Assembly: GCF_027923905.1 (NCBI RefSeq)
Contig: NZ_AP026966.1
Coordinates: 3,969,001-4,033,000, forward strand
Length of the DNA stretch: 64,000 nucleotides
Reading direction: 5' to 3'
From: Massilia varians
Lineage (GTDB): Bacteria > Pseudomonadota > Gammaproteobacteria > Burkholderiales > Burkholderiaceae_D
A program made the position numbers and the translations under genes. Within the stretch, counting starts at the first letter, position 1; every line of letters begins with the position of its first letter. This document shows, in pieces, positions 1-64,000 of the stretch. Below the pieces are notes generated by a model that saw only the letters and a program-made list of their open reading frames with translations, did no database searches and had not been told where the DNA came from.

Positions 1-253
1 TGCTGCTCGATGTCATCTCGTTGACCCCGGCGATCACGCCCAGCCTGCGCTCCAGCGGCGTGGCCACGCTCGAGGCCATGGTTTCCGGGCTGGCGCCGGG
101 GAGCGAAGCCGACACCGAGATGGTCGGATAGTCGACCTGCGGCAGCGGCGAGACCGGCAGCACGAAGAAGGCGGCGATGCCGGCCAGCGCCAGGCCGATC
201 GTCAAGAGGACGGTCGCGATCGGGCGTTCGACGAAGGGCCGCGACAGGTTCAT
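1..253 (-). CDS. mdtC: RND multidrug efflux permease, MdtC-like (N-terminal part, cut by window edge)
   Basis: Inner-membrane RND pump subunit that drives proton-coupled export of drugs through a tripartite envelope complex. The 84 visible codons begin [17 protein letters not shown], the typical RND start with the first membrane helix. They continue with the porter-domain motif [13 protein letters not shown] and PGASPETMA. The ATG at 253 overlaps the stop of the upstream permease gene by four bases (ATGA), so the two are translationally coupled. Two successive RND permeases after one adaptor is the mdtA-mdtB-mdtC arrangement, in which MdtB and MdtC form a heterotrimer. The rest of the gene lies beyond base 1, so intactness cannot be judged. 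Confidence 0.9.
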
Positions 254-3200
254 GCGCCGATCCTCTCGGGCTTGTTCGGCGCCGGTCCGCGCTTGTCCCC
301 ACCCCTGCGTTGCGCCAGGCGGTCGAATGCCAGGTAGATCACCGGCGTGGTGAACAGGGTCAGCAGCTGGCTCACGATCAGGCCGCCGAAGATGGCCAGG
401 CCCAGCGGACGGCGCAGCTCGGCGCCCTCGCCCGTGCCCAGCATCAGCGGGACCGCGGCGAACAGGGCGGCGAGCGTGGTCATGATGATCGGACGGAAGC
501 GCAGCAGCGCGGCCTGGCGGATCGCGTCCAGCGGCGCCTTGCCCTCGTCGCGCTCGGCCTCGATGGCGAAGTCGATCATCATGATCGCGTTCTTCTTGAC
601 GATGCCGATCAGGAGGATGATGCCGATGATGCCGATCACCCCGAGCCCCTGCCCGGTCACCCACAGGGCCAGCAGCGCGCCCACGCCGGCCGACGGCAGC
701 GTCGACAGGATGGTCAAGGGGTGCACATAACTCTCGTACAGCACGCCCAGCACGATGTAGACGCAGACCACGGCCGCCAGGATCAGCCACAGCTGGTTCG
801 ACAACGAGGCCTGGTAGGCGCCCGAGGCGCCGAGGAAGGTCATGCTCACCGCATTCGGCATCTTGATCTCTTCGGCCGCTGCGCGGATCGCGTCCACCGC
901 GGTGCCGAGCGAGACGCCCGCGGCGGTGTCGAAGCCGACGGTGGCGGCCGGGTACTGGGCCACGTGGGTGATCTGCAGCGGCGCCTCAGCCTCGCGGATG
1001 GTGGCCACCGCCGACAGCGGGGTCGGCTGGCCCGAGCTGGTGCGCAGCTGCAGGTTGTTCAGGCTGGCCGGCGACATCGCCCCATCCCCGTCCTCCTGCT
1101 GGGCCTCGAGGATCACCCGATACTGGTTGGTCTCGGTGAAGATGGTCGAGACGATGCGCTGCCCGAAGGCGCTGTAGAGCGCGTCATCGATCGAAGCCGC
1201 CGTGATGCCCAGGCGCGAGGCGGTGTCGCGGTCGATGTCGATGTAGGCGGCGCTGCCGACCGCGCCGGCGTCGGTGGTGGCGTTGCGCACTTCCTTTTTC
1301 TTCGCCATCTGGGCGACCAGCTTCCTCGCCCATTCGTTCACGGTGGCGCTGTCGGCGCCCTCGATCGACAGGCGGTACTGGGTCGGCCCGCTTTCGGCGT
1401 CGATGGTCAGGTCCTGGGTCGGCTGCAGGTACAGGGTCACGCCCGCCACCTCGGCCACCCGGCTGCGCAGCCGGTTCATGATCGCTTCCTGGTCGCCGCG
1501 TTCCTCGGACTTCAGGTTGATCAGCATGGTGCCGGTGTTGAGCATGGTGTTGTTGGCCGCGTCCACGCCCACGTAGGAGCTGAGCGAAGCGACCGCCGGA
1601 TCCTTCAGCACTTCGGCGGCGGCAAGCTGCTGCAGCCTGGCCATCTCGGCATAGGAGATCGACTGGCGCATCTGCAGCCTGGCCTGCAGCTGGCCGGTGT
1701 CCTGGGTCGGGAACAGGCCTTTCGGAATCACGACCCACAGCAAGGCGGTCAGCACCAGGGTGGCCAGGGCCACCAGCAGGGTCAGGCCCTGGCGCGCCAG
1801 CACCCAGCCGAGCGCCACGTCGTAGCGCCCGATCACGCGGTCGAAAAAGGCCTGGGACTTTTGCGCGAAGCGGCCCGGGCGCTCCTCCGCATGGCTCTTG
1901 AGCCAGCGCGCCGACATCATCGGCACCAGGGTGAGCGACACCACCATCGAGATCAGGATGGTCACGGCAAGGGTCACCGCGAATTCGCGGAACAGGCGGC
2001 CGACCACGTCGCCCATAAACAGCAGCGGGATCAGGACCGCGATCAGGGACACGGTCAGCGAGATGATGGTGAAGCCGATCTGGCTCGCGCCCTTGAGCGC
2101 GGCCGCCATCGGTTGTTCGCCCTCTTCGATGTAGCGCGCGATGTTCTCGATCATGACGATCGCATCGTCGACCACGAAGCCGGTGGCGATCGTCAGCGCC
2201 ATCAAGGACAGGTTGTTCAGGCTGTAGCCCATCAGGTACATGACGCCGAAGCTGCCGACCAGCGAGATCGGCACCGCCAGGCTGGCGATCACCGTCGCGC
2301 GCAGGCTGTGCAGGAAGGCGAAGATCACCAGCACCACCAGCACCACGGCCAGCAGCAGTTCCATCTGCACGTGCTCGACCGAGGAACGGATGCCGGCGGT
2401 GCGGTCGCTCAGCACGTCCATGCGCACCGCGCTTGGCAAGCCCGCCTGCAGCTCGGGCAGGCGCTCCTTGATGCCGTCCACGGTGGCGATCACGTTGGCG
2501 CCCGGCTGGCGCTGCACGTTCAGGATGATGGCCGGCTTCATGTTGGCCCAGGCCCCGATGCGCACGTTCTCGGCGCTGTCGACCACGCGCGCCACCTCTT
2601 TCAATCTCACCGGGGCGCCGCCGTTGTTGCCATTCCTGTAGGCGACGATCAGGTTCTGGTAATCCTCGACGGCCAGCAGCTGGTCGTTGGCGTTGATCGC
2701 ATAGGAACGCGTGGGGCCATCGAAATTACCCTTGGCGCTGTTGGCGTTGGCCGCCGTGATGGCCGAGCGCAGGGTGTCCAGGCCCAGGCCGTACGAAGCA
2801 AGCGCCTCGGTATCGGCCTGGATCCGCACGGCCGGGCGCTGGCCGCCCGACAGGGTCACCAGGCCGACGCCCGAGACCTGGCTGATTTTGAGCGCCAGGC
2901 GCGTGTTCACCAGGTTCTGCACCTCCGTGAGCGGCAGCGTGTCGGAGGTGATCGCCAGGGTCAGCACCGGCGCGTCGGCCGGGTTGACCTTGGCGTAGAC
3001 CGGGGGCGCCGGCAGGTCGGTGGGCAGCAGCGAGCCGCCCGCATTGATCGCAGCCTGCACTTCCTGCTCGGCCACGTCCAGCGTCTGGCCGAGGCCGAAC
3101 TGCAGGGTGATCACCGAGACCCCGGCCGCGCTGGTGGAACTCATGCGCGTCAGGCCCGACATCTGGCCGAACTGGCGCTCCAGCGGCGCGGTGACCGTGC

Positions 3201-3381
3201 GCGCCATCACTTCGGGACTGGCGCCCGGGTACAGGGTCTGCACCTGGATGGTCGGGAAGTCCACCTGCGGCAGCGCCGACAGCGGCAGGAAGCGGTAGCC
3301 GACCAGGCCGGCCAGCACGATGGCCAGCATCAAGAGGGCCGTCGCGACCGGGCGTTTGATGAATGGGGCGGATGGACTCAT
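250..3381 (-). CDS. mdtB: RND multidrug efflux permease, MdtB-like
   Basis: Full-length RND permease (1043 aa, usual 1020-1060). The start at 3381 is chosen because the protein then begins [17 protein letters not shown], typical of the family, with GGGAG about six bases upstream; the reading frame stays open for 59 further codons without RND character. Visible features are the first helix (about residues 10-30), the porter motif [12 protein letters not shown] and PGASPEVM. The transmembrane acidic pair lies in [13 protein letters not shown] (proton relay) and the Lys-containing [14 protein letters not shown] in the second half. It lies between mdtA (115-base gap) and mdtC (overlap), consistent with an MdtB/MdtC heterotrimeric pump. 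The substrate is unknown. Confidence 0.93.
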
Positions 3382-3429
3382 GGGGTACTCCCGTACGGCG
3401 CCTCGATGCGAGCGTGATTTGAACGCGCG

Positions 3430-3476
3430 CACGGGAAACCCGTGCACCCTACGTAGGGTGGTCGGCTTTGCCGACC
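3430..3476. repeat. Three back-to-back inverted repeats between mdtA and mdtB
   Basis: Three perfect hairpins lie end to end: CACGGG-AAA-CCCGTG (3430-3444), CACCCTACGTAGGGTG (3445-3460) and GGTCGGC-TTT-GCCGACC (3460-3476). They occupy most of the 115-base gap between mdtA and mdtB. The arrangement resembles REP/BIME-type intergenic repeats. In the mdtABC transcript they would form strong stems without a following U-run, so they may affect mRNA stability or the adaptor:permease ratio rather than terminate. Membership in a dispersed family is inferred. Confidence 0.6.
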
Positions 3477-3496
3477 GCGCGTCCAGCACACGCTGA

Positions 3497-4843
3497 TCAT
3501 TGTTGGCCCCCTTGTCGCTGGCGTCGACCTTCGCCCTGTCCGGCGCCTCCCTGTACACGCGCTCCCTGCGGCCGGTTGCCCGGCAGCGTCACTTTGGCGC
3601 CATCGCGCAAGCGGTCCGCGCCTTCGGTAATCACCTGCTCGCCCACCTTCAGGCCGGTCTTGATCTGCACCTTGTCCACGCTCGCCTGCCCGCGCGTCAC
3701 CGCGCGCTGCGACACCGTTTTTTCCTGGGGATCGAGCACGTACACGAAGTCGCCGTTGGCCCCATGGCGCAGCGCCGTCACCGGCACCACCACCGCGTTA
3801 TCGATCATGTCCAGTTGCAGGCGCAGGTTGACGAACTGGCTCGGGAACAGCTTGTTGTCGCTGTTGGCGAAGCGCGCCTTGGCGCGCACCGTGCCGGTCT
3901 GCACGTCAACCTGGTTGTCGAGCGCGATGAAGCTGCCCGTGGCCAGCTTGTCGGTGCGGGTGCGGTCCAGGGCGGTGGCGGGCAGCTTCGCGCCTTGCGC
4001 GATGCGTCCCTGCAGCGCCGGCACCTGGTCCTGCGGCACGGTGAATTCGACGTCGATCGGCGACAGCTGGGTGATCACCGCCACGCCGTTCGCGTCGCCG
4101 GTGTTGACCAGGTTGCCGATGTCGACCGTGCGCAGGCCCACCCGGCCGGAGATCGGCGCCTTCACCTGGGTGTAGCCGACATTCAGCTGGGCGATGCCTT
4201 CGGCCGCGCGGTCGGTCATGACCGTGCCCTCGAGCTGCTTGACCAGCGCGGCCTGGGTGTCGACTTCCTGGCGGGCGATCGACTCCTGTTCCAGCAGGGT
4301 GCGGTAGCGGCCGAGCAGCAGTCGCGCGTTCTCGAGCTGGGCCTCGTCGCGCTGGCGCTGGCCGCGCGCCTGCAGCAGCGCCATCTCGAAGGGGCGCGGA
4401 TCGATCGTGGCCAGCACCTGGCCGGCCTTGACCGCCTGACCTTCGGTGAACAGGATCTTCTGCACCACGCCCGAGACCTGCGGCCGCACGGTGGCGGTCG
4501 CCGCCGGCACCACGGTGCCGAGGGCGTCGATCAGGATCGGGATATCTGCCTGTTCGGCGGTCGCAACGCCGACCGTGGTCGCGGGCCCGCCGCGCCCGCC
4601 CCGGCCGCCGCCACCGGCGCCAGGACCGCCGCCGCCACCGGGACCGCGGGCGCCGGCCGCCCCCGGCGGGCCGCCTGCGCCCTCGCCCGCCGGACGGTGG
4701 GTCAGGTACCACGCCAGCGCCGCCAGGCCGGCCATCGCGAGCACCGCGATGACGGTACCGATCAGGCGCTTGCGGCGCCTGGCCTGGGGCGATGGGGGTG
4801 GCGGGCTCGTGAGGGCGGACTTGGGGGACTGGTTCGAATCCAT
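3497..4843 (-). CDS. mdtA: RND efflux periplasmic adaptor (membrane fusion protein), MdtA-like
   Basis: Adaptor that links the RND pump to an outer-membrane channel (448 aa). An N-terminal membrane anchor lies at about residues 26-47. A long Gly/Pro/Ala-rich linker follows (about 50-90), then the biotinyl/lipoyl-like half motif around [14 protein letters not shown], an alpha-hairpin region, the second lipoyl half around [16 protein letters not shown], and a beta-barrel domain. The C-terminus is a Gln/Gly/Arg-rich tail. The ATG at 4843 has AAGG upstream. It is the first gene of the mdtABC operon. The glycine-rich linker is longer than I expect for the family and is probably a flexible spacer. 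Confidence 0.92.
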
Positions 4844-4922
4844 GCTCTACCTTGTTCTTATGGGCGGAATGTTATTCAGATAACGCAATGCCGAAAAGAT
4901 TAGCATGGTGCACTGTCCCGAT

Positions 4923-4940
4923 ATGTTTCGTAACGTACAT
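4923..4940. promoter_or_regulatory. Candidate TetR-type operator upstream of mdtA
   Basis: ATGTTTCGTAACGTACAT is an 18-base imperfect palindrome (14 of 18 positions symmetric), 83 bases upstream of the mdtA start. Its size and position resemble operators of TetR-family efflux repressors. No regulator gene is adjacent, so the bound protein is unknown. This is inference from symmetry and position only. Confidence 0.35.
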
Positions 4941-5026
4941 TGCGTGCATGACCCTGTTACATGGGCGGGACGGTTCTGAGCATCGATTGACACCGATGGC
5001 CCCCAAACCCGTGCCGTAAACGGGAA

Positions 5027-5062
5027 ACGGGTGCGGAATCGCTTCCGCACCCGTCATTTTTT
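5027..5062 (+). terminator. Strong hairpin between sppA and mdtA with T-run on the plus strand
   Basis: A perfect 12-bp stem (5027-5038 with 5043-5054, loop TCGC) is followed by CATTTTTT on the plus strand. That is the form of an intrinsic terminator for plus-strand transcription. Both flanking genes are on the minus strand. Read in the sppA direction the stem is followed only by TTTCCC, so it would end sppA transcripts less efficiently. It probably separates sppA from the mdtA promoter region and may stop antisense transcription. Confidence 0.55.
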
Positions 5063-5109
5063 CCGTAGCACTCAGTTACAAACTGGCTACAAATCCGACC
5101 CCATCCCGT

Positions 5110-6966
5110 TCACGGCGTGCCGCACAGGCAGTGCGTCACCGCGGCGAAGGGCTTGCGGCCATCGGCGACGTCTTTCAAGAAGGCCATGTCCTGCGCCACC
5201 TGGGCCACGGGGCCGGCTGGCAGCGCCGCTTCCATCAGGCCGAGCTTGACCTGGATATTGACGGCTTGCGCCGTCGAAGCGCCCATCATGTTCAGGAAGC
5301 GCTCGATGCGGCTGACCGGCCGCTCGATGTAGGCGACCCGGTAGTCCTCGCCCAGCTTGGCCCGCTTGGCGGCCGACGCCAGCGCATCGCGATAGCCGCC
5401 CAGGCGGTCGACCAGGCCGCGTTCCTTGGCCTGGGCGCCGGTCCAGACCCGGCCCTGCCCCACTTCGTCGATCTTCGCCGGCGTGGTCTTGCGCGCTTGC
5501 GCCGCCTTGGTGGTGAACTCGCTGTACACGTGGTTGATGCTGCTCTGGACCAGCGCGCTGAAACGCGGGTCGATCGGACGCAGCGGGTTGTAGGCATCGG
5601 CCAGCCAGGTGGTGGTGACGCCTTCGGTATGGATGCCCAGCTTGTCGCTCACCTTCTCGGCGGTCGGCAGGATGGTGAACACGCCGATCGAGCCGGTGAT
5701 GGTGGCCGGGTCGGCGATCACCTCGTCGGCCGCCATCGAGATCCAGTAGCCGCCCGATGCGGCCACGCTGCCCATCGACACCACCACCGGCTTGCCGGCA
5801 GCGCGCGTCAGTTCCAGCTCGCGCCGGATCAGCTCCGAGCCATAGGCGCTGCCGCCGGGCGAATCCACGCGCAGCACCACTGCCTTGACCTGATCGTCCT
5901 CGCGCGCCTGGCGGATCAGGTTGGCGGTGGTGACGCCACCCACCACGCCCGGGCCGCTCGTGCCTTCGGTGATGTTGCCGGAGGCGGTGATCACGCCCAC
6001 CGCATCGCCGAAGGGACGGACTTCGTGGCGCGCCAGGTAGTCGTGGTAGCCGACCTGGCGGAAGGATTTGATGCGCTGGTCCCAGGCGCCGCGCTTGGCC
6101 AGCATGTCGCGGATCTCGTCGCGGGTCTTGATGCCGTCCACCAGCTTGGCGCGCAGCGCCACCTGCGCCGCGCTGCCCTCGGCCGCTTCCATCTGCTGCG
6201 GCAGGGTCTCGATCCAGCGCGCCACGCTGCCGGCGGCGAGCTTGCGGTTCTTCTCGACCTGGGCCGTGTAATCCTGCCACAGGGCGTTGTACAGGAAGCT
6301 GTCGGCTTCCCTGGCGGCGTCCGACGGACCGTTGGCGATATACGGTTCGGCGAAGCTCTTGTAGGTGCCGACCTTGATCAGGTTGACCGTCACGCCCAGT
6401 TTGTCGAGGGCGTCGCGGTAGTAGTTGCGGCGTGCGCCGAAACCTTCGATCAGCACCATGCCCATCGGGTGCACATAGACTTCATCCGCGTGCGAGGCGA
6501 TCAGGTAGCGCTTCTGGTCGTAGGTGCCGCCCCAGGCCACCACCTTCTTGCCGGCAGCCTTGACGCGGTCGAGCGCGGCGCCGACCTCGCGCAGCTGGGC
6601 CAGGCCGCCGCCGTCCAGCTGGTCGAGCAGGAGCACGACGGTGCCGATGTTCTTGTCCTTCGCCGCGGCATCGAGCACGCGCAGCAGGTCGCGCAGGCGC
6701 ACGCTGCGCTTGCTGTCGCCGCCGATCGAATCGAGCACCGTGTCCTCCAGGCTCGACTGGTACTGCTCGACCAGGTCGCCCTTCAGCTCCAGCACCAGGG
6801 CGGTCTTCTCGCCGATCGGCTTGACGCCGCCCGAGGTCATGATCGAGATGACGATGATGACGAACAGCAGGAACAGCAGGTTCATGAAGGTGCGGCGCGA
6901 TACGTCGACCGCGCGCCACAGCATGCCGAAAGCGCGGCGCAGCGCACTCAGGGGTTTGAAAGCCAT
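5110..6966 (-). CDS. sppA: Signal peptide peptidase SppA, 67K type
   Basis: Membrane-bound serine protease that degrades cleaved signal peptides. At 618 aa it is the long duplicated form as in E. coli. An N-terminal membrane segment lies at about residues 28-44. The catalytic Lys/Ser dyad is visible: Lys203 in GTYKSFAEP in the first half and Ser404 in GSVAASGGYW in the second half, with VDSPGGSA just before it. GGAG lies a few bases upstream of the ATG at 6966. The symporter gene ends 41 bases upstream on the same strand and could be co-transcribed. Apart from the weak terminator form noted downstream, nothing is unusual. Confidence 0.96.
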   Translation of the reverse strand: MAFKPLSALRRAFGMLWRAVDVSRRTFMNLLFLLFVIIVISIMTSGGVKPIGEKTALVLELKGDLVEQYQSSLEDTVLDSIGGDSKRSVRLRDLLRVLDAAAKDKNIGTVVLLLDQLDGGGLAQLREVGAALDRVKAAGKKVVAWGGTYDQKRYLIASHADEVYVHPMGMVLIEGFGARRNYYRDALDKLGVTVNLIKVGTYKSFAEPYIANGPSDAAREADSFLYNALWQDYTAQVEKNRKLAAGSVARWIETLPQQMEAAEGSAAQVALRAKLVDGIKTRDEIRDMLAKRGAWDQRIKSFRQVGYHDYLARHEVRPFGDAVGVITASGNITEGTSGPGVVGGVTTANLIRQAREDDQVKAVVLRVDSPGGSAYGSELIRRELELTRAAGKPVVVSMGSVAASGGYWISMAADEVIADPATITGSIGVFTILPTAEKVSDKLGIHTEGVTTTWLADAYNPLRPIDPRFSALVQSSINHVYSEFTTKAAQARKTTPAKIDEVGQGRVWTGAQAKERGLVDRLGGYRDALASAAKRAKLGEDYRVAYIERPVSRIERFLNMMGASTAQAVNIQVKLGLMEAALPAGPVAQVAQDMAFLKDVADGRKPFAAVTHCLCGTP

Positions 6967-7007
6967 CGAAACTCCGTCTTCAATCGATTGAATAGGCGCA
7001 GGCCGCT

Positions 7008-8477
7008 TTACACGGTGACTGCGGCCGTCCCGGCCTTTTCCTTCTGGGAGATGGCGAACAGGCCGGCATACACGAGTATGCCATTTACCATAAGCAATTC
7101 CAGTCCAAGGCGGTAAGAACCGAGCAAGTGTTCCTGATTGTACTCAAGGAGAGCGCAAAGAATCGGTGCGCCAATCGTAATGTACGGCACCAGGCGGTCG
7201 GTCAGCGTGCGGCGCGTGAGCATGCCGAAGGCGAACAGGCCCAGCAGCGGGCCGTAGGTATAGGCTGCCAGCTTCAGGATCACCCCGATCATGCTCGGGT
7301 TGTCGGCCGCCTTGAAGCCCAGCACCAGGAGCAGGAACAGCGCGGCGAAGCCCAGGTGCACGCGGCGGCGCAGGCTTTCCTTGGCCGCTTCCGTCATGTC
7401 GGTACGGCGCTTGATGCCCAGCAGGTCGATGCAGGTCGACGAGGTCAGCGCCGTGATCGCGCCGTCGGCGCTGGGGAACAGGGCCGAGATCAGCGCGATC
7501 AGGAACACGACCTGCAGCGCCGCCGGCAGGTGGCCCATCACCACGGCCGGGAAGATCTTGTCGCCGCTTGCCGTGACGCCCGCGATCGGCGCGTACAGGT
7601 ACAGCAGGCCGCCCAGGAACAGGAAGGAGAGCAGCACCACGACCAGCACCGCGGTCAGGGTCAGCATGTTCTTCTGCGAGTCCTTCAGGGTCTTGACCGA
7701 GATTGTCTTCTGCATCATTTCCTGGTCCATGCCGGTCATCGTGATCGTGATCAGGGCGCCGGCCACGATCTGCTTGAGCCAGAAGTTGGGGCTGTCCAGA
7801 TCGTGCGTGAAGATCCTGGCCAGACCTTGCGACTGCATCTGGTTCAGGCTTTCCGGCACCGACATGTTCAGTTCGCCTAGCAGGATCCAGACGCATGCGA
7901 ACAGGCCGAACAGCATGGCGCTGGTCTGCAGGGTGTCGGTCCAGACAATGGTCTTGACGCCGCCCTTGTAGGTATACAGCAGGATCATGGCCAGCACGAC
8001 GAGGGTGCTGAGCCAGAACGGCACGCCGAGGCTGTCGAGGATGATCGCCTGCAGAATATTTACGACCAGGTACAGCCGCGCGGTGGCGCCGAGCAGGCGC
8101 GACACGATGAAGAAGCCCGCCCCGCTCTGGTAAGCACGGCGGCCGAGGCGGACGTCGAGGTAGTGGTAGATCGAGGTCAGCTGCAGGCGGTAGTACAGCG
8201 GCAGCAGCACGTAAGCCACGGCGACGTAGCCGATCACGTAGCCGATCACGATCTGGGCATAGCCGAAGCCGTCGACACCGACCGCGCCCGGCACGCTCAC
8301 GAAGGTCACGCCGGACAGCGTGGTGCCGACCATGCCGAAGGCGACCAGCATCCAGTTGCTGCTCTTGTTACCGATGAAGAAGCTGTCGTTGTTGGCGTTG
8401 CGGGAGGTCGCCCAGGCCACGGCGAGCAGGAGCGCGAAGTAGCCGATGAGGATTGCGAAAAGGAGTGCCGGGGACAT
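7008..8477 (-). CDS. Sodium:solute symporter (SSS family)
   Basis: Multi-spanning inner-membrane transporter (489 aa from the chosen start). The protein begins MSPALLFAILIGYFALL. It shows the SSS-type opening pattern of helix, loop NANNDSFFIGNKSSNWM, then GMVGTTLSGVTFVSVPG, which corresponds to the sodium-binding region. About 13 hydrophobic segments follow. The frame is open upstream to 8546, but the extra 23 residues are basic and Trp-rich and not typical, so 8477 is preferred even though no strong ribosome site is visible. The solute cannot be inferred from sequence. It precedes sppA on the same strand. Confidence 0.85.
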   Translation of the reverse strand: MSPALLFAILIGYFALLLAVAWATSRNANNDSFFIGNKSSNWMLVAFGMVGTTLSGVTFVSVPGAVGVDGFGYAQIVIGYVIGYVAVAYVLLPLYYRLQLTSIYHYLDVRLGRRAYQSGAGFFIVSRLLGATARLYLVVNILQAIILDSLGVPFWLSTLVVLAMILLYTYKGGVKTIVWTDTLQTSAMLFGLFACVWILLGELNMSVPESLNQMQSQGLARIFTHDLDSPNFWLKQIVAGALITITMTGMDQEMMQKTISVKTLKDSQKNMLTLTAVLVVVLLSFLFLGGLLYLYAPIAGVTASGDKIFPAVVMGHLPAALQVVFLIALISALFPSADGAITALTSSTCIDLLGIKRRTDMTEAAKESLRRRVHLGFAALFLLLVLGFKAADNPSMIGVILKLAAYTYGPLLGLFAFGMLTRRTLTDRLVPYITIGAPILCALLEYNQEHLLGSYRLGLELLMVNGILVYAGLFAISQKEKAGTAAVTV

Positions 8478-8600
8478 GGGATTCCAGTGGGGTTGTCGTT
8501 TCGCCCAGCAATATACACCTAAGCGATGCCACCGGGAATGCAGCAAACTTGCCCTGCCATGCCCGGCGGTTATGCCTCGACAAAACCTTCTGGCGATCCA

Positions 8601-8867
8601 CTACTCTTCACAAAAATTCCCGACAGTTGCAATCAAGGTGGCGCCGCAGGTCGTTTTATGTCCCTCGTAAGCGACTGCGATGTCGTCGATGACGTGGCGC
8701 TGCTCGCCTTCGGCGATCTTGCAGTTGTCATGTCCCTTGATGGGACAAGTGCACACGTCGCCCACACGGGCCACCGGTTTTCCATCCACCGTGAAATGCT
8801 CTGCGCTTACGCTCACTACCTTGCCGCCATGGGATGTCGGGTCACCGAGACGAATGACGTTGCACAT
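8601..8867 (-). CDS. PAAR-domain protein (T6SS spike tip)
   Basis: 88-residue protein made almost entirely of a PAAR domain. It begins MCNVIRLGDPTSHGGKV, contains DGKPVARVGDVCTCPIKGHDNC with Cys/His residues suited to the metal site at the tip, and ends with a GATLIATVGNF segment. PAAR proteins sharpen the VgrG spike of type VI secretion systems and help recruit effectors. The gene lies downstream of the broken tli4 and vgrG genes on the same strand, the expected place in a vgrG-effector-immunity-PAAR cassette. It looks intact, although its partner VgrG in this locus is destroyed. Its 5' end overlaps the tli4 frame by 52 bases. Confidence 0.88.
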   Translation of the reverse strand: MCNVIRLGDPTSHGGKVVSVSAEHFTVDGKPVARVGDVCTCPIKGHDNCKIAEGEQRHVIDDIAVAYEGHKTTCGATLIATVGNFCEE

Positions 8868-10259
8868 CGCTCAGCCTTGTTGTTCGGGCGGGTGTTTCTG
8901 GTGCAGCCTATCGCCAGAATTGTTACGTTCGGCAATCTTCTAGCGCCATCCTCTGGATGACTTTGCGCGACCAATGGCGTGTCAACTGGCGCAATGGCAA
9001 GAGCACGCTGGTCGCTATAGTCTACCAGCTTCCAGACTGTTGCCAGTTGATGGGAAGGTGCTTCTCCTTTAAGCTTTTGCCAGAGAGATGGTTTGCCAAG
9101 CACTGTCACCCGCGGCATTGTTTCGCCAGCTTGGATATACCTGCGCCGGCTGCTTTCGGTGTCGGATGCTTCGTTGGATTCCCACATACCCGTCTGCGGG
9201 CAGGTGCGTCCGGTGGCGGCAAGCTCTCCCAACGGAAAACGCGGTTGCGGGTCGGTGCCTGTGGTCTTTACCGCCGCGGCGCCGGTCGGGCGCACACGGA
9301 TAGTGCTGGTTATCTTGTCCCACACCGCAATGGCTTCTTCGTCGGTCAAGCTGGGTTTGGTAGCGCCGGCGGCGTTGTTGGCGACGCCGGTTTGCATGAG
9401 GATAAGCACGAACGGTTTCAGAGGATCATGCGGCACCCCCTGGAAATCGATGCCGAAGTCGTGAATGCCGTGGATGTCGGCCTGGTCTGGCGAGCGGGAC
9501 AGGCCTTCGAAACCGTCGGCCCAATCGTGGATCTGCCGCTCGCCTCTACGGAAGTATTTTGGTTTTCAGGCGCGGGTGGTTCGGGTTTTCGGCTTTCAGA
9601 TTCTTTTCGAGCCGTTCGAGTTGCCATTTCAGCGTATTGCTTTCGCTGCGGTGCGGGTTTGAAGGACGAATAGAGATGGACAAATGCGTGTCGGGGAATT
9701 CCTTCAGGCGAAAGCCGATGCTGATGAGTTCGGCACGACGCTCTTTCTTCGTGCCCGGTTTATCTGGCAGGAAGGCATGCTCGATGCAATTGCCAGGTTC
9801 AGCAGGTACTTCATGCTCCGCACGCGGTCGCAAACGCTGGGCGATGCTAATGATATCCGAAGTCACACGATCTTTCATATTATCCAAGGGACGAGAATCG
9901 ATCACCACTCCGTCATCGTTCAACTTGAAATAACCATTGATTTTAAGCTCACTGATCGCCTCAAAACCTTCGTAACCGGTTACGATTTTTCCCTCAGGGT
10001 GAGTTATTTCTTCAACTGAAATCAATAAGGGAATGTCATTGAGATAGATAGCCTTCTCGCTTTTTAGCTCGTCGATAAATGTTTGCGCCATGGCTTCAAC
10101 TTCGTTCACGCCGTTCGGGTACACACTGACGCCGAGAGGAACACTAACGTCTCCCCAAGCAACCGTGGTTGCGGCAGGCACGTCGATCATGAAACGCCCG
10201 AAGCAGACGGCCTTGGTTTTCTCGAACATTGGCTGCAGGCGAGGAGTGAGTACGGTCAT
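8816..10259 (-). pseudogene. tli4-type T6SS lipase-immunity gene, broken by a one-base frameshift
   Basis: The N-terminal part (10259 to 9546, 237 codons) opens MTVLTPRLQPMFEKTKAVCFGRFMIDVPA in pattern and ends early at LKTKILP. The next frame continues without interruption as KYFRRGERQIHDWADGFEG and so on through FGIDFQGVPHDPLKPF, SLTDEEAIAVWDKI and CPQTGMWES to a stop at 8816. Together they resemble the Tli4 immunity family (N- and C-terminal domains) that neutralises Tle4 phospholipase effectors. The break is explained by one extra A in AAAA (9557-9560). Removing it joins LKTK directly to YFRRGE. A sequencing error is possible because the site is a short homopolymer. The cognate tle4 gene is absent here, so selection to keep immunity may be lost. 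Confidence 0.8.
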
Positions 10260-10373
10260 GTTTGGTGTCTTCCATTCATCAGAATCATGTTTGCAAGCGG
10301 CCAGCAGCCATACTGAGGTACGCTGATTTTTTCGGACACTCTTGTTTGGTAAAGTTCACCAACAGGAGCCTTT

Positions 10374-10688
10374 ATGAAGACATTGAAGAAGACGTACACC
10401 CCGGAACTCAAGGAAGAAGCCGTGAAGCTGGTGCTGGCGCAGGGTTTGTCCATTGAGCAGGCAGCAGCACGAGTAAGTATCCCAAAAGGGACGCTGGCCA
10501 ATTGGGTAGCAGCCGCCAAACGCGGGCCGGCCGCAACAGCAGCCCCTGGAAGCCGCTCTGTGGCCGAGCTGGAAGCGGAGAACGCGAAGCTGCGCAGGCA
10601 GCTGGTCCAGGCAGAGATGGAGCGGGACATCGTAAAAAAAGCGGCGGCGTACTTTGCGCAGGAGTCGCTGCCAAGTACGCGTGGATAA
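10374..10688 (+). CDS. IS3-family transposase OrfA
   Basis: 104-residue DNA-binding subunit. It begins MKTLKKTYTPELKEEAVKLV and contains a helix-turn-helix (about residues 24-45, QGLSIEQAAARVSIPKGTLA). A leucine-zipper-like coiled coil follows (about 60-88, ELEAENAKLRRQLVQAEMERD), as usual for IS3 OrfA. It recognises the terminal repeats and, by -1 frameshifting near codon 88, gives the OrfAB transposase. CAACAGGAGCC supplies a ribosome site before the ATG. It appears complete. Confidence 0.93.
   Translation: MKTLKKTYTPELKEEAVKLVLAQGLSIEQAAARVSIPKGTLANWVAAAKRGPAATAAPGSRSVAELEAENAKLRRQLVQAEMERDIVKKAAAYFAQESLPSTRG
10634..10641 (+). promoter_or_regulatory. Programmed -1 frameshift site in IS3 orfA
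   Basis: Seven adenines followed by G sit so that the zero frame reads gtA AAA AAA G, a classic slippery heptamer for -1 slippage. A -1 shift enters the orfB frame, which stays open through AKYAWIKTMRLDF into the catalytic domain. This fits the known IS3 mechanism for making OrfAB. Confidence 0.75.
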
Positions 10689-10693
10689 AGACA

Positions 10694-11554
10694 ATGCGAC
10701 TCGATTTCCCTGGCTATCCTGTGAAGCTGATGTGCCAGGTATTGGACGTCTCGCGCAGCGGCTACTACAACTCGCTGCAGGCCAAGCCATCGACACGCGA
10801 GCAGGAAGACGCTCGGTTGAAAATCCTGATTACGGCAGTGCATCGGCAAACCCGAGAGACCTACGGGGTGCCTCGGATAAAGCACGAGCTTGCTGCACAG
10901 GGCCATGAAGTTGGTCGCGACCGTGTGCGCCGACTTCGCCAGGAGCTCAATCTGCGCTGCAAACAACGGCGCAAATTCATCGCAACGACAAACTCGAATC
11001 ACAACCTTCCCATCGCTGAGAAATTGCTGGAACAGCGGTTCGCGCCGAACAGGCCTGACGAAGTGTGGGTGACCGACATCACCTATATCTCCACTGCCGA
11101 AGGCTGGCTGTATCTTGCCGGCGTAAAGGACGTTTTTACCTGCGAGATCGTCGGCTACGCGATGGGCGAGCGCATGACGCAGGAGCTGACGACGCAGGCC
11201 TTGTGGCGCGCCGTGAGCCACAAGCGGCCGGCGCCAGGGCTGATCCATCATTCGGACCGTGGAAGCCAATACTGCGCCCATGCCTATCAGGAGCTGGTGG
11301 CGCAGTTCGGCATGCGCGCGTCGATGTCGCGCCGCGGGAACTGCTATGACAACGCGCCGATGGAGAGCTTCTGGGGCACGCTGAAGAATGAGCTTGTTCA
11401 TCATCGCCGCTATGCCACCCGTGCTGAGGCAAAGGCCTCGATTCAGGAATACATCGAAATTTTCTACAACCGACAGCGGCGCCATTCCCGCATCGGCTTT
11501 GTTCCGCCAGCGTTGTTCGCCGAATCCTTCAGCGAACAGCCGCAGGCGGCTTAA
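10694..11554 (+). CDS. IS3-family transposase OrfB (integrase-like catalytic domain)
   Basis: Catalytic half of the transposase. The DDE triad is visible: D in WVTDITYI, D in HHSDRGSQY and E in NAPMESFWGTLKNE. The HTH_21-type segment ETYGVPRIKHELAAQGHEVGRDRVRRL precedes the rve core. The first ATG in frame is at 10694, but normal expression is as a frameshift fusion with OrfA, and the frame is open well upstream of it. The C-terminus FYNRQRRHSRIGFVPPA is typical. All catalytic residues are present, so the element may still be active. Confidence 0.92.
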   Translation: MRLDFPGYPVKLMCQVLDVSRSGYYNSLQAKPSTREQEDARLKILITAVHRQTRETYGVPRIKHELAAQGHEVGRDRVRRLRQELNLRCKQRRKFIATTNSNHNLPIAEKLLEQRFAPNRPDEVWVTDITYISTAEGWLYLAGVKDVFTCEIVGYAMGERMTQELTTQALWRAVSHKRPAPGLIHHSDRGSQYCAHAYQELVAQFGMRASMSRRGNCYDNAPMESFWGTLKNELVHHRRYATRAEAKASIQEYIEIFYNRQRRHSRIGFVPPALFAESFSEQPQAA

Positions 11555-11587
11555 GACGAGCGTGTCCGTTATTGACAGTACACCTCA

Positions 11588-12420
11588 GTTCGCCAAGGCG
11601 ACGGTAATCGTCCCCGCTGTCTCCTGCATGAGGCATATCGATCAGGTAGTCGTCGAGCGTTGCCGCGAACTGACTACCTGTTGATCCTTGATTAATACAG
11701 GAAGGCGTAACACTGGACGTCAACCGGCCTTGCATGTAGTCCCAACTATGGCGCACCACATTGCCCGGCTTTAGTGTACAAACTGGACTCCAGCGGATGA
11801 TGGTGTCGCTTTGCTCCGTACTGTCGTCTCGGTGGTAGCGCACGGTGCCGGCGACGTTTTGCCGCAACATGGATACATTATCGAACAGAACCAGCGTATG
11901 GCCCGGCATGTTCTGGCTTCCTGGCTCGCTGGCTCGTCCGGCGCGAACAAACCAGGCGATGCCACGTCGTTTCCATAATCGACGCAGGAATTCGGCATCG
12001 GACTCGTTATGCTGCATCGTGAATTCTCGAACCGGATATGTGGCGGTGATCTGAGACCAGTCCACGTCGAAGGTCTTGGCCAGTACCGGATTGTTCCGGC
12101 GCCATTCGTCGAGAATAACTCCGGTAAGATCAAGTTCGTTCTGCTGACGGAAAACGCGGGTGTTGATACGCTGTTCCATCAGCGCCAACGCATCGCGCAT
12201 TACGAGTTGGTAGGTCGCCAAACCGCCATCGCTATGTCCGGCTGCCACTTGCCAGACAATGCCACAAACGGCGTGCAGCTCTCCACGATCGGTGACGAAC
12301 TGGAGTTCAATCGGTAACGCGATAAATTCTTTCAAAGGAAAGTCTGCACGGGTCGCTACGCATGCGAGCCTGTATTCCAGTCCACCGCATAGCGTTTCGT
12401 TTCCTGTAACACGCTTGACC
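11588..12420 (-). pseudogene. vgrG: vgrG central fragment (T6SS spike), between IS3 and IS5-family elements
   Basis: Continuation of the VgrG N-terminal (gp27-like) region: VKRVTGNETLCGGLEYRLACV, FIALPIELQFVTDRGELHAVCG, LVMRDALALMEQR, NPVLAKTFD, REFTMQHNESDAEFLRRLWKRRG and HTLVLFD, ending at RRLGE where the IS3 begins. About 278 codons remain here. The gp5-like needle and C-terminal domains are gone, deleted at the IS3 junction. The reading frame itself has no stop within this fragment. The upstream 39 codons lie beyond the IS5-family element. Confidence 0.9.
12412..12420 (+). repeat. Target-site duplication of the IS5-family element (copy 1; copy 2 at 13473-13481)
   Basis: CGCTTGACC occurs immediately before the element (12412-12420) and immediately after it (13473-13481). 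Nine bases is the duplication size of the IS903 group. Removing the element and one copy restores the vgrG reading LLVKRVTGN exactly. Confidence 0.95.
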
Positions 12421-13472
12421 GGCTTTGTTGCACAAATCGGCCCATCAGCGGCCGAGGCGCAGCACGGGTAAACTGACGGCATGATTGCTCCCGTAAAGCT
12501 GAAGTACCGAACGACCAACTGGAAAGACTACAACGCGGCATTGAAAGCCCGCGGCTCGCTGCTGATCTGGCTGGACAAGGACATGTGCTGGCACGGCAGT
12601 GCGAGCGGCAAGCGGGGCCGCAGTCCGAAGTACAGCGAGGCGGCGGTCCAGTTCTGCCTGACCGTTAAGGGCCTGTTCAATCTGCCCTTGCGCCAGGCCA
12701 TGGGTATGACGCAGAGTCTGCTCGGGTTGGCCGGACTGGACTGGCAAGTGCCCGACTTCAGCACGGTCAGCCGGCGCCAGAAGCGTCTTTCGGTGACGAT
12801 CGGAGCGCAGCCGACGACGACGGGATTGCACCTGCTGGTCGACAGTACAGGCATCAAGATGCTGGGCGAAGGCGAGTGGAAGACGAAGAAACATGGTGCC
12901 GACTACCGTCGCCAATGGCGCAAGATCCACCTTGGCATTGACGCGGCCACGCTGGAAATCCGGGCGATCGAGGTGACCGACAATGCCACCGGCGATGCCC
13001 CAATGCTGCCGTGCTTGCTCGACCAGATACCCACCGAGGAGGTTGTCGCGAGCGTCAGTGGCGACGGCGCCTACGACACGAAAGGCTGCCACGAAGCGAT
13101 TGCACAACGCGGAGCGCAGGCACTCATTCCGACACGCAAGAACGCCAAGCCATGGAAGGACCAGCGTCCCGGTGCCAAAGCGCGCAATGCCATCCTGGCG
13201 GCCACCCGCCGGCTTGGCCGGAAGATCTGGAAAAAGTGGAGCGGGTATCACCGGCGCAGCCTTGTCGAGACCAAAATGCGTTGCTTCAAGCTGCTTGGTG
13301 AACGCGTCATGGCGCGCGACTTCGACCGTCAGGTCGCCGAGTTGCAGGTCCGTGCCGCCATCCTCAATCGCTTCACGCGCTTGGGCACGCCCACGACCGT
13401 AGCGGTGACCATGCCGTAAATCCGTCTGGGGTTTGGGGTACTACGCGCTCAATTGATTTATGCAACAAAGCC
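12421..13472 (+). mobile_element. IS5-family (IS903-group) insertion sequence, 1052 bp
   Basis: The terminal inverted repeats are GGCTTTGTTGCACAAATC on the left and GGCTTTGTTGCATAAATC on the right (17 of 18 matching), the IS903-group signature. One transposase gene lies inside and a perfect 9-bp target duplication flanks it. It interrupts vgrG near codon 38. The intact ends, duplication and open transposase frame indicate a recent insertion. Confidence 0.95.
12481..13419 (+). CDS. IS5-family transposase
   Basis: 312-residue DDE transposase. It begins MIAPVKLKYRTTNWKDYNAAL, as in IS903-group enzymes. The catalytic residues are in LVDSTGIKML (D), SGDGAYDTKG (D) and LVETKMRCFKLLGE (E, in the Y...R...E region). 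An N-terminal DUF772-like segment (KYSEAAVQFCLTVKGLFNLPLRQ) recognises DNA. The length is normal and there are no internal stops. The ATG lies 60 bases inside the left end. Confidence 0.95.
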   Translation: MIAPVKLKYRTTNWKDYNAALKARGSLLIWLDKDMCWHGSASGKRGRSPKYSEAAVQFCLTVKGLFNLPLRQAMGMTQSLLGLAGLDWQVPDFSTVSRRQKRLSVTIGAQPTTTGLHLLVDSTGIKMLGEGEWKTKKHGADYRRQWRKIHLGIDAATLEIRAIEVTDNATGDAPMLPCLLDQIPTEEVVASVSGDGAYDTKGCHEAIAQRGAQALIPTRKNAKPWKDQRPGAKARNAILAATRRLGRKIWKKWSGYHRRSLVETKMRCFKLLGERVMARDFDRQVAELQVRAAILNRFTRLGTPTTVAVTMP

Positions 13473-13588
13473 CGCTTGACCAGCAAGACGTCGTCAAGCA
13501 CATTTTGTCCCTGCGCAAACCTGACACGGATTGGACGATTCTCTTCTGTCATGCCGGCGCACGCGCCCGCCAATTCCTTCAGATTCAT
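13473..13588 (-). pseudogene. vgrG: vgrG 5' fragment
   Basis: The start of vgrG: MNLKELAGACAGMTEENRPI, then a segment ending NVLDDVLLVKR where the IS5-family element enters. MNL...L is a common VgrG N-terminus in this lineage, so the ATG at 13588 is chosen, although the frame is open upstream to 13663. Joined to 12420-11588 it gives about 315 residues of a protein that is usually 700-1000 aa long. It can no longer make a spike. Confidence 0.88.
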
Positions 13589-13847
13589 GCGAGTTGCATC
13601 CCAGGTTGCGTTACTGAGAGATTTGTTGCAACGAGTAGTATTGCAACTATGAACCCTCAGCAATTGCTCTGGGTTAAAGTCGGACGCGAGGCAAGCTAAT
13701 CAGGACAATGAGCGCAGGCAGCTGGATACCTTATGCGGACGCTGCAGTCCGAGTCATGGCAGAGCAGGCTGACGTATTAATGAAAACAACCAAGGCCGCA
13801 CGTAGTCAGATGCTATTCGGAGATGCTGTCCGATGGCAAACAGGGAA
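13589..13847. other. Intergenic stretch between vgrG and the next gene
   Basis: These 259 bases hold no convincing gene, tRNA or repeat. They should contain the promoter of the former vgrG cassette (minus strand) and the 3' end region of the next minus-strand gene. I see no clear promoter elements. Confidence 0.4.
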
Positions 13848-14288
13848 CTACGCCTCCTCGCCCTGCACCCGCTCGAACGGACCGATGCAGGTATTCATGC
13901 TCTCATCCGCGCACATCAGGAACAGCGCCCCGGAAGGATGGAAGCGGATGTAGTTGGTGGCCGTGGTGCCTGGTTTCATGATGGCGCCGGCGCAGTCCTT
14001 CTTGCCGTTGTCCTTCACGACACGGTCGTCCAGCCGGTAGAAACCCTTGGCGCTGGGCTTGGCGGGAATGCGGTATTCACTCTCGGAGACCTCTTCGGCG
14101 CTGGTGACGAGGGTGGTGCCGTCACCCCGGAAGCGGTAGGTTTCCGAGCAACCGAGGTCGGGCAGGCTCAGCTTCCAGATGCCCAGGATCGGATGGTCGG
14201 CCGGCGGCGCGGCCTGCGCCGCCGACGGCACGGCACTCAAGGCGATCGAGAACAAGGCCCCAGTCAACACCGCGGCAGGCATACGCAT
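13848..14288 (-). CDS. Small secreted protein of unknown function
   Basis: 146 residues starting MRMPAAVLTGALFSIALSA, a Sec signal peptide with likely cleavage after AAQA (about residue 26). AAGGAG lies six bases before this ATG at 14288, which decides the start. The mature part is about 120 aa and contains several cysteines (GCSET, KKDCAG, LMCADESMNTCIG) that could form disulfides. It has motifs such as ILGIWKL and YRFRGDGTTL, suggestive of a small beta-barrel or lipocalin-like fold. I do not recognise a named family. It ends 259 bases downstream of the T6SS island and is convergent with nothing. Confidence 0.75.
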   Translation of the reverse strand: MRMPAAVLTGALFSIALSAVPSAAQAAPPADHPILGIWKLSLPDLGCSETYRFRGDGTTLVTSAEEVSESEYRIPAKPSAKGFYRLDDRVVKDNGKKDCAGAIMKPGTTATNYIRFHPSGALFLMCADESMNTCIGPFERVQGEEA

Positions 14289-14404
14289 GGCAGGCTCCTT
14301 CGCACGTTGCGACAACCGGGCGGACGCCGCGGCAGGCCCGCGCATGCGGACGGTGCCATTATTGCAAAGGCGGCGCACGCGCGGCGCACGCGCCGCCTTC
14401 GCCG

Positions 14405-15907
14405 TCAGCCGTTTTCCGACGGGGTCTTCGGCTTGGCCGGATGGCGTCCGCGCGGGGCGCTCTTGCGGGCCGGGGCCTTGTGGGCAGGACGGGTGCTCTT
14501 CTTGCGAGCCGGCTTGGCGTCAGCGTCGGCATCGCTTGGTGCCGCCTCGCCGCTGCCCGGTTCCGAAACGTTTTCCGGCGCGGCTTCCGGGGCAACTGCG
14601 GGCGCAACTGCGGGCGCATCGGCGGCGCTGTCGGGCGCCACGGCCGGGTCGGGCAGATCGGCGGCCGCTGGCGCCGCCGCCTTCTTGGCGGCCGGCTTGC
14701 GTGGTGCGCGGCGGCGTTCCTTGACCGGGGCCGGCGCCGGTTCCGCGGCGGCTTCCTCGGCCGCGTTGTCGGCGGCCGGTTCGGCCACCGGTTCGGCTGC
14801 GGGCGCCGCCTCTGCCGGCGCCGCTTCCGGCGCCGCTTCTTCGGTGACGGCCGGGCCTGGCAGCAGTTCCGCAGCCAGGGCGGCGTCCACCGCATTCAGC
14901 TCGGGCGCTGCGGGCGCCGCCTCGCGGCCCCTGCCGCCGCGCCCGCCGCGGCCGCGGCGGCCGCGTTCCGGCTTGGCCTCGGCCTGCGGCGCTTCTTCGC
15001 CGCCCTGGACGGCGGCGGCTTCCTCGCCGGCCGGGGTGTCCGGCGCCACGACCAGCTCGGGCGCCGGCATCGCCACCGGCGCCGAGGCGCTGCGGAACAC
15101 GTAGGTGCCGGATTTCTCGTCGCGGCCGAAATCGAACAGGCCGCGCGCCTGGGCTTCTTCCAGCAGGTTGCCGAAGGTACGGAAACCGTAGAAGGTCTCG
15201 GAGAAATCCGGACGGCGGCGCTTCAGGGTGTCCTTCAGCAGCGAGGCCCAGATCTTGCCGGTGTCGCCGCGTTCCAGCACCAACGCATCGAAGGTCTCGA
15301 CCACCATCTCGAGCGCCTGCGCCTTGCGCGCTTCCAGCTCCTCGCGGCGCTTGTCGTCGCTCGGGCGGCGTGTGGACGGCTGGCCGCGGCGCGCGTCAAG
15401 CTCTTCCTTGCGCTTGGCGGCGGCCCGGCGCACTTCGCGCACCAGGTCGTCGTAGAAGATGAATTCGTCGCAGTTCGCCACCAGGAGATCCGAGGTGGAC
15501 TGCTTGACGCCCACGCCGATCACGCGCTTGGCGTTCTCGCGCAGCTTCGATACCAGCGGCGAGAAATCCGAGTCGCCCGAGATGATGACGAAGGTATCGA
15601 CGTGCGACTTGGTGTAGCACAGGTCGAGCGCATCGACCACCAGCCGGATGTCGGCCGAATTCTTGCCCGACTGGCGCACGTGCGGGATTTCGATCAGTTC
15701 GAAGTTCGCTTCGTGCATCGGCGCCTTGAAGGTCTTGTAACGGTCCCAGTCGCAATAGGCTTTCTTGACGACGATGCTGCCCTTGAGCAGCAGGCGTTCC
15801 AGCACCGGCTTGATGTCGAATTTCTCGTAGTTGGCGTCACGCACGCCGAGCGCGACGTTTTCGAAGTCGCAGAACACCGCCATGCTGATGTTGTCGGAGG
15901 TAGCCAT
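14405..15907 (-). CDS. NYN-domain (LabA/MARF1-like) protein with OST-HTH domain and RG-rich tail
   Basis: 500 residues. Residues about 8-150 are a NYN (PIN-like) nuclease domain with acidic residues in AVFCDFENVAL (Asp14), SADIRLVVDALDL (Asp86) and IISGDSDFSPL (Asp112/Asp114), a metal-binding set of the kind used to cut RNA. Residues about 195-270 are an OST-HTH (LOTUS) domain (ALVLERGDTGKIWASLLKDTLKRRRPDF), a putative RNA-binding module. The tail (about 310-500) is low-complexity: an RG-rich stretch at about 315-328, then Ala/Pro/Glu and Lys/Ala/Pro repeats. The substrate is unknown. It is transcribed away from the hybrid kinase gene across a 155-base gap. Confidence 0.88.
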   Translation of the reverse strand: MATSDNISMAVFCDFENVALGVRDANYEKFDIKPVLERLLLKGSIVVKKAYCDWDRYKTFKAPMHEANFELIEIPHVRQSGKNSADIRLVVDALDLCYTKSHVDTFVIISGDSDFSPLVSKLRENAKRVIGVGVKQSTSDLLVANCDEFIFYDDLVREVRRAAAKRKEELDARRGQPSTRRPSDDKRREELEARKAQALEMVVETFDALVLERGDTGKIWASLLKDTLKRRRPDFSETFYGFRTFGNLLEEAQARGLFDFGRDEKSGTYVFRSASAPVAMPAPELVVAPDTPAGEEAAAVQGGEEAPQAEAKPERGRRGRGGRGGRGREAAPAAPELNAVDAALAAELLPGPAVTEEAAPEAAPAEAAPAAEPVAEPAADNAAEEAAAEPAPAPVKERRRAPRKPAAKKAAAPAAADLPDPAVAPDSAADAPAVAPAVAPEAAPENVSEPGSGEAAPSDADADAKPARKKSTRPAHKAPARKSAPRGRHPAKPKTPSENG

Positions 15908-16062
15908 GAATTATTGCTTTCGATTAATAGAAGGACAAACTGACCGCGATTATACGCATCCCGCTTCTTCCTGGCGGCGCGCGTTGCATCAGTAAATGTG
16001 TCATGGCAAGCACTTCGCTTTTATAATTGTGTTTCCTTCATGCTCTGACCCTGTATTGACCC

Positions 16063-17982
16063 ATGCTTTCGTCATCCGTCTTCGAGTCAGCGTTTAACAG
16101 TTCGCCGATCGGCAAGTACCTCCTGTCCCCGACGCCGGAGGCCGTGATCCTTGCCGTGAACGATGCCTTCCTGAAGGCGTCGTCGCGCCGGCGCGAGGAG
16201 CTGGTGGGCACCAGCCTGTTCGTGGCCTTCCCTTCCAATCCGGACGACCCCGGCAGCAGCACCAACGAGGCCGAGCTGCGCACCTCGTTCGCCAAGGTGC
16301 TGGCGACCGGCGAGCCGGATATGCTTCCGGTACAGCGCTACCCGATCCCGGTGCAGACCCCCGACGGTACGATCGGCTTCGAAGAACGGTTCTGGAACGC
16401 CTACAGCGCCCCGGTGTTCGGCGAGAACGGCGCCATCGCATGCATCTCGCATACGACCAAGGACGTCACCGAGCAGATCCATTCCGAGCGGGCGCTGCGC
16501 GAGAGCGAGAACCGGTTCCGGGCGCTGACCACTGCCGGCCAGGTGGTGTACCGGATGAATGCCGACTGGACCGAATTGCGCGAACTCGACGGGCGCGGCT
16601 TTCTGAAGGACACCGAGCGGCCGCGCTCGTTCTGGCTGGAGGATTACATTCCGGACGACGAACAGGAACGGGTGCACGCCGCCGTGCTCGAAGCGATCCG
16701 GACCGGCTCCGTGTATGAGCTCGAACACCGGGTGCGCCGCGTCGACGGCAGCGACGGCTGGGCATTGTCGCGCGCCGTGCCGATCCTCGATGCGAAGGGG
16801 CAGGTGGTCGAATGGATCGGCGCCGCCAGCGACATCACCGAGCGCAAGACGGCCGAGGAAAGGCTGCGCGAGTCGGATCGCCGCAAGGACGAGTTCCTGG
16901 CCATGCTGGCGCACGAACTGCGCAATCCGATCGCGCCGATCAGCGCCGCGGCCGCCCTTCTGCAACGCATGAAGCCGGACGAGGCGCTGGTGCGGCGAAC
17001 CAGCGAGATCATCGCGCGCCAGGTCGGCCACATGACCGGGCTGATCGACGACCTGCTCGACGTCTCGCGCGTCACCCGTGGTCTGGTGGAGCTGGAACGC
17101 GTACCAGTCGACCTGCGCACCGTGCTGCAGGACGCGGTGGAACAGGTCATGCCGCAGATCGAGGCGCGCCGCCACGCGCTGGCGCTGGCCCCGCCATCCG
17201 GGCCGGTTGTGGTCATGGGCGACAAGAAGCGGCTGGTGCAGGTGGTGGCCAACCTGCTCAACAACGCCGCCAAATACACCCCGGAAGGCGGACATCTGGC
17301 CCTGCACGCCCATGCCGCAAACGCGCAAGCCTGCATCGAGGTCAGCGACAACGGCATCGGCATGGCGCCCGAATTGACCGGGAGGGTGTTCGAACTGTTC
17401 GCGCAGGCCGAGCGCAGCGTCGACCGCTCGCTGGGCGGACTCGGCCTGGGGCTGGCGCTGGTCAAGAGCCTGGTCGAGCTGCACGGCGGCTCGGTCGCCT
17501 GCGCCAGCCCGGGGCTGGGGCTGGGCAGCAGCTTCTCGGTGTGCCTGCCCTGCCTGCCCGCGCAGATGGCGCCGTGCGGCGACACCTGCGCGGCCGCCAC
17601 GGCCGCCAGTGCCGGCACCGCCTCCTCGCTGCGGGTCCTGGTCGTGGACGACAACGTCGACGCGGCCGTGACCCTGTCCATGGTGCTGGAAGCGGCCGGC
17701 CACCAGACCCTGGTGGAACACGGCGCGCTGGCCGCCCTCGAACGCGCACGGGCAAGCGCGCCGCAGGTCTGCCTGCTCGACATCGGACTGCCGGAGATGG
17801 ACGGCAAGGAGCTCGCGCGCCGCCTGCGCGCCGACCCGGTCACGACGGATGCCCTGCTGGTCGCCGTCACCGGGTATGGCCAGGACAGCGACCGCCGCCA
17901 GATCATGGCCGCCGGTTTCGACCACCACCTGGTCAAGCCGGTGGACATGGAGCGGCTCGCGGCGATCCTGGCCACGGCCTGA
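16063..17982 (+). CDS. Hybrid sensor histidine kinase/receiver protein
   Basis: 639-residue soluble-looking kinase. It has two PAS domains (about 8-140 and 146-262, the second with a PAC segment ending DITERKTAEE). A HisKA domain follows with phospho-acceptor His284 in MLAHELRNPI, then a HATPase domain with NLLNNAAKYT, SDNGIGM and GGLGLGLALVK, and a C-terminal receiver domain with Asp573 in LLDIGLPEMDG and Lys in HHLVKPVD. No membrane segment is visible, so it probably senses a cytoplasmic cue. No output regulator is adjacent. It is convergent with the HAF-repeat gene (11 bases between stops). The ATG at 16063 lacks a strong ribosome site. Confidence 0.92.
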   Translation: MLSSSVFESAFNSSPIGKYLLSPTPEAVILAVNDAFLKASSRRREELVGTSLFVAFPSNPDDPGSSTNEAELRTSFAKVLATGEPDMLPVQRYPIPVQTPDGTIGFEERFWNAYSAPVFGENGAIACISHTTKDVTEQIHSERALRESENRFRALTTAGQVVYRMNADWTELRELDGRGFLKDTERPRSFWLEDYIPDDEQERVHAAVLEAIRTGSVYELEHRVRRVDGSDGWALSRAVPILDAKGQVVEWIGAASDITERKTAEERLRESDRRKDEFLAMLAHELRNPIAPISAAAALLQRMKPDEALVRRTSEIIARQVGHMTGLIDDLLDVSRVTRGLVELERVPVDLRTVLQDAVEQVMPQIEARRHALALAPPSGPVVVMGDKKRLVQVVANLLNNAAKYTPEGGHLALHAHAANAQACIEVSDNGIGMAPELTGRVFELFAQAERSVDRSLGGLGLGLALVKSLVELHGGSVACASPGLGLGSSFSVCLPCLPAQMAPCGDTCAAATAASAGTASSLRVLVVDDNVDAAVTLSMVLEAAGHQTLVEHGALAALERARASAPQVCLLDIGLPEMDGKELARRLRADPVTTDALLVAVTGYGQDSDRRQIMAAGFDHHLVKPVDMERLAAILATA

Positions 17983-17993
17983 ACCGGTCTTTC

Positions 17994-19616
17994 CTAGCGC
18001 AGCGCCTGCGCCGGCCCATGGCGCAGTGTCGCCGCCAGCGCGCGCGCCTGCTGTTGCCGGCGCACGGCCGTGCCCACAGGGTACGCCCGTGCGCCCTGAC
18101 CCTGGATGCCGGGCGTGCCGAGGTCGAGGATCGTGATCTGCTCGAACAGCTGGGTGAGCTTGCCGGTCGAGTCCCTGACGCGCACGACGATGCTGTAGTC
18201 GCCGTTGGACGTGTAGGTATGGCTGGCGCGCACCTCGCCCTTGCCCCGGTATTCGCGCAGGCCCGCCGCCTGGGGACCGCTGCCGTCGCCCCAGTCGACC
18301 GTCGCGCTATGGGTGTCGCCCAGGTTGCGGTCGCGGAAGGACAGCGTGATCTCGAGCGGCTGGTTCAGGCGCGGCGCGGCGTGCCGGATCGGCCCCAGCA
18401 CCGGCGCATCGGTGCCGCCGCCGTTGGCGCGCAGGAGCACCACCCCGGCGTTGGAACTGGCCACGATGTCGCCGTTGTTCGCGACGGCCAGCGCCGCGTT
18501 CAGCACCAGGCCCGTGGGCGGGTCGAGCAGGCGCGTATTCAGGTCGACCGCGCCGCCGCGGGTCCAGCGGTAGGCGATATTGTCGCCCGCGGCGCGCTGC
18601 GCCAGGCCGACCACCACGCCGCGCTCATTGGCGGCATTGGCTTCCGAGGCCTGGAACCCGCGCGGGTGCAGGTCGACCAGTCCGCGCGCGCGCGAAAACA
18701 GGAAGGCGCGCGGTGCGGGGTCGGCGTTGCCGCTGACCCTGCGCCCGACCACCTCGCCGATGCCGTTCAGGGCGTGCGTGATGGTGCGGGCGCCGATACG
18801 CACTGCGCCCTTGTCCGGGCTCCACAGGAAGCCGCTGAGGTTCGGGCTCAGCGTGTCGAGCATGCCGGCGATCTCGCCGCGGTTGTTGTTGACCGAGGCG
18901 AATGCGAAGCGCTTGCCGAAAGGACCGAGATCCATCGTCCGGCCAGCCGCATCCCATGCCAGCACGTTCGGCACCCCGCCCGCCCTGTCTCCGGAGCCGA
19001 CGGTGACGTTGTCGTCGTTGATGTGGCTGGCATAGGTCGGGCCGATGCCGGCCGGCGCGGGCAACTGGATCAGGCGGTTCGCCGCGCTCCAGCGCACGGC
19101 GCGGTCGCTGCCGTCCTCGGCCGAGAGGACGGATCGCCCGACGATCTCGGAGCGCTTGTTGATGCCCGTGACAAAAGTCGCGCCGTCGCTGCTCGGGCTC
19201 GGCAAGGGAAGCAGGCCGCGCGACGCGGACCAGCGGAACGGCCGGAACGGCGTGCCTTCAGGCTTTCCAGGCTCGACAATGCTTGCCGAGAAGGCGACTT
19301 CGCCCCGGTCGTTCAAATCGCCAAGAAAGGCGGTGTGGTTGCCCGGCGGTGAGATGTCGGTCACGCGCGTACCGTCGAAATAGCCGACGTGCAGCAGGCC
19401 ATCGGGTCCGAAGTATTCGAAGGCGGCCTGGCCGCGCGCATTGATGCCGGCGACAAAACCAAAGGTCCCGCCCGCCAGATTGACGATGCCATAGACGTCC
19501 TTGCCCGGGCTCCCGGCCCTGTGCTCTTCCTGCCCTCCTGGCGCAGCAAGGACATTGCCGGCCGCCACTGCGCTCGCCAGCACCGCCATGCCTGCTACTA
19601 TCAAGAAATGTCGCAT
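17994..19616 (-). CDS. Secreted HAF-repeat protein with C-terminal PKD-like domain
   Basis: 540 residues from MRHFLIVAGMAVLASAVAAG, a signal peptide cleaved near VLAA; CGGAG upstream supports this ATG over the one 60 bases earlier. The body contains repeated units of the HAF type (GINARGQAAFEYFGPDG, DLNDRGEVAFSAS, GINKRSEIVGRSV, HINDDNVTVGSGD, NNNRGEIAGML), each about 45-50 residues and expected to build a beta-propeller. Residues about 440-510 form a PKD-like Ig domain (ATVDWGDGSGPQ, SHTYTSNGDYSIVVRVRD). The function is probably extracellular adhesion or binding. No sorting signal is visible at the C-terminus. Confidence 0.8.
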   Translation of the reverse strand: MRHFLIVAGMAVLASAVAAGNVLAAPGGQEEHRAGSPGKDVYGIVNLAGGTFGFVAGINARGQAAFEYFGPDGLLHVGYFDGTRVTDISPPGNHTAFLGDLNDRGEVAFSASIVEPGKPEGTPFRPFRWSASRGLLPLPSPSSDGATFVTGINKRSEIVGRSVLSAEDGSDRAVRWSAANRLIQLPAPAGIGPTYASHINDDNVTVGSGDRAGGVPNVLAWDAAGRTMDLGPFGKRFAFASVNNNRGEIAGMLDTLSPNLSGFLWSPDKGAVRIGARTITHALNGIGEVVGRRVSGNADPAPRAFLFSRARGLVDLHPRGFQASEANAANERGVVVGLAQRAAGDNIAYRWTRGGAVDLNTRLLDPPTGLVLNAALAVANNGDIVASSNAGVVLLRANGGGTDAPVLGPIRHAAPRLNQPLEITLSFRDRNLGDTHSATVDWGDGSGPQAAGLREYRGKGEVRASHTYTSNGDYSIVVRVRDSTGKLTQLFEQITILDLGTPGIQGQGARAYPVGTAVRRQQQARALAATLRHGPAQALR

Positions 19617-19733
19617 GTCTGTCTCCGGTAGTGTTCTCATGCGCCCGCATGAGCAGGACGAATGTAGAACGCCCACCGGGCAGGCAGGACGAACTACCGC
19701 AAACGCGTTCGACGGCGCGCCGCGCAGCGACGC

Positions 19734-20159
19734 TCAGCCCGACAGCCGGGCCAGGGTGGCATCGTCCGGCTCGCCATCGAAGTACCTGTCGATGCAGGCC
19801 TGGAACACCGCCTCGTCCGGCGCGACGTCGGCGAACAGGGTCATCGACGAGCGGAACTTGAGGTCGTCGGGGTGGCCGAACAGCGCTTCGGCGGACAGGT
19901 CGTCACGGGCGGCCACGATGCCCGCGCACTCGCGCAGGCGTGCGCCCAGCACCGGATGGGCCAGGTAGGCAGCCGCTTCATCGCTGGAGGCGATCGCGTA
20001 GCTCTGCGCCATCTCGCTGCGGCCGAGCCCGGCAAGCTGGGGGAAGATGAACCACATCCAGTGGCTGTGCTTGTGGCCGGTGCGCAGTTCGGCGAGCACC
20101 GTGGCGTACACCGGGTCCTGGGCCTGGACGAAGCGTTCCAGGTCGAATTCATTGTTCAT
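19734..20159 (-). CDS. DUF1810 family protein
   Basis: 141-residue cytoplasmic protein of the DUF1810 (calpastatin-named) family. Diagnostic segments are FDLERFVQAQDPVY, SHWMWFIFPQLAGLG and YAIASSDEAAAYLAHPVLGARLREC. GGAGGTGAG precedes the ATG at 20159, which decides the start, although the frame is open much further upstream. The molecular function of the family is not established. It is transcribed divergently from the DUF3820 gene 74 bases away. Confidence 0.88.
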   Translation of the reverse strand: MNNEFDLERFVQAQDPVYATVLAELRTGHKHSHWMWFIFPQLAGLGRSEMAQSYAIASSDEAAAYLAHPVLGARLRECAGIVAARDDLSAEALFGHPDDLKFRSSMTLFADVAPDEAVFQACIDRYFDGEPDDATLARLSG

Positions 20160-20233
20160 CGTACTCACCTCCGACGCCGACCATGCTATGACTTTGAGAT
20201 TGTTTGCTAAAGTGCGTTCCCTAGGACGCGCCA

Positions 20234-20446
20234 ATGGACACCCATCATCTCTCTCTACTGCTCGTGCGTGACATGCCGTACGGGAAATATAAAGGCAGCA
20301 AGATTGCCGACTTGCCGGGCCACTACCTGGGCTGGTTCGCGCGCGAAGGCTTTCCGCGTGGCGAACTGGGCCAGTTGCTGGCCCTGATGTACGAGCTCGA
20401 CCATAATAATCTGCGCAGCCTGCTCGACCCGCTTCGTAGCCGCTAA
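20234..20446 (+). CDS. DUF3820 family small protein
   Basis: 70-residue protein with the family pattern MPYGKYKGSKIADLPGHYLGWF, FPRGELGQLLALMYEL and a C-terminal LLDPL. These small conserved proteins are sometimes annotated as putative quorum-sensing-regulated factors; the function is unproven. It has normal length and no signal peptide. Its 3' end is followed after 43 bases by a large inverted repeat. Confidence 0.85.
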   Translation: MDTHHLSLLLVRDMPYGKYKGSKIADLPGHYLGWFAREGFPRGELGQLLALMYELDHNNLRSLLDPLRSR

Positions 20447-20489
20447 GCAACATCGAATGGCACCTCTCCAGTGCTTGTCAGCTATACTT

Positions 20490-20650
20490 AGAACCTATCC
20501 CAGCAGGGAATGAGTCGTTGCTGGCGCGCCTGACAAGCGGGTGCTGCGTTGCTCGTCGTTGCATGGCCAGAGCCATGCGGCCTCCTCGCGCCTTGCCCGC
20601 GCTTGCCATGCATCGCCAGCAACTTCCTCCTCCCTACTGGGATAGGTTCT
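20490..20650. repeat. 161-bp MITE-like inverted repeat
   Basis: The left arm AGAACCTATCCCAGCAGGGA continues to GTTGCTGGCG, and the right arm inverted reads AGAACCTATCCCAGTAGGGA continuing to GTTGCTGGCG. About 37 bases per arm match with few mismatches, around a centre of some 85 bases. TTA occurs on both outer edges (20488-20490 and 20650-20652) if the element is taken as GAACC...GGTTC, which could be a target duplication. It has no coding capacity. It may be a non-autonomous transposon or a structured RNA-forming repeat. It ends 29 bases before the receiver gene start. Confidence 0.75.
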
Positions 20651-20679
20651 TAGCGGCGGCACCGCCTTACCGGAATTCG

Positions 20680-21078
20680 ATGGAAAACGAACAAGCTTCC
20701 CCTCCCCTCGTGCTGGTCGTCGAGGACGACGAGCACATCGCCCAGGTCCTGCGCTTCATGCTCGAGCGCCAGGCTTACCGCGTCGTCCACCTGGCCGACG
20801 GCCGCGCGGCGAGCGAACATATCCGCAACGCGCCAGAGCAGCCCGACCTGGTGCTGCTCGACGTCATGCTGCCCTACGTCGACGGCTTCGAGCTGGTGCG
20901 GCTGGCGCGCGAACGCAGCGACTGGGCCGGCGTGCCGATCCTGATGCTTACCGCCAAGAATACCGAACGCGACACCGTGCGCGCGCTCGACGCCGGCGCC
21001 AACGATTTCGTCATCAAGCCCTTCCAGCCGAACGAACTGCTGGCACGGGTCCGGCGTTTCCTGAAGACGGGGCCATGA
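20680..21078 (+). CDS. Single-domain response regulator
   Basis: 132 residues, only a receiver domain. It has the acidic pair in LVVEDDEH, phospho-acceptor Asp61 in LLDVMLPYVDG, Thr91 in LMLTAKN and Lys113 in VIKPFQP. There is no DNA-binding or enzymatic output domain. The ATG at 20680 is chosen because upstream codons fall inside the MITE-like repeat and lack receiver similarity. Its stop overlaps the next gene start (ATGA), so it is coupled to the HEAT-repeat protein. Phosphorylation may control the following membrane glycosyltransferase by protein contact. No kinase is adjacent. Confidence 0.92.
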   Translation: MENEQASPPLVLVVEDDEHIAQVLRFMLERQAYRVVHLADGRAASEHIRNAPEQPDLVLLDVMLPYVDGFELVRLARERSDWAGVPILMLTAKNTERDTVRALDAGANDFVIKPFQPNELLARVRRFLKTGP

Positions 21079-22130
21079 CGCCGAGCGCCCTGCCCGCAGG
21101 CACCGGCAGTTTCGTCACCGTCGCGGTCTGGACCGGGACGGTCGCTCTCATCCTGACCCTGCTGCTGGCCCTGCAGATCGTGCTGCTGCGCATGAACCTG
21201 CGGCGGCGCGAGCGCCGCGCGGCCCGCGCCGTGGCGCGCTGGCGTCCGCTGCTGAACCAGGCCATCGTGGGCGAGGAACCGGCGCTGCCGTCCTTGCGTC
21301 CGAGCGAACGCCTGCCCTTCCTGCACCTGTGGGCGCACCTGCAGGGTTCGCTGCGCGGCGAAGCCAACGAAGCGCTCAACGGCGTGGCGCGCCGGCTCGG
21401 CGTGGACGCGCTGGCGCGCGACATGCTGGCGCGCGGCGCGCGCGACGAACGCCTGCTGGCCACCCTGGTGCTGGGCCACCTGCGCGACCGCGCCGCCTGG
21501 CCCCAGCTGCTGCCGCTGGCCAGCGCCGCCGACAGCGTACTGTCGCTGAGCGCGCTGTGGGCGCTGGTGCGGGTCGATCCGGACGCCGCGGCCGAGTACC
21601 TGACGCCGCTGTTCATCGAGCGCGAGGACTGGGCGCTGTCGCACGTGGCCGGCATCCTGCAGCAGGCCAGCGGCCCGGTGGCACAAGTGCTGGCGCGCAT
21701 CCTGCCAGGCTTGCCCGAAGAGCGGCTGCCGCGCGCCTTGCGGATCGCCGAATCCCTGCGGGTCATGCTGCCGGCCGGGGTGCTGGCCGGCGCCCTGCAC
21801 AGCCCATCCAGTGCGGTGGTGATCGCCGCGCTGCGCGGGGTGCGTGAGCCCGCCGCCCTGAACGAGGTGCGCACGCTGCTCGGCCACGAAGACTGGCAGG
21901 TGCGGGTGCAGGCCGCGCGGGCCCTGGGCCGGGTCGGCGACCGCGGCGACGCCGCCCGCCTGACCAGCCTGCTGGGCGACCCGCAATGGTGGGTGCGCTA
22001 CCGCGCGGCCCAGGCGCTGCGCGAACTGCCGCGGCTGGCGCAGGCCGATCTGGAGGCGGTCCGCGCCTCGCTCACCGACCGCTTCGCGCTCGACATGCTG
22101 GACCAGGTGCTGGCCGAGGAGCAGGCATGA
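21075..22130 (+). CDS. Membrane-anchored HEAT-repeat protein
   Basis: 351 residues. An N-terminal membrane helix (about 13-38, VAVWTGTVALILTLLLALQ) is followed by a basic stretch and a cytoplasmic alpha-solenoid. HEAT-like repeats are clear in the C-terminal third: VVIAALRGVREPAALNEVRTLLGHEDWQVRVQAARALGRVGD and WWVRYRAAQALREL in pattern. It overlaps its neighbours by four bases on both sides, between a receiver protein and a glycosyltransferase, so it likely acts as a scaffold joining them at the membrane. No enzymatic motif is visible. Confidence 0.85.
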   Translation: MTPSALPAGTGSFVTVAVWTGTVALILTLLLALQIVLLRMNLRRRERRAARAVARWRPLLNQAIVGEEPALPSLRPSERLPFLHLWAHLQGSLRGEANEALNGVARRLGVDALARDMLARGARDERLLATLVLGHLRDRAAWPQLLPLASAADSVLSLSALWALVRVDPDAAAEYLTPLFIEREDWALSHVAGILQQASGPVAQVLARILPGLPEERLPRALRIAESLRVMLPAGVLAGALHSPSSAVVIAALRGVREPAALNEVRTLLGHEDWQVRVQAARALGRVGDRGDAARLTSLLGDPQWWVRYRAAQALRELPRLAQADLEAVRASLTDRFALDMLDQVLAEEQA

Positions 22131-23539
22131 CCGATTTCATTACCTGGTTCGTGTTCTGCTATTTCATCGCGCTCAACGGCGGCTACCTGCTGCTCAACGC
22201 GATCGCGCTGCGCGCCCTGCGCGTCAAGGGCCAGGAACTGTTCATCGCCGACCTGCCACGCGCCTATTCGGGCCTGGAGCCGCCGGTGAGCATCCTGGTG
22301 CCGGCGTATAACGAGGAAGCCACCATCGCCGCCTCGGTACGCTCGATGCTGCAGCTGAGTTACGCGGAATTCGAGATCATCATCGTCAACAACGGCTCCA
22401 AGGACGGCACGCTGGACGTGCTGGAGCGCGAGTTCGCCCTGCTGCCCTTCCCCGAGGCCTACCGCCGCCAGATCCCGACCGCCGAGGTGCGCGGCATCTA
22501 CCGCTCGACGCGCTACCCGAACGTGCGCGTGATCGACAAGCTCAACGGCGGCAAGGCGGATTCCCTGAATGCCGCGATCAACGTCTCGCGCTATCCGCTG
22601 GTGTGCGGGGTCGACGCCGATTCGATCCTGCAGCGCGACAGCCTGGCCAAGGTCACCGAGCCCTTCCTGCGCGACCCGACCGTGGTGGCGGCCGGCGGCA
22701 CGGTGCGGGTGGCCAACGGCTGCACGGTCAGCGGGGGCTTCCTCACCAGCGTCGGGCTGCCGAAAAACATCTGGGCCCTGTTCCAGGTGGTGGAATACCT
22801 GCGCGCCTTCCTCTTCGGGCGGCTGGGCTGGTCGTCGATGAACGGCATGCTGATCATCTCCGGCGCCTTCGGCGTGTTCCGCAAGGACGCCGTGGTGCTG
22901 GCCGGCGGCTACCGCCGCGATACTATCGGCGAGGACATGGAACTGGTGGTGCGCATGCACCGCCTGCTGCGCGAGCAGCGCCAGCCCTACCGCATCGAAT
23001 TCGTGCCCGACCCGGTGTGCTGGACCGAGGCGCCCGAGGACTACCGCACCCTGAAGAACCAGCGCATCCGCTGGCAGCGCGGGCTGGCCGAAAGCCTGAA
23101 CGCCAACTGGGGCCTGCCGTTCTCGCGCAACGGCGGCGCGCCGGGCTGGGTGGCCTTCCCGTTCATGGTGCTGTTCGAGTGGCTGGGGCCGCTGGTGGAG
23201 ATCGGCGGCTATGTATTCATGATCTGGGCCTACTTCAGCGGCATGATTTCCTGGGAAGCCTTCGGCGCCTTCCTGTTCGTCGCCATCGGCCTGGGCATCC
23301 TGCTGTCGGCCTCCGGCCTGCTGCTGGAAGAGATGTCCTTCCACATCTACCCGCGCGGCAGGCAGCTCCTGATGCTGGGACTGGTGGTGATCCTGGAGAA
23401 CTTCGGCTACCGCCAGCTCAATTCCCTCTGGCGCCTGACCGGCCTGTGGCGCTGGGCGATGCAGAAGGAGTCGACCTGGGGAACGATGAAACGCAAAGGG
23501 TCTTGGCAACAAGACGGCCAGACCCCGGCCGGCAAATGA
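22127..23539 (+). CDS. Processive family 2 glycosyltransferase (polysaccharide synthase-like)
   Basis: 470 residues from the ATG at 22127 (ATGA overlap with the HEAT gene). A membrane helix (about 6-28) precedes a GT-A domain: VSILVPAYNEEATI, VNNGSKDGT, then DAD (163-165), GED (268-270) and QRIRW (312-316). That is the D,D,D,QxxRW set of processive beta-glycosyltransferases such as cellulose, PNAG and hyaluronan synthases. Three to four C-terminal helices (about 345-430) should form the export channel. The polymer cannot be told from sequence. It is the probable core of the operon's exopolysaccharide function. Confidence 0.9.
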   Translation: MTDFITWFVFCYFIALNGGYLLLNAIALRALRVKGQELFIADLPRAYSGLEPPVSILVPAYNEEATIAASVRSMLQLSYAEFEIIIVNNGSKDGTLDVLEREFALLPFPEAYRRQIPTAEVRGIYRSTRYPNVRVIDKLNGGKADSLNAAINVSRYPLVCGVDADSILQRDSLAKVTEPFLRDPTVVAAGGTVRVANGCTVSGGFLTSVGLPKNIWALFQVVEYLRAFLFGRLGWSSMNGMLIISGAFGVFRKDAVVLAGGYRRDTIGEDMELVVRMHRLLREQRQPYRIEFVPDPVCWTEAPEDYRTLKNQRIRWQRGLAESLNANWGLPFSRNGGAPGWVAFPFMVLFEWLGPLVEIGGYVFMIWAYFSGMISWEAFGAFLFVAIGLGILLSASGLLLEEMSFHIYPRGRQLLMLGLVVILENFGYRQLNSLWRLTGLWRWAMQKESTWGTMKRKGSWQQDGQTPAGK

Positions 23540-23576
23540 GCGCGGCAAGCCGGCCGTCCTCGCTACACTGAACGCC

Positions 23577-25250
23577 ATGTCACGGCTTGCCTTCATTTTT
23601 CTCTTGTCGATGAGCGCTCCCGCCCACGCCGCTTTCCTGCACCTGTGCCCCGGTGGGGCGGCGCCTGGCGGCAGCCCTTCCGCCAAGGCCCTCGGGCCGG
23701 ACGGCAGGGAGCTGCGCTTCGTCGTCACCGGCGCGGCGGCGCTGCCCGGCTGCCGCTCGCTCGAACTCGGCGCGGCCAGCGTGGAAGCCCTGCACGTCCT
23801 GGGCACGGACAGCACGCCGACCGCCACCATCCTGCTGCAGGGCCAGGCCAGGGACGGCGGCTTCGCCGTCAGTGAACAGACCCTGGTGCCGGACGGCGCC
23901 GGCCGGCAGCCGGCAAAGCCCGCACCGATGCCGCTGCGGACCAACCTGCTGGCCGCGATGCAGGTGCGCAGCTACGGCGTCGAGGAACGGGTGCGGGCGC
24001 GCCTCGACGGGGGCCGCCTGCGTGTCGACTGCCGCGCCGGCACGCGCCCGGCCGGCGTCCTGCTCACGGGGCCGTGGTTCCTCCCGCGCCTGCGCGGGCA
24101 GCTGGTGGCCAGGCATTCCGGCAAGGGACAATTCGCCTGGCAGGCCGCGGACGCGGCCGGCGCGGCGCGCGAGTCGGCCCTCGACATGGGCCAGCTCCCC
24201 GCACGCGGCGCAGCCGGCGACACCCGGCTGGGCCTGCCCGCCGCCCTCGACCGGGCCGGCTGGCGCCACTTCGTGCTGGCCTGCCCGGCCGGCGGCGGCG
24301 AGCTGCTGCTCGATGCGCTCACGCTGGAGCCGGAAGCCGCCGGCGCGGCGCCGCGCTCGACCTGGATCTGGGACCGCGGCGCCTGGCTCGAACGCGGCGA
24401 CGCGCTGCTCGACTGGGCCGCGCGCGAACGCATGGGCGAGCTGTTCGTGGTGGTGCCGCTGGAAGAAGGCCGCGTCCGCGACCCGGACGCGCTGGCCGCC
24501 TTCGTGCGCCGCGCCGGACAACGCGGCATCGGCATCAGCGCGGTGGAGGGCGACCCGCACATGGTGCTACCGGGCGAGCGCGCCGCCACCGCCGCACGCG
24601 CCCGCGCCTACGCCGCCTACAACGCCGCGGCCGAACCGGTGGCGCGTTTGAAGGGCATCCAGTTCGACATCGAACCCTATCTGCTGCCCGAGCACGTGCT
24701 GCCGGCCGCGCGCCTCGATGCCGAGTACGTGGCCACCCTGGCGGCGCTGCGCGAAGCGGCGGGCGCCATGCCGCTCGAATTCGTCGTGCCCTTCTGGTGG
24801 GGCGAGCGCCAGGCGGTGCTGGACGGCCTGGCGCGCCATGCCGACGCGGTCTCGGTGATGGACTACCGCACCGATCCCGACCAGATCCTCGGCTTCGCCA
24901 TCCCCTTCCTGGACTGGGGCGCGGCCACCGGCAAGCGCGTGCGCATCGCGCTGGAAGCGGGCCCGCTGCCGCTCGAGACCCAGCGCCGCTACCGCCGCGC
25001 GCAGATGGGCGCCGCGGGCGACATGCTGCTGTTCACGCTCGATGGCCAGCAGGTAGCGGTGCTGCTGCGCCAGCCGCTCGCGCATCCGAACGCCCTGTCC
25101 TACAAGCTGGTGGACAGCCGCCCGATCGACGGTTCGGCCACCAGCTTCCACCAGAACAAGGACGCGCTGCGCGCCCTGCTGCCCCGCCTGGAAGCCGATT
25201 TCGGCGCCTGGCCGGGCTTTGCCGGGATCGCGCTGCACGAATGGCGATGA
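23577..25250 (+). CDS. Secreted protein with TIM-barrel, glycoside-hydrolase-like domain
   Basis: 557 residues with a signal peptide (MSRLAFIFLLSMSAPAHA, cleavage after about 18). The N-terminal half (about 20-260) is beta-rich and undefined. The C-terminal half looks like a (beta/alpha)8 barrel with GELFVVVPLEEG, GIGISAVEGDPHMV, KGIQFDIEPYLLP (Asp364/Glu366, the position of an acid/base pair in GH18-like barrels), LEFVVPFWWGERQ, ADAVSVMDYRTDPDQ and VRIALEAG. It lies 37 bases after the glycosyltransferase, so it may trim or release the polymer. It overlaps the sirtuin gene by four bases. The hydrolase call is inferred from fold-like spacing, not from a named family match. Confidence 0.7.
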   Translation: MSRLAFIFLLSMSAPAHAAFLHLCPGGAAPGGSPSAKALGPDGRELRFVVTGAAALPGCRSLELGAASVEALHVLGTDSTPTATILLQGQARDGGFAVSEQTLVPDGAGRQPAKPAPMPLRTNLLAAMQVRSYGVEERVRARLDGGRLRVDCRAGTRPAGVLLTGPWFLPRLRGQLVARHSGKGQFAWQAADAAGAARESALDMGQLPARGAAGDTRLGLPAALDRAGWRHFVLACPAGGGELLLDALTLEPEAAGAAPRSTWIWDRGAWLERGDALLDWAARERMGELFVVVPLEEGRVRDPDALAAFVRRAGQRGIGISAVEGDPHMVLPGERAATAARARAYAAYNAAAEPVARLKGIQFDIEPYLLPEHVLPAARLDAEYVATLAALREAAGAMPLEFVVPFWWGERQAVLDGLARHADAVSVMDYRTDPDQILGFAIPFLDWGAATGKRVRIALEAGPLPLETQRRYRRAQMGAAGDMLLFTLDGQQVAVLLRQPLAHPNALSYKLVDSRPIDGSATSFHQNKDALRALLPRLEADFGAWPGFAGIALHEWR

Positions 25251-26020
25251 GCGCGACCGATGTCGATCCCGGCCTGGTCGCCGCGCTGCACGGCGCGCAA
25301 CACGTCATGGTGCTGACGGGCGCCGGGGTGTCCGCGGAAAGCGGCATTCCCACCTTCCGCGACGCCTTGACCGGTCTGTGGCAGCATTTCGACGCGGCCT
25401 CGCTTGCCACGCTCGATGCCTTCCGGCGCGATCCCGCCTTGGTCTGGGGCTGGTACGAATGGCGGCGCATGAAGGCGCTGTCGGCCCAGCCGAACGCGGG
25501 GCACGTCGCGATCGCGCAGCTCGCCGGCCGCGTCGAACGCCTGTCCCTGTTCACGCAGAACGTCGACGACCTGCACGAGCGTGCCGGCAGCCATGAAGTG
25601 CAGCACCTGCACGGCAGCCTCCATCATCCGCGCTGTGCCGACTGTAGCCACCCGTTTGTCTTGCCGGCGGCCGCGCCCGTGGAGCCGGAAGGCGGCCGGC
25701 GCCTGGCGCCGCCACGCTGCCCGGCCTGCGGCGGCCCGGTCAGGCCCGGCGTGGTGTGGTTCAACGAAGCGCTTCCCGAGGCCGTCCTCGCGCGCGCATT
25801 CGACGCATGCGGCAGCTGCGATCTCCTGATCGTCGTCGGCACCTCGGGCACGATCTATCCGGTGGCCCAGCTTCCCGAGGTGGCGCGCCGGGCCGGCAGC
25901 CAGGTCGTCCAGGTCAACCCGGCCGCCAGCGGGCTGGATCGCGTGTGCACCTGGAACCTGCGGGGGAGCGCCGCCCAGGTGTTGCCGGCCCTGATCAGCC
26001 ATGCCTGGCGGCCGGCGTGA
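25247..26020 (+). CDS. Sir2-family NAD-dependent deacylase (CobB-like)
   Basis: 257 residues. It contains the NAD-binding GAGVSAESGIPTFR, TQNVD, the catalytic His in HLHGSLHHPRC, a zinc ribbon (CADC and CPAC), and GTSGTIYPVAQLP. The pattern PALVWGWYEWRR holds the Tyr-x-x-Arg pair found in class III sirtuins such as CobB and SIRT5, which points to activity on succinyl or malonyl lysine as well as acetyl lysine. An alternative ATG six bases upstream (25241) is in frame. The four-base overlap with the preceding gene suggests co-translation with the polysaccharide cluster. Confidence 0.92.
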   Translation: MSATDVDPGLVAALHGAQHVMVLTGAGVSAESGIPTFRDALTGLWQHFDAASLATLDAFRRDPALVWGWYEWRRMKALSAQPNAGHVAIAQLAGRVERLSLFTQNVDDLHERAGSHEVQHLHGSLHHPRCADCSHPFVLPAAAPVEPEGGRRLAPPRCPACGGPVRPGVVWFNEALPEAVLARAFDACGSCDLLIVVGTSGTIYPVAQLPEVARRAGSQVVQVNPAASGLDRVCTWNLRGSAAQVLPALISHAWRPA

Positions 26021-26092
26021 GTTTCGGTGAATTTTCCGGCGTGTTTTACCAGTAGAGTCAAGACTTTGCCTCTACCGGAAAGCCCAAGCACG

Positions 26093-26839
26093 ATGCGCCT
26101 GCTTCCCCTTGCCCTGCTTGCCGTCGCCGTCGACGGATGCGCCGCTCCGGCGCAACCGGTCGAGCCGGCGCCAGCCGTCTCCACGGTCGTGACGACGGCG
26201 GCCCGCAACACCGCCGAGCTTTCCTACCGCTTCTTCCTCGGGGTGCAATACGAGCTGCACCAGCACATGCCGCCCGAGCCGCACCTGGTGGACCTGTGGT
26301 ACCGCCTTGCCTATTCGGGAAAGACGGAAGCCGAGCGCGACGCGTTCGTCCCGCCGGGCCACGCGATCACCGTGCACGGCAAGTCGGTGAGGGCCACGGT
26401 ACCGATGCGGCGCGGCGCCTATTTTTCGCTGCCGGCGATCCAGGACGCCTACGACCAGGAAGCCGCGCTCGTGATCAGCGACGTCGACAGGCCCTGGCTC
26501 GGCGTGTGGTGGACGCTGCGTGTGCCGACCAGCCAGCGCATGGCCTACCGCGACATCCGCCGTGCACGGGCGCAGATCGCCGCGGTACAGGGAAAAATCT
26601 CGGCGCACTCCCACGAATACCTGAGGAACGTCAAGCGCCAGCCCTACGACGGCATCAAGGCCTGCTTCCACGACGACGGCGGCGCGATCCTGGTCGACGG
26701 CAAGGCCGTCGCCGACGCCACCGAAGGCCGCTGCAAGGTGCTGTTCAGCGCCCCGGAGCGCATCGCGGACGACAGCAGCATCGCCTTCGCGGGCTCGCTC
26801 GACGTGGTCAGCTTCATCGACCGCGATTTCTACCGCTAG
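26093..26839 (+). CDS. Putative lipoprotein of unknown function
   Basis: 248 residues starting MRLLPLALLAVAVDGCAAP, a short signal sequence ending in Cys17 as in lipoproteins, though Asp-Gly before Cys makes an unusual lipobox. The mature part contains YRFFLGVQYELHQHMPPEPH, LRVPTSQRMAYRDIRRARAQ and CFHDDGGAILVDGKAVAD. I do not recognise a family. The frame is open upstream to 26027, but the signal sequence favours 26093. It is followed after 15 bases by a membrane protein gene on the same strand. Confidence 0.68.
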   Translation: MRLLPLALLAVAVDGCAAPAQPVEPAPAVSTVVTTAARNTAELSYRFFLGVQYELHQHMPPEPHLVDLWYRLAYSGKTEAERDAFVPPGHAITVHGKSVRATVPMRRGAYFSLPAIQDAYDQEAALVISDVDRPWLGVWWTLRVPTSQRMAYRDIRRARAQIAAVQGKISAHSHEYLRNVKRQPYDGIKACFHDDGGAILVDGKAVADATEGRCKVLFSAPERIADDSSIAFAGSLDVVSFIDRDFYR

Positions 26840-26854
26840 GATCGCGAGGCAAGC

Positions 26855-27607
26855 TTGCGTACCCCGCCGATCCATCCCCGCGTGGCCACCCGCGCCACGG
26901 CGGTGCAGCTCATGCGCGCCCGCCTGCTGCGCGAGGGCTTTCCGCGGGTCCAGATGTTCATCCTGGTGTCGCTCACCGGGCTGGCCGGTTTCGGCGCCTC
27001 GGTGGCGATGCTCGCCGCCGGGGTCGACACCATGGCGCTGCGCTACGCGCTGGCGATGGGCGTGGCCTACCTCGCCTTCCTGCTGCTCCTGTGGCTGTGG
27101 CTGCGTACGAGTGCGGCGGACTACCTCGACTTCCTGCCCTCTGATGGGCCGGGCGGCCAGGCGAGTGCGAACGATGCTGCGGCCGGCTTCAGCGGTGGCG
27201 GCGGCAGCTTCGACGGCGGCGGCGCCAGCGGCAACGTCGACTTCGGCACCCAGGACAGCGTCAGCGACGCCATCGCCGACGCGCCGCTCGATGTCGGGGC
27301 CGAGGCCGACGAAACCGTGATGCCCCTGGTCGTGATCCTGCTCGCCGTGGGCATCGCGCTGTCTTCCCTGTTCGTGATCTGGTCGGCGCCGATCCTGTTC
27401 GCCGAGATCCTGGTCGATGCCTTGCTGGCCGCGGGCCTGTACCGGCGCCTGCGGGTGCTGGAGCCGCAGCACTGGATGCTGGCGGCCTTGAAACGCACCA
27501 TCCTCCCCTTCGTGCTGACCACCCTGACGGTGGTCGCCGCGGGATGGGGCATGCAGGCCTATGCGCCCGAGGCGCGCTCGCTGGGCGAGGTCCTGGCCAG
27601 CCGCTAG
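26855..27607 (+). CDS. Membrane protein with Gly/Ser-rich loop
   Basis: 250 residues with about four membrane segments (roughly 35-55, 60-83, 155-178 and 215-236). Between the second and third is a low-complexity loop (about 110-128, FSGGGGSFDGGGASG). The start is taken as TTG at 26855, preceded by GCGAGGCAAGC; GTG at 26882 is an alternative. No family is recognised. The gene follows the putative lipoprotein closely and its stop overlaps the convergent kinase stop in the sequence CTAG. Confidence 0.65.
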   Translation: MRTPPIHPRVATRATAVQLMRARLLREGFPRVQMFILVSLTGLAGFGASVAMLAAGVDTMALRYALAMGVAYLAFLLLLWLWLRTSAADYLDFLPSDGPGGQASANDAAAGFSGGGGSFDGGGASGNVDFGTQDSVSDAIADAPLDVGAEADETVMPLVVILLAVGIALSSLFVIWSAPILFAEILVDALLAAGLYRRLRVLEPQHWMLAALKRTILPFVLTTLTVVAAGWGMQAYAPEARSLGEVLASR

Positions 27608-29895
27608 GCGGGCGCTGCCGGCAGTTCCACCACGAAGCGCGTGCCGCGTCCGGGCGCCGTGGTGAAGCCGATGGTGCCGCCGTGCTCCTCGATGATCGCC
27701 TTGCTGATCGCCAGTCCCAGGCCGGTGCCGCCGCGGGTGCGCGAGTCGGCGCCGTCGGCCTGGGCGAAGCGCTGGAACACGCGCTGCTGGAATTCCGGCG
27801 CGATGCCGGGGCCTTCATCCAGCACCAGCAGGCGGACCTTGCCGGGCGTGCGGGCCAGGCCCAGCGTGACGGTCTTGCCCGCCGGCGTGAACTTGATGGC
27901 GTTCGACAGCAGATTGGTCAGCACCTGCTCCATGCGGTCCGCGTCGATGCTGGCCGCGATCCGGGCCGCGCCCGCATCCCAGTCGCCCAGCAGGCGCACC
28001 CCCGCCTTGCGGGCATGCCCCTCCATGGCCGCCAGCGCGCGCTCGGCCACCGGCAGCAGCGGCTGCGCCAGCGTCTCGAAATGCATCTGGCCGGCCTCGA
28101 TCTTCTGGATGTCGAGCAGGTCGTTCACCATGCGCACCAGGCGCTCGCTGCTCTGGCTGGCGATGGTGATCAGGCGCAGGGCGTCCGGCGGCAGTTCGCC
28201 CGCCATGCCGTCGGCCAGCATCGCCAGCGAAGCCTGGATCGAGGTCAGCGGCGTGCGCAGCTCATGCGAGACGGTCGAGATGAACTCGTTCTTCATCTGC
28301 TCGACCCGCTTGCGCTCCGAGATATCGTGCAGGAACACGCTGAAGAAGGCGTCCTCGCCCTGGCCGGCCAGGGCCGCCGTCATCTCGATCGGGAATTCAC
28401 GGCCGTGGCGGTCGATCACCTTGCGCTCCAGGCGCTGGTCGAGCATGGCCAGGTGGCCGGTCTGGCGGAAGGCATGCAAGGCCTGGCCCAGGCTGGCGCG
28501 GTAGCGCTCCGGCAGCACCAGCTCGGCCAGCGGCCAGCCGACGGCCTCGTTGCGGCGCCAGCCGAACATGCGCTCGGCCGCGCCGTTCCAGTCGAGGATG
28601 ATACCGCGGCGGTCGACCGCGATGTAGGCATCCTGCGCCGCTTCCACGATCGCATTGATGCGCTGCTCGTTGGCCTGCACCGAGGCCAGCGCCCGCTCCA
28701 GTTCGCCGGTGCGTTCCTCGACCCGCTGCTCGAGCGTGGCGTTCAGGTCGCGCAGTTCGGCCTGCTTGCGCACCAGGTCGTCCACCAGCCCGTTCAGGGT
28801 GGTCGACAGCGCCTGCACCTCGAAATAGTCGTTCGCGTTCGGCGGCAGCCGGACCGCTTCGCCGCGTCCCAGGCGTTCGGCCGACTCGGCCAGCGCCCCG
28901 AGGGGACGGGTGATGCGGCGCGCCACCAGCAGGCCGGCCACGGAAAACAGCACCGCCAGCGCCGCGCCGCTCCACAGCGCCTGCTCGCGCAGGCGGCGCA
29001 CCGGCGCATAGGCATCCTCCACGTCCTGGCGCACTAGCACGGTCCAGCCCAGGCCCGGGTACAGGTCGCGGCCGACGGTGGCGCCGTAGCCGACCAGGTA
29101 GGACAGGCCGTCCGGCCACTCTTCGACCAGATAACCGGCGCGCTTCTGCTGCGCCAGGCGCAGGCTCCGGGTAGCGATCTTCTTGCCCTGCAGGCCGGGC
29201 GGGCCGAACAGGACCTCGCCCTGCCGGCTGACGATCAGGGCCTGGACCCGGCCGCGCGCCTGGACCGAGGCGACGATCGAGCGCTCGACGTCGCGCGCCC
29301 ATTGCCAGGACAGGTGCACGCCCAGCACGCCGGCGGTCTTGCCGGACAGGTCGGTGTAGGGGAAGGCCACGTCGACAAAGCGGCGCGGCTCGCCGTTCTC
29401 GCCCGGCAGCAGCTTGGCGAGCTTGACCGCCTCGTGCACGTCGCCCACGTTGACGCCTGCGAGGGCGTTGCGGAACCAGGGGCGCTGCGACACGTCGACA
29501 CCCTCGAGCAGGCCGCGCGCCTCGACGATCACCCGGCCGTCCAAGCCGGTCAGGCCGATCCAGTCGTAGTAGCCGTAGGTCTCGCGCATGTCTGACAGCA
29601 CCTGGCGCCGCTCGGCCGGCGCGATGCCGGCATCGCGCAGCGCGCGGCGCCGCGTCATCAGGCTGACCTCGCGGTAGCGCTCGGCCATGCCACGGTCGAG
29701 CTTGTCCGCGGTCTGGCGCGCCATCTCGCCCAGGTTGTTGCCGATGCTGTCCTTGACCTGTTCGGTCGACGAGCGCTCGATGACCCCGACCAGCAACAGG
29801 GTCAGGATCACCGTCAGCAGCGAAAACGCCAGCGCCAGCCAGGCGCCAAGGCCGCGCCTGCGGCGCCGTGTGGGGGGAGTTGCGGGTGTGTCCAT
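27604..29895 (-). CDS. Transmembrane sensor histidine kinase (Cache-HAMP-PAS-HisKA-HATPase)
   Basis: 763 residues. Membrane helices at about 17-39 and 308-325 enclose a periplasmic double-Cache-like sensor (YYDWIGLTGLDGRVI, QRPWFRNALAG, FVDVAFPYTD, LGVHLSWQWA). A HAMP domain (about 322-375), a coiled coil (375-410) and a PAS domain (410-530, ending DISERKRVE) follow. Then come HisKA with His544 in STVSHELRTPL and a HATPase with NLLSNAIKFTP, DEGPGIAP and GGTGLGLAISK. No response regulator lies next to it. The start at 29895 (ATG) is favoured over TTG at 29916; neither has a strong ribosome site. The signal is probably a small extracellular ligand. Confidence 0.92.
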   Translation of the reverse strand: MDTPATPPTRRRRRGLGAWLALAFSLLTVILTLLLVGVIERSSTEQVKDSIGNNLGEMARQTADKLDRGMAERYREVSLMTRRRALRDAGIAPAERRQVLSDMRETYGYYDWIGLTGLDGRVIVEARGLLEGVDVSQRPWFRNALAGVNVGDVHEAVKLAKLLPGENGEPRRFVDVAFPYTDLSGKTAGVLGVHLSWQWARDVERSIVASVQARGRVQALIVSRQGEVLFGPPGLQGKKIATRSLRLAQQKRAGYLVEEWPDGLSYLVGYGATVGRDLYPGLGWTVLVRQDVEDAYAPVRRLREQALWSGAALAVLFSVAGLLVARRITRPLGALAESAERLGRGEAVRLPPNANDYFEVQALSTTLNGLVDDLVRKQAELRDLNATLEQRVEERTGELERALASVQANEQRINAIVEAAQDAYIAVDRRGIILDWNGAAERMFGWRRNEAVGWPLAELVLPERYRASLGQALHAFRQTGHLAMLDQRLERKVIDRHGREFPIEMTAALAGQGEDAFFSVFLHDISERKRVEQMKNEFISTVSHELRTPLTSIQASLAMLADGMAGELPPDALRLITIASQSSERLVRMVNDLLDIQKIEAGQMHFETLAQPLLPVAERALAAMEGHARKAGVRLLGDWDAGAARIAASIDADRMEQVLTNLLSNAIKFTPAGKTVTLGLARTPGKVRLLVLDEGPGIAPEFQQRVFQRFAQADGADSRTRGGTGLGLAISKAIIEEHGGTIGFTTAPGRGTRFVVELPAAPA

Positions 29896-30057
29896 GCTGG
29901 GCTGGGCTCGAAACAATTGCGCCAGCGTAACACACGTCAGCCCGACATACTATGGGCGAGACCGTGGGCGTCGCACGGGAGAAACGGATTTCCTGTAAAC
30001 TAGACGGCTAGTGATTTGCACGATGTTGCAACGACAAGAAACACCACGAGAACGCCC

Positions 30058-30717
30058 ATGTCCACCCCATCCCCCGCCGCCGATCAGTTGCTCGATTACG
30101 TCACCTCCTGCGCCCTGCCGACGCCCTGGGCGCAGTTCACGCTGCACGCCTTCATCGAGCACTCGACGGGCAAGGAGCACCTGGCGATGGTACTGGGCGA
30201 CATTGGCGACGGCGAACCGGTGCTGGCGCGCGTGCATTCCGAATGCCTGACCGGCGACGTGCTGTTCTCGCAGCGTTGCGACTGCGGCGCCCAGCTCGAG
30301 GGCGCGCTGCGGCGCATTGCCGAGGAAGGGCGCGGCGTCCTGCTGTACCTGCGCCAGGAAGGCCGCGGCATCGGCCTGGTCAACAAGATCCGCGCCTACC
30401 GCCTGCAGGAAGCCGGCGCCGACACCGTCGAGGCCAACCTGCAGCTGGGCTTCCATGCCGACGCCCGCAACTACGAGTTGTGCAAGCCGATGCTGGAACA
30501 GTTCGGCGTGCGTTCGCTGCGCCTGATGACCAACAACCCGCGCAAGATCGACGCCATGACCCGCCTCGGGATCGCGGTGGCCGAGCGCGTGCCGCTGCTG
30601 GTCAACCGCAATGCCTTCAACGACAGCTACCTGAACACCAAGCAGGCCAAGCTGGGCCACATGATGGGTCCGGCCGAGCCGCTTGCCGCCGCGCTGGCCG
30701 AGCCTGGCACGAACTGA
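30058..30717 (+). CDS. ribA: GTP cyclohydrolase II
   Basis: First enzyme of riboflavin synthesis: opens GTP to 2,5-diamino-6-ribosylamino-pyrimidinone phosphate with loss of formate and pyrophosphate. 219 residues, normal for a stand-alone RibA. The zinc cysteines are in [18 protein letters not shown] (Cys63, Cys74, Cys76). [17 protein letters not shown] and LMTNNPRKI are the active-site segments. The ATG at 30058 fits the family length. I see no FMN riboswitch upstream. It is not clustered with other rib genes here. Confidence 0.96.
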
Positions 30718-30826
30718 GCTTCCGGCTTCGCGTGATCGGGCCAGCGGAGCGGATCGCGCTAGCGCGCGCACAGATCCCGCGTCCGATGGCAAGATAATGC
30801 TTCCTTGTTGCCAATGATCGGATTGC

Positions 30827-32284
30827 ATGAAACGGACTGCCGCCGCCCTCCTGCTTCTTTGCCTCACGGCGGGCGCAGCCACGGCTCCGCCTGAACAGGC
30901 CAACCGCCCGCCTCCAGCCCACGCCGCCACGGCGCCGGCGCCGCCCCCGCACCTGACGCCCAGCGCGCCGCCGGGGACCACCCCGCCGGCGCCGGCGCCG
31001 GGCGAGGTCGATGCCCAGGACGCCCTGCCGCCGCCCTCCTCCGCCGCCCAGGACCTGTACTCGTCGGCGCGCGGCGACCTGCTGCAGATCCGCATGCTGC
31101 TCAAGAACGGCCGCACCCAGTCCACCGTCGGCTCGGGCTTCCTGGTCGGCACTGGCAACCTGGTCGTCACCAACTACCACGTGGTATCGCAAATGGCGCT
31201 CGACCCCGACGTCTACACCGCCGAATACGTCGACACCGACGGCAACAGCGGCCCGGTCGAGCTGCTGGCCGTCGACGTGCTGCACGACCTGGCGGTCCTG
31301 CGCGTCGACCGCGAAGGCAGCGGTTTCTTCAAGGTGCCCGAACGCCCGGTGCGCCTGACCCAGGGGCAGCGCCTGTACTCGCTCGGCAATCCCCTCGACC
31401 TGGGCTTTGCGATCTCGGAAGGCGCCTACAACGGCATCGTCACGCGCAGCTTCTACGACCAGCTCATGTTCGGCGGGCCGATCAATTCCGGCATGAGCGG
31501 CGGGCCCAGCGTGACCGGCAGCGGCACCGTGGCCGGCGTCAACGTGTCCAAGCGGCGCGACGGCGAGTCGGTCAGCTTCCTGGTTCCCGTCAAGTATGTG
31601 CAGGAGTTGCTGCGCAAGGTGGAGCGCCAGCCGGCGCCGCCGAAGGATTTCAATCCCCTGATCGCGGCCCAGCTCCTGGCGCACCAGCGCGCCATGGTCG
31701 ACCGCCTGCTGGAAGAGCCGCTCGCCATCAAGAGCATGGGCCCCTACCTGGTGCCGGTGCGCGAATCCGGCCAGCTGCGCTGCTGGGGACGCTCGAACGT
31801 GAAGGCCGAGACCGCGTACACCTCGGACTCGATGAGCTGCGCGATGGAGTCGGCGATCTACGTGTCCGCGACCCAGCAGACCGGCCACGTGTCGATGACC
31901 CACCAGTACATCCGTTCCGACAACCTGGCCCGGCTGCCTTTCGCGGCGCTCAGCAGCCGCCTGTTCGGCGCCGCCAATCTGGGCAATGCCGGCGACCGGC
32001 GCCTGACCAAGCCGGTGTGCACCGAACGCTTCGTGCACACCCGCACCCTGCCGCTGCGCGCGGTGACCTGTGTGCGCGCCTACCGCAAGTTCGAGGGCCT
32101 GTACAACTTCACGCTGCTCACGGCCAGCACCAACGCGGCCGAGTCGAGCCTGCAGAGCCGGCTGGACATATCGGGCGTGTCGTATGAAAACGGCGTGCGC
32201 GTGACCCGCGCCTTCCTCGGCTCCTTCGGACGCAACATCCGGCGCCCGCCCGCCGCACCAGGCGCGCCCGGAGGCCGGCCATGA
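30827..32284 (+). CDS. Secreted trypsin-like serine protease
   Basis: 485 residues with a signal peptide (about 1-20) and a long Pro/Ala linker (about 21-72). The protease domain has the S1 triad His118 (VTNYHVVS), Asp154 (VDVLHDLAVL) and Ser224 (NSGMSGGPSV), as in HtrA-like S1C enzymes. No PDZ domain is evident. The C-terminal 220 residues, with several Cys (LRCWGR, SMSCAMES, KPVCTERF, VTCVRAY), are of unknown type. The stop overlaps the ATG of an FHA membrane protein, implying a coupled periplasmic protease and cytoplasmic phosphothreonine-reading partner. The substrate is unknown. Confidence 0.88.
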   Translation: MKRTAAALLLLCLTAGAATAPPEQANRPPPAHAATAPAPPPHLTPSAPPGTTPPAPAPGEVDAQDALPPPSSAAQDLYSSARGDLLQIRMLLKNGRTQSTVGSGFLVGTGNLVVTNYHVVSQMALDPDVYTAEYVDTDGNSGPVELLAVDVLHDLAVLRVDREGSGFFKVPERPVRLTQGQRLYSLGNPLDLGFAISEGAYNGIVTRSFYDQLMFGGPINSGMSGGPSVTGSGTVAGVNVSKRRDGESVSFLVPVKYVQELLRKVERQPAPPKDFNPLIAAQLLAHQRAMVDRLLEEPLAIKSMGPYLVPVRESGQLRCWGRSNVKAETAYTSDSMSCAMESAIYVSATQQTGHVSMTHQYIRSDNLARLPFAALSSRLFGAANLGNAGDRRLTKPVCTERFVHTRTLPLRAVTCVRAYRKFEGLYNFTLLTASTNAAESSLQSRLDISGVSYENGVRVTRAFLGSFGRNIRRPPAAPGAPGGRP

Positions 32285-33243
32285 ACGGTCCCTGGACCGT
32301 CGAGATCCTGGCGCGCAACGGCGAGGTGCTGCACCGGCACCGTGCGGCAAGCCTGCCGATCCGCGTCGGCCGCGCCTACGACAACGACTTCATCCTCGAC
32401 GACGAATACGCGGCCGCGCACCACGCCGTGATCGAACAGGGTCCGGATGGCGCGCTCTCGATGCGCGACCTCGGCACCCGCAACGGCTTGAACATCGGGC
32501 GCAAGCGGGTGCAGGAACTGTCCCTCACGGGCGACACCGTGGTGCGCATGGGCCACACCTCGCTGCGCGTGCGCGCGGCCGATTTCCCGGTGCCGGCCGA
32601 GCTGCGCGACCGCACCATGCACGGCTGGGAAGGGCTGGTGCCCGGCGTCGTCGGCGTGCTGCTGGCCGGTCTGGTCGCCCTGTTCGTGACCTGGCTGTTC
32701 GACGCCGAACCCTTCGAACTGCTCAACTATGTGCTGGCGCCCGGCGCCGGCATCGGCGCGGCGCTGCTGTGGAGCGGCCTGTGGGCCTTCATGAACCGCC
32801 TATTCGGGCGCTATACCCGGCTGGGACGGCACCTGTTCATCTTCGGCTGCGGGATGGCGGCCCTGGTGGGCTTCCGCCTGCTGGCGGCGGTGGCCGCCTA
32901 TGCCTGGTCGCTCGAATGGCTCACCCGCTACGGTTCCCACGTCGCGGTGGCGACCGGCGCGGGCATCATCTACTTCCACCTGGCGACCATCAAGCCGTCC
33001 CTGCGCCGGCGCCTGCGCGCGATCTGCGCCGTTGGCGCGGTGCTGGCGTCCGCTCTGGTGCTGATCGCGAACCAGCAGCGCCACGGGCGCGTGGCGGACG
33101 AACTGTACATGTCGGTGCAGCTGCCGCCGGCGCTGCGCGCCAGCCCCGACGCGACGGTGGCCGAGTACATGGCCGACGTCGAGGCGATGCGCAAGCAGCT
33201 GGAGGAAGAGCGCGGGCTTGTCCCGGCTGCCGGCGGGAACTGA
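32281..33243 (+). CDS. FHA-domain membrane protein
   Basis: 320 residues. An N-terminal FHA domain (about 20-95) shows IRVGRAYDNDFILDD, AAHHAVIEQ and RDLGTRNGLNIG, the phosphothreonine-peptide binding pattern with conserved GR, S/H and N positions. Four to five membrane helices follow (about 112-135, 143-165, 175-200, 215-235 and 242-262), then a short C-terminal helix. It is translated from an ATGA overlap with the secreted protease gene. No Ser/Thr kinase is nearby in the window. The function may be to sense a phosphorylated partner and control the protease across the membrane. Confidence 0.85.
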   Translation: MNGPWTVEILARNGEVLHRHRAASLPIRVGRAYDNDFILDDEYAAAHHAVIEQGPDGALSMRDLGTRNGLNIGRKRVQELSLTGDTVVRMGHTSLRVRAADFPVPAELRDRTMHGWEGLVPGVVGVLLAGLVALFVTWLFDAEPFELLNYVLAPGAGIGAALLWSGLWAFMNRLFGRYTRLGRHLFIFGCGMAALVGFRLLAAVAAYAWSLEWLTRYGSHVAVATGAGIIYFHLATIKPSLRRRLRAICAVGAVLASALVLIANQQRHGRVADELYMSVQLPPALRASPDATVAEYMADVEAMRKQLEEERGLVPAAGGN

Positions 33244-33314
33244 GCAAGGCTTTGCAGCTTTGACAAGCAGCGGCGAATGCTGGATGATCGGGCCATCTCC
33301 AGCCCGGCCAGCCC

Positions 33315-34379
33315 ATGAAACCGACCCGCAGCGCCATCACCGCCATCATCGCCTGGTTCCTGTTCTGGGCGCTGATGGTGCTGGTCGCCATCGAGGACTA
33401 CCGGCGCGACGGCGGCACGGCCTATTGGCAGCCGGTGCTCTGGGAGACTTCCTCCGCGCTGGCGGCGACCTTCCTGCTGCTGCTCGCGCGCCGCATCACT
33501 CGCCGCAACGACCACCTCATCGCCACGCCCTGGCGCTGGTTCGCGCTACAGGCGCGCATGCTGCCGCTGTACTGGCTTGCCTTCGTGCCGCTGGCATTCG
33601 GCATGCGTCATGCCGTGTATGCGCTGGCCGGCGCCAGCTACGAGCACGAAGCCTGGCCCCAGATATTCGTCTACGAATCCCTCAAGCTCACCGTGTTCGC
33701 GGGTTTGTTCACCGTGATCGCGTTCGGCCTGCTGTCCTACCGCGAGCTGCTCGGCGCGCGCCTGCGGGCCGAGCAGGCCAACGCGCTGCTGCGCGAGGCC
33801 CAGCTGCAGTCGCTGGCGCGCCAGATGCAGCCGCATTTCCTGTTCAACGCGCTCAATACGATCTCCTCGCTGATGCACACCGACGTGGCCCGCGCCGACG
33901 CCACGCTGGTGCAACTGGCGGACCTGCTGCGCGCCGCCTTGGCGCTGGGCGAACGGCCGCAGGCCACGCTTGCGGAAGAATTGCGCCTGGCGCGCGCCTA
34001 CGCCGGCGTGATGGAAGAACGCTTCGATGGACGCGCCCGGGTCGAGTGGCGCATCGACGAGGCGCTGCTGGGCATTGCACTGCCGGCGATGAGCGTGCAG
34101 CCGCTGCTGGAGAACGTGTTCAAGCACACGGTCGAACGGCGGCGCAACCCGACTTGCATGACGGTCAGCGCGACGCGCGACGGCGAGCATTTCATGCTGC
34201 GCGTCGAGGACGACGGCGGCATCCTCGACAAGGATGCCGGGGACAGTGGGCAGGGCATCGGCCTGGCCAACCTGCGTGCGCGTCTGGCCGGGCTGTACGG
34301 GGACGGCGCCAGCCTGAGCCTGAGCCAGCTGCTGCCTTGCGGCGTACGCACGGAACTGAGGCTGCCATGCGCATCCTGA
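33315..34379 (+). CDS. LytS/AlgZ-type sensor histidine kinase
   Basis: 354 residues. Four membrane helices (about 8-28, 42-60, 80-105 and 118-142) precede a His_kinase (PF06580-type) domain with His174 in [14 protein letters not shown] and a HATPase with [12 protein letters not shown] and [13 protein letters not shown]. This family normally pairs with a LytTR-domain response regulator, and such a gene follows with a 13-base overlap but is broken. The kinase itself has no visible lesion, so it is either orphaned recently or serves another regulator. Confidence 0.9.
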
Positions 34380-35082
34380 TCGTCGACGACGAGCGCCCGG
34401 CGCGCGAGCGCCTGCGCCGCATGCTGGCGCTGGAGGCAGGGATCGAGACCATCGACGAGGCTGCCGACGGCATCGAGGCGCTGCGGCAGGTGGCGCAGCT
34501 GCGGCCCGATGCCCTGCTGCTCGACGTCGAGATGCGGAGCTGTCGGGCATCGACCTGGCGGCCTTGCTGCCCGCCCCCAGGCCATTGATCGTGTTCGTCA
34601 CGGCCTACGACGAGTACGCGCTGCGCGCTTTTGATGCGAATGCCATCGATTACCTGCTCAAGCCCTTCGACCAGGCGCGCCTGCGGCGGGCGCTCGAGCG
34701 CCTGCGCGCGCGCCATGCGGCGTAGGCCCTGGCTGCGGCAGCATCCGGTCTGCCGCCGCGCCAGCTCCTGGTGTCGGAGCGCGGCGCCACGCGGGTGGTG
34801 CAGGTGGCGGACATCGAATGGCTGGAGACCGCCGACAACTACGTGGTCCTGCACACCGCCGGCGACGCGCCGCTGCTGCGCCAGACCCTGTCGGGCCTGC
34901 TGGCGCAACTGGGCAGCGGGTTCGTGCGTTGCCATCGGCGCGCGGCGGTGCGTCCCGGCGCCGTCCAGCGCATTGTCCCGCTCGACAAGGGCAACTGCGA
35001 ACTGGTGCTGCGCAGCGGCGCGCTCGTGCCCTGCAGCCGCCAGTACCGGGCGGCGCTGATCGAAGCGCTCCAGGCCTGCTAG
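34367..35082 (+). pseudogene. LytTR-family response regulator, broken by a frameshift and a stop codon
   Basis: The receiver domain starts [20 protein letters not shown] and reaches LLLDVEM, then loses frame. Inserting one C after base 34535 (CGG to CCGG) gives [20 protein letters not shown] in pattern, running through [24 protein letters not shown] in the correct frame. That frame then meets TAG at 34723-34725 (RARHAA-stop-ALAAA), most simply a CAG to TAG change, before the LytTR DNA-binding domain (ERGATRVVQVADIEWLETADNYVVLHT, FVRCHRRAAV). Two independent lesions make a real pseudogene more likely than a sequencing error. It would have been the partner of the kinase just upstream. Confidence 0.88.
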
Positions 35083-35207
35083 CCTGAGAGCGCGCTCTTG
35101 TTCCTTCTGTCCGATCCGCCCCATCCCGGACCCGCCTCGCCACAAAACGCTCGCCGCCGGCATGCCGAAACGTCATGCTCGCGCCATCACTTCAACAAGA
35201 GCGAGCC

Positions 35208-36440
35208 ATGAACCGTCATCTTCCTCCATCCGCCACCCGCCTGTACTTCCTCGACTGGGTGCGCATCCTCGCCTTCTTCCTGCTGATCGTCTACCACGTC
35301 GGCATGTACTACGTGAGCTGGGACTGGCACGTGAAGAGTCCTTTTGCCGGGACCGGCCCCGAGCCCTTCATGAAGCTATCCTCCCCATGGCGCCTGAGCC
35401 TGCTGTTCTTCGTGGCCGGCGCCGGTGCCAGCCTCATGCTGCGCAAGCTCGGCGCCGCGTCGTTCGTACGCCGGCGCAGCCTGCGCCTGCTGGTGCCGCT
35501 GGTATTCGGCATGCTGGTAATCGTGCCGCCGCAGCCCTATCTCGAAGTGGTCGAGAAGCTCGGCTATGCGGACGGCTACCGGGCCTTCATGGGACTGTAC
35601 CTGCAGGCCTATGACGGCTTCTGCCGCGAGGACTGCCTGATCCTGCCGACCTGGAACCACCTGTGGTTCGTCGCCTACCTGTGGATCTACACCGTGCTGC
35701 TCGGCGGCCTCGTTGCCGTGCTCGGAGAGCGCTTCGACCGCATCGCCGCGCATGCCGGCGCCTTGCTCCACGGCTGGAAGCTGATCGCACTGCCGGCTGC
35801 GCTGCTGGCCCTGGCACGCATCAACCTGGTCGAGCACTTCCCGACCAACCACGCCGTGGTCGGCGACTGGTACAACCACGCGATGTCCTTCCTGTGCTTC
35901 CTGCTCGGCGCGCTGGTGGCACGCGTCCCGGGGTTCTGGACACGGCCTGCGCTGCTGCGCTGGCACGCGCTCGGCATCGCCGCCACCGGCTGGGCGCTGC
36001 TGCTGATGTGGGATGCGGTGACGTATGAGGTGGTGCCGCGGCAGGTGGTGGCGGTGCTCCGTCCGCTCATGTACGCCGTGTACGCCGTGCTGGCCTGGAG
36101 CGCGATCATGGCCGCCTGCGGTTTCGCCGCGCGTCACCTCGACCGTGACGGCCCTGCGCGGCGCTACCTGAACGAGGCGGTGTTCCCGGTCTACATCCTG
36201 CACCAGACCCTGATCGTCGTGCTGGCGCATGCGATGCAGCCGCTGCGGATCGCCCCGGGCCTGGAAGCCATCCTGTTGATCGTGCTGACCCTGACCCTCA
36301 GCTTCGGCGCATTCGAACTGATCAGGCGAGTGAGCTTGTTGCGGCCGCTGTTCGGGCTCGCGCCCCGCACCCTCGGAACCGCGCCGGCGGCGGAACCGGC
36401 GCCGGCGCAGCCCGCGCATGCGCAGGCCGCCGCCGGCTAG
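35208..36440 (+). CDS. Acyltransferase 3 family membrane protein
   Basis: 410 residues with about ten membrane helices. It opens RLYFLDWVRILAFFLLIVYHVGMYY, where the His in the first helix is the conserved acyltransferase-3 catalytic position. RRRSLRLLVPLVFGM, WNHLWFVAYLWIY and VFPVYILHQTLIV are further family patterns. It resembles OpgC-type glucan-modifying enzymes and probably transfers an acyl group to an envelope glycan. The start at 35208 is chosen for the ribosome-like GAGCG and the normal N-terminus. It follows the broken LytTR gene and may once have been its target. Confidence 0.88.
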   Translation: MNRHLPPSATRLYFLDWVRILAFFLLIVYHVGMYYVSWDWHVKSPFAGTGPEPFMKLSSPWRLSLLFFVAGAGASLMLRKLGAASFVRRRSLRLLVPLVFGMLVIVPPQPYLEVVEKLGYADGYRAFMGLYLQAYDGFCREDCLILPTWNHLWFVAYLWIYTVLLGGLVAVLGERFDRIAAHAGALLHGWKLIALPAALLALARINLVEHFPTNHAVVGDWYNHAMSFLCFLLGALVARVPGFWTRPALLRWHALGIAATGWALLLMWDAVTYEVVPRQVVAVLRPLMYAVYAVLAWSAIMAACGFAARHLDRDGPARRYLNEAVFPVYILHQTLIVVLAHAMQPLRIAPGLEAILLIVLTLTLSFGAFELIRRVSLLRPLFGLAPRTLGTAPAAEPAPAQPAHAQAAAG

Positions 36441-36458
36441 CATCGGCGCCCGTGGCGC

Positions 36459-37007
36459 TCAGTGGGTAGGGGCGCCCTCGGGGCGGCTGCCCTGGCTGCT
36501 GCGGCCCTGCTGCCCGCCTTGCCCCATGCCCGGCTGTGCGCGCTGCGTCTCGCCGTTGGTCCGCGCATACGGATCGGCGACATTGCGCATCGCCTCCTGC
36601 TGGTTGCGGATGCTGCGCTCGGTTTCCTCGGCGGTGGTGCGCACCACCTCGTCGACCAGGGCGCGCGCGGTGCGCGAGGTATTCTGCACGTGCTGCTCGG
36701 TCACGCGCGCCAGCTCGACCTGGGAATCGGCGGCCAGGCGTGCGACGTGCTGCTGGTAGGCGCGCAGCTTCTCGGTGGCGGGCTGGGCCCGGGCCGAGGC
36801 CGCGCTGAACAGCGCGCTCTGGCGCTCGGTGCTGAGCACCTGCTGGCTGGCCAGGGCACCCTCCTCGACCAGGGTCTGGACCAGCTGGATGTTCAGCTCG
36901 CACATCTGCTGGAAAGCGTGGAACATCGATTTGGACATATCGTTGAGAAAGGCGGCCTGCGCCTCCATGTGGGAGCGTACGGCCGGGGTTTGCGGAAAGA
37001 ACACCAT
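36459..37007 (-). CDS. Phasin family protein
   Basis: 182 residues, helical and amphipathic. MVFFPQTPAV is followed by a phasin_2-like core (FLNDMSKSMFHAFQQMCELNIQLVQTLVEEG, SEERQSALFSA-type repeats). The C-terminal tail is rich in Gln/Gly/Arg. Phasins coat polyhydroxyalkanoate granules. GGAGG nine bases before the ATG at 37007 settles the start over the longer frame. No PHA synthase is in the window. The gene is convergent with the acyltransferase gene (18 bases apart). Confidence 0.8.
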   Translation of the reverse strand: MVFFPQTPAVRSHMEAQAAFLNDMSKSMFHAFQQMCELNIQLVQTLVEEGALASQQVLSTERQSALFSAASARAQPATEKLRAYQQHVARLAADSQVELARVTEQHVQNTSRTARALVDEVVRTTAEETERSIRNQQEAMRNVADPYARTNGETQRAQPGMGQGGQQGRSSQGSRPEGAPTH

Positions 37008-37141
37008 GCGTTGACCTCCGTATGTGCTTGCAAAGAAAGGCACGCCACGGTCGGCGAAGCGGACCGTGGCACGAAGGTAGAAGGCTAAAGAGGCTGCCAG
37101 GTGCACGCTTGATGTAAACCAAACGTGCACCCGGCCAGACT

Positions 37142-38035
37142 TCAGCGCCCGGCCGGCCCCGAGGGCAGCTCGGCGCCGCAATCCTTGCAATACTGCGCAG
37201 CGGTGTCGTGACCGGTGCTGCCGCAGGCCTCGCAGGCACGTTCCAGGCGCGCCGGACCGTGGCGGCGGTCGAAGCGGCGCGCCGTCATCTCGGCGGTGAC
37301 GATGCCGGTCGGGACCGCCAGGATGCCCCAGCCGAGCAGCATCATGAACGAGGCGATCGCCTTGCCGAGCGTCGTATGCGGCGTGATGTCGCCGTAGCCG
37401 ACGGTGGTCATGGTGACGACCGCCCAGTACATAGCGGTCGGAATGCTAGTGTAGCCGTGCTCGGGTCCTTCCACCACGTACATGACCGTGCCCAGGATCA
37501 GGACCGCCATCAGCACCACCGACAGGAATACCATGATCTTGCGCCGGCTCGCGGCCAGCGCTTCGCCCAGCCGGGTGTACTCTTCGATGTACAGGGTCAG
37601 CTTGAAAATCCGGAACACGCGCAGCAGGCGCAGGATGCGGATGTCGAGCAGCGCTTCACTGCCCGGCAGCAGCAGCGACACATAGGTCGGCAGCACGGAC
37701 AGCAGGTCGATGATGCCGTAGAAGCTCATGGCGTAGCGCAGCGGGTGGCGCACCGTCAGCAGCCGCGCCAGGTATTCGACCGTAAATAGCAGGGTGAAGA
37801 ACCATTCGAGGGCATGCATCAGGTCCGCATGGCGGCCGCCGATGGCAGGAACGCTGTCGAGCACCACGACCAGGATGCTGAGCAGGATGGCCACCACCAG
37901 CACGATGTCGAAGGTCCGGCCGGCCCGCGTGTCGATGCCGAAGATGACCTGGTGTATCCGCGCACGCCATCCGCCCGGCGGCCCTGCGCTCTCCACCGGA
38001 AGAAAGGCGTCGCGCTGGCGCTTGCCGCGGTTCAT
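37142..38035 (-). CDS. Voltage-gated potassium channel with C-terminal zinc ribbon
   Basis: 297 residues. Six membrane helices are visible, including an S4-like segment with spaced arginines (RILRLLRVFRIFK, 133-145). The pore has the selectivity filter TVGYGD (211-216). After the last helix a short cytoplasmic tail carries CEAC (268-271) and CKDC (283-286), a zinc-ribbon-like set not usual in Kv-type channels. The ATG at 38035 overlaps the stop of the VOC protein gene, so expression is coupled. The physiological role is unknown; homologues in bacteria set membrane potential. Confidence 0.9.
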   Translation of the reverse strand: MNRGKRQRDAFLPVESAGPPGGWRARIHQVIFGIDTRAGRTFDIVLVVAILLSILVVVLDSVPAIGGRHADLMHALEWFFTLLFTVEYLARLLTVRHPLRYAMSFYGIIDLLSVLPTYVSLLLPGSEALLDIRILRLLRVFRIFKLTLYIEEYTRLGEALAASRRKIMVFLSVVLMAVLILGTVMYVVEGPEHGYTSIPTAMYWAVVTMTTVGYGDITPHTTLGKAIASFMMLLGWGILAVPTGIVTAEMTARRFDRRHGPARLERACEACGSTGHDTAAQYCKDCGAELPSGPAGR

Positions 38036-38451
38036 CGCACTGGCGGCCCCTTGAGCTCGACGGTATTGCGCTCGGGGTCGAGCAGGTAGATCGACGGCCC
38101 GTCGCCTTCGGCGCCGTAGCGCATTTCGACGGGGCCGGCGGCGAGCCCGTGCGCCTCCAGGTGGCCCCGGATCGCCGCTTCGTCGAAGGGCTCGACGCGC
38201 AGGCACAGGTGGTCCAGGTTGCGCCCGCCGATGCCTGGCGCCACGCCGCCTTCGCGCCCGAGCTTGCTGTCCACGGGCACCAGGTCGATCAGGGAGTGAC
38301 CTGCGCGCAGCTGGATCAGGCCGATGTCGTCGAGGCGGCGCTCGACCCGGCAGCCCAGCACCTCGCCATAGAAGGCGATCATGGCCTCCAGGTCGGCCAC
38401 GCGCAGCACGATGTGGTCGAGTCCGCGTACGGCGATCGGATTAGTTGGCAT
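38032..38451 (-). CDS. VOC-family (glyoxalase/dioxygenase-like) protein
   Basis: 139 residues in two beta-alpha-beta-beta-beta modules: GLDHIVLRVADLEAMIAFY, then GGRNLDHLCLRVEPFD and YLLDPERNTVELKG. His13 (LDHIVLRV), a second His in LDHLCLRV and Glu in NTVELKG give the usual metal-ligand set. The reaction is unknown. It overlaps the FMN reductase gene by 11 bases and the potassium channel gene by four, so the three are one unit. Confidence 0.88.
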   Translation of the reverse strand: MPTNPIAVRGLDHIVLRVADLEAMIAFYGEVLGCRVERRLDDIGLIQLRAGHSLIDLVPVDSKLGREGGVAPGIGGRNLDHLCLRVEPFDEAAIRGHLEAHGLAAGPVEMRYGAEGDGPSIYLLDPERNTVELKGPPVR

Positions 38452-38995
38452 GGCGCTCGACCCAGGCGGCGAAGGTGTCGATGAAGGTCTGGAAGAAGGC
38501 GCGGCTGGAGTCGTCGATCAGCCGCTCGCCCTCGTACTTGGCCGCCACCTGCCCGACATAGGCTTCCGGTGCCGGCATGCAGGGCATGTCGAGGAAGGGC
38601 AGCATCTGGCGCAGGTGGTGGTTGGCGCCGAAGCCGCCGAGCGCGCCGGGCGAGACGCTGACGACCGCGCAGGGCTTGCCGTTCCAGGCGGCCTTGCCGT
38701 AGGGGCGCGAGCCGACGTCGATCGCATTCTTCAGGGCGCCCGGCACCGAGCGGTTGTATTCCGGCGTGCAGAACAGGATGCCGTCGGCCTGCTTGATGCG
38801 CTCGCGGAAAGCGCTGAAGGCGGCCGGCGGGTTGTCGGTTTCGTCGTCCTGGTTGTACAGCGGCAGGTCGCGGATCTCGACGATCTCCAGGTGCAGGCTG
38901 GCGGGGGCCAGCTCGATCATCGATTGCGCCACCTTGCGGGTGAACGAGTCCTTGCGCAGGCTGCCGACGATGACGGCGATATTCCGGGTAGTCAT
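38441..38995 (-). CDS. NADPH-dependent FMN reductase (ChrR/YieF-like)
   Basis: 184-residue flavodoxin-fold enzyme that reduces FMN, quinones or chromate with NAD(P)H. It shows IAVIVGSLRKDSFTRKVA (phosphate-binding loop), TPEYNRSVPGALKNAIDVGSR (signature of the family) and VSVSPGALGGFGA. AGGAG precedes the ATG at 38995. It leads the reductase-VOC-channel unit. Enzymes of this group protect against quinone or electrophile stress, which gives a possible common theme with the VOC protein. Confidence 0.92.
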   Translation of the reverse strand: MTTRNIAVIVGSLRKDSFTRKVAQSMIELAPASLHLEIVEIRDLPLYNQDDETDNPPAAFSAFRERIKQADGILFCTPEYNRSVPGALKNAIDVGSRPYGKAAWNGKPCAVVSVSPGALGGFGANHHLRQMLPFLDMPCMPAPEAYVGQVAAKYEGERLIDDSSRAFFQTFIDTFAAWVERHAN

Positions 38996-39060
38996 GGTGC
39001 TCCTTTCGGGGTCTCAAAACCCGATGGTAACCATTTTTACAATATTGCGCTGCCGGAGGG

Positions 39061-39369
39061 CTAGATTCGGAGGCGTCTGCGCTCACCGAGGAAGCGCGCC
39101 AGCGCCGCCTTGCTCAGCACCACCACCGGATCGCCGTGCCAGGCGTAGAGGAAGGGCTCGCCGCCCAGGCGGTCGGTCAGCTTGGCGGACAGGAGAAAGC
39201 GCGTGCCCAGCGGATAGCGCGCGAGGTCGGCCAGCGCGCGCGCGCATTGCACCCGCAGCGAGGTCGCGTAAGCCTGCCCGGACACCGGACGGATGCGTAC
39301 CCGCCCAGTGCGCGGATCGATCGCCGACTCGACGGCCACTTCGCGATAGGCCCAGGTTTCGCGCGCCAT
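39061..39369 (-). CDS. Conserved small protein of unknown function
   Basis: 102 residues with segments TWAYREVAVESAIDPRTGRVRIRPVSGQ and YPLGTRFLLSAKLTDRLGGEPFLYAWHGDPVVVLSK in pattern. It has no signal peptide or membrane helix and is basic at the C-terminus. It starts four bases after the MFS transporter stop on the same strand, so it is very likely co-transcribed. I recognise no family. Confidence 0.68.
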   Translation of the reverse strand: MARETWAYREVAVESAIDPRTGRVRIRPVSGQAYATSLRVQCARALADLARYPLGTRFLLSAKLTDRLGGEPFLYAWHGDPVVVLSKAALARFLGERRRLRI

Positions 39370-39373
39370 CCGT

Positions 39374-40636
39374 TCAGCCCTTCGCGGCCGCCAGCGCCGG
39401 GCGGACTACCTTCGCCTCGCGGATCGGCAGGTTGATGAGCGCGGCCGCCAGCGCCAGCAGGATGTCGGCGTACCACATCCAGGTGTAGTCGCCGAAGCGC
39501 ACGAACGACAGGCCGCCCAGCCAGGCGCCGAAGAAGCCGCCGATCTGGTGCGACAGCAGGGTCATGCCGAACAGCGTCGCCAGGTAGCGCATGCCGAACA
39601 GCTTGCCCACCAGGCCGGCGGTAGGCGGCACGGTGGCCAGCCAGGTGAAGCCGAGGGCGCCGGCAAACAGGTAGAAGGTCAGGGCCGTTTTCGGGGCCAG
39701 CAGGTAGAGCACGATCAGCACGGCGCGGCTGGCGTAGATCATGGCCAAGAGCGACTTCATGCGGTAGCGGCTGGCGAGCGCGCCCGCGGCCAGGCTGCCG
39801 GCAATGTTGAACAGGCCGATCAGCGCCAGCGCGGTGGCCGAGACGCCGGCCGGCAGGCCGCACAGCGCGACTTCCTGCGGCAGGTGGGTCACCACGAAGG
39901 CGATGTGGAAGCCGCAGGTAAAGAAACCCAGGTGCAGGCACAGGTAGCTGCGGTCGCGCATGGCCTGGCGCAGCTGTTCAGTGAGGGTGATGCCCGGTAC
40001 GGTTGGGGCACTGGTCGCGGCAGCTGAGGGGCTGGAGGACACCGGCGCAGCTGTTTTCTTGCTGCGCATGCCGAGCGCAAGGGGAATCGTGAGCAGGGTC
40101 GCGGCCGCCATCGTCAGCATCGCCATCACCCAGCCGGCGCCGGCGATGATCGCACCCATCAGCGGCGCGAACACGAACTGGCCGAAGGAGCCGCCGGCAT
40201 TGATGAAGCCGGACGCGAAGGCGCGGCGTTCCGCCGGCAAGCGCTGGGCGGTGGCGCCGATCAGGATCGAGAAGCTCCCGGCCCCTGCCCCGGCGGCGGA
40301 CAGGATGCCCATTGTGAGCAGCAGGCCCCACTCGGAATCCACGAAGGGCGTGGCGGCGGTGCCCGCGGCCAGCATGATGCCGCCGATGACGATGACCCTG
40401 GCCGCCCCGTACTTGTCGGCAATGGCGCCGAACACGGGCTGGGAAGCCCCCCACATGAGCTGGGCCACGGCCATCGCGAAGCTGATGCTGGCCACGCCGA
40501 GGCCGGTAGAAGTATTGATCGGCGATAGGAACAGGCCCGTGGTCAGGCGCGCACCCATCGTGATCATCAGGATCGTGCTCGCGGTCAGGATCAGCATCCA
40601 GGTCGCGCGCGGCGTCATTTCGGTCTGGACCTGCAT
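39374..40636 (-). CDS. Major facilitator superfamily transporter
   Basis: 420 residues with 12 predicted membrane helices. It begins MQVQTEMTPRATWMLILTA. The loop 2-3 motif is GAIADKYGAARVIVIGG, and IIAGAG and the second-half loop (ASRYRMKSLLAMIY) match MFS antiporters or oxalate/formate-type uptake carriers. A hydrophilic Ala/Ser/Pro-rich linker (about 195-215) joins the two halves. The substrate cannot be inferred. It is coupled to the downstream small protein gene. Confidence 0.9.
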   Translation of the reverse strand: MQVQTEMTPRATWMLILTASTILMITMGARLTTGLFLSPINTSTGLGVASISFAMAVAQLMWGASQPVFGAIADKYGAARVIVIGGIMLAAGTAATPFVDSEWGLLLTMGILSAAGAGAGSFSILIGATAQRLPAERRAFASGFINAGGSFGQFVFAPLMGAIIAGAGWVMAMLTMAAATLLTIPLALGMRSKKTAAPVSSSPSAAATSAPTVPGITLTEQLRQAMRDRSYLCLHLGFFTCGFHIAFVVTHLPQEVALCGLPAGVSATALALIGLFNIAGSLAAGALASRYRMKSLLAMIYASRAVLIVLYLLAPKTALTFYLFAGALGFTWLATVPPTAGLVGKLFGMRYLATLFGMTLLSHQIGGFFGAWLGGLSFVRFGDYTWMWYADILLALAAALINLPIREAKVVRPALAAAKG

Positions 40637-40897
40637 GCGTCAGTTCCTCGATCAATGTCTACGCCCGGCAGCTGTTGCTGGCTGGCGGAGGCATTCAGTT
40701 TAGCTGTATGGCGGGGTGTCGGCCAGGATGGGGGTGGCACCGCGCTGGCATTCATGCATTATAGTGCATATACACGCAAATACAGCGTCTTGCCGAAGCT
40801 TGTTGGCCACCCACTCCTGTCGACAGTTTTTACAGCGTGCCTTATCACAGTCGGCGGCAATGAGCTATCTCGTTGATTCCGTTCAATAATTTCCTAA
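40637..40897. other. Intergenic region between divergent MFS and PEP-CTERM genes
   Basis: Together with the promoter that follows, 314 bases carry no gene I can support. An AT-richer part lies around 40755-40790. The region should contain the MFS promoter; no clear -35/-10 pair stands out. Confidence 0.4.
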
Positions 40898-40912
40898 TGG
40901 CAAAATTATTGC
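40898..40912 (+). promoter_or_regulatory. Sigma-54 (RpoN) promoter of the PEP-CTERM gene
   Basis: TGGCAAAATTATTGC holds the invariant GG (40899-40900) and GC (40911-40912) exactly ten bases apart, with TGGC and TTGC matching the -24/-12 consensus. Transcription would start near 40924, giving a leader of about 27 bases with AAGGAG before the ATG at 40951. PEP-CTERM genes in many exopolysaccharide-forming proteobacteria have such promoters under PrsK/PrsR control. Confidence 0.75.
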
Positions 40913-40950
40913 TTAGAAGTAGTAATTATTCCAACGATAAGGAGACTTGC

Positions 40951-41550
40951 ATGAAACTTGGGAAATCCGCTCTGGCTCTCTGCACCTCGCGGTTGATGGC
41001 TGCCTCGGGAGTGGTGGGCGCCGCACCGATCGTCGACCAGGACAACCCGACAACGCTCGGCGGCTTCTGCAGCATGGGTGAGGCCTACTCGTGCGGCCAG
41101 TCCTTCTTCCAGACTGCCGACAACATCTCCGGCGCCGGCATCTTCGTCCACCCGGCCTGGTACACGCCGACGAAAACCGACGTGACGATCGCGATCTTCG
41201 ATGCCATCACCGGTGGCAACGTGCTGGCGCAAGGCACGGCCACCAATGTCGACAGCAGCAGCGGCTGGGTGGACGTGTTCTGGAACCCTGTCGCGCTGTC
41301 ATCCAACACCCAGTATTTCCTGCGCCTGCACGCATCGAACAACGACCTGGTTGCCGCCTATGCTGACAGCGGGTCCTACACGCAGGGCGAGGCCTTCTAT
41401 GACGGCGGTCCTTTCTGGAGCTACGACCTGAGCTTCAGGACCTACTCGAACGTCGATGCGACCGAAGTACCGGAGCCGGCCTCGCTGGGTTTGCTGGGCC
41501 TGGGTCTGCTGGGCGTCGCGGCGAGCCGCCGCAAGCTGCGCAAGCGCTGA
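40951..41550 (+). CDS. PEP-CTERM sorted secreted protein
   Basis: 199 residues. It has an N-terminal signal segment (MKLGKSALALCTSRLMAASG), a beta-rich mature domain, and a C-terminal sorting tail: VPEPASLGLLGLGLLGVAASRRKLRKR in pattern, with the PEP motif, a hydrophobic helix and a basic end. Such proteins are processed by exosortase and usually displayed at the surface together with exopolysaccharide. AAGGAG lies before the ATG at 40951, which decides the start. No exosortase gene is in the window. Expression probably depends on sigma-54. Confidence 0.9.
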   Translation: MKLGKSALALCTSRLMAASGVVGAAPIVDQDNPTTLGGFCSMGEAYSCGQSFFQTADNISGAGIFVHPAWYTPTKTDVTIAIFDAITGGNVLAQGTATNVDSSSGWVDVFWNPVALSSNTQYFLRLHASNNDLVAAYADSGSYTQGEAFYDGGPFWSYDLSFRTYSNVDATEVPEPASLGLLGLGLLGVAASRRKLRKR

Positions 41551-41569
41551 ACACACAGCGCATGCATGG

Positions 41570-41587
41570 CCCGCCCGGTCGGGCGGG
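41570..41587. terminator. GC hairpin between convergent PEP-CTERM and ispF genes
   Basis: A perfect 7-bp stem CCCGCCC/GGGCGGG with loop GGTC fills much of the 44-base gap between two convergent stops. It has no U-run on either side, so it may act as a weak or factor-assisted bidirectional terminator. Confidence 0.4.
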
Positions 41588-41594
41588 TCGGAAA

Positions 41595-42107
41595 TCAAGC
41601 GGGCGCGCGGATCAGCAGGGATACCGCCTCGGCCGCCATGCCCTCCTCGCGCCCGAGGAAGCCCAGCTTCTCGTTGGTCTTGGCCTTGATGTTGACCTGC
41701 TGCGGCGACACACCCAGGTCTTCGGCGATGCGCGAGACCATCTGCGGGATGTGCGGCGCCATTTTCGGCTGCTGGGCGATGATGGTCGCGTCGATGTTGC
41801 CGATGGTGTAGCCGGTCGCCAGCACGCGGTGGGCGACTTCGCGCAGCAGCGTGCGCGAGTCGGCGCCGGCGAACATCGGATCGGTGTCCGGGAAATGCTT
41901 GCCGATGTCGCCCAGGGCCGCCGCGCCCAGCAGCGAATCGATGATCGCATGCAGCAGCACGTCGGCGTCGGAATGGCCGAGCAGGCCGAGACGGTGCGGG
42001 ATGGTCACGCCGCCGACGATGAGCTTGCGCCCTTCGACCAGCGCGTGGCAGTCGTAGCCGGTTCCGATGCGGAACGGCGGAGTGGGATTCCAGGAGGCTT
42101 GTGTCAT
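41595..42107 (-). CDS. ispF: 2-C-methyl-D-erythritol 2,4-cyclodiphosphate synthase
   Basis: Fifth step of the MEP isoprenoid pathway. 170 residues; the metal-binding Asp and His are in GTGYDCHAL, and [19 protein letters not shown] and [10 protein letters not shown] are family signatures. [12 protein letters not shown] lies at the C-terminus. It starts six bases after the ispD stop, in the usual ispD-ispF order. Confidence 0.97.
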
Positions 42108-42113
42108 GGTGGT

Positions 42114-42866
42114 TCAGTTGGTTTCGTTATTGGGGTCGGTTCGGTAGGCTGCTAGGTACATCTCGGCGATCCGGATATCGGCAGGCAGCGTGACTTTCAG
42201 GTTGCGGGGATGCCCTTCCACCAACTTGGGGGCCAGTCCCAGCGCTTCAACCGCGCTGGCGTCATCGGTGATGGCGGCCGGGCCCGCGCTGCTGCTCACG
42301 GCGGCATCGAGCGCACGCAGCAGGAGCTGGTAGCGGAACATCTGCGGCGTCTGCGCCAGCCAGAGCCCGTCGCGCGCGACGGTGGCGACCTCGCCCGCGC
42401 TGCTGCGCTTGACCGTGTCGACCACGGGCAGGGCCAGCAGGCCGCCGGCCGGGTGTTCACCCGTTTCGACGATCAGGCGTTCGATGAGTTCCGCGTCCAG
42501 GCCGGGCCGGGCCGCGTCGTGCACCAGGATCCAGTCGTCAAGCGCGATGCTGCCGTGCAGCGCGCGCAGGCCATTGCGGATCGACTCCATGCGGGTGGCG
42601 CCGCCGCAGCGCAGGACGGTCACGCCGCTTGGCGGCACGAGCGCATCGATGTAAGGGTCGCCGGCGCCGACCACCACGTAGGTATGCGCGATCAGCGGGC
42701 TCGAGCGGAAGGCGTCGAGCGTGTGGCGCAGCATGGGCTTGCCGCCGATCTGCAGGTATTGCTTGGGACTGCTTGCCCCCATGCGTGCGCCGACCCCCGC
42801 CGCCGGAATCAGTGCGAAATAGCGCTGCGACGATGGTGGACTGGCTTCTACTGCCGGGTTTGTCAT
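42114..42866 (-). CDS. ispD: 2-C-methyl-D-erythritol 4-phosphate cytidylyltransferase
   Basis: Third step of the MEP pathway: transfers CMP to methylerythritol phosphate. 250 residues with the nucleotide-binding PAAGVGARMGASSPKQYLQI, VVGAGDPYIDALV, VHDAARPGLDAELIERL and QTPQMFRYQLLLRAL. The gene overlaps the preceding HExxH protein gene by four bases and is followed by ispF. It lies at the end of a long minus-strand run headed by the nuo operon. Confidence 0.97.
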   Translation of the reverse strand: MTNPAVEASPPSSQRYFALIPAAGVGARMGASSPKQYLQIGGKPMLRHTLDAFRSSPLIAHTYVVVGAGDPYIDALVPPSGVTVLRCGGATRMESIRNGLRALHGSIALDDWILVHDAARPGLDAELIERLIVETGEHPAGGLLALPVVDTVKRSSAGEVATVARDGLWLAQTPQMFRYQLLLRALDAAVSSSAGPAAITDDASAVEALGLAPKLVEGHPRNLKVTLPADIRIAEMYLAAYRTDPNNETN

Positions 42867-43561
42867 TTTTGCTTGCTTCGTTGTAAAGGGCCAAGCAAAG
42901 ACTGTACCTCACCTCCGCAAACCTTGCCGAGACGGGCATATTCCTGCGGCGAGTCGATTGCCGCCTGCAAGACCTCGACCTTGGCCATCTCGCTTTTAAT
43001 ATAGGGCATCCAGCCGCGGTCGATTTCGCGCTGGAGCAGGTTTTGTGCTTGTCCGATGCGCGCATACAGGGGCTTGTCCTCGAAACGCCGCGCCAGCGCC
43101 TGGCGCACCCGGGCCTCGGCTTGCGGCAGGTAGTCGAGGTAGGCGTTCAGGTGGCGCATCTCGTGGGCCAGCACTTCTTCGTAGGCGCAGGATCCGGGCC
43201 GGAACTCGCGGCTGACGTAGACCACGATCGGCGGGTAGGTGAGCTTGATCTCGATGTGCGGCGCGATGCATTCATAACCGCTGGCCTCGTCGGCCAGCAG
43301 GCGTCCGCCGACACTAATGCTGACGCGCGACTCGGTACGGGTCAGGCCCAGCACCAGCTGGCCCGGGCGCGCCCTGCCCTTCATTGCCGTCAGCGCGCGC
43401 GCGCCGACGCTGTTGTCGATCCGAAAACCGTTCTGGGTGCCGGTCAGCACCGACAGGCTTTCGCCGATCGTGTCCTCGCAGCGTGCCTGGAAGTCGCTGC
43501 GCGGTGCCGCCGAGGCTGCCAGCGCCCACCACCACAGCACCAGCGCCAGCAGCGCTCGCAT
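42863..43561 (-). CDS. Secreted HExxH-containing protein (putative metalloprotease-like)
   Basis: 232 residues with a signal peptide (MRALLALVLWWWALAASA, cleavage near residue 19). A zincin-like HExxH is visible in LAHEMRHLNAYLDYL (His133, Glu134, His137). Cys28, Cys98 and Cys125 could form disulfides. Protease function is inferred from the motif alone; the usual downstream third ligand is not identified. The stop overlaps the ispD start, and the start lies three bases after the NUDIX stop. Confidence 0.75.
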   Translation of the reverse strand: MRALLALVLWWWALAASAAPRSDFQARCEDTIGESLSVLTGTQNGFRIDNSVGARALTAMKGRARPGQLVLGLTRTESRVSISVGGRLLADEASGYECIAPHIEIKLTYPPIVVYVSREFRPGSCAYEEVLAHEMRHLNAYLDYLPQAEARVRQALARRFEDKPLYARIGQAQNLLQREIDRGWMPYIKSEMAKVEVLQAAIDSPQEYARLGKVCGGEVQSLLGPLQRSKQK

Positions 43562-43564
43562 GCC

Positions 43565-44122
43565 TCAGGCCGGTTGCCAGGTGCCGGACAGGATCTTCTC
43601 GAGCCAGAAGCTACCGATAATGGTCTTGACGTCGGTGATCTCGCCGCGCCTGACCATCTCGAGCAGCTCCGGCACGGTGACGCTGAAGGTTTCGAGGAAT
43701 TCGCCCTCGTCTAGCCTTTGTTCCCCGGCGCGCAGGTCCTCGGCCAGGAACAGCTCGAGGTGCTCGTCGGAATAGGCGATGGCGTTGTGGATGGTGCACA
43801 CGAAGCGCCATGTGGCGGCCGTATAGCCGGTCTCTTCTTCGAGCTCGCGCTTGGCGCAGGCCAGGTGGTCTTCGCCCGGGTCGATCTTACCGGCCGGGAA
43901 TTCGATGAAGACCTGGGAATTCGGATAACGGAACTGGCGTTCCAGCAGGACGCGGCCGTCGGGCAGCAGCGGCAGGATCACCACCGCGCCGGGATGGCGG
44001 ATGAATTCGCGCTGGGTGATGGAACCGTCGGGGAGTTCGATGCGGTCGCGCTCGACCTTCAGGAAGTGGCCGTCATAGACCACGCCACCGTCGATACGCG
44101 TTTCTTTCAGTTGATCTGACAT
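43565..44122 (-). CDS. NUDIX hydrolase, ADP-ribose pyrophosphatase type
   Basis: 185 residues with an intact Nudix box in GKIDPGEDHLACAKRELEEETGY (G-x5-E-x7-REL-x-E-E-x-G in pattern), preceded by FRYPNSQVFIEFPAG as in NudF-like enzymes. It hydrolyses ADP-ribose or a related nucleoside diphosphate derivative. GGAG before the ATG at 44122 settles the start over a much longer open frame. It follows DUF2818 after 55 bases, in the nuo-headed minus-strand run. Confidence 0.92.
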   Translation of the reverse strand: MSDQLKETRIDGGVVYDGHFLKVERDRIELPDGSITQREFIRHPGAVVILPLLPDGRVLLERQFRYPNSQVFIEFPAGKIDPGEDHLACAKRELEEETGYTAATWRFVCTIHNAIAYSDEHLELFLAEDLRAGEQRLDEGEFLETFSVTVPELLEMVRRGEITDVKTIIGSFWLEKILSGTWQPA

Positions 44123-44177
44123 GCAGACTCCGTTGGGGATTGTTCGGGTGATCGGCTGCGCCGTTCGCCCGGACAAT

Positions 44178-44504
44178 TCAACGACGCTGCTTGCGCAGGT
44201 AGCGCAGTACGAAACCGGGGAAGGCCAGCACCAGGAACAGGCAGCCGGTGATTGCGTAGAACTCCCAGTTCTGCGCGAACACGCCGCCGACCCGCGATTC
44301 CAGCATGCGAGCCAGGAAGCCGACGACGAAGTATAAAACAATTAATTCCAACAGGCGCAGCGGGAAGGACTTCGTGCGCGGGCCGTCACCGGCGCCCCTG
44401 GTCTTCAGAGGTACAAGACCGAACAGGCGCTCGGTGAGGAAAGGCAGGTTGGCGGCCGCGAGCGAGATCGCGACCACCAGCCAGGCAGCAAGGGAGGAAT
44501 CCAC
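44178..44504 (-). CDS. DUF2818 family membrane protein, downstream of nuoN
   Basis: 108 residues with three membrane helices (about 5-25, 48-70 and 78-100). Patterns include LAAANLPFLTERLF, FPLRLLELIVLYFVVGFLARMLE and ITGCLFLVLAFPGFV. This family is found just after nuoN in betaproteobacteria, and the start here is only 13 bases from the nuoN stop. A role in complex I assembly or function is plausible from context alone. Confidence 0.88.
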   Translation of the reverse strand: MDSSLAAWLVVAISLAAANLPFLTERLFGLVPLKTRGAGDGPRTKSFPLRLLELIVLYFVVGFLARMLESRVGGVFAQNWEFYAITGCLFLVLAFPGFVLRYLRKQRR

Positions 44505-44517
44505 CCGGCCTGCCTGA

Positions 44518-46032
44518 TTACTTGGCGAGGGTGGCCTGCATCGCGGTGTAGCACACCGCCAGCAGCCAGCCCGGGACGATGCCCAGCACTACCACGGCCA
44601 CGCCGTTGATCGACATCACGGCGCGCATGTCGGCCGAGGTGTTGATCGGGGCAGTGTCCACTGCCTCGTCGAACCAGATGGTCTTGACGATGCGCAGGTA
44701 GTAGAAGGCGCCGATCAGCGAGAACAGCACCGCGACCACCGACAGCCACACCATGCCGGCGTTCACGACGGCCTGCAGGACTGCCCACTTGGCCATGAAG
44801 CCCACCATCGGCGGCACGCCGGCCAGCGAGAACATCAGGATGGTCATGACGATCGCGAACCACGGCGCACGCTTGCCCAGGCCCTTGAAGTCGGCAATGG
44901 TCTCGGCTTCATGGCCGGCACGCGCCAGCATCATGATCAAGCCGAAGCTGCCGACCGTGGTCAGGACGTAGGTGATGGTGTAGTACATCGCGGCGCTGTA
45001 CGACGCGGCCGCATTGCTGTTGTCGCCGTCGACCACGCCGGTCATCAGTGCCAGCACCACGAAGCCCATCTGGGCGATGGTCGAGTAGGCCAGCATGCGC
45101 TTGATGTTGGTCTGCGCGATCGCGGTGATGTTACCCACGGCCAGCGACAGCACTGCCAGCACCAAGAGCATCTGCTGCCAGTCGAAGGCCATGCTTGGGA
45201 GGCCTTCGACCAGGATGCGGATCACCATGGCGAAGGTCGCCAGCTTCGGTGCGCCGCCCAGCAGCAGGGTGACCGCGGTCGGCGCGCCCTGCACGACGTC
45301 CGGGACCCACATGTGGAACGGAACCACGCCCAGCTTGAAGGCCAGGCCGGCGACCACGAACACCAGGCCGAACACCAGGATGGTGCGGTTGGCATCGGCG
45401 GCGGCGCTGGCCTGCGCGATGGCGGTCAGGTCGAGCGAACCGGTGGCGCCGTAGATCATCGACATGCCGTACAGCAGGAAGCCCGAGGACAGCGCGCCCA
45501 GGATGAAGTACTTCATCGCGGCTTCGGTCGAGATCGCGTGGTCGCGGCGCAGTGCCACCAGCGCGTACAGCGACAGCGACATCAGTTCCACGCCCAGGTA
45601 GAGCGACAGCATGCTGTTGCCCGAGATCATGATCATCTGGCCGAGCATCGAGAACAGCGCGAGCACGTAGAACTCGCCGCCCAGGTTACCGGACATCATG
45701 GCGCGCTCTTGCGCATACTGGCGCGAATACACCAGGGTCATCGCGGTGGCCGCGTAGGTCACCAGCTTGAGCAGGTTGGACATCGGGTCCGACACGTACA
45801 TGCCGTTGAAGGTATAGACGGTGGCGCCGGCGCTCATGTCGCCGAAGGTCAGCACGCCGCAGCCGGCGATGGCCATCAGGCTCAGCGCATACGTCAGGTT
45901 GCGCTTGCCCGCCTTCATGTACATGTCGATCAGCAGGATCGCGGAAGCCGCGATCAGCAGGAAGATTTCGGCATACACCGGCGCCAGATTGGCGTCGGTT
46001 GCCGCTAACATTGTGGAGTTCATTTCGTTCAT
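44518..46032 (-). CDS. nuoN: NADH-quinone oxidoreductase subunit N
   Basis: Proton-pumping antiporter-like membrane subunit of complex I. 504 residues, about 14 helices. The lysine-bearing helix VNFVVAGLAFKLGVVPFHMW-type segment (GLAFKLGVVPFHMWVPDVV) and HYAMKYFILG-like (EAAMKYFILGALSSGF) are visible. It starts six bases after the nuoM stop. An in-frame ATG three codons later is possible. Last nuo gene of the operon. Confidence 0.97.
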   Translation of the reverse strand: MNEMNSTMLAATDANLAPVYAEIFLLIAASAILLIDMYMKAGKRNLTYALSLMAIAGCGVLTFGDMSAGATVYTFNGMYVSDPMSNLLKLVTYAATAMTLVYSRQYAQERAMMSGNLGGEFYVLALFSMLGQMIMISGNSMLSLYLGVELMSLSLYALVALRRDHAISTEAAMKYFILGALSSGFLLYGMSMIYGATGSLDLTAIAQASAAADANRTILVFGLVFVVAGLAFKLGVVPFHMWVPDVVQGAPTAVTLLLGGAPKLATFAMVIRILVEGLPSMAFDWQQMLLVLAVLSLAVGNITAIAQTNIKRMLAYSTIAQMGFVVLALMTGVVDGDNSNAAASYSAAMYYTITYVLTTVGSFGLIMMLARAGHEAETIADFKGLGKRAPWFAIVMTILMFSLAGVPPMVGFMAKWAVLQAVVNAGMVWLSVVAVLFSLIGAFYYLRIVKTIWFDEAVDTAPINTSADMRAVMSINGVAVVVLGIVPGWLLAVCYTAMQATLAK

Positions 46033-46038
46033 GTCAGT

Positions 46039-47538
46039 TTATTGAGGCAGTTTGCCCGCTGCGACGTGCTGCAGCAGGTCGGTGACCGACACCTGCAGCG
46101 TCTCGGCGATTGGCGCCGGGTACAGGCCCATCACCAGGGTAGCGATGGCCAGCACGCCCAGGATGGCGAACTCGCGACCGTTCAGGTCGGTCAGTTCGGC
46201 CACGTGCTTGTGCACGACCGGGCCGAACACGACGCGCTTGACCATCCACAGCGAGTAGGCGGCGCCCAGGATCAGGGCGGTGCCCGCAGCCAGGCCAGTC
46301 CAGAAGTTGAACTCGACGGCGCCCAGGATGACCATGAATTCGCCGATGAAGCCCGAGGTGGCCGGCAGGCCGGCGTTGGCCATCGAGAACAACACCACGA
46401 AGGCGGCGAACTTCGGCATGGTGTTGACCACCCCACCGTAGTCGGCGATCTCGCGCGAGTGGACGCGGTCGTACAGCACGCCGATGCACAGGAACATCGC
46501 ACCCGACACGAAGCCGTGCGAGATCGACTGCATCAGGCCGCCCTGCACGCCCAGGTCGTTGAACATGAAGAAGCCCAGGGTGACGAAGCCCATGTGGGCG
46601 ATCGACGAATAGGCCACCAGTTTCTTCATGTCCTTCTGCACCATCGCCACCAGGCCGATGTAGATCACGGCGACCAGCGACAGGCCGATGACGATCCACG
46701 CCAGTTCCTTGGAAGCGTCCGGGGTGATCGGCAGCGAGAAACGCAGGAAGCCATAGGCGCCCAGTTTCAGCATGATCGCGGCCAGCACCACGGAACCGCC
46801 GGTCGGCGCTTCCACGTGGGCATCCGGCAGCCAGGTGTGCACCGGCCACATCGGAACCTTCACGGCGAAGGCCATGAAGAAGGCGATGAAGATCAGGATC
46901 TGCTCGTTCATCGTGAGCGGCAGACGGTGCCATTCGAGGATGTCGAAGGTGCCCGAGGCGTTGTACAGGTAGATGATCGCGACCAGGGTCAGCAGCGAGC
47001 CGAAGAACGTGTACAGGAAGAACTTGAATGCCGCGTACACGCGATTCGGGCCGCCGAACACGCCGATGATGATGTACATCGGGATCAGGGTGGCTTCGAA
47101 GAAGAAGTAGAACAGCAGGCCGTCCAGCGAGGCGAACACGCCGATCATCAGGCCCGACAGGATCAGGAAGGAACCCATGTACTGCGCCACGCGCTCTTCG
47201 ATCACCTGCCATGCCGCCAGCACCACGATGATGCTGATGAAGGCGGTCAGCGGGATGAACCACAGCGACAGGCCGTCGACGCCCAGCTTGTAGAACACGT
47301 TGAAGCGTTCGATCCAGGCGGCCGACTCATAGAACTGCATGCCGTGCGCGGCATTGTCGAAGTTCATGATCAGCGGCAGCGTCGGCAGGAAGCTGACGAC
47401 GGCGCCGACCAGGGACAGCAGGCGTACGAAGCCGGCGTTCTTGTCGCGGCCGACGGCCAGCACGATCATGCCGAACAGGATCGGGAGCCAGATCGACAGG
47501 CTCAGGTAAGGAGGAAATGTAGAAATTGACTGCATCAT
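46039..47538 (-). CDS. nuoM: NADH-quinone oxidoreductase subunit M
   Basis: Antiporter-like membrane subunit of complex I, 499 residues with about 14 helices. KVPMWPVHTWLPDAHVEAPT is the family hallmark with the pumping Lys nearby, and the Glu in the fifth helix lies in FFFEATLIPMYI. Follows nuoL after 24 bases and precedes nuoN by six. No anomalies. Confidence 0.97.
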   Translation of the reverse strand: MMQSISTFPPYLSLSIWLPILFGMIVLAVGRDKNAGFVRLLSLVGAVVSFLPTLPLIMNFDNAAHGMQFYESAAWIERFNVFYKLGVDGLSLWFIPLTAFISIIVVLAAWQVIEERVAQYMGSFLILSGLMIGVFASLDGLLFYFFFEATLIPMYIIIGVFGGPNRVYAAFKFFLYTFFGSLLTLVAIIYLYNASGTFDILEWHRLPLTMNEQILIFIAFFMAFAVKVPMWPVHTWLPDAHVEAPTGGSVVLAAIMLKLGAYGFLRFSLPITPDASKELAWIVIGLSLVAVIYIGLVAMVQKDMKKLVAYSSIAHMGFVTLGFFMFNDLGVQGGLMQSISHGFVSGAMFLCIGVLYDRVHSREIADYGGVVNTMPKFAAFVVLFSMANAGLPATSGFIGEFMVILGAVEFNFWTGLAAGTALILGAAYSLWMVKRVVFGPVVHKHVAELTDLNGREFAILGVLAIATLVMGLYPAPIAETLQVSVTDLLQHVAAGKLPQ

Positions 47539-47562
47539 TTTTCGCTTTTCTTTTCGAGCCGA

Positions 47563-49626
47563 TTAACCGCGCCAGAACGGGAAGAACCACAGCAGCGTCG
47601 CCAGCACGCCAACGATCATCACGAACGCGTAGTGGTAGATGTAGCCCGTCTGGAAGGTACGGGTAATCGTCGAGAACCAGCCGACCAGCTTGGCCGAGCC
47701 GTTGACCAGCAGGCCGTCGATCAGGCCGCGGTCGCCCACTTTCCACAGGCCGCCACCGATGGCGCGCGCGCCGCCGGCGAACACGACGTCGTTGAACTTG
47801 TCCATGTAGTACTTGTTGTCCAGCAGGGTGTGCAGGAACTTGAACTTGGCATAGAACCAGGCCGGAACGCGCGGGTTGACCATGTAGCAGTAGTAAGCCA
47901 GCGCCACGCCTGCCAGTGCCAGCCAGAACGGTGCGGTCTGCACGCCGTGCAGGGCCATCGCCATCGGGCCGTGGAACATCTCGCTCAGTTCAGCCATCGC
48001 CGGGTGGTTCGGGCTGACGAAGATCACGTCCTTGAAGAAGTCGCCGTGCAGCATCGGGCCGATGGCCAGGTAGCCGATGATGACCGACGGGATCGCCAGC
48101 AGGATCAGCGGCAGGGTCACGACCAGCGGCGACTCGTGCGGCTTGTCGCCCGGCTGCAGGCCGTGGTGGTGGTGGTCGTCGCCATGCGCGTCTTCTTCAT
48201 TGTGCGCATCCGAATCGTGGCCATGGCTGTGCGGCTGCGGCTTGTTCCAGCGCGACTCGCCATGGAACACCAGGAAGTACATGCGGAACGAGTAGAAGGC
48301 GGTCACGAACACGCCGGCCAGCACCGCGAAGTTGGCGAAGCCCGAACCCGGCAGGTTCGACGCGTGCACCGCCTCGATGATCGAATCCTTCGAGTAGAAG
48401 CCCGAGAAGAACGGGGTGCCGATCAGGGCCAGCGAGCCCAGCAGCGAAGTGATCCAGGTGATCGGCATGTACTTGCGCAGGCCGCCCATGTTGCGCATGT
48501 CCTGGTCGTGGTGCATGCCGATGATGACCGAACCCGCGCCGAGGAACAGCAGCGCCTTGAAGAAGGCGTGGGTCATCAGGTGGAACACGGCCACCGAGTA
48601 GGCCGACACGCCCAGGGCGACGGTCATGTAGCCCAGCTGCGACAGGGTCGAGTAAGCGACCACGCGCTTGATGTCGTTCTGGATGATGCCCAGGAAGCCC
48701 ATGAACAGCGCGGTGATCGAGCCGATCACGATGATGAAGGACAGTGCGCCGTCCGACAGTTCGAACAGCGGCGACATGCGCGACACCATGAAGATGCCGG
48801 CGGTAACCATGGTCGCAGCGTGGATCAGCGCCGAGATCGGGGTCGGGCCTTCCATCGAGTCGGGCAGCCAGACGTGCAGCGGGAACTGCGCCGACTTGCC
48901 CATCGCGCCGATGAACAGGCAGATGCAGGCTGCGGTCAGCAGCGGCCAGCCGATGCCCGGCACGGTCATGCCGGCCAGCTTGTCGGCCTGGGCGAACACC
49001 TCGGTGTACTGCATCGTGCCGGAAGCGGCCAGCAGCAGGCCGATGCCCAGGATGAAGCCGAAGTCGCCGACGCGGTTGACCAGGAAGGCCTTCATGTTCG
49101 CGAAGATCGCGGTCGGACGGGTATACCAGAAGCCGATCAGGAGATACGAGACCAGGCCCACCGCTTCCCAGCCGAAGAACAGCTGCAGGAAGTTGTTGGA
49201 CATGACCAGCATCAGCATCGCGAAGGTGAACAGCGAGATGTACGAGAAGAAGCGGTTGTAGCCTTCGTCCTCGGCCATGTAGCCGATCGTGTAGATGTGC
49301 ACCATCAGCGAGACCGAGGTGACCACGCACATCATCATCGCCGACAGCGTGTCGATCTGGAAGCCGACGGCCAGCTTGAGCGTGCCGACGGTCATCCAGG
49401 TGTAGATGTCTTCATTGAAAACCGGTGCGCCATCGAGCACCGCCATCAGGGTCTGGACCGAGATGATCAGCGCGATCAGGACGCCCAGGATGGTCGCGGT
49501 GTGCGACACCTTGCGGCCGACCACATTGCCGAAGAACTTGGTGCCGAGCAGGCCGGCAATCGCCGAGCCTGCCAGCGGCGCCAGAGGCACCGCCAGTAAC
49601 ATTGAGGAAGAGAGTTGCCCCGCCAT
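47563..49626 (-). CDS. nuoL: NADH-quinone oxidoreductase subunit L
   Basis: Distal antiporter-like subunit of complex I, 687 residues with about 16 helices and the long lateral helix at the C-terminus. Hallmarks are FFGWEAVGLVSYLLIGFW, GKSAQFPLHVWLPDSMEGP and SALIHAATMVTAG. A His-rich loop (residues about 466-488, with HSHGHDSDAH and GDDHHHHG) lies between two helices and is longer than in E. coli. Follows nuoK after 39 bases. Confidence 0.97.
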   Translation of the reverse strand: MAGQLSSSMLLAVPLAPLAGSAIAGLLGTKFFGNVVGRKVSHTATILGVLIALIISVQTLMAVLDGAPVFNEDIYTWMTVGTLKLAVGFQIDTLSAMMMCVVTSVSLMVHIYTIGYMAEDEGYNRFFSYISLFTFAMLMLVMSNNFLQLFFGWEAVGLVSYLLIGFWYTRPTAIFANMKAFLVNRVGDFGFILGIGLLLAASGTMQYTEVFAQADKLAGMTVPGIGWPLLTAACICLFIGAMGKSAQFPLHVWLPDSMEGPTPISALIHAATMVTAGIFMVSRMSPLFELSDGALSFIIVIGSITALFMGFLGIIQNDIKRVVAYSTLSQLGYMTVALGVSAYSVAVFHLMTHAFFKALLFLGAGSVIIGMHHDQDMRNMGGLRKYMPITWITSLLGSLALIGTPFFSGFYSKDSIIEAVHASNLPGSGFANFAVLAGVFVTAFYSFRMYFLVFHGESRWNKPQPHSHGHDSDAHNEEDAHGDDHHHHGLQPGDKPHESPLVVTLPLILLAIPSVIIGYLAIGPMLHGDFFKDVIFVSPNHPAMAELSEMFHGPMAMALHGVQTAPFWLALAGVALAYYCYMVNPRVPAWFYAKFKFLHTLLDNKYYMDKFNDVVFAGGARAIGGGLWKVGDRGLIDGLLVNGSAKLVGWFSTITRTFQTGYIYHYAFVMIVGVLATLLWFFPFWRG

Positions 49627-49665
49627 TGTTGAACCTTAGTCGTTATTGTTAATCAGCCGAGACCA

Positions 49666-49974
49666 TCAGCCCTTCAGGCTGTCGAGGTCTTCCACATCGA
49701 TCGTGTCCAGGTTACGGAACAGGACCACCAGGATCGCCAGGCCGATTGCCGATTCGGCGGCCGCGACGGTCAGAATGAAGAACACGAAGATCTGCCCCGC
49801 CGCGTCTCCGAGGTAGTGCGAGAAAGCGACGAAGTTCAGGTTCACCGCCAGCAGCATCAGTTCGATGGCCATCAGCAGGATGATGATGTTCTTCCGGTTC
49901 AGGAAGATACCGATCACCGAGATCGCGAACAGGATCGCGCCCAGGATCAGGTAGTGTGCGAGCGACAAGGTCAT
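49666..49974 (-). CDS. nuoK: NADH-quinone oxidoreductase subunit K
   Basis: Small three-helix membrane subunit of complex I (102 residues). The proton-channel Glu residues are in [16 protein letters not shown] and [12 protein letters not shown]. It overlaps nuoJ by four bases (ATGA). Length and sequence are normal. Confidence 0.97.
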
Positions 49975-50639
49975 GGTGCCTCCTTCGGTGCTGCGGCCGC
50001 TGCGGCTGCTGCTGCTCGTTCGGCGGCTGCTGCATCGATGGCGCGCTGGTTGACCGCATCCATCTTGACGATGCGCAGGCGGTCGTTACGCTTGACGCGG
50101 ACGGCGAGGCCCGGGTCGATTGCTTTGGTGTCCTTGCGCTTGCGCAGGGTCAGGGCGACTGCGGCGATGATCGCCACCAGCAGGATCACGGCGGCGATCT
50201 CGAAACCGTAGATGTACTTGGTGTAGATCAGGAGGCCCAGTTCCTTGGTGCCGCCGATGTTTAGGGCGGCAGCCTCGGCCGACAGGTCGGTCTGGTTGTA
50301 CGCGCGGTACAGCACGGCGGCCATCTCGAGCACGATCAGGGCGCCCACGCCCGAGGCGACCGGCAGGTAGCCCCAGAAGCCTTCGCGCATGCGGTCGATA
50401 TTAATGTCGAGCATCATGACGACGAACAGGAACAGCACCATCACGGCGCCGACGTAGACCAGCACCAGCACGATGGCCAGGAACTCGGCCTTCAGCAACA
50501 GCCAGATGCCGGCCACGTTGAAGAAGGCCAGCACCAGGAACAGCGCGGCGTGCACTGGGTTCTTGGTGGTGATGACGCGCAAGGCGGCCAGGACCGTGAT
50601 GGTCGCGAACGCGTAGAACAGGAAAGTGGTGAATTCCAT
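49971..50639 (-). CDS. nuoJ: NADH-quinone oxidoreductase subunit J
   Basis: Membrane subunit of complex I with five helices, 222 residues. [19 protein letters not shown] is the conserved third-helix pattern with the pi-bulge Tyr. The last 25 residues are Ala/Glu-rich ([19 protein letters not shown] in pattern), a low-complexity tail beyond the usual end. It overlaps nuoK and follows nuoI after 17 bases. Confidence 0.96.
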
Positions 50640-50656
50640 GAATTGACAGCCTCTTC

Positions 50657-51145
50657 TTATCGGTACTTCGCGTCCGCTTCGCGGGCGGCGGCGATGTCGT
50701 TTTCGTAGCGGTCACCGACGGCCAGCAGCATCTCTTTGGTGTAGTAGAGATCGCCACGCTTTTCGCCGTGGTATTCCAGCACGTGGGTCTCGACGATCGA
50801 GTCGACCGGGCAGGATTCTTCGCAGAAGCCGCAGAAGATGCACTTGGTCAGGTCGATGTCGTAGCGCGTGGTGCGGCGGGTGCCGTCCTCGCGCTGCGCC
50901 GATTCGATGGTGATCGCCATTGCCGGGCACACTGCCTCGCACAGCTTGCAGGCGATGCAGCGCTCTTCCCCGTTGGGGTAGCGACGCAGGGCGTGCAGGC
51001 CGCGGAAGCGGTTCGACATCGGGGTCTTCTCTTCCGGGTACTGGACCGTGATCTTGCGCGACAGCGCATACTTGCCGGTCAGGGCCAGGCCCTTGAAGAG
51101 TTCGGACAGCATCAGGCTGCCGACGATTTCTTTAATCCGATTCAT
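50657..51145 (-). CDS. nuoI: NADH-quinone oxidoreductase subunit I
   Basis: Peripheral-arm subunit with two [4Fe-4S] clusters (N6a, N6b), 162 residues. The motifs [12 protein letters not shown] and [12 protein letters not shown] are complete. The start at 51145 ([10 protein letters not shown]) matches the family, with AAGGAAG upstream; a longer open frame to 51187 adds 14 unlikely residues. It begins 14 bases after the nuoH stop. Confidence 0.97.
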
Positions 51146-51159
51146 TTTCGTTTGCTTCC

Positions 51160-52248
51160 TTACTTCACAGGCATCCAGATGTTCCACGGCGAGTGCATCC
51201 AGATCGCGACCACGACCAGCCAGAACAGGGTCAGCGGGATGAACACTTTCCAGCCCAGGCGCATGATCTGGTCATAGCGGTAGCGCGGGAAGGTGCCGCG
51301 GACCCAAATCATGGTCGATACCAGCATGAACATCTTCAGGAACAGCCAGAAGAAGCCGCCGATCGCGCCGAATTCCAGGAAGCCGAACGGTGCCGACCAG
51401 CCGCCCAGGAACAGGATCGATGCCAGGGTGGCGATCAGGATCATGTTGGCGTATTCGGCCAGCATGAACATCGCGTAGGACATGCCCGAGTACTCGACCA
51501 TGTGGCCGGCGACAATCTCCGACTCCCCTTCCACCACGTCGAACGGGTGGCGGTTGCATTCGGCCAGGCCGGACACGAAATAGATCACGAACAGCGGCAG
51601 CAGCGGCAGCCAGTTCCACGACAGGAAGTTCAGGCCCATGTCGGCGAAGGTGCCGATCTGCTGGCTGGTGACGATGTCGGTCATGTTCAGGCTGCCGGTG
51701 ACCATCAGCACCACGACCAGCACGAAACCGATCGGGATTTCGTAGGAGATCATCTGGGCCGAGGCGCGCATCGCACCCAGGAACGAGTACTTCGAGTTCG
51801 AAGCCCAGCCGGCGATGATGACGCCGTAGACTTCCATCGAGGTGATCGCCATCAGGAACAGCAGGCCGGCGTTGACGTTGGCCAGCGCGGCTTGCGGGCC
51901 GAACGGGACCACCGCCCAGGCGGCCAGCGCCGGCATGATGGTCATGATCGGACCGATCACGAACAGGCTGCGGTTGGCCTTGGCCGGGATGACGATTTCC
52001 TTGAGCAGCAGCTTGACCGCGTCGGCGATCGGCTGCAGCAGGCCGCCCGGACCCACGCGGTTCGGGCCGACGCGGATCTGGATCCAGCCGATCAGCTTGC
52101 GCTCCCACAGGGTCAGGTAGGCCACCAGACCCATCAGCGGCAGCAGCACCACGAGGATCTTCATGACGGTCCAGGCCAGCGGCCAGACCGGGCCGAGCAG
52201 GTCAGCCCCGCCGGCGTTCAGCGTATCGATAAAACCGGGCGTTGCCAT
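51160..52248 (-). CDS. nuoH: NADH-quinone oxidoreductase subunit H
   Basis: Membrane subunit at the junction with the peripheral arm, forming part of the quinone site. 362 residues, eight helices. [25 protein letters not shown] and [19 protein letters not shown] are family signatures with the conserved quinone-channel Glu/Arg residues. Its ATG shares one base with the nuoG stop (TAATG). Confidence 0.97.
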
Positions 52249-54578
52249 TATTTGCCCTCTCCTGCTTTTTCAACATTGATCGAACCAAACATCGCGCCCA
52301 GGGTGGCGACGGCCGGGTGGCCGGCGGCCACGCGCACCGCGTTCGACGGCAGGCGTGCATCCACGTTGGCCACCAAGGTGGCGCTGCCCGAACCCTGCGA
52401 CACACGGACCAGGTCGCCGGCCTTGACGCCGATCTGCTCGGCCACGGCCTTGGACAGGGTCACCAGCGGCGCATTCGCGTCGGCGGTGCGCTGCAGCGGC
52501 TCCGAACGGCGCGCCAGCGCGTCGGTGAAGTAAATGCCGACGTCGGCGACGCGCTCGATCTGGCCGGCCGGGGAATACTGGCCCGCGCTCGGCGCCAGCC
52601 TGGCGACGTTGTTCAGCTTGGACGACAGGTCGGTGACGCCCTTGCCGATCGCTTCTTCGCGGATCGATTCCGAGGTCTCGTAGTCGAAGCCCGACAGGCC
52701 CAGCAGGTTGCCGAGCACGCGCAGCACTTTCCAGGCCGGGCGGGTTTCGCCGAGCGGCTTGACGGTGCCGTTGAAGCTCTGTGCGCGGCCTTCGCAGTTC
52801 ACGAAGGTGCCGGCGGTCTCGCTAAACGGCGAGATCGGCAGCAGCACGTCGGCGAAGTCCATGCCGTGCTTGAAAGCCGACATGGCGACGACCATCTCGG
52901 CGCCGTCCAGTGCGGCGCGCGCCTGCTGCGGATTGGCCGCATCCAGTTCCGGTTCCGCGTTCAGCAGCACGTAGGCTTTCTTCGGCGATGCGAACACGGC
53001 TTCGCCCTTGCCCGTGGCGCCGACGATGTGGCCGCCGACGGTGTTGGCGGCGTCGACCAGGTAGCCGAAGGCGCAGCCGGTCTGCTCGGCGATCCATTGC
53101 GCCGCGGCGTGGATCTTCGAGGCTTGCGGATGGTAGGCGGCAGCGTTACCCAGCAGGACGGCGCCCGGGGTGTCGACGCCGACCAGGGTCGCGGCGATGG
53201 CCTTGCCGCCTTCGCTCGGTTCAACGTTGCCGAAGCCAGCCGGGGCTGCGATGTCCTTGGCCAAGGCCACGGCGACCACGACTTCCGACAGCGCGGCCAG
53301 CCAGTCGCTCGGTGCGGCGACCATCTTGTTCGCCACCGGCATCAGGAGTTCGTCGTCGCTCGCGCCCAGCAGGGACAGCTTGGCGCCGCCCTTGGTGGCG
53401 GTGCGCAGGCGGGTCGCCACCAGCGGGTGATCCTTGCGCAGGTTGGAACCGATGACGAAGGCGCGCTTCAGTTGCGAGAAGTTCGCGATCGGCATGCCCA
53501 GCCACGGGGTGACCTGGCCGTCCAGGGCGAAGTCGCTCTGGCGCAGGCGGAACTCGATGTTGTCCGAGCCGAGGCCGCGGGTCATCTTGTTCAGCAGGTA
53601 CAGTTCTTCCAGCGTCGAGTGCGGGGTCGCGACAGCGGCGATGCTGTCTGCGCCATGCTCGTGGCGGATGTTACGCAGGCCGTGGGCCACGTATTCCAGC
53701 GCGGTCTGCCAGTCGGCCTCAATCCATACGCCACCCTGCTTGATCATCGGCTGGGTCAGGCGGTCGGCATTGTCCAGCGCCTCGTACGAGAAGCGGTCCT
53801 TGTCCGACAGCCAGCATTCGTTGATGGCTTCGTTTTCCAGCGGCAGCACGCGCATGACCTTGCCGCCCTTGACCTGGACGATCAGGTTCGAGCCGAGCGA
53901 GTCGTGCGGCGCGATCGACTTGCGGCGCTGCAGTTCCCACGGACGCGCCGAGTAGCGGAACGGCTTGCTGGTGAGCGCGCCGACCGGGCACAGGTCGATC
54001 ATGTTGCCCGACACTTCCGAGTCCACGGTCTTGCCGACAAACGTGGTGATCTCCGAGTGCTCGCCGCGGCCGACCATGCCGAATTCCATCACGCCGGCCA
54101 CTTCCTGGCCGAAGCGCACGCAACGGGTGCACTGGATGCAGCGCGCCATCTCTTCCATCGAGATCAGCGGGCCGGCTTCCTTCGGTGCCACCACTCGCTT
54201 TTCTTCGTCGTAGCGCGACTGGCTCTTGCCGTAGCCGACGGCCAGATCCTGCAGCTGGCATTCGCCGCCCTGGTCGCAGATCGGGCAATCCAGCGGGTGG
54301 TTAATGAGCAGGAACTCCATCACCGACTTCTGTGCCTGCACGGCCTTGTCGCTGTGGGTGCGCACGATCATGCCCGGCGAAACCGGCGTGGCGCAGGCCG
54401 GCAGCGGCTTCGGTGCCTTCTCGACTTCGACCAGGCACATGCGGCAGTTCGCTGCGATCGACAATTTCTTGTGATAGCAGAAGTGCGGGATGTAGGTCCC
54501 GAGTTTGTTTGCGGCGTCCATCACCATGGAACCTGGTGCGACTTCGACTTTTTTGCCGTCTAATTCAATTTCAACCAT
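52248..54578 (-). CDS. nuoG: NADH-quinone oxidoreductase subunit G
   Basis: Largest peripheral subunit, 776 residues. The N-terminal [2Fe-2S] domain has [10 protein letters not shown] with flanking cysteines. Next is the His/Cys N5-type cluster region ([15 protein letters not shown]), then [19 protein letters not shown] for a [4Fe-4S] cluster. A molybdopterin-oxidoreductase-like fold without the cofactor follows. The extra N7 cluster motif of E. coli is not obvious. Starts 22 bases after the nuoF stop. Confidence 0.96.
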
Positions 54579-54599
54579 TTGATCGTTACCTGACCTGGT

Positions 54600-55895
54600 T
54601 TAAAGGTATGCGGGCACGAGGCAGTGCTTGTGCTCGATGTGATATTCGAATTCCTCGCGGAAGTTCTTGATCATCGCTTCCACCGGCATCGCGGCGGCGT
54701 CGCCCAGCGCGCAGATGGTGCGGCCCTTGATGTTGCCCGCGATGTTGTTCAGCAGGTCCATGTCTTCCGGACGGCCCTTGCCGTTCTCGATGCGGTGGAC
54801 CATGCGGTACATCCAGCCGGTGCCTTCACGGCACGGGGTGCACTGGCCGCAGGATTCTTCATAGTAGAAGTACGACAGGCGCAGCAGCGACTTGACCATG
54901 CAGCGGGTCTCGTCCATGACGATCACGGCGCCCGAACCCAGCATCGAACCGGCCTTGGCGATCGAATCGTAGTCGAGGTCGGTATCCATCATGACCTCGC
55001 CGCGGATCACCGGCGCCGACGAACCGCCCGGGATGACGGCCTTGATCTTCTTGCCGCCGCGCATGCCGCCGGCCAGCTCCATCAGCTTGGCGAACGGGGT
55101 GCCCAGCGGGACTTCGTAATTGCCCGGACGCTCGACGTCGCCCGAGATCGAGAAGATCTTGGTGCCGCCGTTGTTCGGCTTGCCGAGCGCCATGTAGTTT
55201 TCCGGGCCGATGTTCAGCAGGAACGGGACGGCCGCGAAGGTCTCGGTGTTGTTGATGGTGGTCGGCTTGCCGTACAGGCCGAACGAGGCCGGGAACGGCG
55301 GCTTGAAGCGCGGCTGGCCCTTCTTGCCTTCGAGCGACTCGAGCAGCGCGGTTTCTTCGCCGCAGATGTAGGCGCCGTAGCCGTGGTGGGCATGCAGCTG
55401 GAACGAGAAGTTCGAACCCATGATGTTATCGCCCAGGAAGCCGGCGGCGCGCGCCTCTTCCAGCGCCTCTTCGAAGCGCAGGTATTCCTGGAAGATCTCG
55501 CCGTGGATGTAGTTGTAGCCCACGGTGATGCCCATCGCGTAGGCGCCGATGGCCATGCCTTCGATCAGCGCGTGCGGGTTGTAGCGGATGATGTCGCGGT
55601 CCTTGAAGGTACCCGGCTCGCCTTCGTCGGTATTGCAGACGAGGTATTTCTGGCCCGGGTACTGGCGCGGCATGAAGCTCCACTTCAGGCCGGTCGGGAA
55701 ACCGGCGCCGCCGCGGCCGCGCAGGCCCGAGGCCTTCAGGTCGGCGATGATCTGTTCCGGCGCGACACCGCCTTCCAGGATCTTGCGCAGCGCCGAATAG
55801 CCGCCACGCTTGACGTAGTCGGCCAGGCGCCAGTTATCGCCGTTCAGGTCCTTGAGGATCAGCGGATTGATGTGACGATCGTGCAGGCTGCTCAT
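54600..55895 (-). CDS. nuoF: NADH-quinone oxidoreductase subunit F
   Basis: NADH- and FMN-binding subunit carrying the N3 [4Fe-4S] cluster, 431 residues. [16 protein letters not shown] is the NADH/FMN loop, [14 protein letters not shown] the FMN site, and [15 protein letters not shown] holds three of the four cluster cysteines. The start at 55895 overlaps the nuoE stop (ATGA) and has GAGGA upstream. Confidence 0.97.
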
Positions 55896-56368
55896 TTCTT
55901 CAGTTCCTCTACCAGGGCGTCGATTTTCTGGTCGTTCATGAACGAGCACATGCGGTGGTTATTCACCAGCATCACCGGCGCGTCGCCGCAGGCGCCCATG
56001 CACTCGCCTTCGACCAGGGTGAACTGGCCGTCCGCGGTGGTTTCGCGGTAGTCGATGCCCAGCTTGTCCTTCAGGTACTGGCCGGCGCGCTCGCCGCCCG
56101 ACAGGGCGCACGGCAGGTTGGTGCAGACCGTGATCTTGGCCTTGCCAACCGGCTTCAGGTTGTACATGTTGTAGAAGGTCGCCACTTCCTGCACGGCGAT
56201 GGCCGGCATGCCGATGTAGTCGGCGACTTCCTGCATGGTTTCCGGCGACAGCCAGCCCAGTTCGACCTGGGCGTGGGCCAGCGAGGCCATCACGGCCGAC
56301 TGGCGTTGATCGGCTGGGTACTTGGCCAGCTCGCGATCAATTTTCTTGTAGGTTTCCTGCGATAACAT
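55892..56368 (-). CDS. nuoE: NADH-quinone oxidoreductase subunit E
   Basis: Peripheral subunit with the N1a [2Fe-2S] cluster, 158 residues. The cluster cysteines are in [10 protein letters not shown] (Cys82, Cys87) and [11 protein letters not shown] (Cys123, Cys127). The thioredoxin-like fold is preceded by a helical [11 protein letters not shown] segment. The frame is open upstream to 56746, but [11 protein letters not shown] is the family start. Confidence 0.97.
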
Positions 56369-56385
56369 AATTCTTTCCTGCCCTC

Positions 56386-57639
56386 TTAGCGGTCGATACT
56401 GCCGAACACGATGTCCTGGGTGCCGATGATCGCGACCGCGTCGGCGATCATGTGACCGCGCGACATTTCGTCGAGGCTCTGCAGGTGGACGTAGTCCGGG
56501 GTGCGGATCTTCAGGCGGTACGGCTTGTTGGCGCCGTCCGAGACGATGTAGATGCCGAACTCGCCCTTCGGGTGCTCGACCGCCGCGTAGGCCTCGCCTT
56601 CCGGCACGTGGAAGCCTTCGGTGAACAGCTTGAAGTGGTGGATCAGCGATTCCATGTTGGACTTCATGTCCATGCGGTTCGGCGGCGCGATCTTGTGGTT
56701 GTCGATCATCACCGGACCCTGGTTCACGCGCAGCCAGGCGATGCACTGCTTGATGATGCGGTTCGACTGGCGCATTTCTTCCACGCGCACCAGGTAGCGG
56801 TCGTAGGAGTCGCCGTTGGTGCCGACCGGGATGTCGAACTCGACCTTGTCATAGGCCGCGTAGGGCTGGGTCTTGCGCAGGTCCCAGGCCACGCCCGAGC
56901 CGCGCAGCATGGCGCCGGAGAAGCCCATCGCTTTCGCGTCTTCCGGCGACACCACGCCGATGCCGACGGTACGCTGCTTCCAGATACGGTTATCGGTCAG
57001 CAGGGTTTCGTATTCGTCGACGTAGCCGTCGAAACGCTTCGTGAACGCATCGATGAAGTCCAGCACCGAACCCTGGCGGTCGCGATTCAGTTCGTCGATC
57101 GCCTTCTTCGAGCGGATCGGCGACTCGCGGTGCTGCGGCATGCGGTCCGGCAGGTCGCGGTACACGCCGCCCGGGCGGTAGTAGGCCGCGTGCATGCGCG
57201 CGCCCGACACCGCCTCGTAGACGTCGAACAGGTCTTCGCGGTCACGGAAGGCGTACAGGAAGGGACCCATGGCGCCGATGTCGAGCGCGTGCGCGCCCAG
57301 CCACATCAGGTGGTTCAGGATACGGGTGATCTCGTCGAACATCGTGCGGATGTACTGCGCGCGGATCGGGGCTTCGATGCCCAGCAGCTTTTCGATCGCC
57401 AGCACGTAGCCGTGCTCGTTGCACATCATCGACACGTAGTCCAGGCGGTCCATGTACGGGACCGACTGCAGGTAGGTGCGGGTCTCGGCCAGCTTCTCGG
57501 TGCCGCGGTGCAGCAGGCCGATGTGCGGGTCGGCGCGCTGGATCACTTCGCCGTCCAGTTCCAGCACAAGGCGCAGCACGCCGTGCGCTGCCGGGTGCTG
57601 CGGACCAAAGTTCAGGGTGTAATTCTTAAGCTCAGCCAT
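56386..57639 (-). CDS. nuoD: NADH-quinone oxidoreductase subunit D
   Basis: 49-kDa-type subunit that forms the quinone-binding cavity with NuoB, 417 residues. [21 protein letters not shown] and [15 protein letters not shown] are signatures, and the conserved Tyr and His of the quinone site lie within [14 protein letters not shown] and QHPAAHG. ATG shares one base with the nuoC stop (TAATG). Confidence 0.97.
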
Positions 57640-58235
57640 TATTTCGATGTCCCGTAGGTTTCTTCGCGGATCACGCGCGGGATGTTCTCGCGCGGTTCGA
57701 TCGTCACCGGTTGGTAGATCACGCGTTTCTGTTCAGGGTCGTAGCGCATCTCGACATAGCCCGTGATCGGGAAGTCCTTGCGGAACGGGTGGCCGATGAA
57801 GCCGTAGTCGGTCAGGATGCGGCGCAGGTCGCCGTGACCGTCGAACAGGATGCCGAACAGGTCGAAGGCTTCGCGCTCGAACCAGTTGGCGGCGCGCCAG
57901 ATCGGCGTGATCGATTCGACCATCGGCATGTCGTCGTCCACGCAGAAGGTGCGCACGCGCACGCGCCAGTTGTGCTGGAGCGAGAGCAGGTGCACGACCA
58001 CCGCGAAGCGCGGACCGTCCCAGGTGCCTTCACCATATTGGGAGTAGTCGACGCCGCACAGGTCGATCATTTCTTCGAAGGCGAGTGCGGGGTCGTCGCG
58101 CAGCGCCTGCATCGTCTTGATGTAGTCGGCGGCCTTGACCACCACAGTCACTTCGCCCAGCGCCTGCTTGATGGCGGCGCCCTCGCCCAGTGCGTTTTTC
58201 AGGGCGAGTTCAAGGGTTTCGAGTTTCGTCGTCAT
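57639..58235 (-). CDS. nuoC: NADH-quinone oxidoreductase subunit C
   Basis: 30-kDa-type peripheral subunit, 198 residues, separate from NuoD (not fused as in E. coli). ERIAFDLFGI-type signature [17 protein letters not shown] and [17 protein letters not shown] are visible. It has no cofactor and stabilises the NuoB-NuoD interface. Confidence 0.97.
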
Positions 58236-58250
58236 GGTGTTTCGCTGTTC

Positions 58251-58727
58251 TTAGCGCGCGATGGTGTTGGTGCGCTTGATCTTGTTCTGCAGCTGCAGGA
58301 TGCCGTACAGCAGGGCTTCCGCGGTCGGCGGGCAACCCGGCACGTACACGTCGACCGGCACGATACGGTCGCAGCCGCGCACCACCGAGTACGAGTAGTG
58401 GTAGTAGCCGCCGCCGTTGGCGCAGGACCCCATCGAGATCACCCAGCGCGGTTCGGCCATCTGGTCGTACACCTTGCGCAGGGCGGGAGCCATCTTGTTG
58501 CACAGCGTGCCGGCGACGATCATCACGTCGGACTGGCGCGGCGACGGGCGGAACACAATGCCAAAACGGTCGAGATCGTAGCGGGCAGCGCCCACATGCA
58601 TCATCTCGACCGCGCAGCATGCCAGGCCAAACGTCATCGGGAACATCGATCCCGTGCGTGCCCAGTTGATCAGCTTATCGGCTGTGGTGGTAATGAAACC
58701 TTCGTTTAATACGCCTTCAATTGCCAT
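58251..58727 (-). CDS. nuoB: NADH-quinone oxidoreductase subunit B
   Basis: Subunit carrying the terminal N2 [4Fe-4S] cluster, 158 residues. The cluster cysteines are in [11 protein letters not shown] (adjacent pair), [10 protein letters not shown] and YVPGCPP. Starts three bases after the nuoA stop. Normal length and no anomalies. Confidence 0.97.
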
Positions 58728-58730
58728 GGC

Positions 58731-59090
58731 TTATTCCCAATCAAGGGCACCTTTCTTCCAGATGTACCAGAAGCCCACGACGAATTCGGCGATGAACACC
58801 ATCATCGTGATGAAACCGGTCCAGCCCAGTTCGCGCATCGAGACGCCCCATGGGAAGAAGAATGCCGTTTCCAGATCAAACAAAATAAACAGGATCGCCA
58901 CCAGGTAGTAGCGAACGTCGAACTTCATGCGCGCATCTTCGAAGGCTTCGAAGCCGCATTCATACGGGGACAGCTTGGCGGCGTCCGGGCGGTGCGGACC
59001 CAGGATACGGCCGAGCACCTGCGGAGCGACACCGACGCCGATGCCAATCAGGATAAAGAGAAGAACGGGGAGATAATTTTCGAGGTTCAC
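58731..59090 (-). CDS. nuoA: NADH-quinone oxidoreductase subunit A
   Basis: Three-helix membrane subunit of complex I, 119 residues from a GTG start at 59090 ([16 protein letters not shown]). The conserved [22 protein letters not shown] loop with its Cys is present. The frame is open upstream to 59186, but those residues lack family character. First gene of the nuo operon; its promoter lies in the 120 bases up to the tRNA terminator. Confidence 0.95.
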
Positions 59091-59210
59091 GTGAAGCCTA
59101 TTTGAACGATCGGTTAATGAAACACTGCAGGGCTGCAGCGCCGAGTCGCGCGAACCTGGCCGGAGGAGAACTCCGTTGAATGCCACCAGGACCGTACAAC
59201 TGATCCTCGT

Positions 59211-59261
59211 GAAAAAGCCAGCTCAGGCAGGAGAGCGATCGCTCATGCGCCCTTGCTGGCT
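59211..59261 (-). terminator. Intrinsic terminator after tRNA-Leu
   Basis: On the minus strand AGCCAGC (59261-59255) pairs with GCTGGCT (59222-59216) and is followed by TTTTT. An inner palindrome GAGCGATCGCTC (59233-59244) extends the fold. It ends the tRNA transcript and insulates it from nuoA. Confidence 0.75.
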
Positions 59262-59272
59262 CTTTCGTATAT

Positions 59273-59357
59273 TGGTGCCGACGGCGAGACTCGAACTCGC
59301 ACAGCTTGCGCCACTACCCCCTCAAGATAGCGTGTCTACCAATTTCACCACGTCGGC
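59273..59357 (-). tRNA. tRNA-Leu (anticodon GAG)
   Basis: The minus strand folds as a class II tRNA: acceptor GCCGACG pairing with CGTCGGC, D-arm with AATTGGTAGAC, anticodon stem CTATC/GGTAG with loop TTGAGGG giving anticodon GAG, a long variable arm, T-arm GTTCGAGTC, and encoded CCA (59275-59273). The 85-base length is usual for tRNA-Leu. It lies between secG and nuoA, a common betaproteobacterial position. Confidence 0.96.
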
Positions 59358-59581
59358 TGGAGACCAGTATTTTACCCTGCTTTAGCACTACTTTTCAATG
59401 CACAAATTGCGCTATCACAAGGAAATTACGCAATTACTCAACATTTCTTTTGATGCCAGCCATCTTTACTGCAGGGTTGGCAGCTTAAAGGGCTGCCCAT
59501 CCTTCACAACCATGCACCCTGCCCGATGGCGAGGCGCATTCTACTCCTAATCTGGAACGGGCGTGCGGCCCGGGCCAGGAA

Positions 59582-60073
59582 TTACTTGGTCGGTGCCGGT
59601 GCAGGTGCGGCGGGCGCAGCTGCGGCTGGAGCGGCCGGCGCCGGAGCGGCTTCGCCCGGCGCGGCAGGCACGGCAACGCCCGGGGTCTGCGGGATGTCGT
59701 TGGCCGGAACGGCGGTGGTCGCGCCGGCGTTCGGGCCCGCGCCCGGGACGTCGGTCGGAATGCCAGTGGCTGGCGCCTGCGAGGACGGCACGGTGACGCG
59801 CTCCATCACGCCGCCATCGGTGCCGGCGGCGGTACGGCCATTGCTGTGCCAGGCCAGCGCCAGGGTCGATGCAAAGAACACCGCGGCCGCGACGGCGGTC
59901 GACTTCGACAGGAAGTTCGACGAGCCCGAGGCGCCGAACAGGCTGCCCGAGGCGCCCGAACCGAAGGCCGCGCCCATGTCGGCGCCCTTGCCGTGCTGGA
60001 CCAGCACCAGGCCGATGATGGCCAGGGCAGAAATAACCTGCACAACAATAATCAGATTGAACACGGTGTTCAT
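59582..60073 (-). CDS. secG: Preprotein translocase subunit SecG
   Basis: Accessory subunit of the SecYEG channel, 163 residues. MNTVFNLIIVVQVISALAIIG and LVQHGKGADMGAAFGSGASGSLFG are the conserved first helix and cytoplasmic loop, followed by the second helix (about 58-76). Beyond it the C-terminus has about 80 residues rich in Ala and Pro, longer than E. coli SecG (110 aa). Preceded by tpiA on the same strand. Confidence 0.96.
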   Translation of the reverse strand: MNTVFNLIIVVQVISALAIIGLVLVQHGKGADMGAAFGSGASGSLFGASGSSNFLSKSTAVAAAVFFASTLALAWHSNGRTAAGTDGGVMERVTVPSSQAPATGIPTDVPGAGPNAGATTAVPANDIPQTPGVAVPAAPGEAAPAPAAPAAAAPAAPAPAPTK

Positions 60074-60163
60074 TACAATTCCATTTCCAAGTTAAACGAC
60101 GTCGATTGACTGCTATGAATGCTCTATCTCTAAAGCTTGATTACTTTTGAAACTGTGAATCTC

Positions 60164-60913
60164 TCAATTCGCTGAGCGAATGATGCCGAGGAAGTCCGCC
60201 GCTTTCAGCGCCGCACCGCCGATCAGGCCGCCGTCAATATCCGGCTGCGCCATCAGGTCCGCCGCATTATCCGGCTTCATGCTGCCGCCGTACAGCACCA
60301 GCGTGCGCTGCGCGGCATCGGCGTTGCATCCGCGCAGTTTCTGGCGCAGGCCGGCGTGAACTTCCTGGGCCATTTCCGGAGTTGCGGTCTTGCCGGTGCC
60401 GATCGCCCACACCGGCTCGTAGGCCAGCACGATCTTGTCGACGGCGTCAACGCCCACCGCTTCCAGCACGGCTTCCAGCTGGGCATTGACCACTTCCATG
60501 GTCTGCCCCGCTTCGCGCTGCTCCAGGGTTTCGCCGATGCAGACGATCGGGGTCAGACCGGCCTCGAGCGCGGCCTTGGCCTTCCTGGCAACCAGTTCGT
60601 TGGTCTCGCCGTGGTAGGCGCGGCGCTCCGAGTGGCCGACGATCACGTAGCGGCTGCCGAAATCCTGCAGCATCGACATGCACACTTCGCCGGTATAGGC
60701 GCCCACCGGATGGCAGGACACGTCCTGCGCACCCCAGGCGACCGGGGAACCCTTGAGAATTTCTTCGCACTGGAACAGGTAGGGCGCCGGCACGCACACC
60801 GCCACCTGGGCCCGGGCATCGCCCAGACCTTCGAGGATGCCGTGCAGGAGCGCGGCATTGGCAGCACGGCTGCCGTTCATTTTCCAGTTACCTACGACGA
60901 GCTTGGGACGCAT
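60164..60913 (-). CDS. tpiA: Triosephosphate isomerase
   Basis: Glycolytic enzyme that interconverts dihydroxyacetone phosphate and glyceraldehyde 3-phosphate. 249 residues. Active-site Asn/Lys in VGNWKMNG, His in VGHSERR, and Glu in [14 protein letters not shown] are all present, with the phosphate loop YGGSMKPDN. Upstream lies a quinone oxidoreductase gene and downstream secG, all on the minus strand. Confidence 0.98.
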
Positions 60914-61021
60914 AGAACCCCATCTTTTAATTTAACCCGCTATTCTAGCGGTCGAATATGTGGCGGTCAAACAATGGCTGAGCCATTCTGCGAGCGCCAC
61001 TTCCCTTTTTGATTCAATCTC

Positions 61022-62002
61022 TTAGACCACTTCCAATACGATTTTGCCCACGTGCGTGCTCGACTCCATCAGCGCGTGTGCCTCGGCTGCCTGGGCCAGC
61101 GGGAAGCTCCGGTAAATGACCGGCTTGAGTTTGCCCTGCTCGAACAGCGGCCAGACCCGCTCGCGCAGGCTGCGCGCGATCGCGGCCTTGAACGCGACCG
61201 GGCGCGGGCGCAGCGTCGAGCCGGTGATGCAGAGGCGGCGGCGCAGCACCTGGCCCAGGTCGATCTCGGCTTTCGCGCCGCCCAGCAGCGCGATCAGGGC
61301 GATGCGGCCATCGTCGGCCAGGCAATCGATCTCGCGCGGGATGTAGTCGCCGGCCACCATGTCCAGGATCACGTCGACGCCCTTCCCGCCGGTCAGCTCC
61401 TTCACGACCTGCGCGAAATCCTCGCTGCGGTAATTGATGCCGCGTTCGGCGCCGAGCTGCTCGCAGGCGCGGCACTTCTCATCGGACCCCGCGGTGGCGA
61501 ACACGCGGTGCCCCAGCGCCGTGGCGAGCTGGATCGCGGTGACGCCGATGCCCGAGGTGCCGCCCTGCACCAGCAGCGATTCACCCGGCGCCAGGCGGGC
61601 GCGGTCGAACACATTTGACCAAACGGTAAAAAAAGTCTCGGGCAGCGAGGCCGCGGCCAAGAGGCTCAGGCCTTGCGGCACCGGCAGGCACTGTTCAAGC
61701 GGAGCGGTGCAGTATTCGGCATAGCCGCCGCCCTGGACCAGCGCGCACACCAGGTCGCCCTTGGCAAAGCCGGCGGCCGCGTAGTCGCCGTCGACGATCT
61801 CGCCGGCCACTTCCAGGCCCGGCAGATCGGAGGCGCCGGGCGGCACCGGGTATTTGCCGAGCCGCTGCAGCACGTCGGGGCGGTTGATGCCGGCCGCGTG
61901 CACCTTGATCAACACCTCGCCGGCCTTGGGCACCGGCACAGGACGCTCGCACAGCTGCAGGACGTCCGGCTTGCCGGGCTGCGTGATTTCGATGGCGCGC
62001 AT
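61022..62002 (-). CDS. NAD(P)H quinone oxidoreductase, PIG3/zeta-crystallin type
   Basis: 326-residue medium-chain dehydrogenase without zinc. It starts MRAIEITQPGKPDVLQL, has VHAAGINRPDVLQRLGKYP in the catalytic domain, and the nucleotide-binding VQGGTSGIGVTAIQLATALG typical of quinone reductases of this subgroup. The NADPH-binding sequence is followed by a Rossmann core. It sits upstream of tpiA on the same strand with a 108-base gap. Confidence 0.93.
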   Translation of the reverse strand: MRAIEITQPGKPDVLQLCERPVPVPKAGEVLIKVHAAGINRPDVLQRLGKYPVPPGASDLPGLEVAGEIVDGDYAAAGFAKGDLVCALVQGGGYAEYCTAPLEQCLPVPQGLSLLAAASLPETFFTVWSNVFDRARLAPGESLLVQGGTSGIGVTAIQLATALGHRVFATAGSDEKCRACEQLGAERGINYRSEDFAQVVKELTGGKGVDVILDMVAGDYIPREIDCLADDGRIALIALLGGAKAEIDLGQVLRRRLCITGSTLRPRPVAFKAAIARSLRERVWPLFEQGKLKPVIYRSFPLAQAAEAHALMESSTHVGKIVLEVV

Positions 62003-62071
62003 GGGAACTCCCGTGTTAAAAAAACCACAATTGTAAGGGAGCCGGGGAAAACCTGCGCGCCCCGCGTCGCA

Positions 62072-62536
62072 TCAACCCGTCCAGCGCGTGCTGCGCCTAC
62101 CGCAGAATTCCACGTGCGGCATGCAGTAGCCACGATCCTGGCGGACGAACGTGCGGCCATCGCGGGACTGCAGGCGCAGGGTCGCCCGGAAGTCGGCGCC
62201 GAACTTGTGGTCGTTAGGGTAGCTGGGAATGTTAGGCATGGGCACCAGTCCGAACTCGAGGAGCATGCTCGCTGCCGCCAGCGCATCCGGCGCGATGCCA
62301 TGCCTGCCAAGCGCCTCGCGCAGGTTCAGTGCCCAGCTGCGCGCCATACTGCTGCATGCAGGAAAATCCGGCCGTGCGCGGCCATGGAGCACATCGATCT
62401 CGACCCGGTTGCCGCAGGCGCGCGCTTGCGTGTACAGCACGCCGAGCGCCCAATAACCGTCGATGTCGTTGTAGCGGGTGAGAAACTTGGAGAGGAGACC
62501 TGCGGTGATGTGATTGAATTTGCGTCTGGCAATCAT
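62072..62536 (-). CDS. Hypothetical protein
   Basis: 154 residues starting MIARRKFNHITAGLLSKFLTRY. GAGG lies eight bases before this ATG; another ATG two codons upstream is less well spaced. The protein contains DGYWALGVLYTQARACGNRVEIDVLHG and a C-terminal VRQDRGYCMPHVEFCGRR. It has no signal peptide or clear membrane helix. I recognise no family. Confidence 0.65.
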   Translation of the reverse strand: MIARRKFNHITAGLLSKFLTRYNDIDGYWALGVLYTQARACGNRVEIDVLHGRARPDFPACSSMARSWALNLREALGRHGIAPDALAAASMLLEFGLVPMPNIPSYPNDHKFGADFRATLRLQSRDGRTFVRQDRGYCMPHVEFCGRRSTRWTG

Positions 62537-62629
62537 GTCCATGCCTCATCGATCGCCGGATGCCTGGCATCACGCGGCAAATCGATCAAGATGGATGGGC
62601 CAGGGGGTCAGACTACCACAATCGCAGCT

Positions 62630-62866
62630 TCACGAGCGCATCTGGCGCTGCGGCGCCTGCATGACGCTGACACCCACCAGGGTATCGCGCCGCAGGCGCA
62701 CGCGCGTATGCGGGGTGCGGATCCCGGCCGCCATGCCCCAGGCCGCGGCCCAGCGCAGCGCCCGGTCCGTTTCCGGTCCGAAGGGCCGCGCTGCCGCGGC
62801 CCGGTTCAGCGCGGCCGACATGCGCTGCATTGCGTAAAGCTTTTTCATCGAAACGATCTTTGCCAT
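62630..62866 (-). CDS. Small basic hypothetical protein
   Basis: 78 residues, Arg/Ala-rich (MAKIVSMKKLYAMQRMSAALN...). No family, signal peptide or strong ribosome site is visible. It lies 43 bases after the MYG1-like gene on the same strand and could be co-transcribed, but it may equally be a chance open frame in GC-rich DNA. Confidence 0.4.
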   Translation of the reverse strand: MAKIVSMKKLYAMQRMSAALNRAAAARPFGPETDRALRWAAAWGMAAGIRTPHTRVRLRRDTLVGVSVMQAPQRQMRS

Positions 62867-62909
62867 GGAGCCAAGATACGGTCTCGCGCCGGGACTGACC
62901 GTGCCTTAC

Positions 62910-63902
62910 CTAACTCAGTGCGGCTGCCGCTTCGCGCGGGACGAACAGCGGGCTCAGGCCGGCGTCGACAGCCTGCAGCGCCTGCAGGGCCATCGCATAG
63001 GCGCCCTCGTAGGATTTTGCGGCGGCAATGAAGCGGCCGTTGTGGCAGAACTTCGCATCCGGCACGCCGGTCACCGCGGCCAGGTCGGCGTCGCGCAGGC
63101 CGGCCCAGCTTTCCGGCAGGTCGGCGCGCGCATCGAAGGTGTCGGTCGTGGCGGGCACGGTGTGCAGCATGTAGCGGTCTTCCGACAGGCTGTGGCTGAG
63201 CACGAAGAGCACCTTCGGCATTTCCTTGCGCACCACCGAGCTCCAGGGCAAGGCCGCATTCTTCAGGAACAGCAGCCGGCCGTTCTCCAGCACCTGCGCC
63301 TGGCGCACCTGGGCCAGCGCCAGGATGGCGCCGACGCGGTACTTGACCGAATTGACGATCACCTCGGTCAGAAAGTCCATCGCCTTGCGGAACTGGGCCA
63401 GGCGGTAGGCGTCGGCCTGCTCGCCGTAGCCCAGGCGCTGCTCGTCCATCCAGTTCGGATTGAAGCCCGACACCACCGCCGACATGCCGTAGCCGCCCGG
63501 CGCGTTCTTGGCCGCGCCGACGTCCGACAGGTCGAGGTACTGGACGATGTCGGCATCGATGGCATAGGCCATCTGCTGGGCCGTGTCCTCGTCGAGCTGG
63601 TGGCCGGTGTGCATGGCTGCCAGGTGGGCGACGCAGCGCGCGCCGTAATCGCGCCATACCAGGCCGGCGCTGGCGTAGGGCACGCCGCTGGGGCGCGCGC
63701 CGTCGAAGCCCTTCTGGTGGTGGTCGAAGCGGCCCGCGGCCGGATCCCAGATGCCGCCGACGTCGACCACGAAATCGGCGGCCTCGATGATGGCGCTCTC
63801 GCGTGTCCTGACGATCTCGGCGTCAGGGAAGAGGATGTGCAGGACGGCCACCGCCCATGCGTCGTCCGCATGGAACTTGCCGTTGTGGGTCACGATGACC
63901 AT
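62910..63902 (-). CDS. MYG1-family protein (DHH-like metal-dependent hydrolase)
   Basis: 330 residues. It starts MVIVTHNGKFHADDAWAVAVLH, with His/Asp positions for metals, and has the diagnostic FDHHQKGF and GLVWRDYGA. Eukaryotic MYG1 is an exonuclease related to DHH phosphoesterases; the bacterial role is unproven. GGAG precedes the ATG at 63902. Length is normal for the bacterial family. Confidence 0.92.
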   Translation of the reverse strand: MVIVTHNGKFHADDAWAVAVLHILFPDAEIVRTRESAIIEAADFVVDVGGIWDPAAGRFDHHQKGFDGARPSGVPYASAGLVWRDYGARCVAHLAAMHTGHQLDEDTAQQMAYAIDADIVQYLDLSDVGAAKNAPGGYGMSAVVSGFNPNWMDEQRLGYGEQADAYRLAQFRKAMDFLTEVIVNSVKYRVGAILALAQVRQAQVLENGRLLFLKNAALPWSSVVRKEMPKVLFVLSHSLSEDRYMLHTVPATTDTFDARADLPESWAGLRDADLAAVTGVPDAKFCHNGRFIAAAKSYEGAYAMALQALQAVDAGLSPLFVPREAAAALS

Positions 63903-63945
63903 TGTCGCTCCAAAACTTAAAAATCAGGAGCGCATCATACGCGCT

Positions 63946-64000
63946 TCACCCCGCTTCGGGCGCGAGCCGTTGCGGATGGCTGTACAGGACGTGGCGTCCG
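63946..64000 (-). CDS. Possible 3' end of an unidentified minus-strand gene
   Basis: An open frame enters from beyond base 64000 and ends ...RHVLYSHPQRLAPEAG at TGA (63946-63948). Only about 17 codons are visible, too few to name a family. Same strand as the MYG1-like gene, 43 bases upstream. Confidence 0.3.
   Translation of the reverse strand, partial: GRHVLYSHPQRLAPEAG

Follow-up and report, generated by a model that had tools for sequence, protein, structure and literature searches.

A conserved receiver, HEAT-repeat and GT2 synthase gene unit in Massilia varians and distant bacteria, with possible two-component control of polysaccharide synthesis

According to the excerpted text of PMC8461298, binding of c-di-GMP is needed for cellulose, alginate, Pel and PNAG, the polysaccharides of the synthase-dependent kind that have been well studied, and PgaC/PgaD bind c-di-GMP although a recognised binding domain is absent. 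In excerpts of that paper and of PMC8669469, PgaCD and NfrB are the nearest described mechanisms to the one considered here. A related gene pair is listed for the NELoc-2 locus of C. perfringens, in which the 377-aa HEAT protein CP4_0467 is encoded directly before the 466-aa GT2 CP4_0468, termed a "chitin synthase" (PMC2879425); a polysaccharide deacetylase is named for this locus together with HEAT and GT in a later study (PMC11677781), and in the gene lists of both papers the HEAT and GT pair stands without an assigned function.

Here we describe a receiver (REC), HEAT and GT2 gene triplet from a 64-kb stretch of Massilia varians DNA, hereafter the window. An earlier sequence-only reading of the window knew of no named system with exactly this set of genes, and our literature search agrees: among the matches listed in open-licence PMC full text, preprints excluded, a description of a REC-HEAT-GT2 triplet was not found. 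The words HEAT, YaiO, response regulator and receiver are absent from the main text of the operon survey PMC7112194, and PMC3826837 was set aside as an account of the triplet, the excerpted passages using the search terms for unrelated genes. The triplet is real and conserved across a wide range of bacteria, and as a regulatory variant of synthase-dependent polysaccharide synthesis it is apparently undescribed.

A conserved REC-HEAT-GT2 unit

The features of the locus are as follows.

20490..20650, no strand: palindromic repeat element of ~160 bases, with terminal inverted repeats and a fold
20680..21078, + strand: stand-alone receiver (REC), 132 aa; PF00072, 1.6e-29
21075..22130, + strand: HEAT protein, predicted membrane-anchored solenoid; PF13646 (9e-16) and PF02985
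22127..23539, + strand: GT2 synthase of the processive type; PF13641 (1.4e-24) and PF13632 (1.5e-16)
23577..25250, + strand: barrel protein without a Pfam match; CBM29-like beta-sandwich and GH-type TIM barrel, probably secreted
25247..26020, + strand: sirtuin (SIR2 family deacylase); PF02146, 1.4e-49
27604..29916, - strand: histidine kinase, Cache-HAMP-PAS-HisKA-HATPase by Pfam

All five plus-strand genes called by the sequence-only reading were recovered at their positions by ORF checking and Pfam, as were the overlaps that it reported: the REC-HEAT, HEAT-GT and barrel-sirtuin junctions are each four-base ATGA overlaps, and the barrel gene follows the GT gene after 37 bases. The repeat element ends 29 bases before the REC start, has perfect 14-base terminal inverted repeats and a fold z-score of -6.0, and occurs in 4 long copies genome-wide with the window copy counted; it is not part of the conserved module. 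Promoter and terminator scans gave nothing exceeding shuffles.

REC-HEAT-GT2 is a conserved unit found far beyond Massilia. One contig scan with one GT query returned 80 loci, 81 with the window, comprising 21 from Massilia/Telluria, 19 that are Nitrospira-like, and others from further Proteobacteria, Bacillota (Alkalibacterium, Streptohalobacillus, Acetoanaerobium and MAGs) and MAGs titled Acidobacteria, Calditrichaeota, Elusimicrobia, Neomarinimicrobiota, Nitrospinota, actinobacterium and Cyanobacteria, several of these phylum labels being MAG record titles. Because many of the loci are near relatives, notably the Massilia/Telluria and Nitrospira-like ones, the counts that follow are not independent. 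HEAT was found at 75 of the 81 GT loci, and the other six (L061, L063, L072, L075, L105 and L110) are cut by contig ends. For 59 of the 75, the distance from HEAT to the downstream GT is at most 300 bases; L115 has a wider gap of 544 bases, and in 15 Nitrospira loci three genes on the opposite strand (deacetylase, TPR-YaiO and barrel) separate the two. REC in turn precedes HEAT at 70 of the 75 loci: the two are no more than 300 bases apart in 55, a YaiO gene stands between them in 14, and the distance is 1.55 kb in L098. The gene order of the triplet proposed by the sequence-only reading is thus kept in relatives. Of the five HEAT loci without REC, L089 alone offers over 4 kb of upstream sequence, the other four having at most 2.2 kb.

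As a boundary control we took 61 further loci outside the profiles, which may share species with the 80. The GT profile divided them into 41 subfamily members (E<1e-91) and 20 other GT2 (E>1e-56), and HEAT lay within ~1.5 kb of 39 of the 41 members versus none of the 20 others; of the two members without HEAT, L018 sits at the edge of its contig and L165 has none within 1.5 kb. The recurring gene order and this control rule out a chance neighbourhood. Across 145 genomes of the family, GT was found in 17 and HEAT in 16, all of them GT-bearing, with no case of HEAT alone; in the 17th GT genome a diverged HEAT was recovered by profile (L131, 6e-19). Distance matrices are correlated at r=0.975 for GT-HEAT, 0.966 for HEAT-REC and 0.955 for GT-REC, values that include shared descent and refer to 66 loci, with L114, L098, L115 and L051 left out before the count.

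Protein families and the candidate polymer

The GT carries the motifs D163xD165, E269-D270 and Q312xxRW316, each at least 95% conserved across the 81 loci, which bears out the earlier call of a D,D,D,QxxRW synthase. Against the NCBIfam PgaC_IcaA model the window GT scores 129 bits (2.2e-37), under the cut-off of 422.3, and it therefore falls outside the PgaC equivalog; three distant members score 138-146 bits, and PgaC/IcaA is the best NCBIfam match in all four members scanned. By sequence, the GT is a processive-type GT2 of a PgaC/IcaA-like yet separate subfamily. Neither of its flanking genes (HEAT and barrel) matches PgaD in NCBIfam, and Pfam (E<=0.01) showed no recognised c-di-GMP-binding domain (PilZ or MshEN) in either HEAT or GT, a result with which binding at an interface would still be compatible.

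The HEAT protein has a single hydrophobic stretch in a hydropathy scan (residues 20-38), contained within the long first helix (11-64) that precedes the HEAT repeats in an AlphaFold2 model with a mean pLDDT of 95.7. Scan and model uphold the predicted membrane-anchored solenoid, and the positive residues after the hydrophobic stretch would place it on the cytoplasmic side. Naming the protein by its fold did not succeed, the best 50 Foldseek and VIA matches listed being generic HEAT/ARM solenoids (designed alphaRep and armadillo proteins, importins, PP2A, CAND1 and others). Carriage of the HEAT gene on plasmids was also dismissed, with one weak partial match among 72,556 records.

The receiver retains the phospho-acceptor D61 along with T91 and K113, and lacks an output domain in Pfam. 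Across 70 loci the D61 column holds D in 69 and E in 1, the K113 column K in 69 with a gap in 1, and the T91 column T in 47 and S in 22. Consisting of a receiver only, with its phospho-site intact, the window protein is a single-domain response regulator, as the sequence-only reading had it (PF00072 alone). REC is C-terminal in its ORF, with a tail of at most 14 aa, in 69 of the 70 loci (the exception, L098, has 33 aa), as would be expected if it signals by contact. The ORF is no longer than 205 aa in 51 loci; in the remaining 19, REC is again terminal in 18, and 13 of the 19 have a second REC or a GGDEF, while gene calling was rough and the other 6 may represent over-long start choices (among the long ORFs the Pfam scan covered L096 alone). 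The terminal REC is thus kept also where it is fused to Hpt, REC or GGDEF. No REC-HEAT or HEAT-GT fusion, of which the former might have served as proof of contact, was seen at the 75 HEAT loci or in the 120 entries listed from 711 HEAT relatives.

The barrel protein could not be named through PDB sequence or Pfam matches. Its structure model supports a (beta/alpha)8 barrel with an acidic DxE pair, as in GH18/GH153 (PgaB C-terminal), and D364xE366 is invariant in all 37 sequences chosen for alignment A2 (28 window or database proteins and 9 from Nitrospira, out of 339 database matches). No GH family profile matched any of these 37 members in Pfam at E<=0.01, and by sequence the protein falls outside those families. 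It is probably secreted, its first 20 residues being judged by eye to be a signal peptide; a 19-residue hydropathy scan flagged nothing there. The earlier suggestion that a secreted barrel with DxE could process the polymer thus gains support from a predicted GH-like fold. The barrel protein occurs at 39 of the 81 loci, all Massilia/Telluria or Nitrospira-like. The sirtuin, in contrast, which had been described as a possible passenger, is just that: its gene is adjacent in L036 alone among the 80 other loci and lies 3 kb past the barrel gene in L053, with no other match at E<=1e-20 near the 80 loci (16 of the 81 extend less than 3 kb beyond GT). With adjacency limited to the window and L036, it is ruled out as a system member.

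A YaiO-type barrel is encoded within -9/+6 kb at 39 of the 81 loci, confirmed by Pfam in Gallionella (L069) and Nitrospira (L059), and a deacetylase at 19 of the 81; the deacetylase match to PF01522 scores 22.7 bits, just below the cut-off of 23.1. The window holds no YaiO. A TPR-YaiO gene is found at a second locus of the same genome (L173), with an LtaS/OpgB-like sulfatase and a small barrel paralogue (L173:8446-12950). A homologue of this sulfatase, at 34% identity, adjoins the REC-HEAT-GT operon and YaiO barrel of Gallionella L069, and in Massilia G307 the sulfatase and small barrel sit beside the operon, behind the kinase; within the 145 family genomes the sulfatase is present in two, both GT-positive. 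The YaiO, deacetylase, GH18/PgaB-like barrel and LtaS-like sulfatase neighbours point to a synthase-dependent exported polymer, probably made of amino sugar. Polymer synthesis, the role proposed by the sequence-only reading, is strongly suggested by the families involved and is consistent with the export and processing genes nearby.

Signal input and mode of control

In 20 of the 21 Massilia/Telluria loci (L036-L054 and L056) an orthologue of the minus-strand kinase lies convergent to the operon, at a distance of 0.15-7.8 kb from the end of GT, and none was found in the 14 kb of sequence of L087; it also stands beside the operon in Massilia G307. The window kinase has no receiver domain of its own in Pfam. 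Elsewhere, kinases are encoded directly upstream of REC in L092 and L101, and L096 has a hybrid kinase together with an Hpt-REC-GGDEF-REC protein. The Cache kinase is the probable partner of REC in Massilia, and we infer that a kinase feeds REC. Its value as an exclusive marker is weakened, a kinase-like protein being present, in some cases through paralogues, in 33 of 33 GT-positive and 22 of 29 GT-negative Massilia.

From these data a chain of events can be proposed. In Massilia the Cache kinase would phosphorylate REC at D61, and the phosphorylated REC would dock on the cytoplasmic HEAT solenoid, itself bound to GT2. This contact might open or stabilise the synthase, much as PgaD does for PgaC, after which the polymer would leave via the TPR-YaiO outer-membrane barrel encoded at L173, and the secreted GH18/PgaB-like barrel would trim or edit it. 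For the broad proposal, that a two-component system lacking a DNA-binding output controls the inner-membrane GT2 synthase of a synthase-dependent exopolysaccharide module, we judge belief and doubt to be evenly balanced, and the same is roughly true of control of GT2 by phospho-REC through HEAT, the most probable of the mechanisms considered. More tentatively still, the unit may represent a distinct and widespread class of processive polysaccharide synthase, gated by direct contact of a terminal phospho-receiver via the membrane-anchored HEAT solenoid, which would replace c-di-GMP and partners of the PgaD/BcsB type. Against the proposal stand the missing fusions, the HEAT and GT genes without REC in L089 and in the printed NELoc-2 lists, and the HEAT-less subfamily GT in L165.

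The sequence-only reading favoured phosphorylation control by protein contact rather than c-di-GMP. Contact is strengthened by the terminal position of REC; GGDEF genes within -9/+6 kb at 19 of the 81 loci keep c-di-GMP in play. In one alternative, which we consider unlikely, HEAT would be a structural, PgaD-like partner, c-di-GMP would switch the synthase, and the REC phosphorelay would steer a diguanylate cyclase, fused or unfused, further upstream. Such a circuit would be in keeping with the GGDEF found inside the terminal-REC protein at nine loci (eight from Alkalibacterium/Streptohalobacillus and one Clostridiaceae MAG), all with the GGDEF motif (one as GADEF; a tenth locus, L114, where the REC match is partial, is without it), with the Hpt-REC-GGDEF-REC protein of L096, and with further GGDEF genes, which in 8 Massilia/Telluria loci lie downstream and in L127-L130 stand behind GT in convergent orientation; PgaC/PgaD also bind c-di-GMP without a known binding motif in the excerpted PMC8461298. 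It fits less well with the short REC ORFs of 51 of the 70 loci, with the lack of GGDEF within -9/+6 kb at 62 of the 81 loci and, by GGDEF profile, in the whole window, and with the second, terminal REC that the GGDEF-fused proteins still keep next to HEAT.

It is also conceivable, if quite improbable, that REC and HEAT-GT are neighbours through shared needs of export or expression, REC being a phosphate sink or acting on another target and HEAT-GT being constitutive. The distribution within Massilia lends this some weight. Among 62 genomes of the genus, GT occurs in 33, the barrel protein in 41 and the kinase or a paralogue in 55, with GT and barrel together in 31, barrel only in 10 and GT only in 2. 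In the three barrel-only genomes inspected of these 10 (L177-L179), the barrel gene comes immediately after REC, a convergent kinase follows, and HEAT and GT are both missing; their joint absence supports HEAT and GT as one unit. REC there has dN/dS values of 0.055 (the close pair L177-L179) and of 0.18 and 0.20 (pairs with L178); six pairs in which the unit is complete gave 0 to 0.13. The persistence of REC, barrel and kinase without HEAT-GT, with REC under purifying selection, indicates at least one further function for REC or the kinase, and HEAT-GT without REC is seen in L089 and in the printed gene lists of NELoc-2 (PMC2879425, PMC11677781). Set against this, REC precedes HEAT in 70 of 75 loci under several phylum titles, with its phospho-site kept and an output domain absent, and its terminal position each time makes shared expression alone an insufficient explanation. 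Least probable in our view, and very unlikely, is that GT2 makes a membrane or cell-wall glycan (a lipid-linked sugar or wall polymer) instead of a released exopolysaccharide. Gram-positive members have no outer membrane, and the LtaS/OpgB-like sulfatase, which shows linkage in Gallionella and G307 and also occurs in the window genome, could decorate an envelope polymer; on the other side, the four members scanned match PgaC/IcaA best, and the YaiO barrels at 39 of the 81 loci, the deacetylase and the GH18/PgaB-like proteins are what an exported polymer of amino sugar would call for.

Should control of GT2 by phospho-REC through HEAT be correct, phosphorelays can directly govern synthase-dependent polysaccharide synthesis, through a unit found in Massilia, Nitrospira, Gallionella, halophilic and alkaliphilic Bacillota and MAGs titled as other phyla. 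Annotators would then be able to recognise as a polysaccharide system a set of genes at present labelled 'HEAT repeat protein' or 'hypothetical protein'.

Comparison with described systems

Homology of the set to a described exopolysaccharide locus, which would have run counter to the sequence-only reading, was found in part only, in the PgaC-like synthase and in the HEAT and GT pair of NELoc-2. The EpsW-type exopolysaccharide response regulator (NF041866) is likewise a stand-alone receiver in an exopolysaccharide context; unlike its members, the window REC scores 79.8 bits, below that family's cut-off of 200. The yaiO/yaiP region of E. coli shares the YaiO barrel (PF19413), and E. coli was the sole control genome to match in our YaiO search. 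The GT2 YaiP is encoded near YaiO, and we know of no HEAT or REC partner in this region.

NELoc-2 resembles the unit in having a HEAT gene followed by a GT2 gene, a likeness taken from printed gene lists; it differs in its neighbouring CotH, VTC and FtsZ-like genes and sigma and anti-sigma factors, and a receiver is not mentioned in those lists. NfrBA-YbcH, the N4 glycan receptor of E. coli, similarly combines a GT and an outer-membrane partner with a secreted polysaccharide and local signal control, whereas NfrB has its own MshEN c-di-GMP domain, served by DgcJ, and the abstract names no REC or HEAT (PMC8669469). PgaABCD/IcaA shares a PgaC-like GT2 with the gene for a membrane partner beside it and, in the neighbourhood in relatives, a TPR outer-membrane barrel as candidate exporter, a deacetylase and a GH-type barrel of the PgaB C-terminal fold. 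It is set apart by the 129 of 422 bits reached by the module GT and by a YaiO-type exporter, with deacetylase, barrel and exporter as separate genes, and in the module REC and HEAT stand in place of PgaD.

Genes and a repeat element upstream of the receiver gene

The region 5' of the receiver (REC)-HEAT-glycosyltransferase (GT2) operon contains the following features:

16063-17982, 5' of the operon and past the DUF1810 gene: PAS hybrid histidine kinase that carries a receiver
19734-20453, divergent from the operon: DUF1810 gene
20490-20650, directly 5' of the REC start: near-palindromic element of ~160 bases

Close relatives of the hybrid kinase were found similarly placed at three loci in other genomes (L036, L040 and L056), and a DUF1810 gene lies near the operon in 20 of the 22 Massilia/Telluria loci, the window counted. 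Between the DUF1810 gene and REC, 8 loci carry a small ORF of 70-81 aa; none was called at this position in the window. The near-palindromic element is bounded by perfect terminal inverted repeats of 14 bases and occurs in four copies in the genome, including that of the window (157-176 bases aligned, 88-100% identity), in addition to fragments. Its terminal inverted repeats and multiple genomic copies suggest a REP-like element or a small mobile one that is non-autonomous.

Neighbouring genes at loci in other genomes

A large protein (cluster c27) is encoded first in the row of genes at loci from Alkalibacterium, Streptohalobacillus, Acetoanaerobium and one Clostridiaceae MAG:

L096:145-3375 and relatives: cluster c27 protein, 1,070-1,094 aa

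The L096 protein had no Pfam match, and at L092 two adjacent ORFs match it. Separately, in four loci from one genus (L127-L130, genus g127), a GGDEF ORF lies 3' of the GT on the opposite strand, in convergent orientation.

A second locus in the same genome

The genome of the window also possesses a further locus:

L173:8446-12950, at ~4.39 Mb on contig C1 of G000: second locus

It encodes a TPR-YaiO barrel, a sulfatase-superfamily protein resembling LtaS/OpgB, and a protein of 310 aa that is paralogous to the probably secreted barrel protein encoded after GT2. These genes are followed by that of a penicillin-binding protein.
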